A model generated the notes under the pieces. That model had not been told where the DNA came from. It saw nothing but the letters and a program-made list of their open reading frames with translations, and made no database searches. The position numbers were made by a program, and so were the translations under genes. Shown one piece after another: positions 1 to 32,080 of a stretch of 32,080 nucleotides of DNA. This stretch comes from an uncultured Prevotellaceae bacterium (lineage in GTDB: Bacteria; Bacteroidota; Bacteroidia; Bacteroidales; Bacteroidaceae): contig CAMNJH010000012.1 in the NCBI GenBank assembly GCA_946541275.1, forward strand, positions 1 through 32,080, written 5' to 3'. Each line of letters opens with the position of its first letter. Positions within the stretch are counted from its first letter, which is position 1.

Positions 1-831
1 GCCCTTCAGCTGTCGAACTTCACCATCCTGAATGCCCACGATGTGGTGAAAGGACTGACGGGCACGAAGAATCTTTTCAACAAGGACATCCTGAAACGTG
101 TCAACGATGGCCGTATTGTGAAAATTGGCATGGAAGGCAACTTCGACACAGAGATGATTCTGGCTGCCAACCCTGACGTAATCTTCATCTCGCCATTCAA
201 ACGCGGCGGCTATGATGCCATTCAAGAGACGGGCATCACACTGGTTCCCCATCTGGGCTACCAGGAACTGGACCCGCTGGGACAGGCCGAATGGATAAAG
301 TTCGTGGGTATGTTCATTGGCAAGGAGAAGGAAGCCGATGAGATATTCAGAGGCATTGAGCAACGCTACAACGAGCTGAAACAGAAGATGCAGACCGCCG
401 AACACCGCCCCACCGTGACTAGCGGCGAAATGCATTATGGCACCTGGCATGCCGTAGGCGGCAAGAACTACCTTGCGCAGATTTTCCGCGACGCCGGCGC
501 CGACTATGTGATACAAGACGACGAGACAGCAGGCGAGAACCTGGAGTTTGAGAAGATGTACGCCCTGGCCGCCGAGGCCGACTACTGGCGCATTCTGAAC
601 AGCTATCCCGGTGAGTTCTCCTATGAAGCTCTTAAAGCTTCTGAACCCCGCAACGAGCTGTTTCGCGCCTTCCGTGAGAAGAAAGTCATCTACTGCAACA
701 TGAAGCAGCAGCCCTATTATGAGTTGTCGCCCGTTCAGCCTGACGTGCTGCTGAAGGATTTTGCAGCCATCTTCCATCCTGAGCTGGTAGAGTCCGACTA
801 CGAACCCACCTACTATCGCCTGTTGGAATGA
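1..831 (+). CDS. ABC transporter periplasmic substrate-binding protein, iron-chelate/cobalamin type (5' partial)
   Basis: The frame is open from base 1, so the gene begins upstream of the window; the GTG at 43 in the ORF track is not a real start. The product resembles the C-terminal three quarters of a BtuF/FepB-type class III binding protein. Visible hallmarks are the segment ending in NPDVIFIS, the stretch where the two lobes are joined by a long helix, and a C-terminal half with FREKKVIYCN and YYELSPVQPDVLLKDFAAIFHPEL, which is typical of the last helices of this fold. It would capture a chelated metal or corrinoid in the periplasm and deliver it to the permease encoded next. The stop codon overlaps the permease start by 4 bp (ATGA), so the two are co-translated. 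The signal peptide or lipobox lies outside the window. The ligand cannot be told from sequence. Confidence 0.88.
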   Translation, partial: ALQLSNFTILNAHDVVKGLTGTKNLFNKDILKRVNDGRIVKIGMEGNFDTEMILAANPDVIFISPFKRGGYDAIQETGITLVPHLGYQELDPLGQAEWIKFVGMFIGKEKEADEIFRGIEQRYNELKQKMQTAEHRPTVTSGEMHYGTWHAVGGKNYLAQIFRDAGADYVIQDDETAGENLEFEKMYALAAEADYWRILNSYPGEFSYEALKASEPRNELFRAFREKKVIYCNMKQQPYYELSPVQPDVLLKDFAAIFHPELVESDYEPTYYRLLE

Positions 832-1859
832 AGCGCACATTCCCCCTCATGCTGGTGCTTCTGATCGCCATTGCGGTCTTGCTGGTTGTCAACCTGCTCA
901 TTGGTTCAGTCAGCATACCCGTGAGTGGCGTGTGCAGCGTACTTGCTGGCGATGACAGCAACATCATCTGGTCAAACATCATCTGGAAATCCCGACTGCC
1001 GCAGGCGCTGACAGCCATCGCTGCAGGTGCCGGACTGGCGGTCAGCGGTTTGCAGATGCAAACGGTGTTTCGCAATCCGCTGGCAGGCCCGTCAGTGCTA
1101 GGCATCTCCAATGGCTCGGCGCTGGGCGTGGCTTTCGTAGTGCTGCTATCAGGCAAGCTGGGGGGTGTAGCACTTAGCCGACTGGGCTATCTGGGCGACG
1201 CAGCCATGTCGGTGGCCGCCATTGTAGGCGCACTTGCCGTCATGCTGCTCATCATCTGGGTCTCACAAAAAGTGAAAGGCAATGTCACGTTGCTCATTAT
1301 CGGCGTGATGATAGGCTACTTGGCCAATGCCATCATTGGCGTGCTGAAATTCCTCTCGCCCGAGGAAGATGTGAAGGCTTTCGTTGTGTGGGGACTGGGC
1401 TCCTTCTCGCGTGTGTCAGGCAATGAGATGTTGCTATTCATCACACTGATGTGCCTGCTGATTCCGCTCAGCTTCCTGCTGGTGAAGCCTATGAACCTTC
1501 TGCTGTTGGGCGACCGCTATGCTAGCAATCTGGGGCTGAACATTCGCCGCGCCCGACTGCTGGTCATCACCTGCTCTGGCGTGCTGGTAGCCATTGTCAC
1601 GGCCTATTGCGGCCCCATCATGTTTATCGGTCTGGCCGTACCCCACTTGGCACGCGCCATCTTCCGCACTTCCGACCATCGCATCCTAATGCCCGCTACG
1701 GCCCTCTGTGGAGCCGTTCTGGCGCTGGTGTGCAACTTCATTGCCCGCATGCCGGGTTTCGAGGGGGCTCTGCCGGTCAACTCTGTCACAGCGCTCGTGG
1801 GCGCTCCCGTCATTGCTGCTGTCCTCTTCGGGCGCAGGAAAGACGACATCGGCGAGTAA
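828..1859 (+). CDS. FecCD/BtuC-family ABC transporter permease
   Basis: This is a 343-aa very hydrophobic protein of the normal length for the FecCD/BtuC family. It forms the inner-membrane channel for siderophore, haem or vitamin B12 import. Family signatures are the N-terminal SRLPQALTAIAAGAGLAVSG block, the FRNPLAGPSVLGIS block, and the C-terminal GPIMFIGLAVPHLAR loop that contacts the ATPase. About nine or ten membrane segments can be counted. It overlaps the binding protein gene by 4 bp. The cognate ATPase is not downstream: the next gene is an unrelated epimerase with its own promoter. The ATPase therefore lies upstream of the window or elsewhere. The substrate is undetermined. Confidence 0.93.
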   Translation: MKRTFPLMLVLLIAIAVLLVVNLLIGSVSIPVSGVCSVLAGDDSNIIWSNIIWKSRLPQALTAIAAGAGLAVSGLQMQTVFRNPLAGPSVLGISNGSALGVAFVVLLSGKLGGVALSRLGYLGDAAMSVAAIVGALAVMLLIIWVSQKVKGNVTLLIIGVMIGYLANAIIGVLKFLSPEEDVKAFVVWGLGSFSRVSGNEMLLFITLMCLLIPLSFLLVKPMNLLLLGDRYASNLGLNIRRARLLVITCSGVLVAIVTAYCGPIMFIGLAVPHLARAIFRTSDHRILMPATALCGAVLALVCNFIARMPGFEGALPVNSVTALVGAPVIAAVLFGRRKDDIGE

Positions 1860-1906
1860 AAGGAGTTGCCGAGAACATTCGACAGCAGCCAAATCTTTGA
1901 CATTTA

Positions 1907-1938
1907 TTTGGCCGTCTGCGAAATAATCGCTACCTTTG
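1907..1938 (+). promoter_or_regulatory. Bacteroidetes-type promoter for the SDR gene
   Basis: The -33 box TTTG (1907-1910) and the -7 box TACCTTTG (1931-1938) are separated by exactly 20 nt. This is the primary sigma-factor consensus of Bacteroidetes. The inferred transcript starts a few bases after 1938, giving a leader of roughly 15 nt before the ATG at 1959. Confidence 0.8.
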
Positions 1939-1958
1939 CACCCAAATTCATCATCGCT

Positions 1959-2990
1959 ATGAAAATCTTAGTGACTGGAGCCAGCGGTTTCATTGGCTCG
2001 TTCATTGTGGAAGAGGCCCTGCGCCAGGGCATGGAGACATGGGCAGCTATGAGGGGCAGCAGCTCCAAGCAGTTCCTGCAAGACGAACGCATACACTTCA
2101 TTGAATTGAACCTGTCCAGCCAGAAAGACCTGGAAGCCCAGCTCTCAGGCCATGAGTTCGACTATGTGGTGCATGCCGCAGGCGTGACGAAGTGTCTGCG
2201 CAAGGAAGATTTTTACCGCATCAACACCGAAGGCACAAAGAACCTGGTACGGGCGCTGATGGCATTGAAGATGCCCATCAAACGCTTTGTCTACATCAGC
2301 TCACTAAGTATCTACGGAGCCATACGCGAGCAGCAGCCCTACACGGAGATACGCGAAGACGATACGCCCCACCCCAACACGGACTACGGACGGAGCAAGT
2401 TGCAGGCCGAGCAGTGGCTGGATGCCCTGAACAGCGCCGACGAGAGCCGTCCCTATCGGGAGGAGGTGGGCGAATTCCCCTATGTGGTTCTCCGCCCCAC
2501 CGGCGTCTATGGTCCACGCGAACGCGACTATTTTCTCATGGCAAAGAGCATCAAGCAGCACAGCGACTTTGCTGTGGGCTACAAGCAGCAGGACATCACC
2601 TTCGTCTATGTGCTCGATGTAGTGCAGGCCGTATTCCTGGCTTGTGAATGGGGAAAGACGGGCCGCAAGTATTTCCTCAGCGATGGTGAGGTGTATCAGT
2701 CAACCACCTTCAGCGACCTCATACGCGAAGAGTTGGGCCACCCATGGTGGATTCGCATCAAAGCCCCCATCTGGGTCCTGCGCGTAGTCACCTTCTTTGG
2801 CGACAAGATAGGCCACATGACGGGTAAGATTTCTGCCCTGAACAATGACAAATACCACATTCTGAAGCAGCGCAACTGGCGGTGCGACATTGAGCCGGCT
2901 CGCCGCGAACTGGGCTATGAGCCCCTGTACCCCCTGGAGCAAGGTGTCAAGATGACCATCAGGTGGTACAAGGAGAATGGGTGGCTTTGA
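1959..2990 (+). CDS. NAD(P)-dependent epimerase/dehydratase-like extended SDR
   Basis: The ORF track begins at 1866, but that start lies upstream of the promoter. The ATG at 1959 gives MKILVTGASGFIG, a complete Rossmann start, and a 343-aa product. The TGxxGFIG nucleotide loop is at residues 6-13. The catalytic triad is represented by SSLSIYG and YGRSK (YxxxK). The second half contains a substrate domain with the LRPTGVYGPRERD block common to extended SDRs. It could act on a nucleotide sugar. Some Bacteroidetes proteins annotated this way reduce lipid intermediates, such as the 3-ketosphinganine reductase reported at BT_0972 in B. thetaiotaomicron (recalled, not aligned here). The next gene, 20 bp downstream, encodes an AUR1-type PAP2 enzyme, which favours a lipid role. 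The family is certain, the substrate is not. Confidence 0.85.
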   Translation: MKILVTGASGFIGSFIVEEALRQGMETWAAMRGSSSKQFLQDERIHFIELNLSSQKDLEAQLSGHEFDYVVHAAGVTKCLRKEDFYRINTEGTKNLVRALMALKMPIKRFVYISSLSIYGAIREQQPYTEIREDDTPHPNTDYGRSKLQAEQWLDALNSADESRPYREEVGEFPYVVLRPTGVYGPRERDYFLMAKSIKQHSDFAVGYKQQDITFVYVLDVVQAVFLACEWGKTGRKYFLSDGEVYQSTTFSDLIREELGHPWWIRIKAPIWVLRVVTFFGDKIGHMTGKISALNNDKYHILKQRNWRCDIEPARRELGYEPLYPLEQGVKMTIRWYKENGWL

Positions 2991-3010
2991 GCTAACAAGA
3001 GAAATAAGAA

Positions 3011-4027
3011 ATGAAGAATGAGGCCAATCATAACGGGAAGCAGCTGGCTGACGACCTGACTGCCAGAAGCGGCATGCTTAGTCGTGGCCGCTACTCATCC
3101 CCCACCCTTCATTCATCATTGTATCTGTTCGAGTGGGCCATGCTGGCCTACACCCTTTTCACCCTGCTGCTCATGGCGGTGTTGTGGAACAGGCTGGTCA
3201 ATCCGCTGCCCATGCTGATGGGACGAGCCGGAGGTGTGGCCATGACGCTGGCCCTATGGCAGTTATACCGCTGGAAGCCCTCCAAGTGGACGGTTATGCT
3301 ACGTGCCTGCGGACAGCTGATGCTGCTGGGATGGTGGTACCCCGACACTTATGAGTTCAACCGCCTGTTCACCAATCTGGATTATCTGTTTGCCAGTGCC
3401 GAGCAGTCGCTCTTCGGTTGTCAGCCGGCGCTGCTCTTCTGCCAGCAATTCAGCTCGCCACTCATCAGCGAACCGCTCTGTCTGGGCTATTTCAGCTACT
3501 ATCCCATGATAGCGGCCGTATCCTTCTTCTTTCTTATCCGCCACTACGAGCGCTTCACTTATGCTGTATTCATCATTCTGGCCTCGTTCTTCCTGTTCTA
3601 CGTCATTTTTATCTTCCTTCCCGTGGCAGGACCGCAATTCTACTATGAGGCGATAGGCACCGACCAGATAGCCCAGGGCATTTTCCCCCAGCTGGGGTAC
3701 TACTTCCAATTCCACCAGGAAGCGCTGCCCATTCCTGGTGACGGTCTGTTCCACGACCTGGTTCAGCAGGCCCACGATGCTGGCGAACGGCCAACGGCAG
3801 CTTTCCCCTCCAGCCATGTAGGCATCTCGGTGGTGCTGCTCTGGCTGGCTTGGGAGACTCGCTCCAAATGGCTGTTCCTGCCCCTGCTGATTTTGTCGGT
3901 ACTCATGTTCTTTGCCACGTTCTACATTCAGGCACATTATGCCATCGACGCCGTGGCAGGAATCTTTGTCGGCACGGCCATGTATTTCCTACTCCGTCTT
4001 TGTTGGAACAAGCTGCAAAAAGGCTGA
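3011..4027 (+). CDS. PAP2-superfamily membrane phosphatase/phosphotransferase (AUR1-like)
   Basis: This is a 338-aa polytopic membrane protein. The C-terminal third carries the PAP2 active-site motifs: a degenerate C1-like GERPTAAF, C2 FPSSHVG with its catalytic His, and C3 HYAIDAVAG with the second His and Asp. The arrangement matches the PAP2_3/AUR1 branch, which includes inositol-phosphoceramide synthase and lipid-phosphate phosphatases. The N-terminal 40 residues are polar, and part of them is encoded by a purine-rich AAATGAAGAATGA-like stretch, so translation may really start further in (for example Met22). It follows the SDR gene by 20 bp and probably shares its promoter. A role in removing or exchanging a phospho-headgroup on a membrane lipid is inferred. 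The stop codon lies inside the downstream terminator stem. Confidence 0.83.
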   Translation: MKNEANHNGKQLADDLTARSGMLSRGRYSSPTLHSSLYLFEWAMLAYTLFTLLLMAVLWNRLVNPLPMLMGRAGGVAMTLALWQLYRWKPSKWTVMLRACGQLMLLGWWYPDTYEFNRLFTNLDYLFASAEQSLFGCQPALLFCQQFSSPLISEPLCLGYFSYYPMIAAVSFFFLIRHYERFTYAVFIILASFFLFYVIFIFLPVAGPQFYYEAIGTDQIAQGIFPQLGYYFQFHQEALPIPGDGLFHDLVQQAHDAGERPTAAFPSSHVGISVVLLWLAWETRSKWLFLPLLILSVLMFFATFYIQAHYAIDAVAGIFVGTAMYFLLRLCWNKLQKG

Positions 4028-4039
4028 CCCAGCCTTTTT
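4017..4039 (+). terminator. Rho-independent terminator of the SDR-PAP2 operon
   Basis: A perfect 10-bp inverted repeat, AAAAAGGCTG and CAGCCTTTTT, surrounds the 3-nt loop ACC. The right arm ends in five T residues. The left arm overlaps the last codons and the stop of the PAP2 gene. Confidence 0.82.
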
Positions 4040-4096
4040 GAAACGTATTTGCAAATCTATGCAACAAACGGCCAAAACTGTTTTCCCTTTTTGCCG

Positions 4097-4104
4097 TACC
4101 TTTG
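4097..4104 (+). promoter_or_regulatory. Putative -7 promoter box (TACCTTTG) for the GH98 gene
   Basis: TACCTTTG matches the Bacteroidetes -7 consensus TAnnTTTG and lies 28 nt before the chosen ATG. No TTTG is found 20 nt upstream, so the promoter is weak or needs an activator. Confidence 0.55.
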
Positions 4105-4132
4105 CACGGACATTACAAATTTACAAATACTT

Positions 4133-7100
4133 ATGAAAAAGAAATCCATCCTAGCACTTCGTTTCCTCATTTCGCTCATGTTGCTTTTGGCCTGCCAAAG
4201 CATCATGGCACAACAACGTCGCCCCATTGACAATGAGCATCCCCTGTGGCTGATCCATGTTGACGTGTGGTACAAGGCCGACCCGCAGAAAATCATCGAC
4301 CTCATCCCCGAAGACATCAGACCCTATGTGTGCATGAATCTGAGTCTGTCGTGCGGTTACGACAAAGACAAGAACGTGTACAAAATGCCGCAGTATGCCT
4401 TCCAGACCTACAAGTCGTGGGGCACCGTGTGCCAGAAGAACGGAGTTTGGTTCACCTGTCAGCCGGCCAGCGGCGGACATACCCACATACAGGATGACGA
4501 CCTGCCCATGTTCGAGTTCTTCTTCAAGCAGTTCCCCAATTTTCTGGGCTGGAACTACGCCGAACAGTTCTGGGGCTTCGACGAGGCTGGCGACATGAGC
4601 TCCAGCACGCAGACAGCTCGCTGGGCTTTGTTTGCCAAGCTGGTGGAGATGTCACATCAGTACGGCGGTTTCCTCACCGTATCCTTCTGTGGAAACATCT
4701 GGAGCCATCCGCTGAACCCGCTCGGACAGATGAAGCGTGAGCCAAAGCTCCTGGAAGCCTGCAAAAAATATCCTGAAGCCATTCTCTGGCTCTATAAGTA
4801 CACCACCAGCTCCTGCTTCTACAACAACGAGAGCGTCACCTTTGGTCCCTTCATCTCAGGCCTGGCCAACAACTACGGTGTGCGCTATGACAACTGCGGT
4901 TGGAACGGAGCGCTTGACGCCATCTTGGGCGAAAACCACGGCAAGAAATATCCCGGTGCTGCCGGCATCGGAACCGTGATGGAGCAGAGCTGCGTCAACG
5001 GCGGTGCCGTCTGGGACGGCCCTGAGCTGACCTGGCGTGAAGAGTGCTTCCATGAAATCAACCAGAGCACCGTTGACGGCTACAAGCGTCGCAACTGGGG
5101 CCGTTTCCCCAACTTCAACGGTGTCTGGGCCGACATGTTCCGCAAGATTATTGACGGCACCATGTACATCCCCAGCCGTGAAGAGGTGGTTGGCAAGACC
5201 AAGATTGTTGTCATCAACGACAAGACCAGCGGCAACGACGAGGACAAATACGCCACATGGGGCTCGCTCTACGACGGGCTCTACAAGCAGACCGACCCCT
5301 TCAACCGCGGCAATGGACAGTGGATGGACAACTTCTGCTACTTTAAGTCAACGGGCCGCTACGGCACTATCCCCATGGTGACGGGGCTCTACGACGACCT
5401 GGCCAGGTCTATTCCCGTACAGGTAAAGAAATCCAACTATACATCGCGCTGGGGAAGCAATTCCAAGAAGCAGGCCGACTTCAGGGAGCAATACCCCGAG
5501 GTGAGCAAAGGCGACCTCTATGTGAACCGCTACCGCAACCAGCTGGTCACCTATACGCCTTACACTTATTTGAATAAGAAGACCTCGGCCAGCGCCACCA
5601 TTCCCCTGCAGTACAACACCTGCGACACGCTGGTGCTGACCTACGACAAGCTATCGGGCGGCGTCATCCGTGAGTTCAGTGACCATATTGACTTCTACCT
5701 GAACAACTACCGCAACGACACCACCACCCAGCGCACCGACGTCATCACACTGAAGGGTGTAGCTGCCGAGCCCACCTTCACCCTGACCAAGCATGCCAAC
5801 ACCACTGGCGGGACCACCACCACCGCCTATGACGCCGAATCGCAGTCCTACACGCTCACCGTGAAGCACCTGGGAGGCGTTGACCTGACCATCAACTGTT
5901 CCGGCAATGCCGACCGCTCCGAGGGCCCCGACGACCCCATCGCCATCAACCCGCTGCCACTGCCCAAGCAGCCCGAGCTGTACCGTGGCGAAATACTCAT
6001 TGAAGGCGAGGACATGGACTTCAAGAACGTCAGCAACTGCTGCACCGACCCCTACAACTGGTATCCCAACGTTCGCGGCCACTCTGGCAACGGCTTTGTC
6101 GACATGGGCACCAACAGCACCGGAGCCCTGCGCCACCAGCTGAAGCTGGCCGCCGGACAGGAGGGCAGCTACTACGTCAGCGTGCGCTATACCTGCACAT
6201 CAAAGACTGGAAACATCTCCATCAACGTGAACGGCAACCGCCAGAACGTGAGATGCGAGAAGACCGCCACCAACGAATGGCGCTGGGCCACCATGGAGGC
6301 CACCATGAAGGAGGGCACCAACAGCCTGGTCCTCATCAATGCTGGCTCCCTGCCCATGTACATCGACCAGATCAGCTACCGTCCCACCGACGTGGAGCCC
6401 ATGAAGTACCTGGTCACCGTCCGCGACGCTGAGCATGGCACCATCGTGGCCGACAAGCAGGAGGCTGCCGAGGGCGACACCATCACGTTGAGCGTCACAC
6501 CCGATGAGGGCTGCCGACTGAAGGAGCTGCGCCTGGTGAATTCTGTATTCTACACGCTGTCACGCACTATCGCCGTCAACGGCGACAACGAGGTAACCTT
6601 CGTCATGCCCAACGACAATGTGACGCTGCAACCCGTCTTCGCCGACATGAGCATTGCCTACAAGCTGGACTTTGCCAACGTGAGCAATGGCACCATGCCC
6701 GAGGGATGGCGCTGCGTACAAGAGAACAATGACGTGCACGAGTATCCCAACAGCTTCGGCCAGGGAGCCCGCACCTTCAGCGGCTTCTCAGGCTATCAGG
6801 GCAAGGCCCTCTACTGGCGCAACGACCGCGCAGAGTATGGCCGGCAGGCCTCCTATCGTCTGTCCCTGGAGCCCGGCAGCTACAAGCTCACCTTTGCCAT
6901 GGCCGCTTGGAAGGAAAGCCCGAATTACAAGGTGCAGCTGCTCAATCTGCAGACGGGCAGCGCCGTTGTCACCTCCGATATCTATACCGCCAGTCCCAAT
7001 GCCAACGGCAGCACCTCGGCCAACCTGCGGTCTGCCGTCAGCCGTACGCTTGAGTTCGACGTCACCCAGAAGGGCAACTACGTCATCAGCTTCACCGACG

Positions 7101-7315
7101 AGACCTCGGGCGGAGGATACCACGAGTTCCTGCTGCTCGACTGCCGCCTGACCATCGTGCCCACGTCTGATGCCATTGCCGGCGTGCCCCAGTCCGTTGA
7201 GGGCCCCACCACCGTCTACGACATGATGGGCCGCAGGCAGACCAGCACACGTCGCGGACAGGTGCTACTGCTGCGTTCTGCCGACGGCTCCGTGCGCAAA
7301 GTACTGGCCAAGTAA
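4133..7315 (+). CDS. Secreted multidomain glycoside hydrolase, GH98-like
   Basis: The ATG at 4133 gives a classic signal peptide (MKKKSILALRFLISLML..., likely cleaved near SIMA-QQ) and a 1060-aa protein; the ORF-track start precedes the promoter. Residues about 30-350 resemble GH98 catalytic domains, with HPLWLIHVDVWYKADPQKII, IRPYVCMNLSLS, NFLGWNYAEQFWGF and VRYDNCGW. The E of NYAEQ and the D of RYDN are candidate catalytic acids. A GH98-type C-terminal beta domain follows to about 590. Then come a CBM6/35-like jelly roll (about 620-750), an InlB-like repeat (VTVRDAEHGTIV to VTFVMPNDNV), another jelly roll (about 850-1005), and a tail with VYDMMGRR and KVLAK resembling type IX secretion sorting tails. 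GH98 enzymes are endo-acting on host-type galactosyl glycans or on xylan; which applies here cannot be said. No SusC/SusD genes are adjacent. Confidence 0.83.
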   Translation: MKKKSILALRFLISLMLLLACQSIMAQQRRPIDNEHPLWLIHVDVWYKADPQKIIDLIPEDIRPYVCMNLSLSCGYDKDKNVYKMPQYAFQTYKSWGTVCQKNGVWFTCQPASGGHTHIQDDDLPMFEFFFKQFPNFLGWNYAEQFWGFDEAGDMSSSTQTARWALFAKLVEMSHQYGGFLTVSFCGNIWSHPLNPLGQMKREPKLLEACKKYPEAILWLYKYTTSSCFYNNESVTFGPFISGLANNYGVRYDNCGWNGALDAILGENHGKKYPGAAGIGTVMEQSCVNGGAVWDGPELTWREECFHEINQSTVDGYKRRNWGRFPNFNGVWADMFRKIIDGTMYIPSREEVVGKTKIVVINDKTSGNDEDKYATWGSLYDGLYKQTDPFNRGNGQWMDNFCYFKSTGRYGTIPMVTGLYDDLARSIPVQVKKSNYTSRWGSNSKKQADFREQYPEVSKGDLYVNRYRNQLVTYTPYTYLNKKTSASATIPLQYNTCDTLVLTYDKLSGGVIREFSDHIDFYLNNYRNDTTTQRTDVITLKGVAAEPTFTLTKHANTTGGTTTTAYDAESQSYTLTVKHLGGVDLTINCSGNADRSEGPDDPIAINPLPLPKQPELYRGEILIEGEDMDFKNVSNCCTDPYNWYPNVRGHSGNGFVDMGTNSTGALRHQLKLAAGQEGSYYVSVRYTCTSKTGNISINVNGNRQNVRCEKTATNEWRWATMEATMKEGTNSLVLINAGSLPMYIDQISYRPTDVEPMKYLVTVRDAEHGTIVADKQEAAEGDTITLSVTPDEGCRLKELRLVNSVFYTLSRTIAVNGDNEVTFVMPNDNVTLQPVFADMSIAYKLDFANVSNGTMPEGWRCVQENNDVHEYPNSFGQGARTFSGFSGYQGKALYWRNDRAEYGRQASYRLSLEPGSYKLTFAMAAWKESPNYKVQLLNLQTGSAVVTSDIYTASPNANGSTSANLRSAVSRTLEFDVTQKGNYVISFTDETSGGGYHEFLLLDCRLTIVPTSDAIAGVPQSVEGPTTVYDMMGRRQTSTRRGQVLLLRSADGSVRKVLAK

Positions 7316-7336
7316 CAACAAATTCACGCCCATTTA

Positions 7337-7368
7337 TTTGCTGCAATGCGAAAAAATGACTATCTTTG
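7337..7368 (+). promoter_or_regulatory. Bacteroidetes-type promoter for the LPS operon
   Basis: TTTG (7337-7340) and TATCTTTG (7361-7368) have a 20-nt spacer. The ATG at 7377 is only 8 nt after the -7 box, so the leader should be just a few nucleotides long. Confidence 0.82.
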
Positions 7369-7376
7369 CAGCTAGA

Positions 7377-8339
7377 ATGAAGAAATTGGCGTATTATTTA
7401 CTGAAGGGCGTGGCCTACGCCCTTTCACTTCTACCCTTTTGGGCACTCTATGGAGTAGCCGATGTGTTCTTCGTGCTACTCTATTATTTATTCAGGTACA
7501 GGAGAAAGGTAGTCCGCAAGAACCTCACCTCGTCGTTCCCCGACAAGGACGAGCAGTTCATCAAGCACACGGAGCGGCGCTTCTACCGCTGGTTCTCCGA
7601 CACACTGTTCGAGGCGTTTAAACTGCTCTCCATCTCCGATGAGAAGCTGCTGCGCCACATCGAGTTTCGCAATACGGAGGAGATGGAGCTGGTGTTCGAC
7701 GAGGGCCGCGACCTGGCCGTCATGATGGGCCACTACGGCAACTGGGAGTGGATGACGGCCCTCGGGCTGGGATTCAAACGCTATCCCGAGGCCGTGATGG
7801 GCCTCATCTACCATCCCCTGCGCAGCGACCCCGCTGACTGGCTCTCCATCGACATCCGTTCAGCCCACGGCGGCGTCTGCATCAACAAGCGCCACGTGCT
7901 ACGCCATCTGATGGAGCTGAAGCGCGAAGGGCGCCGCTCGCTCTTCGGCTACGTCAGCGACCAGACGCCCAAGTGGGAAAACATACACCTTTGGCTGCCC
8001 TTCCTGAACCACGACACCCCCGTGTTCACAGGTGGCGAGCGCATCATGCGCAAGATGGACGATGGTGTGTTCTACGTAGACATGAGCCGTCCGCGCAGGG
8101 GCCACTACGTGGTCGAGTACAAGCTCATCAGCTTCCATGCAGCCCAAGAGGAGGAGTACGCCATCACGCGCCGCTTCTTCCAGATGCTGGAAGACAACAT
8201 CCACCGCGAGCCCGCCTACTACCTGTGGACACACAACCGCTGGAAGCGCACCCACGAAGAGTACAACGCCATCGTGGAGGACTGGCGCGAAAAGCACGGC
8301 AAAAACATACCATCACCCAACGACGCACCATCATCATGA
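7377..8339 (+). CDS. Lipid A biosynthesis acyltransferase, LpxL/HtrB family
   Basis: The real start is the ATG at 7377 (MKKLAYYLLKG), because the longer ORF begins inside the promoter. The 320-aa product has an N-terminal membrane segment and the family signature GHYGNWEW, which holds the catalytic HX4E pair. Further conserved blocks are YHPLRSDPAD and SLFGYVSDQTPKWE. Family members transfer acyl chains from acyl-ACP to lipid A precursors or related amphiphiles at the inner face of the cytoplasmic membrane. The next gene, a GT90, overlaps by 4 bp (ATGA), so coupled translation is likely. The context supports lipid A/LOS assembly, though Bacteroidetes paralogues may acylate other lipids such as aminolipids. 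Confidence 0.88.
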   Translation: MKKLAYYLLKGVAYALSLLPFWALYGVADVFFVLLYYLFRYRRKVVRKNLTSSFPDKDEQFIKHTERRFYRWFSDTLFEAFKLLSISDEKLLRHIEFRNTEEMELVFDEGRDLAVMMGHYGNWEWMTALGLGFKRYPEAVMGLIYHPLRSDPADWLSIDIRSAHGGVCINKRHVLRHLMELKREGRRSLFGYVSDQTPKWENIHLWLPFLNHDTPVFTGGERIMRKMDDGVFYVDMSRPRRGHYVVEYKLISFHAAQEEEYAITRRFFQMLEDNIHREPAYYLWTHNRWKRTHEEYNAIVEDWREKHGKNIPSPNDAPSS

Positions 8340-9343
8340 GCCAAGAAGGAATAGGCCGCAAACTATACTACACCCTGAACAGCGGTAAGAACCCCAAGTT
8401 CGTGTACTACATCAAGAACGCCATCCGCCAGGCTTGGCCCAAGACATGGCTGAACCTAGACAAGGAGCTGGCCAAGCTCGACCGCCGTCCTGACCGCGAC
8501 TACATCATGCAGCGGGTGGACTACTACTGCAGGCTCACCGCCAGCACTCCCTACGACCACGCGGAGTGGGCGCGGCAGTCCGTGGAACTGGGTCGCCAGC
8601 CCATGACCAGCCAGTCGGTCTACTACTACGACGCGCTGGAGATAGCACGCTGGTTCCCCCAACAGCTGCGCTGGATACTGAAGTCGGGCGACGTCGACTA
8701 TGTGCTGCCCCTGCCCTCCATCGTCAAGAGCCGCCCCATCCATGAGGAGAACAGCTTCAATGTCATGCTCAACTTGGAGAAAGTGCGCCACTTCCTCTTC
8801 GTCAACGACCGCAAGCCCTTCACCGCCAAGCGCGACGTGGCCATCTTCCGCGGAAAGATAGGCCAGCAGACCGGGCGCCCCGACCACATCAAGATGAACC
8901 GCTACGAGTTCGCCAAGCGCTTCTTCGGCCATCCTCTGTTCGACATTGGCGCCATCGGCCACCAGTTCCCCGAGTGGCAGACGCAGAAGCTCACCATCGG
9001 CGAGCACCTGGACTATAAGTTCATCATGTCACTCGAGGGCAACGACGTGGCCTCGAACCTGAAGTGGGTCATGTCATCCAACAGCATCGCCGTCACTCCG
9101 CCCCTTACCTGCGAGACGTGGTTCATGGAAGGCACCCTCAAGCCCGATTATCACTACATTGAAGTCAAGGCCGACTTCTCTGACATCGAGGAGAAGCTGC
9201 ACTACTACATCGACCATCCGCAGGAGGCCCAGCTCATTATCGACCACGCCCACCAGTACATCGACCAGTTCCGCGACAAGGAACGCGAGAAGCTCATCGC
9301 CCTCCTGGTGCTCAAGCGCTATCTGGACATTACCAACGCATAG
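8336..9343 (+). CDS. Glycosyltransferase family 90 (CAP10-like, LPS-modifying)
   Basis: The long ORF in the track starts inside the acyltransferase gene. The ATG at 8336 overlaps its stop by 4 bp and gives 335 aa, normal for bacterial GT90. Recognisable blocks are the N-terminal YTLNSGKNPKFVYY, the central FRGKIGQQTGRP, the SLEGNDVASNLKWVMSSNS motif, and the C-terminal HYIEVKADFSDIEEKLHYY. GT90 proteins transfer xylose, glucose or related sugars; bacterial members are usually found in LPS or O-antigen loci. Position between an LpxL-type acyltransferase and another glycosyltransferase supports a core-oligosaccharide role. The donor sugar is unknown. Confidence 0.88.
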   Translation: MSQEGIGRKLYYTLNSGKNPKFVYYIKNAIRQAWPKTWLNLDKELAKLDRRPDRDYIMQRVDYYCRLTASTPYDHAEWARQSVELGRQPMTSQSVYYYDALEIARWFPQQLRWILKSGDVDYVLPLPSIVKSRPIHEENSFNVMLNLEKVRHFLFVNDRKPFTAKRDVAIFRGKIGQQTGRPDHIKMNRYEFAKRFFGHPLFDIGAIGHQFPEWQTQKLTIGEHLDYKFIMSLEGNDVASNLKWVMSSNSIAVTPPLTCETWFMEGTLKPDYHYIEVKADFSDIEEKLHYYIDHPQEAQLIIDHAHQYIDQFRDKEREKLIALLVLKRYLDITNA

Positions 9344-9349
9344 TGCCGC

Positions 9350-10375
9350 ATGCCCATGAACCGACTGTGCTACATATCACGCAACTATGCCAGCTTGAAG
9401 GGAGCCGGCAGCAAGGCCAAGACCGACAACGAGCAGACGCTCCGACAGATGGGAGCCGTCAACCTGGGGCTGCCCACCACCCACTATGACAACATGGTGC
9501 TCACCTTCCTACTCAACCTGGCAGGCGTGCTCCGTCTGGCTCTGACCGCCAGGCGCCATGACGTCATCGTGCTGCAGTACCCCGTGAAGAAGTACTTCAG
9601 CTTCCTCTGCCGCGCCGCCCATTGGCGGGGAGCCAAGGTTGTGACCATCGTTCACGACCTTACCGCCCTCCACCGCCACCGCGTCACCATCGAGAAGGAG
9701 ATAAGCCGGCTGATGCGCTCTGACCACGTCATCGCCTCCAACGAGGCCATGATGCACTGGCTGAAGGAGAACGGCCTCAGCCGCCCCATCACGCCATTGG
9801 GCCTGTTCGACTATCGCTCAGAAGCACGGCCCGCCCATCGGTCCACCACCCTCTCGCTGGTCTATGCTGGAGCACTCACGCCACGCAAGAACGCCTATCT
9901 GCCCCTGCTGGCCAGCAGCCCCATGGGCATCAAGCTCCACGTATACGGCAACTGCGATGCACTGCCCGGACTGCAGCAGGCCCCCCACGCCGTCTGCCAT
10001 CCCTTTGCTCCCGCCGACGAGTTCATCCGACAGGGCGAGGGCGACTTCGGACTGGTATGGGATGGCGACTCACTGGAGACTTGCCAAGGCGACTTCGGAC
10101 AGTACCTGCGCTACAACAGCCCCCACAAGGTGTCGTTCTACCTGCGAGCCGGCAAGCCCGTCGTCATCTGGCAGCAAGCCGCAGTGGCACCCATCATCGA
10201 GCGCGAGGGCATCGGCCTGCTCATCAGCTCCCTTGACCAGCTGCAGCAAACCCTGGAGCATCTCACCCCCCAACAGATGGCTGCCATGAACGAGAACGTC
10301 AGCCGCATCAGTGATAAGCTCAGCAAGGGCGGCTTCCTTCAGGAAGCATTGCAGAAGGTTCTGCCCACGCTTTAG
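9350..10375 (+). CDS. GT-B-fold glycosyltransferase (galactofuranosyltransferase/Gtf3-like)
   Basis: This 341-aa protein follows the GT90 gene after 6 bp and probably belongs to the same transcript; an alternative ATG lies two codons in (9356). The N-terminal half has YISRNYASLKGAGSKAKTDNEQTL, then VIVLQYPVKKYF, and VVTIVHDL...HR, a pattern seen in WbbI-like galactofuranosyltransferases and Gtf3-like enzymes. The C-terminal donor domain contains LVYAGAL, LVWDGDSLETCQGDFGQYLRYNSPHK and YLRAGKPVVIW. It likely adds a sugar to the LPS/LOS core. Its last five codons (CTGCCCACGCTTTAG) are part of a 64-bp repeat that recurs downstream of preA. The exact sugar is not predictable. Confidence 0.77.
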   Translation: MPMNRLCYISRNYASLKGAGSKAKTDNEQTLRQMGAVNLGLPTTHYDNMVLTFLLNLAGVLRLALTARRHDVIVLQYPVKKYFSFLCRAAHWRGAKVVTIVHDLTALHRHRVTIEKEISRLMRSDHVIASNEAMMHWLKENGLSRPITPLGLFDYRSEARPAHRSTTLSLVYAGALTPRKNAYLPLLASSPMGIKLHVYGNCDALPGLQQAPHAVCHPFAPADEFIRQGEGDFGLVWDGDSLETCQGDFGQYLRYNSPHKVSFYLRAGKPVVIWQQAAVAPIIEREGIGLLISSLDQLQQTLEHLTPQQMAAMNENVSRISDKLSKGGFLQEALQKVLPTL

Positions 10376-10424
10376 GCCCTTCAAATGACAAGAGCCTCAC
10401 GGCTCCACACGTAGTACGCGCGTT
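10361..10424 (+). repeat. 64-bp direct repeat, copy 1
   Basis: It begins CTGCCCACGCTTTAGG and ends in GTACGCGCGTT. Copy 2 (12132-12195) differs at only two positions. The unit spans the last five codons of the glycosyltransferase gene plus 49 bp of intergenic DNA, and contains the small hairpin GAGCC-TCAC-GGCTC (10392-10405). A further shared box, CCTGGGTATAC, follows about 17 nt later. Confidence 0.9.
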
Positions 10425-10460
10425 TTGCACCCCTTTAACACCCTGGGTATACCTGCTGAA

Positions 10461-10490
10461 AATGAGAAATGAGGAATGAAAAATGAGAAA
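10461..10490 (+). repeat. Purine-rich AATGAR simple repeat upstream of preA
   Basis: Degenerate tandem units (AATGAGA, AATGAGG, AATGAAA, AATGAGA) lie between repeat copy 1 and the preA promoter. Related AATGA-type stretches occur at 3000-3025 and, as the complement, at 31727-31752. Confidence 0.55.
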
Positions 10491-10517
10491 ACATGGTACT
10501 CTTTGCTAATTATTTGT

Positions 10518-10525
10518 TAACTTTG
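10518..10525 (+). promoter_or_regulatory. Putative -7 promoter box (TAACTTTG) for preA
   Basis: This matches TAnnTTTG and lies 62 nt upstream of the preA ATG, leaving a leader of about 57 nt. A -33 TTTG at the normal distance is absent (TGGT is found there). Confidence 0.5.
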
Positions 10526-10587
10526 CAGACGAATAACTGATTGAACTTGATAAGCAAACGAAACAATAACTAAAAACTAAACTTGCT

Positions 10588-12093
10588 ATGAATAGGAATA
10601 GGCAAATGCATCTTCAGGAAGAAGCAGCACGGTGTCTGCTTTGCATGGATGCTCCATGCAGTCAAGTGTGTAGAACAGGTGACCCGGCACGAGCCATCAG
10701 AGCAATCCGCTTTGGCAACGAAAGCCTGGCAGGACAATGGCTTGTCGAGTGTACGGACGAGGATTTGGTAGCAGCTGAGAATGCCTGCATCCATTATGAC
10801 AGACCCATTCGTATCCTTGAACTGGCTCATTCAGTGTGTGCTGGGCCGACTGGTTCGGCATGTCATGAACTGGTTAAGACTGGCGGAACAGCCCCTTCGC
10901 TCGCCATCGACTTCTGCGGCATTCGTTGTGATAATCCTTTCTTCCTGGCTTCCTCTGCCGTCTGCACCAACTATGAAATGGTAGCGCGCGCCTTTGAAGC
11001 AGGATGGGCGGGGGTGTTCTACAAGACAATCTGTCTGCAGGAGATTCGCGAGGTGTCTCCCCGTTTTGATGCTGTCCAACAAGAAGGGCAGGCTGACTTC
11101 TACGCATTTCGCAATATGGAGCAGTTGAGTGAGAATCCCACAGAGATGGACTTCGACATCCTGCGCCGCCTGAAGCAGGACTACCCCACGAAGGTGGTTA
11201 TTGCCAGCATTATGGGACAGACAGAGGAAGAGTGGATTGAGCTGGCCAAGATGGCAGAGACGGCTGGAGTAGATGCCATCGAACTGAACTTCTCATGTCC
11301 ACAGATGCGACTCACAGGCATGGGCAGCGACGTGGGACAGAACCCTGAACTGGTGATGTTCTACACGGCATACGTGAAACGCTCAGTCTCCATTCCCGTC
11401 ATTCCCAAGATGACACCCAACATCACGCAAATCAACCAACCAGCCATTGCTGCCTACTTTGCCGATGCCGACGCCATTTCAGCCATCAACACCATCAAGA
11501 GCGTCACCATGGGCGACAGAGCCCGCGTCTCGGGCCATAAGACCATCTCAGGTCTCTCGGGCCGTGCTGTCCGTCCTATCGCACTCCGCCATATTTTGGA
11601 AATGGCACAGAGTCCCATGCTCAGTGGTACGCTTGGCAGGACAATGGAACTCAGCGGCATCGGTGGAATTGAGACTTGGCGTGACGCACTGGAGTTCATT
11701 CAGCTTGGCTGCCGCAATGTGCAGGTATGCACAGCTGTGATGCAGTACGGCTACCGCATCATTGACGACCTCATCCTGGGTCTGCAGAACTATCTTGCAG
11801 AATGTGGCATCATCGACTTGGCAGACATCGTGGGTGAGGAACTGCCGAACTTCGTGACACCCACCGACTTGGACCGCGAGACCATTGTTTATCCCAAGAT
11901 AGACACTAACAAGTGCATGGGCTGCGGGCGCTGCTACGTCTCTTGCATGGACGGCGGCCACCAGGCCATTGTCTTCGATGCAGCCACTCGCCAGCCCCGC
12001 ATCATGGGCACCAAGTGCGTCGGCTGTCACCTCTGCCGTCTCGTCTGTCCCACAGGAGCCATCGGAACCACAAAACGCATTCCCAAGAAGTAG
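10588..12093 (+). CDS. preA: Dihydropyrimidine dehydrogenase-like PreA with extra N-terminal Fe-S domain
   Basis: The 501-aa protein has three parts. Residues about 10-95 form a cysteine-rich domain (CLLCMDAPCSQVC, C16/C19/C24/C28) like the one that starts PreT, GltD and eukaryotic DPD. Residues about 100-415 are an FMN-binding TIM barrel of the dihydroorotate/dihydropyrimidine dehydrogenase family, with LNFSCPQM carrying the active-site Cys and NTIKSV, SGLSGRAVRP and IGGIETW phosphate-binding blocks. The C-terminus has two [4Fe-4S] ferredoxin motifs (CMGCGRCYVSC, CVGCHLCRLVC). E. coli PreA is about 411 aa and lacks the first part. It would reduce uracil/thymine, or oxidise the dihydro forms. 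No preT flavoprotein is adjacent. The gene is monocistronic, sits between two LPS-type clusters, and is bracketed by a direct repeat; its 5' portion looks less GC-biased than its neighbours. Confidence 0.88.
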   Translation: MNRNRQMHLQEEAARCLLCMDAPCSQVCRTGDPARAIRAIRFGNESLAGQWLVECTDEDLVAAENACIHYDRPIRILELAHSVCAGPTGSACHELVKTGGTAPSLAIDFCGIRCDNPFFLASSAVCTNYEMVARAFEAGWAGVFYKTICLQEIREVSPRFDAVQQEGQADFYAFRNMEQLSENPTEMDFDILRRLKQDYPTKVVIASIMGQTEEEWIELAKMAETAGVDAIELNFSCPQMRLTGMGSDVGQNPELVMFYTAYVKRSVSIPVIPKMTPNITQINQPAIAAYFADADAISAINTIKSVTMGDRARVSGHKTISGLSGRAVRPIALRHILEMAQSPMLSGTLGRTMELSGIGGIETWRDALEFIQLGCRNVQVCTAVMQYGYRIIDDLILGLQNYLAECGIIDLADIVGEELPNFVTPTDLDRETIVYPKIDTNKCMGCGRCYVSCMDGGHQAIVFDAATRQPRIMGTKCVGCHLCRLVCPTGAIGTTKRIPKK

Positions 12094-12131
12094 CATTTGT
12101 TACCTTTCACTCGTCTGTAGAGTTCTTAGTA

Positions 12132-12195
12132 CTGCCCACGCTTTAGGCCCTTCAACTGACAAGAGCCTCACGGCTCCACACGTCGTACGCGCGTT
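12132..12195 (+). repeat. 64-bp direct repeat, copy 2
   Basis: This is a near-identical copy (two mismatches) of 10361-10424, placed 38 bp after the preA stop. It carries a non-functional copy of the last codons and stop (CTGCCCACGCTTTAG) of the upstream glycosyltransferase gene. A second shared box, CCTGGGGTATAC, follows at 12230-12241. Confidence 0.9.
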
Positions 12196-12218
12196 CATTT
12201 TAAAACTTAAAACGCGCG
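12188..12218. other. Hairpin in the convergent preA / kinase intergenic region
   Basis: CGCGCGTT (12188-12195) pairs perfectly with AACGCGCG (12211-12218) around a 15-nt AT-rich loop. It begins at the end of repeat copy 2. It could act as a bidirectional terminator for two convergent operons, but there is no adjoining T-run. Confidence 0.45.
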
Positions 12219-12257
12219 CATGAGGGATGCCTGGGGTATACAAGCGGTTCTTCAGGG

Positions 12258-13004
12258 TTACAGGTGGAAGCGTCTGTTTTCAAAGCGCTCCAGAAGCTGG
12301 AGCGCCTGGCTGGCAGTTTCATCAGGGTTCCATCCGCGCAGACGGGCATAGCGACGGACGAGGTCTTCATAGAGGTCACGGCGATGGGTGAGGCGGACCA
12401 TGTTCTGCAGGCATTCAGCTGGGGCAGGCATCCCAGCGGTGAAGTGCGAGCGGTTGGTGTCTATCATGATGAAGTGGCGGTCATCGGTTCCCTCATCAGT
12501 GAACGGTGAGGGCGTGGGAGCAAGAAGGAAATTGGACAGGTTCAAATCGCCATGGAGCACTCCGCGACTGTGCATGCGCACCACCTGGCGCGCCACAGCC
12601 TCGGCCAAGTCGGGGGGATAGTCGTGAACCTCGCGCAGCAGCAGCGATGTCTCGGTGCCCAGCACCTCGAGGCTGACAAAATAACCGGTGGTGAAAAGAC
12701 CGTGGTGGCGCTGCTCCATGTAGGCTACGGGCTGGGGTGTGTCGATGCCGCGCTGGAGGAACTCGGAAGCGAAGCGGAAGGCTCGCTCGGCCTTGGTCTT
12801 CCGGAAGAAGGTGTAGACGACCTGCTGCACCAGGTTGACACGTTTGAATCGCTTCACCATCATAGGCTGCCCACCCATGATAAAGCGCACCACGCGGTTG
12901 CGGCTGTTGTAGACGGTCTGGCCCTGGCCCTCTTCCATCATCTGGGGCAGGCGGCCTATCTCAGCAGCAAGATGCTGAAAGCGCTGGTCAACAACTATCT
13001 TCAT
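12258..13004 (-). CDS. Kdo/WaaP-family lipopolysaccharide kinase-like protein
   Basis: This 248-aa protein is the last gene of the phosphonate operon. It has a small protein-kinase-like fold: MMVKRF with a candidate ATP-binding Lys (K51), HGDLNLSNFLL (catalytic loop, D153), and IMIDTNRSHF in place of the DFG motif (D182). The pattern matches the Kdo kinase/WaaP/InaA group that phosphorylates sugars of the LPS inner core on the cytoplasmic side. Its start overlaps the upstream licD stop by 4 bp (ATGA), so production is coupled to LicD. It may phosphorylate the glycan that the LicD proteins then decorate, or an independent core sugar. The substrate is an inference from family and context. Confidence 0.83.
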   Translation of the reverse strand: MKIVVDQRFQHLAAEIGRLPQMMEEGQGQTVYNSRNRVVRFIMGGQPMMVKRFKRVNLVQQVVYTFFRKTKAERAFRFASEFLQRGIDTPQPVAYMEQRHHGLFTTGYFVSLEVLGTETSLLLREVHDYPPDLAEAVARQVVRMHSRGVLHGDLNLSNFLLAPTPSPFTDEGTDDRHFIMIDTNRSHFTAGMPAPAECLQNMVRLTHRRDLYEDLVRRYARLRGWNPDETASQALQLLERFENRRFHL

Positions 13005-13876
13005 TCTTTTCCGAATAGCTTTCGCAATTGTTTCTGACGATAGAGGCGGCGGGCCTGGGGCAGCAGCTCTGTGTAACTGCGATGGACATCGAAGAGCATG
13101 TCGTCGTGGGCGGTGCCCGTCTGAAGGGGCGTCATGTTGTCATCGCCATAGACGGAACGCAGAAAGAGGTCGTAGTTTCCAGGTGCGGGCACCTCAATGT
13201 CCTCAAAGGGTAACATCACCGTGTGGTCGAAGATGTGCTTGTCAAGCAGGAAGTCATAGCCGCTGAAGCTGATTTCAGCCACCTGGCTGCACTGCTCCAC
13301 TTGGGTGGCTAGCAGCACGTTGTCCACCTCGCGGAAGATGTTCTGCCAGCCATGGCGCCACACCTGCCAGCGGCATTTCCACTTTCTGAACACAAGGCCA
13401 AATCGACCGGAAAGCAGGATAGGCGTATCGTAGGCATGGAGGAAGCGCGTAATCTTCCTGATTCGGCGTATGACGTAGCTACGCTGCTCAGCATCCTCAG
13501 GAACGGCATCGAGGGGGAAGATGTCGATGAAGATGCCTTGGTTGAAGGGGCGGTGGGAATCGAAGGGACGTATAGCTGCCGTCATGCTGTTGCGCAGCTG
13601 GGCATGCCCATGATAATAATGTTTGTCAGTGTAGGCTGTCTGCAGGAAATATGGATGCTGGAAAGCATTGGGGCCCAGTTGCAGCAGGCGGTCGTAGTCC
13701 TGGCACATCATGACCACGTCGAGGTCGTTGTCCCAGGGGATGAAGCCCTTGTGGCGTACGGCCCCGAGCAGTGTACCGTCTGCCATCCAACAGCGCAGCC
13801 CGTGCAGGCGGCACACCTCCAGCAGACGATGCAGCAGGTCGACCTCAATGTGCCATACTTCCTTCAGTTGTTCCAT
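13001..13876 (-). CDS. LicD-family phosphotransferase (first of two)
   Basis: The ORF track starts at 13906, but the ATG at 13876 (MEQLKEVWHIEVDLL) places the LicD core at the same distance from the N-terminus as in the neighbouring paralogue and reduces the overlap with it from 62 to 32 bp. The product is 291 aa. The LicD signature is DGTLLGAVRHKGFIPWDNDLDVVM, in which DxD-like acids bind the metal and the CDP/CMP donor. LicD proteins move phosphocholine or related headgroups from a cytidylate-activated donor to a sugar. Because this operon encodes synthesis of 2-aminoethylphosphonate, CMP-AEP is the likely donor. The acceptor is presumably a surface glycan. It has WDND where the paralogue has WDDD. 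Confidence 0.82.
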   Translation of the reverse strand: MEQLKEVWHIEVDLLHRLLEVCRLHGLRCWMADGTLLGAVRHKGFIPWDNDLDVVMMCQDYDRLLQLGPNAFQHPYFLQTAYTDKHYYHGHAQLRNSMTAAIRPFDSHRPFNQGIFIDIFPLDAVPEDAEQRSYVIRRIRKITRFLHAYDTPILLSGRFGLVFRKWKCRWQVWRHGWQNIFREVDNVLLATQVEQCSQVAEISFSGYDFLLDKHIFDHTVMLPFEDIEVPAPGNYDLFLRSVYGDDNMTPLQTGTAHDDMLFDVHRSYTELLPQARRLYRQKQLRKLFGKE

Positions 13877-14678
13877 GTTTTCTATAGGGCCTATTAAAGT
13901 CAACATAGTGGAAGCAGTGCTGCCGCTGCCCCTGCTGGGAGGGCGGCGTCATGTAGTCGCCATACATGTGGGTGAGATAAGCATCGGCATGCTCCACGCC
14001 CAGCACCTGATGGCCCTCGAACACGACGGGCGTAGGCCGGCCCACTACCTGCTTGTCAATCACTCCGTGGAAGCCGTCATCAAAGACGCATACCTTCTGG
14101 CTCGTGTCGAAGGGGTATTTGCACAGCAGACGGCGGGTGGCGCGCTGCAGGCGTTGCTGGCCCATGACCTTCCGGCACAGCAGCGGCAGCCAGCTGGAGG
14201 GGCCGTGGCCATGGCGATAGGGGTCGCGGTAGGCCATATAGACCAGCTTCTTCAGCACGTCGTAGCGCACCAAGTGCCAGCGGCGCAGCAAGGCGCTGGA
14301 GGGCACGCCGTCGATGGGAAAGACATCGATGTAGAGACCGCCGAGGTAAGGCAGGTGTGGGCGCTCGATGAGGGTGGTGCTGGCATCCTGCACCTTTCCG
14401 AAGGGCAGCGGATAGGTGGGGTCGGTCTCGAAAGCCACGAACTCATAGGGCCGGGGCAGCCACTCATTGGCATGGGCGATGAAGGTCTCATAGTCGGGGC
14501 GCGGCATGGCAATGTCGAGGTCATCGTCCCAGGGGATGAAGCCTTGATGGCGGACGGCACCCAGCATGGTGCCATCATAAATATAATAATGTAAGGAGTG
14601 CTCACGGCAGACCTTGTCGACAGCCAGCAGGTTGCCAAGGATGCGCAGTTGCAGGGTCCTTACATCGTATTCAATCAT
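13845..14678 (-). CDS. LicD-family phosphotransferase (second of two)
   Basis: The track ORF is 388 aa, but its first 111 residues lie out of frame inside phnW. The ATG at 14678 (MIEYDVRTLQLRILGNLL) overlaps the phnW stop by 8 bp and gives a 277-aa LicD protein. The core reads DGTMLGAVRHQGFIPWDDDLDIAM, close to the canonical LicD motif, followed by LGGLYIDVFPIDGVP, which is also typical. It probably transfers AEP from CMP-AEP to a glycan. Two LicD proteins in tandem suggest two acceptor positions or a heteromeric enzyme. The C-terminal tail (about 20 residues) is polar and low-complexity. Confidence 0.85.
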   Translation of the reverse strand: MIEYDVRTLQLRILGNLLAVDKVCREHSLHYYIYDGTMLGAVRHQGFIPWDDDLDIAMPRPDYETFIAHANEWLPRPYEFVAFETDPTYPLPFGKVQDASTTLIERPHLPYLGGLYIDVFPIDGVPSSALLRRWHLVRYDVLKKLVYMAYRDPYRHGHGPSSWLPLLCRKVMGQQRLQRATRRLLCKYPFDTSQKVCVFDDGFHGVIDKQVVGRPTPVVFEGHQVLGVEHADAYLTHMYGDYMTPPSQQGQRQHCFHYVDFNRPYRKHGTTEGSMAH

Positions 14679-15801
14679 GATAGCGGGCGGGAATGCTGAT
14701 GTTGAACTCGGCGAAGGCCCGGCGCAGCACGCGGAAGAAGGCCTCGATGTCGTCGGCATCGATGGTGCCGAGGGCGCAGAGGCGGAATGTGTTCGTGGTG
14801 GAAATCTTACCAGGATAGATAGTGAAGCCGTGCTCGTAGCAATAGTCGTGCACCCGCTCGAAGCTCCAGTTAGGGTCGTCGGGATAAAGAACGCTGGCCA
14901 CAAGCCCCGACTGTATGTCACGACGTATGACCTCGCGCAGTCCCATGGCGGCCAGTCCCTCGTGGATGGCATCGATGACGCGGTGATGGCGGGCGAATTT
15001 GGCCTCCTCACCCACCTCGAAGTACTCCTTCAGCGCCTGTATGGTAGCATAGATGGTCTGCACGGGCGGCGTGAAGTGCATCTCGCCAGTACGCTCAAAG
15101 AAGTCGTACTGCAGGAAGAGGTTGCAGTAGTAGGAGCGCTTGGGGTAGTCCTTGGAGCGCCGTATGATTTCCTCGTTGCCAATGATGAACGACAGGCCTG
15201 CCATGGCCATCAGGCCCTTCTGGGCGGAGGCCATGCAGAAGTCGACATTGTCCTGCTCGATGTCGAAGGGAATCATGCCGAGCGACGAGGTGGTGTCGAC
15301 CACGAACACGGCGCCGTGCTCATGGGCCAAGGCGCCTATCTCACGGATGGGGTTGAGGATGCCCGTGCCCGTCTCGTGATGGGTGGTGTAGACGAGGGCG
15401 ATGTCGGGGTTCTCGTCGAGCGTCTGCTTCACGGCGTCAAGGTCAGGCTGTTCGAAGACCGACGAGCGCAGGTCGATGTGTGGCAGGCCGTAGTACTGGC
15501 ATATTTCCACGGCGCGCGAGCTATAGGCGCCGTTGTTCACCACTAGCACGCGCTTGCCGGCGGGCAGGAGCGAGTTGAGGCAGATGTCAATGTTGATGGT
15601 GCCACTGCCGCAGAACAGCACGGAGGTGTACTTCTCCTGGGGGGCATGGGCCACGCGCAGCAGGTCGGCGCGCAGGCTTTTCATCATGCCTGCAAATTCT
15701 TTCTCACGCGGGCAGATGTCGGGCACCACCTGGGCCAGTTTTACGGTATCGGTAGTTGTGGCGGGTCCTGGGTTCAGCAGGACGTTTCTCTTTATTTTCA
15801 T
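14671..15801 (-). CDS. phnW: 2-aminoethylphosphonate--pyruvate transaminase
   Basis: This is a 376-aa class V (fold-type I) PLP aminotransferase. It begins with LLNPGPATTTDTVK, a hallmark of PhnW and related enzymes, and has HHETGTGILNP, the PLP-contacting Asp in VFVVDTTSS (about residue 169), and SAQKGLMAMAG with the Schiff-base Lys195. In degradative loci PhnW removes the amino group from AEP. Here, next to PEP mutase and phosphonopyruvate decarboxylase, it must run in the biosynthetic direction, aminating phosphonoacetaldehyde to AEP. Its start overlaps the upstream decarboxylase fusion by 4 bp and its end overlaps licD by 8 bp, so the operon is translationally coupled. Confidence 0.93.
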   Translation of the reverse strand: MKIKRNVLLNPGPATTTDTVKLAQVVPDICPREKEFAGMMKSLRADLLRVAHAPQEKYTSVLFCGSGTINIDICLNSLLPAGKRVLVVNNGAYSSRAVEICQYYGLPHIDLRSSVFEQPDLDAVKQTLDENPDIALVYTTHHETGTGILNPIREIGALAHEHGAVFVVDTTSSLGMIPFDIEQDNVDFCMASAQKGLMAMAGLSFIIGNEEIIRRSKDYPKRSYYCNLFLQYDFFERTGEMHFTPPVQTIYATIQALKEYFEVGEEAKFARHHRVIDAIHEGLAAMGLREVIRRDIQSGLVASVLYPDDPNWSFERVHDYCYEHGFTIYPGKISTTNTFRLCALGTIDADDIEAFFRVLRRAFAEFNISIPARYHD

Positions 15802-17633
15802 AGGAAAGGAATAATATGTTCTTCTGCAAAACGCAAATCGTCAATGTCATCAATCTCGTACCACTTCAGGCCTTCCTCACAGAGAACGTAGACGGGCGAG
15901 ACCTCACGCGACATGCTGAGCAGCTCGTACTCGTAGCCCAGCTTCGGCTGGTGGGCCACCTTGCGGGCATAGTCGGCGCACATTTTCTGATAGAAAGCAT
16001 TCGAGAGCTTGTGGATGCCGACGAGCTCGCCGCTGGCGTTCACCTCGTCCTTGTTCACGGAGCAGTTGGTAAGCACGCCGTCGGCACTGCGCTCCACGTA
16101 ATACTGGTCCTGGAACTTCGTGACGGGCGTGATGAGCATCACGTCGGGCTGCTGACAGTCCTGCAATGCCGTGATGGCGCGACGCTCGAACACGAGGTCG
16201 CTCTCGAGGAGCAGGAAGTCGTCGCTGCCGATGATGTCACGGCAGTTGTAGAGTGTGTACATGCTGTTGGTCTCGGCATAGCGCGGACTGAAGCAGCACT
16301 CTATCTGGGGAAATTTGGCGGCCAGCTCCTCGTAGGCCTCACGCAGATAGCCCGTGCCGATGATGATGCGCCGGATGCCGCAGTCGAGCAGCGTCTCGAT
16401 GCTGCGCACCACCATGGCCTTGCCGCCGGCCTCTATGAAGCCCTTGGGGCGCTCCTCGGTCATTGTGCCGAAGCGCGTGCCCATGCCGGCAGCCATGATG
16501 ACGGCGGTCTTGGGGTGAGAGGTCTTCAACAGGCCGTTCATGAAGGCGTCCTTGTTCTCAATGGGCGTGGTGGTGGGGCGGCCCAGGTCGTCGCGTGAGT
16601 TGATGGCCACTCGCAACTCCAGGAACACGGGGCCGTCCAGATGCTCCAGCTGCTGAAGTGCGCCTACCATCTCGTCGGCGGTGGTGGCAGTGAGCACATG
16701 GCGATAGCCGCTTGCCCTGGCCATGCCGACGGCGTCAAGACGGAAACCGATGGTGGGCTGTCCGCCAACGCTCTCGTGGGCACCGTTATTGAACAGGATG
16801 TGGAAGAAATTGCGAGGTTGCATGGAGGCATTGATACCCAAAGCACCGGCGTGCATGATGAAAGCGCCGTCGCCATCGAAGCAGAACACGCGACGTGCTG
16901 GCTGCTCCAGGGCGATGCCCAAGGCGATGCTGGAGCTGTGACCCATTGACCCCACGGTGAGGAAGTCGTGGCCGTGGCCTTCATGGCGGGCCTCACGCAG
17001 CTCAAAGAGCTCCCGCGACAACTTCCCCGTAGTGGAAACAATCACATCGTCCTGGCGCATGTGCTCTACCACCAGTTTCAAGGCGTCCTCGCGGCTCAGC
17101 GGATTGTCGTTATGGCTGGCATTCCTCAGCTTGTAGGAGCCGAAGGTGCCCTTTCGGATAACCAGCGCCGTGGGGGCCTTCCGCTGCATGGCCAACTGCA
17201 CCATGGCGCCTATCTGGGCTGTGTTCTCCAATATCTGGTAAGGAATCTGCATGGCATCGAGCAAAGCCAGCGTCACCTCGCCCTGCTTGACATGTTGCGG
17301 CTCGTCGTGCACGCCAGGTTCGCCACGCCAGCCAATTATGAGCACCATGGGAATGCTGTACACTTTCTCGTCGGCCAGCGACAGCAGTGGATTGACCGTG
17401 TTTCCCAGACCAGAGTTCTGCATGTAGACCAAAGCGGGATGGCCCGTGGCCAGATAGTGACCGGCGGCTATGCCCACGGCGTTGCCCTCGTTGGCTGCAA
17501 TGATGTGGTGCTGCTTGTCGGCGGTATCAGTGACGTATGCGCAGAAATTCTTCAGCAGTGAGTCGGGCACGCCGGTGAACATGTCCACACCGTTTTCTAT
17601 CAGGGCATCGTATGTTTCTTTTACCTCAATCAT
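15798..17633 (-). CDS. aepY: Phosphonopyruvate decarboxylase fused to LicC/PntC-like cytidylyltransferase
   Basis: The ATG at 17633 (MIEVKETYDALIENG) overlaps the upstream PEP mutase stop by 4 bp; the longer ORF start is spurious. The 611-aa protein has two enzymes. Residues 1 to about 360 are a thiamine-diphosphate decarboxylase: GVPDSLLKNF, the catalytic Glu in NEGNAVGIAAGHY, and the TPP motif from GDGAF (254) to NNGAHESVGG (282). It converts phosphonopyruvate to phosphonoacetaldehyde and so pulls the unfavourable mutase equilibrium. Residues about 375-611 are a sugar-nucleotide-type transferase: AAGMGTRFGTMTEERPKG, LLESDLVFE and EIDDIDDL, closest to LicC and PntC. It probably makes CMP-AEP from CTP and AEP. 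Both sets of motifs look intact, so both halves should be active. A linker of about 15 residues joins them. Confidence 0.9.
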   Translation of the reverse strand: MIEVKETYDALIENGVDMFTGVPDSLLKNFCAYVTDTADKQHHIIAANEGNAVGIAAGHYLATGHPALVYMQNSGLGNTVNPLLSLADEKVYSIPMVLIIGWRGEPGVHDEPQHVKQGEVTLALLDAMQIPYQILENTAQIGAMVQLAMQRKAPTALVIRKGTFGSYKLRNASHNDNPLSREDALKLVVEHMRQDDVIVSTTGKLSRELFELREARHEGHGHDFLTVGSMGHSSSIALGIALEQPARRVFCFDGDGAFIMHAGALGINASMQPRNFFHILFNNGAHESVGGQPTIGFRLDAVGMARASGYRHVLTATTADEMVGALQQLEHLDGPVFLELRVAINSRDDLGRPTTTPIENKDAFMNGLLKTSHPKTAVIMAAGMGTRFGTMTEERPKGFIEAGGKAMVVRSIETLLDCGIRRIIIGTGYLREAYEELAAKFPQIECCFSPRYAETNSMYTLYNCRDIIGSDDFLLLESDLVFERRAITALQDCQQPDVMLITPVTKFQDQYYVERSADGVLTNCSVNKDEVNASGELVGIHKLSNAFYQKMCADYARKVAHQPKLGYEYELLSMSREVSPVYVLCEEGLKWYEIDDIDDLRFAEEHIIPFL

Positions 17634-18934
17634 TTGGTTCCGGGAATAAGTTCTAAGATTTGCTTGATAGGCATACACAGGTCATTGGCGTCGTAGCTGC
17701 GGTGATTCTGAAGGATAGATGTGGCCACCCGAACCATGGCCGGGTAGGCAGCACGCAGCATGTGATTAGCATAGATGACCACCTTGATGCCCCATTCGGC
17801 CAGCTCTTCTTCACGCAAATGATTATAGGTGGTGGGCACGGCAACGATGGGCACGTAGGGATGCAGCTGACGGAAGCGCTGACAGAACTGACGGATGTCA
17901 TCGCCGGTCTTCTCCTTCGAGTGAATCATGATGCCGTCGGCACCACCCCGCTCCACATAGGCGCTGCACCGCTCAATGGCATCGTCGACGCTCTTGCCGG
18001 CAATGAGGCTCTCGCAACGGGCAATAATCATGAAGTCCTTGGTCACCTGGGCGTTCTTGCCGGCACGAATCTTCTGGCAGAAATTCTCAATGGTGTCCTG
18101 CGTCTGTATGGCATCAGTGCCGAAGAGTGAGTTCTTCTTCAGGCCCACCTTGTCCTCGATAATGACGGCCGAGATGCCGTTGCGCTCCAGTGTGCGGACA
18201 GTGAAGACGAAGTGCTCAAGCTTGCCGCCCGTATCACCGTCGTAGATGATGGGCTTCGTGGTGCACTCCAGAATGTTGGTCAGGTCCTGCATACGCGTCG
18301 TCAGGTCAACGGCCTCGATGTCGGGCTTGCCTTTCGAGGTGCTGTCGGTGAGCGACGAGCTCCACATACCGTCAAAGGTGTCCATGTAGAGGCCATTCTT
18401 CACCTCAAGGTTCTCGCAGATAAGTCCCGACAAGCCGTCGTGAACCTCCAGGATGCGCACCACGGGCTTGGCGTCGATGAGCCGTCGCAACGTCTTCAGG
18501 CGAATGTCGGGCGTGGTGCCGATGCCTTTTATCTCCTTGTCGAGCGATGACGAGTCAATGCCCTTGGTATAGGGAATCTCTATCACCTGGCCGCCCAGCT
18601 CTTTCATCACCTGAAGAGTTTCTTCACGCAGCTCGCGGTCGGGGCCGTTCTGCCAGTCGTCACCATGAATGATGTAGTCAGGCTTCAGCCGGCGCAGGTT
18701 GGGAGCATAGCTCCATTCTTCCTGTGGCACCACCGCAGTGACGTTCTTGATGTTCTCCACTACATTCTTACGTTGCTCATAAGTAAGGTAGGGCAGGCGT
18801 TTGTGCTGGGCTATGGCCTTGTCAGTGAACAGACCTATGACTACATTGCCATACTTGGCGCCCTCGTTGATAATGTTGATCAGCCCCGGATGCATGATGT
18901 CAGCAATCATGCCTAGGTAAACCGTTTTATTCAT
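17630..18934 (-). CDS. aepX: Phosphoenolpyruvate mutase with N-terminal nucleotidyltransferase-like domain
   Basis: This is the first gene of the phosphonate operon and the committing step of C-P bond formation. The 434-aa protein carries the mutase fingerprint EDKVGLKKNS (residues 260-269), YDGDTGG (231-237) and SSLTDSTSKGKPDIE, which distinguish PEP mutases from isocitrate lyase relatives. Residues 1 to about 145 form a cytidylyltransferase-like Rossmann domain (YLGMIADIMHPGLINII ... IGTTPDIR). The usual HxGH catalytic motif is HPGL here, so the second His is missing and activity of that domain is doubtful. B. fragilis-type AepX proteins have a similar length (from memory). A -7-type box lies 30 nt upstream of the ATG. 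Confidence 0.93.
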   Translation of the reverse strand: MNKTVYLGMIADIMHPGLINIINEGAKYGNVVIGLFTDKAIAQHKRLPYLTYEQRKNVVENIKNVTAVVPQEEWSYAPNLRRLKPDYIIHGDDWQNGPDRELREETLQVMKELGGQVIEIPYTKGIDSSSLDKEIKGIGTTPDIRLKTLRRLIDAKPVVRILEVHDGLSGLICENLEVKNGLYMDTFDGMWSSSLTDSTSKGKPDIEAVDLTTRMQDLTNILECTTKPIIYDGDTGGKLEHFVFTVRTLERNGISAVIIEDKVGLKKNSLFGTDAIQTQDTIENFCQKIRAGKNAQVTKDFMIIARCESLIAGKSVDDAIERCSAYVERGGADGIMIHSKEKTGDDIRQFCQRFRQLHPYVPIVAVPTTYNHLREEELAEWGIKVVIYANHMLRAAYPAMVRVATSILQNHRSYDANDLCMPIKQILELIPGTK

Positions 18935-18964
18935 AATATTCTCATCTTAGCTGCATTTCGGATA

Positions 18965-18972
18965 CAAAGGTA
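18965..18972 (-). promoter_or_regulatory. Putative -7 promoter box (TACCTTTG) for the phosphonate operon
   Basis: Reading leftward, TACCTTTG lies 30 nt before the aepX ATG in an AT-rich stretch. The -33 position holds TATC rather than TTTG, so the promoter is a partial match. Confidence 0.55.
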
Positions 18973-19040
18973 CAAAATAATTCATAATTAGTGATACTTT
19001 ATCCACAATTATTTCTGCTCACCAGGCTTTCTGCAGCATT

Positions 19041-19820
19041 CTACAGCAGTTCCTCAGTAAGCACAGATTCCAGTTCCTCAGCTGACAGGCGCAGACGGAA
19101 CTGTCCACCCGAAGCCACGGAAATGCCGCCCGTCTCCTCAGAAACGATGACCACCAGGGCATCGCTCTCCTGACTCATGCCCAGAGCTGCACGATGGCGC
19201 AGGCCCAGCTCCTTGGGAATGTCGAGATTATGACTGACGGGCAGGATGCAGCCGGCAGCCTGAATGCGGTGCTGGCTGATGATCATGGCCCCGTCGTGGA
19301 GCGGCGAGTTCTTGAAAAAAATGTTCTCAATGAGCCGCTGGTTGATGTTGGCATTCACCACTTCACCCGTCGAGACGATGTCACCCAGGTTCATGCTGCG
19401 CTCCATCACGATGAGCGCTCCCACCTTGCCCTTCGACATCTGCATACAAGCCATGACAATGGGCATAATATCGCCCTTCAGCTGTTCCTTTTCCTTATCA
19501 GAGGAATGCTTCGGCATGAAGAATTTCAGCCAGCGGCGCATGCGCTGATGGGCACCCAGGTTGTAGAGGAACTTCCGGATATCATCCTGGAAGAGCACAA
19601 TCAAAGCGATGACGCCCACGCTGACCAGTTTGTCGAGGATGGTGCCCAACAGCTTCATCTCAAGCATTTGCGACACAAAGAGCCACACCACGATGAAGAT
19701 GGCAATGCCCACGAACACATTGAGCGAACGCGACTCGCGCATGAGCCTATAGACATAGTACAGGATCATTCCTACCAGAAGAATGTCCACCGCGTCTTTT
19801 ATTCCAAACTCGAAAAACAC
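19041..19820 (-). CDS. cdaA: Diadenylate cyclase CdaA
   Basis: This 259-aa protein has three N-terminal membrane segments (residues about 10-75, ending before LFQDDIRKFLYNLG) and a C-terminal DisA_N/DAC domain. The two catalytic signatures are NSPLHDGAMII and LRHRAALG. Residue spacing and length fit CdaA. It condenses two ATP to cyclic di-AMP at the inner membrane, a signal that controls potassium and osmolyte balance and wall homeostasis. It follows folP by 28 bp on the same strand with no promoter of its own visible. The CdaR partner found next to cdaA in Firmicutes is not present here. Confidence 0.94.
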   Translation of the reverse strand: MFFEFGIKDAVDILLVGMILYYVYRLMRESRSLNVFVGIAIFIVVWLFVSQMLEMKLLGTILDKLVSVGVIALIVLFQDDIRKFLYNLGAHQRMRRWLKFFMPKHSSDKEKEQLKGDIMPIVMACMQMSKGKVGALIVMERSMNLGDIVSTGEVVNANINQRLIENIFFKNSPLHDGAMIISQHRIQAAGCILPVSHNLDIPKELGLRHRAALGMSQESDALVVIVSEETGGISVASGGQFRLRLSAEELESVLTEELL

Positions 19821-19848
19821 CTTTCTACTAACTTATTGTTTTGATTGT

Positions 19849-20670
19849 CTAACCTCTATATCTGTCTTCTGCCTGCCCCTGATAACAGCCCAACTTGCCC
19901 ACCAGCTTCACGCTTTCAACTGTCTCTTTCACATCATGGACTCGCAGGATGCTGGCGCCTTTGGTCAGGGCAATGGTGTTGAGCACGGTGGTGCCGTTAA
20001 GGGCCTGCGCCGGCTCCTGCCCGAGCAGTCGGAAAATCATGGATTTGCGCGAGACGCCCACAAGCACAGGCAGCTGCAGCACCTGAAGCTGTTCCAAGGC
20101 GGCCAGGTGCTCGTAGTTCTGCTCCAGGTTCTTACCAAAGCCGAAACCCGGGTCCAGAATGATGTCCTTCTGCCCCATATCACGCAGCCGCTGCACCCGC
20201 TCTGCGAAGAGCAGTAGCGTTTCACGCATCGTGGGCCGGGCCGACATAAGCACATAAGGCACTCGCAAACGGCTCACCATGCGCAGCATGTCCTCCTGCC
20301 CCTCACCAACATCATTGATGATGTCGGCACCGAACTCCTCCACCACCATGCGGGCCACGGCGGGGCGGAAAGTGTCAACAGAGAGCGTCACGAAGGGCAG
20401 CTCGCAGCGCACCACATCAAGCGCCAGCCTCAGCCGCCGCATCTCTTCCTCCTCAGTAACGGGCGTAGAACCCGGACGTGTGGAGCAGGCGCCCACATCA
20501 ATCATGCTGGCGCCCTCGGCTACTATCCGGTTGGCCCGCTCGGCAATCTCCCGTTCTGTCTGCACACGGCTCATGGCATAGAACGAGTCGGGAGTCACGT
20601 TCAGGATGCCCATCACCTGCGGCTCACGCAGGCTCAGCAACCGGCCTTTAATGTTCAGCGTATAATTCAC
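19849..20670 (-). CDS. folP: Dihydropteroate synthase
   Basis: The track start is a TTG at 20679 that lies inside the -7 promoter box TATCTTTG, so it cannot be transcribed as a codon. The GTG at 20670 is the next in-frame start and gives 273 aa beginning (f)MNYTLNIKGRLLSLREPQ. DHPS motifs are MGILNVTPDSF, GASMIDVGACSTRPGS, ADIINDV, DIILDPGFGFGKNLEQN and LPVLVGVSRKSM. The enzyme joins p-aminobenzoate to dihydropterin pyrophosphate in folate synthesis. The inferred transcription start is within a few bases of the GTG, so the mRNA is probably leaderless. It is followed by cdaA and diverges from murF. Confidence 0.9.
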   Translation of the reverse strand: MNYTLNIKGRLLSLREPQVMGILNVTPDSFYAMSRVQTEREIAERANRIVAEGASMIDVGACSTRPGSTPVTEEEEMRRLRLALDVVRCELPFVTLSVDTFRPAVARMVVEEFGADIINDVGEGQEDMLRMVSRLRVPYVLMSARPTMRETLLLFAERVQRLRDMGQKDIILDPGFGFGKNLEQNYEHLAALEQLQVLQLPVLVGVSRKSMIFRLLGQEPAQALNGTTVLNTIALTKGASILRVHDVKETVESVKLVGKLGCYQGQAEDRYRG

Positions 20671-20676
20671 AATCGG

Positions 20677-20708
20677 CAAAGATAGAAATAATTTTCCGCT
20701 CTTCCAAA
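20677..20708 (-). promoter_or_regulatory. Bacteroidetes-type promoter for folP-cdaA
   Basis: On the minus strand TTTG (20708-20705) and TATCTTTG (20684-20677) are separated by 20 nt. The -7 box ends 6 nt before the GTG start codon of folP. Confidence 0.82.
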
Positions 20709-20798
20709 TAAATCAGCAGTTTTCTGCTTGTAAACATGGATTTTTCCCTAAGAAGGCCTCCTTCATCCGCCCTTCATCCGAAACTTTTCACATGAATA

Positions 20799-20830
20799 TT
20801 TGGTTGTGTCAGTAAAATGAACTATCTTTG
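20799..20830 (+). promoter_or_regulatory. Bacteroidetes-type promoter for murF
   Basis: TTTG (20799-20802) and TATCTTTG (20823-20830) have a 20-nt spacer. The ATG follows 25 nt after the -7 box. Upstream, CCTTCATCCG is repeated twice in tandem around 20760-20780; its role is unknown. Confidence 0.82.
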
Positions 20831-20855
20831 CAGCAAATAAATAGAGAAACAAAAT

Positions 20856-22217
20856 ATGAGCATCAAAGAACTATATAGACTGTACCAGCAGCATCCGTGC
20901 ATTACGACGGATAGCCGCGACTGCCCCGTCGGCAGTATCTTCCTGGCCCTGAAGGGCGACACCTTCAATGGAAACAAGTTCGCCGCACAGGCCCTGGAGA
21001 AAGGATGTGCACTGGCCATCGTTGACGAACAGGAATACGCCACCGACCAGCGCTTCGTGCTGGTGAAAGACTGCCTGCAGACCTACAAGGACCTGGCCCG
21101 CGAGCATCGCCGCCAGTTCAACATTCCCGTCATTGCCATTACCGGGACCAACGGAAAGACCACTACAAAGGAACTGGTGAAGGCCGTGCTCAGCGAAAAG
21201 TACAATGTCTTGGCCACCGAGGGGAATTTCAACAACGACGTAGGTGTGCCGAAGACGCTGCTGCGCCTGCGCCCCGAGCACGAGATTGCCATCATTGAGA
21301 TGGGCGCCAGCCATCCTGGCGACATCAAGACGCTGGTCGAAACTGCCGAGCCCACCTGCGGCCTCATCACCAATGTGGGGCGCGCCCACTTACAGGGCTT
21401 TGGCTCGTTCGAGGGTGTCATCAAGACCAAGGGCGAGCTGTACGACTATCTGCGCTCACGCGAGGACGGCCTGGTGTTCGTCGATGCTGACAACGACTTC
21501 CTGGTCGACATGATTACGGACGAGATGTGGGTGACCCCCTACTCTACCGATCCCGAGAAGCAGTATTCATGCATCTCGGGCGAAGTGCTGCCCGCCGCCA
21601 CCCAGGAAGGAGCCGCCACCCTGCCCTTCCTGCGATTCCGCTGGCGCAAGCCGCTGATGGAGCTGGAAGAGACGGGCGAGAGCCAGAAATGGCACAAAGT
21701 GCAAACGCAGCTGGTGGGCAACTACAATGTGAAGAACCTGCTGGCCGCCGTGGCCGTGGGCATCAACTTCGGCGTGGAGCGAAAGGCCATCTGCCATGCC
21801 CTGGAGAACTATCAGCCCACTAACAGCCGCTCGCAGTTTGTGCAGACAGGCCACAACAGTCTGGTGGTCGACGCCTATAATGCCAATCCCACGTCGATGA
21901 TGGCAGCGCTTGAGAACTTCAGCGCCATCGACGTCCCTGCCAGCACCCGCAAGATGCTCATCCTGGGCGACATGCGCGAGCTGGGGGCCGACAGCGAGAA
22001 GGAGCACCAGCAACTGGTGGACATCATAGCTGAGACCGGCATCACCGACGTGTGGCTCGTAGGTTCAGAATTCAGCAAGACAGCCTGCCCGTTCCGCAAG
22101 TTCATGAACGTTGACGAGGTGAAGGCTGAACTACAGAAAAACCGCCCCGAAGGACGGCTTATTCTGGTGAAAGGCTCAAACAGCACGAAGCTTTATCAGT
22201 TGCCTGAGCTGCTGTAA
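20856..22217 (+). CDS. murF: UDP-N-acetylmuramoyl-tripeptide--D-alanyl-D-alanine ligase
   Basis: This 453-aa protein has the three-domain Mur ligase layout. Residues 1 to about 85 are the substrate-binding domain (TDSRDCPVGSIFLALKG, the MurE/MurF-type uridine-binding segment). The ATPase domain has the P-loop GTNGKTTT at 97-104, and IIEMGASHPGDI and TNVGRAHLQGFGS, which mark MurF. The C-terminal domain contains VVDAYNANPTSMMAALENF and LGDMRELG, the most specific MurF motifs. It adds D-Ala-D-Ala to UDP-MurNAc-tripeptide in the cytoplasm. It stands outside a mur cluster, with its own promoter. Its stop abuts the convergent S9 peptidase stop with no intervening base. Confidence 0.95.
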   Translation: MSIKELYRLYQQHPCITTDSRDCPVGSIFLALKGDTFNGNKFAAQALEKGCALAIVDEQEYATDQRFVLVKDCLQTYKDLAREHRRQFNIPVIAITGTNGKTTTKELVKAVLSEKYNVLATEGNFNNDVGVPKTLLRLRPEHEIAIIEMGASHPGDIKTLVETAEPTCGLITNVGRAHLQGFGSFEGVIKTKGELYDYLRSREDGLVFVDADNDFLVDMITDEMWVTPYSTDPEKQYSCISGEVLPAATQEGAATLPFLRFRWRKPLMELEETGESQKWHKVQTQLVGNYNVKNLLAAVAVGINFGVERKAICHALENYQPTNSRSQFVQTGHNSLVVDAYNANPTSMMAALENFSAIDVPASTRKMLILGDMRELGADSEKEHQQLVDIIAETGITDVWLVGSEFSKTACPFRKFMNVDEVKAELQKNRPEGRLILVKGSNSTKLYQLPELL

Positions 22218-24344
22218 TCATTTCAGAGCACTCCATGCGGGAGGGTTCACTCCCAGCAGATGACGCACGAAGAAATCGGCGCGCTTATGTTCGCCGAAGG
22301 TCTCGCCCATGGTATGGTGAGCACCGGGGATGACCACCAGGTCGAAGTCCTTGCCCGCCTTCTGCAAGGCGCTGACCACCTGCATGGTTGAGGCGGGATC
22401 CACATTGTCGTCCAGCTCGCCCACCAACAGCATCAGCGGCCGTTCCAGGCGCCATGCGTTCTCCACATTCGAGCATTCCTTGTAGCTCTCGTCAATGGGG
22501 TAGCTCATCCACTGCTCGTTCCACCATATTTTATCCATGCGGTTATCATGGCAGCCACAGGCGGCATAGGCAGCCTTGTAGAAGTCACCATGCCACAGCA
22601 CAGCGGCCATGGCATTCTGTCCACCGGCTGAACAGCCATAGATACCCACACGGTCAATGTCCATGTAGGGATATTTCTCAGCAGCGGCGCGTATCCAGGC
22701 CTTGCGGTCGGGGAATCCGGCGTCTTTCAGGTTCTTGTAGCACACCTCCTCGAAGGCCCTTGTGCGGAAGGAGGTGGTCATGCCGTCCACCTGCACCACA
22801 ATGAAGCCCAGCTCGGCCAACTCTGCCATGCCCCAGTGCCATGCACGGAATGACTTGGGCACATACTGGTCGCCAGGACCAGAGTAGATGTACTCAATGA
22901 TGGGATATTTCTTCTGTGGGTCGAAGTTTGACGGGCGCAGAATGATGCCCCACATGTCGGTGACACCATCACGGCCAGGGGCCACAAACACCTCGGGCGC
23001 CGTCCAGCCTTCGGCCTCCAGACGGCTGATGTCGGCCGTTTCCAGCGTGCGCAGCAGCTTGCCGGTCTTGCCTGAGCGCAGCACGGTGACGGGCGGTGTG
23101 GTGACGGTGCTATAGGTATCAATCAGGTACTGCATATCGCTGGTGAAGGTGGCACTGTGGTTGCCCTCCTCGGGGGTGAGGCACACCAGGTGCTTGCCGT
23201 CCAGGCCTATGCGGTAGTAATGTATCAAGTAGGGGTCCTCGCCCTTGTTCATACCACAGGCAGAAAAGTAGACCACACCGGCTTTCTCATCAATGTGCTG
23301 GATAGCACGCACGTAGAACTCGCCGCGCGTCACCTGTCTGACGAGCTTCGCCTGCGGCCCATTTCCCTGTGTTCCGTCGCCCATCCGAGGCCTTTCATAC
23401 AGATAGATGTGGTTACGTCCGTCGCGCTCACTGGTCCAAAGAATGCGGCGCCCGTCCTCGAAATCGTGGCGATAGAGGCGGTTGTAGTTCACATACTTGT
23501 CGTTGGTCTCCTCTATCAGCGTGCGCACCTGTCCCGTTTCGGCCTGCAGCTCCAGCAGGCGGTAGGTGTGATGTCCCCGCTCATTGAACGTAAAGGTCAG
23601 CGTGCGGCTGTTGTCGTCCCATCTGGGCATGGACACTTCGTACTGGCGCTGGAACAACTCGGTCGACGGCTCGGCGACGTGGCCCGTCTGCATGTCAACC
23701 ACCACGGGCACGCGGTAGTTCAGCGAGTCACCGGGCTTGGCGTATTCCTGCTTGTGCAGCAGGGGCTGCTCCTGATTGCGGGGCGATGACTCCACATAGT
23801 ACACGTAGTGCTTGGGGGCTGGCTTGATGCGCACGGTGGCATAATAGCGGCCATCAGGCGAGAACGAGCCCCACGCAGAGTAGTAGTTCGTGGAGTCGCC
23901 ATTGGTGGTCAGCGGCTTCACCTCGTTGCCGCGCCGGGTCCACAGATTGTTGTCCCGGTGGAACACCACCAGCTGACTGTCAGCAGGCGACACTCGCCAG
24001 CCGTCCTTCTCGTCGGGCACTTCCATCCAATGACGCTGCGGACCTCCCCCACCCTGCCACCGACGCTCGCGGGGCTTCTCGGGGTTCTCCGGCAGCACAG
24101 TCACCTGGTTCTTGTCGGCATCCACCTCCTTGTACACCTGCTTCTCACCGTCGAAAACGCTGTACCAGAACTTGTGGTCCTGGCCCCGCATGCGGTGCAC
24201 AGTGACGTCGCCATTGGCCACCTTTCCTGAATACTTGCCGCGCAGTGCTTCGGCCCGTTTGTAGTCATCCACTGTACCCTGAGCCACAGCACTGCCCTGC
24301 GCCATGGCGCACAGCGCTAATGCCAAAAGAATTTTCCTTTCCAT
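22218..24344 (-). CDS. Secreted S9-family (dipeptidyl peptidase IV-like) prolyl peptidase
   Basis: The start at 24344 gives a signal peptide (MERKILLALALCAMAQGSAVAQ) and a 708-aa protein; the longer ORF runs through the promoter. Residues about 60-440 form a DPPIV_N-type beta-propeller (for example WGSFSPDGRYYATVR, SMPRWDDNSRTLTFTFNERG). The C-terminal alpha/beta hydrolase has the nucleophile motif GCSAGG (Ser572), the acidic residue in VGELDDNVDP (about Asp645), and the His in IPGAHHTMGE. It probably removes dipeptides from proline-containing peptides in the periplasm or at the surface. A textbook promoter lies just upstream. The exact specificity (DPP-IV, DPP-7 or acylaminoacyl) is not determined. 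Confidence 0.88.
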   Translation of the reverse strand: MERKILLALALCAMAQGSAVAQGTVDDYKRAEALRGKYSGKVANGDVTVHRMRGQDHKFWYSVFDGEKQVYKEVDADKNQVTVLPENPEKPRERRWQGGGGPQRHWMEVPDEKDGWRVSPADSQLVVFHRDNNLWTRRGNEVKPLTTNGDSTNYYSAWGSFSPDGRYYATVRIKPAPKHYVYYVESSPRNQEQPLLHKQEYAKPGDSLNYRVPVVVDMQTGHVAEPSTELFQRQYEVSMPRWDDNSRTLTFTFNERGHHTYRLLELQAETGQVRTLIEETNDKYVNYNRLYRHDFEDGRRILWTSERDGRNHIYLYERPRMGDGTQGNGPQAKLVRQVTRGEFYVRAIQHIDEKAGVVYFSACGMNKGEDPYLIHYYRIGLDGKHLVCLTPEEGNHSATFTSDMQYLIDTYSTVTTPPVTVLRSGKTGKLLRTLETADISRLEAEGWTAPEVFVAPGRDGVTDMWGIILRPSNFDPQKKYPIIEYIYSGPGDQYVPKSFRAWHWGMAELAELGFIVVQVDGMTTSFRTRAFEEVCYKNLKDAGFPDRKAWIRAAAEKYPYMDIDRVGIYGCSAGGQNAMAAVLWHGDFYKAAYAACGCHDNRMDKIWWNEQWMSYPIDESYKECSNVENAWRLERPLMLLVGELDDNVDPASTMQVVSALQKAGKDFDLVVIPGAHHTMGETFGEHKRADFFVRHLLGVNPPAWSALK

Positions 24345-24380
24345 TCGGTTTGTTTTTAGTTCGTAGTTCCAATTCGAGTA

Positions 24381-24412
24381 CAAAGGTACAAAGAAGTGGG
24401 CAATAAAACAAA
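24381..24412 (-). promoter_or_regulatory. Bacteroidetes-type promoter for the S9 peptidase gene
   Basis: On the minus strand TTTG (24412-24409) and TACCTTTG (24388-24381) are separated by 20 nt. The ATG is 36 nt downstream of the -7 box. Confidence 0.82.
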
Positions 24413-24616
24413 TTATATGGAAAAGAAATTGCAAATATGGCCGCCGTTGACCGCCATCTGCCTCCCTCCCCTGGCGGTGGGGAGCATGGACAGAACCGAT
24501 ATTTTGCCACCTGACGAAGGCTTACGATACCGCCAACGGCCGGGCCAGACATTAAAAACCCTTAAAATGGTATCATTATCCGTAATATATATACATGGTT
24601 ATTGCTTTTTTATTTG

Positions 24617-24624
24617 TACCTTTG
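24617..24624 (+). promoter_or_regulatory. Putative -7 promoter box (TACCTTTG) for the DUF3737-PatB operon
   Basis: TACCTTTG ends 8 nt before the ATG at 24633, implying a very short leader. No TTTG is found at the -33 position. Confidence 0.55.
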
Positions 24625-24632
24625 TGCCCGTT

Positions 24633-25481
24633 ATGAAGACTATTAGAAATGAGAAGTTTGGCGGTGAGCGGCCTCTGTTTGCTACTCACGACCTGAGACT
24701 GGAGAACATCACGATTGAAGACGGTGAAAGCGGCATCAAGCAATGCCAGAACATGGAGGCCGAGGACTGCAAGTTCTACGGCAAATATCCCTGGTGGCAT
24801 GTGGACGGAGCCCGTATCAACAACTGCTATTTTGCACCAGGCTCGCGCTCGGCCATCTGGTACACCAACGACCTGGTGATGACCAACTCGCGCATTGACG
24901 GCCCCAAGTTCTTCCGCGAGATGAGGAACGTGGAGCTGGAGAATGTAGAGATAACCGATGCCGACGAGACTTTCTGGCGGGTGGACGGGCTGCGCCTTAG
25001 GAACGTGAAGCTGCACGACGGCACCTACCCATTCATGTTCTCCAAGAATATCTATGTGGAGGGCCTGGAGAGCGATTCGAAGTACGTATTCCAGTATTGT
25101 AAGAATGTGGAGGTGCACCATGCCAAGATTGTGACGAAGGACTCCTTCTGGGAATGCGAGAATGTCACCATCTACGACTCGGTCCTGGACGGCGAATACC
25201 TGGCCTGGCACTCCAAGAACGTACGACTGGTGAACTGCCACCTGGCCGGCGAACAGTTGCTGTGCTACACGCAGAACCTGGTACTGGAGAACTGCACCTT
25301 CGACCGCCTGTGCGACCGCGTGTTTGAGTACAGCACCGTGGAGGCCGACATCCGCGGACACATTGAGAACATCAAGAACCCCACCAGCGGACACATCGTG
25401 GCCGACAGCATTGGCAGCATCACCATCGACGAGAACGTGCGCCAGCCCAACGACTGCGTGATCGAGGTGCGCAACAAATAG
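24633..25481 (+). CDS. DUF3737 family protein (right-handed beta-helix-like)
   Basis: The ATG at 24633 follows the promoter box; the longer ORF from 24396 covers non-coding DNA. The 282-aa product matches the DUF3737 family, which has no established activity. The sequence is a succession of short strands with repeating pattern, such as LRLENITIEDGESGIKQCQNMEAEDCKF, NVELENVEITDADETFWRVDGLRLRNVKLHDG and NVRLVNCHLAGEQLLCYTQNLVLENCTF. Such N/C/W-rich rungs are typical of parallel beta-helices. There is no signal peptide, so it is likely cytoplasmic. It is followed 17 bp downstream by a PatB-type C-S lyase; the two are probably co-transcribed, which hints at a shared sulfur-metabolism context but proves nothing. 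Confidence 0.88.
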   Translation: MKTIRNEKFGGERPLFATHDLRLENITIEDGESGIKQCQNMEAEDCKFYGKYPWWHVDGARINNCYFAPGSRSAIWYTNDLVMTNSRIDGPKFFREMRNVELENVEITDADETFWRVDGLRLRNVKLHDGTYPFMFSKNIYVEGLESDSKYVFQYCKNVEVHHAKIVTKDSFWECENVTIYDSVLDGEYLAWHSKNVRLVNCHLAGEQLLCYTQNLVLENCTFDRLCDRVFEYSTVEADIRGHIENIKNPTSGHIVADSIGSITIDENVRQPNDCVIEVRNK

Positions 25482-25498
25482 AAATACCTGTTACCGAC

Positions 25499-26710
25499 AT
25501 GGCAAAATTCAATTTTGATGAGATCATAGAACGGCGCGGAACGGGCTGCGTGAAATGGGACGAGGCCCCCGGGGCCGACGTCATTCCCCTGTGGGTGGCC
25601 GATATGGACTTCCGCGCTGCGCCTGCCATCCAGGCTGCCGTGATGAAGCGGGCCGAGCATGGCGTCTTCGGCTATACGGTGGTGGAAGACAACTACTACG
25701 AGGCCATCATCAACTGGTTCCAGCGCCGTCACCAGTGGACCATCCACCGCGAGGAGATTCTCTACACCACCGGCGTGGTGCCTGCCATGAGCGTGGCCAT
25801 CAAGGCGCTGACCATGCCCGGCGAGAAGGTGCTCATGCTGTCGCCCGACTACAACTGCTTCTTTTCCAGCATCAAGAACAACGGCTGCGAGGTGGCGGAA
25901 TGCCCCCTCACACCGCCCAACTGGAAGGAAGCACCGAGTCACTCTGAAGCTGGTGGCGACGGGCTGGAACGGGCCTTCACAATAGACTGGGCCGACTTCG
26001 AGGCCAAGTGCGCCGACGAGAAGACCACCGTGTTCCTGCTCTGCAACCCCCATAACCCCTGCGGACGCGTGTGGACCGCCGACGAGCTGGAGCGCATGAA
26101 CGACATCTGTCTGCGCCACGACGTGAAGGTGGTCAGTGATGAGATTCACTGCGAGCTGGTGATGCCCGGCCACAGGTTCCAGCCCTTTGCTGCCGTCAGC
26201 GAGGCTTGCCGCCAGAACAGCGTCGTGCTCAATTCGCCCTCCAAGTCGTTCAACATTGCCGGCCTGCAGGCTGCAAACATCATCTGCGCCCGCGCTGACT
26301 GGCGCCGCCGGCTGGACCGCGCCATCAACATTAACGAGGTGTGCGACCTGAACCCCTTCGGGCCCGTGGCCCTTGTGGCAGCCTATAACGACAGCGAGGA
26401 CTGGATTGACGAGCTGAACCAATATCTCTGGCAGAACTATCAGGCACTGTGCCGCTTCTTCGAAGAGCAGCTGCCGCAATGCAACGTCAGCCAGCTGCAG
26501 GGCACCTATCTGGTGTGGATTGACGTCTCAGCGCTGGGCATGCCCGTTGACCAGCTGGCCGACCGGCTGCTGCAGCAGGGCCGGGTATGGGTAAACCCGG
26601 GCACCATGTACGGGCCACAGACGGGCCAGGGCTATATCCGCGTGAACATTGCCTGTCCGCTGTCCCGCCTGATGGAAGGACTCAGGCGCATCAAGCAGGT
26701 CGTGGGGTAA
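25499..26710 (+). CDS. MalY/PatB-family PLP-dependent C-S beta-lyase/aminotransferase
   Basis: The 403-aa protein has the N-terminal block FDEIIERRGTGCVKWD and PLWVADMDF, diagnostic for the MalY/PatB group. Other features are GYTVVEDNYYEAIINWFQRR, the PLP-site blocks LCNPHNPCGRVW and VVSDEIHCELV, and SPSKSFNIAGLQ with the Schiff-base Lys. PatB-type enzymes cleave cystathionine or cysteine-type substrates to a thiol, pyruvate and ammonia. A 17-residue stretch (about 141-158, KEAPSHSEAGGDGLERA) sits where most relatives have a shorter loop. The upstream DUF3737 gene ends 17 bp before. The protein is expected to be cytoplasmic. Confidence 0.9.
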   Translation: MAKFNFDEIIERRGTGCVKWDEAPGADVIPLWVADMDFRAAPAIQAAVMKRAEHGVFGYTVVEDNYYEAIINWFQRRHQWTIHREEILYTTGVVPAMSVAIKALTMPGEKVLMLSPDYNCFFSSIKNNGCEVAECPLTPPNWKEAPSHSEAGGDGLERAFTIDWADFEAKCADEKTTVFLLCNPHNPCGRVWTADELERMNDICLRHDVKVVSDEIHCELVMPGHRFQPFAAVSEACRQNSVVLNSPSKSFNIAGLQAANIICARADWRRRLDRAININEVCDLNPFGPVALVAAYNDSEDWIDELNQYLWQNYQALCRFFEEQLPQCNVSQLQGTYLVWIDVSALGMPVDQLADRLLQQGRVWVNPGTMYGPQTGQGYIRVNIACPLSRLMEGLRRIKQVVG

Positions 26711-26715
26711 AAAAT

Positions 26716-26753
26716 TCTTTTTCGCGTGCGCTCGTAATTACTCGCGAGAAAGA
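26716..26753 (-). terminator. Intrinsic terminator for the M15 peptidase transcript
   Basis: TCTTTTTCGCG (26716-26726) pairs with CGCGAGAAAGA (26743-26753) through 11 pairs, one of them G-U. The loop is 16 nt. Reading leftward the stem is followed by TTTTTT (26714-26709), so it suits the minus-strand operon and lies 13 bp past that stop codon. Confidence 0.65.
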
Positions 26754-26766
26754 TGCCGATTCGGTA

Positions 26767-27600
26767 TCAAAGCTGCCCGGAAGGGACCAGGAACTCGGGG
26801 CGGAACTCAAAGTGCATGGTGTCATAATGATACCAGCGGCCACCCCAGATGAAGCCGTGACGCTCAAAAATCTCCACCACCTGCTGCGGCATGCGGTTCT
26901 CGTATTTCAGCCGGTCGGTCTCCTTGGCTCCCGGATTGGTCCATAGCCAATAATTGGAATACGAGGTGTTGACGTCGATGGCAATACCATAGCTATGGGC
27001 ACTCTGCCGCTTGGCTCCACGCACAGCACGCCAATAGAAGGTAGAGGCCTGCTTCAAATATTTAGTCAGCTCAGGGTGACGCCCCATCTCAGCGGCCACA
27101 GCCCGCAGACTGTCAGCCGCCCCATTGACGGCGGTGAACTTCAGCCGCTGGCCAAACCATTCCACGGTGGTGAACTTCTGCTGCACCTGTGTGGCGCTAT
27201 GGCCGTACATGCTCTTGAACAATGCTTCGCAACGCGAACGGCCTGCATCGGCCAGATAGGCAGGCTGGTCAGACTGGCGGTCGTAGGTCATGGAGAACAT
27301 GTCTTCCGCATCGCTGTTGTCCAGCATCGTCTCAAAGTCCTTGTTCAGCCCGTCGTCATAGACGATGCGAGTGCCGTCGGCCATCAGCAGACTGTTATCC
27401 TCATAGCCCACCACCTGTTGCGGATACACCCGCATCAGGATGGCAGCGCCCTGGGGAATGCTGTCAGCAGCAGCCGTGGAGTCAGGAGCCTGTTGGCACG
27501 TCATCTCAGCCGGCATGGTCACCGACTGGCCGCTCACGCGCTTGGTGCACTGGGCAAAACAGAGAGCCAACAGCGGCACCAGAAGGAAGTTACCTCTCAT
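26767..27600 (-). CDS. M15-family metallopeptidase (D-alanyl-D-alanine carboxypeptidase-like), exported
   Basis: The start at 27600 (MRGNFLLVPLLALCFAQC) gives a clean export signal and 277 aa. Cys18 may be a lipobox cysteine, although Gln at -1 is unusual. The C-terminal domain, from about residue 120, is a Peptidase_M15 fold: SAHSYGIAIDVN supplies a His and an Asp ligand, and YDTMHFEFRPEFL supplies the third ligand His and the WGGRWYHYDTMHFEF context typical of L,D-/D,D-endopeptidases of this family. It likely trims peptidoglycan stem peptides in the periplasm. It overlaps the upstream YARHG gene by 11 bp, so the two are probably co-translated. Confidence 0.86.
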   Translation of the reverse strand: MRGNFLLVPLLALCFAQCTKRVSGQSVTMPAEMTCQQAPDSTAAADSIPQGAAILMRVYPQQVVGYEDNSLLMADGTRIVYDDGLNKDFETMLDNSDAEDMFSMTYDRQSDQPAYLADAGRSRCEALFKSMYGHSATQVQQKFTTVEWFGQRLKFTAVNGAADSLRAVAAEMGRHPELTKYLKQASTFYWRAVRGAKRQSAHSYGIAIDVNTSYSNYWLWTNPGAKETDRLKYENRMPQQVVEIFERHGFIWGGRWYHYDTMHFEFRPEFLVPSGQL

Positions 27601-28348
27601 GTTGCTTGATAAAGTCAATGTTGTTGTGGTCTTGCGGAGTCAGGTGGTCAAGTATTTCGGCATCAGTATAGCGCCCCTCGTACCACGGCTGGCGGGAGAA
27701 GAAGGCCTTCATGTCGGGCGTGGTGAAGATGAAGCCGCGCTTGGCGTAAATCCAGTTGCGCATGATGCGCAGCTGCTCAGCCGTCAGGTCCTTCACGTCG
27801 TTCTCGGTCAGCGGCCGCTGGCAGGCCACATCGTAAATCTCCTCGGGACTGGGCGGCAGGGCCTCTGCAGTCTCGGTAGGTTCCATCATTTCGACACGGT
27901 CTTCGGATTCATCATCGTCGGCATATATCTTCAGCTGCTCGACGGCCTCATCGTCCTCGCCATCCAGTTCTTCCTCGTCGTCTTCATAGTCGCGGACAAC
28001 CGATGTCTTGCCGCCCAGGCCATCTCCCACGAAGTAATAGACAGCAAAGCCTATACCACCCACCAGAACCAGCGCCAGCAGGACGGTCAGCACCTGACGG
28101 CCTACCGCACTGCCCTGCTTCTTCTTCACGGGTTGCCCTGGGTGCACTCCGGCATCAATGGTTTGCGGCAGCTCCTCGTCATCGCCATCCTTCGGCATGG
28201 ATGCACGCCGCGCCGTTTCCGTGGCAGCGGGGCGATTAGGCTCGGATGCCCTGATGACCACAGGCCGCCCGCACTTGCTGCACAGCTCGTCAGCCGACGT
28301 CACCACGGCCCCGCAGTGAGGGCACACTTGTATCTTCTCAAAATCCAT
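27590..28348 (-). CDS. Zinc-ribbon, single-pass membrane protein with C-terminal YARHG domain
   Basis: The ATG at 28348 (MDFEKIQVCPHCG) is preferred to the longer ORF start, which lies close to the promoter box. The 252-aa protein has an N-terminal zinc ribbon (CPHCG...CSKCG, residues about 9-27), a polar spacer, one membrane helix (VLTVLLALVLVGGIGFAVYYFV), a long acidic stretch (YEDDEEELDGEDDEAVE), and a C-terminal YARHG domain (LRIMRNWIYAKRGFIFTTPDMKAFFSRQPWY). YARHG domains are extracytoplasmic modules, often tied to the cell wall. With the downstream M15 peptidase, 11 bp overlapping, it may sense or anchor a wall-related function. No catalytic function is visible. Confidence 0.85.
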   Translation of the reverse strand: MDFEKIQVCPHCGAVVTSADELCSKCGRPVVIRASEPNRPAATETARRASMPKDGDDEELPQTIDAGVHPGQPVKKKQGSAVGRQVLTVLLALVLVGGIGFAVYYFVGDGLGGKTSVVRDYEDDEEELDGEDDEAVEQLKIYADDDESEDRVEMMEPTETAEALPPSPEEIYDVACQRPLTENDVKDLTAEQLRIMRNWIYAKRGFIFTTPDMKAFFSRQPWYEGRYTDAEILDHLTPQDHNNIDFIKQHER

Positions 28349-28369
28349 AGACGTAGCTCTTTTCGAGTG

Positions 28370-28377
28370 CAAAATTA
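28370..28377 (-). promoter_or_regulatory. Putative -7 promoter box (TAATTTTG) for the YARHG-M15 operon
   Basis: TAATTTTG on the minus strand lies 21 nt upstream of the ATG at 28348. The -33 position is GTAG, so only the -7 element supports it. Confidence 0.45.
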
Positions 28378-28512
28378 ACTACTTTTTTCCGAACTATCTA
28401 CAGAATGGCATGAAAAAAGAATTAATTTTCGTTTTTTCTTGTTACCTGAACCCCACAGGGCCTTGCCCTATCTTAGCTTTTTGGGCAGAAAAGAGAAAAT
28501 AGCGGGCTGTTT

Positions 28513-28544
28513 TTTGCAAATATTAATTTTTTTTCTTAACTTTG
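28513..28544 (+). promoter_or_regulatory. Bacteroidetes-type promoter for the acyl-CoA synthetase gene
   Basis: TTTG (28513-28516) and TAACTTTG (28537-28544) have a 20-nt spacer. The track start (TTG at 28542) is part of the -7 box. The chosen ATG at 28572 follows 27 nt after the box and has an AGAGG ribosome-binding-like sequence at 28564-28568. Confidence 0.82.
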
Positions 28545-28571
28545 CATTCAGAAATCATCAAAAAGAGGCTT

Positions 28572-30383
28572 ATGCAGCAAGTGAATAGCCATCTGTCGAG
28601 GCTGGTGCACGACGTGGCCGCACAATTAGGCAAGCGCGAGGCGCTCATCTACAAGGACTTCGGCTCGCAGAAATGGAAGTCGTACTCCTGGAACGATTTC
28701 TCACAGAAAGTGAGGCTCGTTTCCAATGCCTTACTGAACCTGGGAGTGGGCGTGCAAGAGAACATTGGTGTGTTCTCGCAGAACGCGGTTCAATACCTGT
28801 TTACCGACTTCGGCGCCTGGGGCATCCGGGCAGTCACCATCCCCTTCTATGCCACCAGCTCTGAGCAGCAGATTCAATTCATGATCAACGATGCCCAGAT
28901 TCGCTTTCTCTTCGTGGGCGAGCAGGCACAATTTGACAAGGCACGCCGCGTCTTTGCCACCTGCCACTCACTTAGCAAAATCATCGTGTACGACCCTGCC
29001 GTAAGCATCCCCGCCGGCGACCCCACCTGCATGTATTTTGACGATTTCCTGAAGCTGGGCGAGGGACTGCCCAGACAGAGCGAGGTGGACAACCTGACGG
29101 CCCAGGCCAGCATGGACGACATAGCCAACATTCTGTACACCAGCGGTACTACGGGCGATTCGAAAGGTGTCATCCTCAGCTGTGCGCAGTATCATGCAGC
29201 CATGGAAGCCAACCACAAGTGCGTGCCCGTGACCAGCGAAGACCGCGTCATGAACTTCCTGCCCTTCACCCATATCTTTGAGAAAGGCTGGAAGATACTG
29301 TGCATCACCATGGGGGCACGCCTCATTGTGAACACCAACCCCATGGAAGTGCAGCAAAGCATGCGCGAGCAGCATCCCACGTGCATGAGCGCCGTGCCCC
29401 GGTTCTGGGAGAAGGTGTACCACGGAGTGCTGGAGAAGATTGAGAACACCAGTCCCTTGAAGCGTAAGCTGTTCGAGCACGCGCTGAAGGTGGGCCACCG
29501 CCATAATATAGAATATGTGTCACACGGCAAGCGCCCGCCCATGGCCCTCCATCTGGAGTATGAGATGCTCAACAAGACCGTCTTCTCGCTGGTCCGCCAC
29601 GAGCTGGGCCTGGAGAATGCCCACTTCTTCCCCACCGCCGGAGCTGCCGTGTCGCCCCATGTGGAGGAGTTCGTCCACTCCATCGGCATCAACATGATAG
29701 TGGGCTACGGCCTCACCGAGAGCCTGGCCACCGTGAGCTGCGACCACCTGGGCGAACCCTATACCGTGGGCAGCGTGGGCATCCCCATCAGCGGCATCAG
29801 CGTGCGCATCAGCGACGAGGGCGAAGTGCTGCTCAAAGGCCCCACCATCACCCGCGGCTACTACAGGCGCGACGACCAGACGAAGCAGTCGTTCACCGAG
29901 GACGGCTACTTCCGCACGGGCGATGCCGGCTACTTGAAGAACGGCGAGCTGTACCTGACGGAGCGCATCAAAGACCTGTTCAAGACCTCGAACGGCAAGT
30001 ATATAGCACCACAGATGATTGAGTCGAAGCTACTGGTGGACAAGTACATAGACCAGATGGCCATCATTGCCGACGAGCGCAAGTTCGTGTCGGCACTCAT
30101 CATCCCCGAATATCGCTTGCTGGAGGAGTTTGCACGCGAGCACGGCATCAACTTCAAGGATCGCGTCGACCTTTGCCGGAACCCGCAGATACACCAGATG
30201 CTGGCCGAGCGTATCGACACCCTGCAACAGCAGCTGGCCAAGTACGAGCAGGTGAAGCGCTTCACGCTGCTGCCCCAGCCCTTCTCGCTGGAGCGTGGCG
30301 AACTGACCAACACGCTGAAAATCAAGCGCCGCGTGCTGAACCAGAACTACAAGCGCGAAATAGACAAGATGTACGAAGAGTAA
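28572..30383 (+). CDS. Long-chain acyl-CoA synthetase (AMP-forming)
   Basis: The start at 28572 (MQQVNSHLSRLVHDV) gives 603 aa, normal for bacterial long-chain acyl-CoA synthetases. ANL superfamily motifs are ILYTSGTTGDSKGVIL (ATP P-loop), NFLPFTHIFE, VGYGLTES (A5), YFRTGDAGYL (A7) and KDLFKTSNGKYIAPQMIE (A8/A10 with the catalytic Lys). It activates fatty acids through an acyl-adenylate and transfers them to CoA at the cytoplasmic side of the membrane. It is monocistronic between its promoter and a strong terminator. Its physiological role, either recycling of membrane fatty acids or uptake, is inferred. Confidence 0.92.
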   Translation: MQQVNSHLSRLVHDVAAQLGKREALIYKDFGSQKWKSYSWNDFSQKVRLVSNALLNLGVGVQENIGVFSQNAVQYLFTDFGAWGIRAVTIPFYATSSEQQIQFMINDAQIRFLFVGEQAQFDKARRVFATCHSLSKIIVYDPAVSIPAGDPTCMYFDDFLKLGEGLPRQSEVDNLTAQASMDDIANILYTSGTTGDSKGVILSCAQYHAAMEANHKCVPVTSEDRVMNFLPFTHIFEKGWKILCITMGARLIVNTNPMEVQQSMREQHPTCMSAVPRFWEKVYHGVLEKIENTSPLKRKLFEHALKVGHRHNIEYVSHGKRPPMALHLEYEMLNKTVFSLVRHELGLENAHFFPTAGAAVSPHVEEFVHSIGINMIVGYGLTESLATVSCDHLGEPYTVGSVGIPISGISVRISDEGEVLLKGPTITRGYYRRDDQTKQSFTEDGYFRTGDAGYLKNGELYLTERIKDLFKTSNGKYIAPQMIESKLLVDKYIDQMAIIADERKFVSALIIPEYRLLEEFAREHGINFKDRVDLCRNPQIHQMLAERIDTLQQQLAKYEQVKRFTLLPQPFSLERGELTNTLKIKRRVLNQNYKREIDKMYEE

Positions 30384-30441
30384 CACCCGTGGAGCCTTGC
30401 AAACCAGACAGGCAATGGCCTTCCACTTCACCACGAATACG

Positions 30442-30492
30442 CCGTAGGCATTTCCACCCATTGGGGCGAAGGAATGCCTACGGACTTTTTTT
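30442..30492 (+). terminator. Strong intrinsic terminator after the acyl-CoA synthetase gene
   Basis: CCGTAGGCATTTCC (30442-30455) pairs with GGAATGCCTACGG (30471-30483); 13 base pairs form with one bulged T. The stem is followed by the T-run 30486-30492. It isolates the upstream gene from prfB. Confidence 0.87.
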
Positions 30493-30504
30493 CTACGAAT
30501 AAAA

Positions 30505-30536
30505 TTTGGTGGTTCGCTTTGGTTTTAGTACCTTTG
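30505..30536 (+). promoter_or_regulatory. Bacteroidetes-type promoter for prfB
   Basis: TTTG (30505-30508) and TACCTTTG (30529-30536) are separated by 20 nt. The -7 box ends only 4 nt before the ATG at 30541, so transcription should begin at or next to the start codon. Confidence 0.85.
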
Positions 30537-30540
30537 CACC

Positions 30541-31659
30541 ATGATTACACAAGACCAACTGAAAGACATACTCGACAGAGCCGATAAGCTGGAGCACTAT
30601 CTGAAAATCGACGAGAAGCAGGTGGAGCTGGAAGAAGAGGAGCTGCGCACGCAGGCTCCCGACTTCTGGGACGATCCTAAAAGGGCCGAGGAACAGATGA
30701 AGAAAGTGCGCAGCATCAAGCGCTGGATTGAGGGATATAAAGATGTACGCACGAAGGCCGACGAACTGCAGCTGGCCTTCGACTTCTATAAGGACGAGAT
30801 GGTGAGCGAGCAGGAGGTGGACGCCGACTACCAGCAGGCCCTGAAGAGCATTGAGCAGCTGGAGCTGATGAACATGCTGCGCCAGAAGGAAGACCCCATG
30901 GACTGCGTGCTGAAAATCAACAGCGGCGCCGGCGGCACGGAGGCTCAGGACTGGGCACAGATGCTGATGCGTATGTACATGCGCTGGGCTGAGGCCCATG
31001 GCTACAAGGTGACCATAGCCAGCCTGCTGGAAGGCGACGATGCCGGCATCAAGAGCGTCACCATGCAGATTGAGGGCGGCGAATATGCCTACGGCTACCT
31101 GAAGAGCGAGAACGGCGTGCACCGCCTGGTACGCGTCAGCCCGTTCAACGCACAGGGAAAGCGCATGACATCCTTCGCCAGCGTCTTCGTCAGCCCACTC
31201 GTCGACGATACCATCGAGGTCTATGTGGACCCCGCCAAACTGAGCTGGGACACCTTCCGCAGCAGCGGTGCAGGCGGACAGAATGTGAACAAGGTGGAAT
31301 CAGGCGTGCGCCTGCGCTACTGGTATACAGACCCCGACACTGGCGAACAGGAGGAAATCCTCATTGAGAACACCGAGACCCGCGACCAGCCGAAGAACAA
31401 GGAGCGGGCGATGGCCCTGCTGCGCTCGCAGCTCTACGACCGCGCCATGAAAAAGCGGCTGGAGGCTCAGGCTAAGATTGAGGCAGGGAAGAAGAAGATA
31501 GAGTGGGGTAGTCAGATTCGCAGCTACGTCTTCGACGACAAGCGCGTGAAGGACCACCGCACCAACTATGAGACCCGCGATGTCGAAGGCGTGATGAACG
31601 GAAAAATAGATGAGTTCATCAAAGCCTACCTCATGGAATTCCCTGTGAGTGATGAGTGA
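30541..31659 (+). CDS. prfB: Peptide chain release factor 2
   Basis: The 372-aa protein is full length for RF2. It has the stop-codon-recognition tripeptide SPF (in VRVSPFNAQGK), which defines RF2 rather than RF1, and the GGQ motif in SSGAGGQNVNKV, which triggers peptidyl-tRNA hydrolysis in the ribosomal A site. It terminates at UGA and UAA codons. The reading frame is continuous: the codons around TATCTGAAAATC do not contain the CTTTGAC shift site, so the autoregulatory +1 frameshift is absent. The C-terminus (FPVSDE) is encoded by a GTGAGTGATGAGTGATGAG repeat. No terminator is visible after it, so the small membrane-protein gene may be co-transcribed. Confidence 0.96.
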   Translation: MITQDQLKDILDRADKLEHYLKIDEKQVELEEEELRTQAPDFWDDPKRAEEQMKKVRSIKRWIEGYKDVRTKADELQLAFDFYKDEMVSEQEVDADYQQALKSIEQLELMNMLRQKEDPMDCVLKINSGAGGTEAQDWAQMLMRMYMRWAEAHGYKVTIASLLEGDDAGIKSVTMQIEGGEYAYGYLKSENGVHRLVRVSPFNAQGKRMTSFASVFVSPLVDDTIEVYVDPAKLSWDTFRSSGAGGQNVNKVESGVRLRYWYTDPDTGEQEEILIENTETRDQPKNKERAMALLRSQLYDRAMKKRLEAQAKIEAGKKKIEWGSQIRSYVFDDKRVKDHRTNYETRDVEGVMNGKIDEFIKAYLMEFPVSDE

Positions 31660-31726
31660 TGAGTATAACTAAAACCGTTAAATTTAAACAATAATTATTT
31701 TTATGAGCAGTTGTAATCATAATTAT

Positions 31727-31752
31727 TCATTACTAATTGCTCATTACTAATT
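31727..31752 (+). repeat. Direct repeat TCATTACTAATT x2
   Basis: TCATTACTAATT occurs at 31727-31738 and 31741-31752, 14 nt apart, just ahead of the small membrane-protein gene. Function unknown; possibly a simple AT-rich expansion. Confidence 0.6.
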
Positions 31753-31762
31753 TTGAAAAACT

Positions 31763-31924
31763 ATGAGTAAAAGAAAACAAGAAGAAATTCATCAGAATGC
31801 TAAGCAGAAGGCTTATGCAGAGAAACAAGCCCAGCAGGGCGACAAGATCGTGAAGTGGATCTTCGGTGTTCTCATTCTGCTGGCAGTGGTTTACATGTTC
31901 TGGGCAATCTTTATGTTCAATTGA
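31763..31924 (+). CDS. Small single-pass membrane protein (53 aa), unknown function
   Basis: This gene is too short for the ORF track. ATG at 31763 opens a 53-aa frame (MSKRKQEEIHQNAKQKAYAEKQ...) ending at TGA 31922-31924. The first 30 residues are charged and helical; residues about 31-52 (VKWIFGVLILLAVVYMFWAIFMF) are a clear membrane segment, so the N-terminus probably stays in the cytoplasm. It lies between prfB (103 bp downstream of its stop) and a CYTH-domain gene, whose ATG follows 1 bp after its stop. I do not recognise the family; the clean frame, tight coupling and sensible topology support it being real. Confidence 0.75.
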   Translation: MSKRKQEEIHQNAKQKAYAEKQAQQGDKIVKWIFGVLILLAVVYMFWAIFMFN

Positions 31925-31925
31925 T

Positions 31926-32080
31926 ATGAGTGGACTGGAGATTGAACGGAAATTCCTCGTTCAAGGCGACGATTACAAGAAAGTGGCCGTCAGTCATAGC
32001 CGCATCAAACAGGGCTACATCTGCAGTGGTCACGGACGCACCGTAAGAGTGCGGCTCCGTGACCACTGTGCTTTTCTCAC
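31926..32080 (+). CDS. CYTH-domain protein (triphosphate-binding), 3' partial
   Basis: The first 51 codons are present; the gene runs off the window. MSGLEIERKFLV contains the ExExK signature of CYTH domains, followed by SRIKQGYI and RTVRVRLRD, which are typical of the short CYTH enzymes found in many bacteria and annotated as adenylate cyclase class IV or inorganic triphosphatase. Binding of a triphosphate with divalent metal inside a beta-barrel tunnel is expected. The start is 1 bp after the small membrane-protein gene, so they are probably coupled. The end of the visible part holds a strong inverted repeat and reads RDHCAFLT, where a D-x-K/R-A pattern is more usual. Confidence 0.85.
   Translation, partial: MSGLEIERKFLVQGDDYKKVAVSHSRIKQGYICSGHGRTVRVRLRDHCAFL
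32024..32068 (+). repeat. Strong inverted repeat inside the CYTH coding region
   Basis: CAGTGGTCACGGA (32024-32036) pairs perfectly over 13 bp with TCCGTGACCACTG (32056-32068). A further 5 bp pair inside (CGCAC/GTGCG) after a 2-nt bulge, leaving a 7-nt loop. It is the strongest fold-back noticed within a coding region in this window. Confidence 0.85.

Follow-up and report, generated by a model that had tools for sequence, protein, structure and literature searches.

A preA gene probably inserted with a 67-bp target duplication between two convergent genes of a Prevotella-type bacterium

The locus

How does a single metabolic gene come to lie between two convergent genes, with a copy of the 3′ end of one of these neighbors on either side of it? 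The gene in question is preA, in the draft genome (G000) of an uncultured Prevotellaceae bacterium, and the window analysed here is the whole of one 32,080-nucleotide stretch of that genome. The features that matter are as follows.

9350–10375, + strand: GT4-type glycosyltransferase gene, galactofuranosyltransferase-like with scores below curated cut-offs; left border of the slot that holds preA
10358–10424, + strand: repeat copy 1, comprising the last codons and stop of GT4, then 49 bp of intergenic DNA
10425–12128, + strand: putative inserted segment, carrying preA alone; 1704 bp, the interval between the repeat copies
10459–10490: low-complexity motif of the AATGAGGAATGA type, scattered in Prevotella-type genomes of the genus
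10531–12090, + strand: donor-like core, preA with a 57-bp leader, 86% identical in nucleotides to genome G325
10588–12093, + strand: preA, predicted by profile match to encode an NAD-dependent dihydropyrimidine dehydrogenase subunit of 501 aa with an N-terminal extension
12129–12195, + strand: repeat copy 2, an apparent duplicate of the 3′ edge of GT4, 35 bp past the preA stop
12187–12218: hairpin ACGCGCGTT-CATTTTAAAACTT-AAAACGCGCG, unique in the genome, with its second arm beside copy 2 only
12258–13004, − strand: gene for a Kdo/WaaP-family kinase, which runs towards GT4 and borders the slot on the right

The preA reading frame matches the PreA profile (NF006183) at 521.7 bits, against a cut-off of 335, and is the only preA in G000. 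A query containing the AATGAGGAATGA-type motif has matches in about 148 of the 398 genomes of the genus.

On the far side of the kinase lies a group of phosphonate genes (14671–18934, − strand), which adjoin two LicD genes and the kinase itself. They encode a PEP mutase with a cytidylyltransferase-like domain, a class-V aminotransferase, and a phosphonopyruvate-decarboxylase-like protein fused to an NTP-transferase domain. Together, the phosphonate, LicD and kinase genes probably serve the decoration of a surface glycan with aminoethylphosphonate. At 4049–7315 (+ strand), amid genes for a lipid A acyltransferase, PAP2 and glycosyltransferases, a GH98-family protein is encoded that bears an InlB-like repeat domain.

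The repeat pair

The first-pass annotation had described preA as bracketed by a 64-bp direct repeat matching at 62 positions. This is confirmed, and the repeat proves to be slightly longer: 10358–10424 and 12129–12195 are identical at 64 of 67 positions, with a start-to-start spacing of 1771 and preA in between. The mismatches are at 10360, 10385 and 10413, so that the longest exact run is 27 bp, and there is no N at the joints between the copies and the preA segment. A short match, CCTGGG(G)TATAC, is found outside both copies, a hint that the original duplication may have extended beyond 67 bp. The intergenic part of copy 1 contains a small hairpin, GAGCC-TCAC-GGCTC; the repeat as a whole folds no better than shuffles, and a comparison with known RNA families gave nothing near threshold.

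The annotation had also proposed a search for the repeat in the genome and in relatives. When copy 1 was compared by BLAST with the whole draft assembly of G000 (2.89 Mb in 235 contigs, 77% complete), the second copy was found with an E value of 9e-25 and there was no third. A 22-mer from the middle of the repeat, with three mismatches allowed, matched only the two known copies in G000, and no match to the repeat was found in 99 sampled relatives. The repeat is thus not common at gene ends genome-wide. With only these two copies in the draft genome and none seen in the sampled relatives, an interspersed element used by recombination can be ruled out.

Long direct repeats of this kind are few in G000. 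In an 800-kb sample of the genome (40 stretches of 20 kb), three long, non-simple direct-repeat pairs had their two members no more than 10 kb apart, one of them being the pair that flanks preA. Of the other two, one is promoter-like, 101 bp long and on contig 4, and the other, of 47 bp, lies inside paralogous glycosyltransferase genes on contig 28. The contig 4 pair (L264, 2371–2471 and 7035–7135) is 87% identical and lies upstream of two large ORFs, which gives it the look of duplicated promoter regions.

The hairpin at 12187–12218 lies between two convergent genes, and is therefore probably a bidirectional terminator common to GT4 and the kinase; the surrounding sequence (12100–12245) folds only moderately better than shuffles (z −2.0). 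This bears on a further point in the first-pass annotation, namely that copy 2 reproduces the last codons and stop of GT4 in a place where they are meaningless. The codons and stop are indeed there, but the place is not meaningless, in that copy 2 adjoins this unique hairpin and so the probable terminator.

The coding end of GT4 runs into copy 1, which is without the second hairpin arm, while that arm follows copy 2. Given that the native end of GT4 is in copy 1 and the probable terminator comes after copy 2, the simplest arrangement is an ancestral order of GT4, repeat, hairpin and kinase, to which the insert would have added 10425–12128 and one duplicated repeat. After such an insertion GT4 would keep its native end, the kinase would keep the putative terminator, and preA would gain it, so that neither neighbor would be damaged.

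Origin of preA

A preA match at E ≤ 1e-100 is found in 129 of the 398 genomes of the genus. The nearest of all is in G325, at 90% amino acid identity, followed by others at 81–82%. The DNA match to G325 (86%) covers 10531–12090, taking in the coding sequence and the 57 bp ahead of its start codon; there is none beyond. In core genes the relationship is different. We were unable to use rpoB as a marker of relatedness, as it was not found in the draft of G000 or in G325, and Mur ligase and RF2 were used instead. Mur ligase of G000 is 65% identical to that of G325, against 83% for G353 and G290, and RF2 is 86% identical to that of G325, against 93–95% for the nearest genomes. G353 is near G000 in core genes, yet its preA is only 72–74% identical.

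Trees of 22 genomes tell the same story. In the preA tree G000 joins G325 with support of 100/100, whereas in the RF2 tree it falls in a separate clade of 14 genomes that does not include G325 (100/98). In AU tests, placing the preA of G000 in its native clade was rejected (p 5e-61), as was grouping G000 with G325 for RF2 (p 1e-11); for Mur ligase the grouping with G325 had p 0.11, and is thus not rejected by Mur ligase alone. Given that G325 is nearest in preA but distant in core genes, that the trees conflict, and that the homology is confined to preA and its 57-bp leader, we conclude from these sequence comparisons that preA was acquired horizontally, the apparent source being a G325-related lineage within the same genus.

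The composition of the gene was also examined. Among 21 window genes measured, preA has the lowest GC3, 0.62 against 0.71–0.88 in the other 20, and within its first 90–120 codons or so the value falls to 0.45–0.48, in line with the less GC-biased codons already noticed in the 5′ part. The G325 homologue has a similar profile, again low in its 5′ part. For this reason the low 5′ GC3 is best read as a property of the gene or of its source, and not as the mark of an internal junction.

The interval between GT4 and the kinase in relatives

In four relatives (L035, L042, L053 and L079) the slot is empty, with the kinase convergent to and adjoining GT4 across a gap of nearly zero to about 130 bp; the GT4 genes of relatives are only about 50–62% identical, and these empty loci are too diverged for 67 bp to be recognised in them. 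No empty site from the same species was found among the genomes compared. Elsewhere the slot is filled, the functions being read from sequence: with a glycosyltransferase-2-like gene in L038, with a UDP-galactopyranose-mutase-like gene and another transferase in L078, with two glycan genes in L055, L056 and L058, and with an ATPase, a transferase and a LicD gene in L036. In eight loci tested, among them filled slots, no duplication of the GT4 end was present. Because it is empty in several relatives and differently filled in others, the interval between the two 3′ ends is a variable slot that accepts inserts. Here it is filled by preA, which is unrelated to surface glycans.

How the repeat may have arisen

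The explanation that best accounts for the locus, and which we consider probable, is that the preA segment was inserted between GT4 and the kinase with a 67-bp target duplication. The first-pass annotation had suggested an insertion of this kind, with duplication of the target edge, and the suggestion gains support from the foreign character of preA, the variability of the slot and the uniqueness of the repeat to this site. A fragment of about 1.7 kb, consisting of preA and a short leader from a lineage related to G325, would have entered between the two convergent genes, bringing no mobile-element enzyme with it. One recipient end, just past copy 1, would have been joined to the fragment, and the other end of the fragment would have been attached to the target 67 bp behind that point, giving rise to the duplication. 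This could have come about if a break with staggered or resected ends was filled in, or if a polymerase switched to the foreign fragment and returned to its template behind the point of departure.

The most serious alternative, which we regard as rather unlikely, is a Campbell-type integration, in which preA and an adjoining GT4-end sequence came in on a circular or concatenated molecule. One crossover between that sequence and the GT4 end in the chromosome would have left a copy on each side. A length of 67 bp is above the RecA threshold of about 30 bp for E. coli, as cited in PMC2884548, and the three mismatches could mean that the repeat was brought from another strain. However, such an event requires that the donor already had preA linked to this GT4 end, and G325 and the other genomes examined show other neighbors of preA. 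Nor does the repeat occur in viral contigs or match any plasmid or phage record. Although the data are compatible with either event, we prefer insertion in one step, which needs only a preA fragment, whereas the Campbell molecule must already join preA to the GT4 end.

Searches for a phage, plasmid or viral carrier of preA found none, the plasmids containing only distant preA genes. Tyrosine-recombinase islands are well known to produce duplication of the 3′ end of a gene, and the locus could for that reason be the remnant of an integrase element that used such an end as its att site and has since lost its integrase. We consider this improbable. An insert of 1.7 kb leaves no space for a gene besides preA, and none of the window proteins scanned was recognised as an integrase or transposase, which bears out what had been noted at first about the integrase; the region has no phage match and the repeat does not occur in viral contigs; the target is not a tRNA gene, and other genomes fill the slot without repeats. 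An integrase-borne island in the strict sense does not fit the locus, there being no integrase gene in the element. The insertion of an IS or transposon was likewise rejected: there is no transposase, there are no inverted repeats at the ends of the insert, and the duplication is 67 bp rather than short, in keeping with the earlier remark that the repeat exceeds an IS target duplication.

The repeat and the foreignness of preA are separate facts, and it could be argued that preA is the older occupant, the repeat having been added later by gene conversion or by an independent duplication of the GT4 end. This would require two events at one spot, and the repeat, which has no further copy in the genome, lies directly against the preA segment at either end, which makes a later origin very improbable. 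An assembly artefact, which might be suspected in a draft of so many contigs where the window is an entire contig, is hardly credible given three differences between the copies, a longest exact run shorter than the usual assembly words, the absence of N and the presence of preA only once in the genome.

Comparison with known systems

The locus resembles what has been named insertion with long target duplication in Helicobacter pylori, often involving restriction-modification genes (Nobusato et al., 2000, Gene 259:99, as described in PMC1643837 and PMC3154945). According to these later descriptions, one or more genes are inserted into the chromosome between direct target duplications far longer than those of IS elements. 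Two of these features are present here, namely a long flanking direct repeat (64/67) and an insert that is foreign to the recipient. The likeness is to the cases as the later papers describe them, in which the cargo is frequently but not necessarily restriction-modification genes and the event is shown by comparison of two strains; here the cargo is the metabolic gene preA, in a Prevotella-type genome.

A second comparison is with homology-facilitated illegitimate recombination during transformation, in which, as summarised in PMC2884548, foreign DNA enters without dedicated enzymes and is anchored at the recipient. As described there it replaces a segment of the recipient, whereas here there is a duplication, and no anchoring homology is seen in the insert. 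The same paper reports flanking repeats for about 10–18% of the small variable segments in E. coli, S. aureus and S. pyogenes. These are similar in that a variable segment lies between direct repeats at one locus, but their repeats are mostly <30 bp and are linked to deletions, in contrast to the 67 bp and the foreign insert found here. We regard the event as one of a known but uncommon kind, with its scar still readable and an unusual, metabolic cargo. It offers a clear instance of one metabolic gene moving between distant Prevotella-type lineages, with both joints readable and at a slot that other genomes fill differently. Taken with the patchy distribution of preA in the genus and its unlinked positions there, it gives a concrete starting point for the question of how single genes spread in Bacteroidales when no mobile element is visible.

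preA elsewhere in the genus

The surroundings of preA were compared in G000 and 21 relatives (loci L159–L168 and L244–L257). Only 2–3% of genome pairs share a preA neighbor within 1.5 kb, against 16–58% for Mur ligase and RF2, both comparison genes being core genes, and accessory genes are in general less syntenic than core genes. The shared preA neighbors come mostly from near-identical genome pairs. These figures give only a lead, that preA may be patchy and itinerant in the genus, with different surroundings in almost every genome examined. A comparable flanking repeat was found in none of the 29 other preA loci, and a flanking duplication is thus not a usual companion of preA movement.

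A broader proposal is that preA is an itinerant single gene, moving by an enzyme-free or otherwise unknown route that duplicates tens of target bases, and that the present locus is recent enough to have kept the scar; this we hold to be doubtful. As a minor observation, locus L099 (the preA of G432) has partial direct repeats of 29–55 bp, 80–90% identical, between its two sides.
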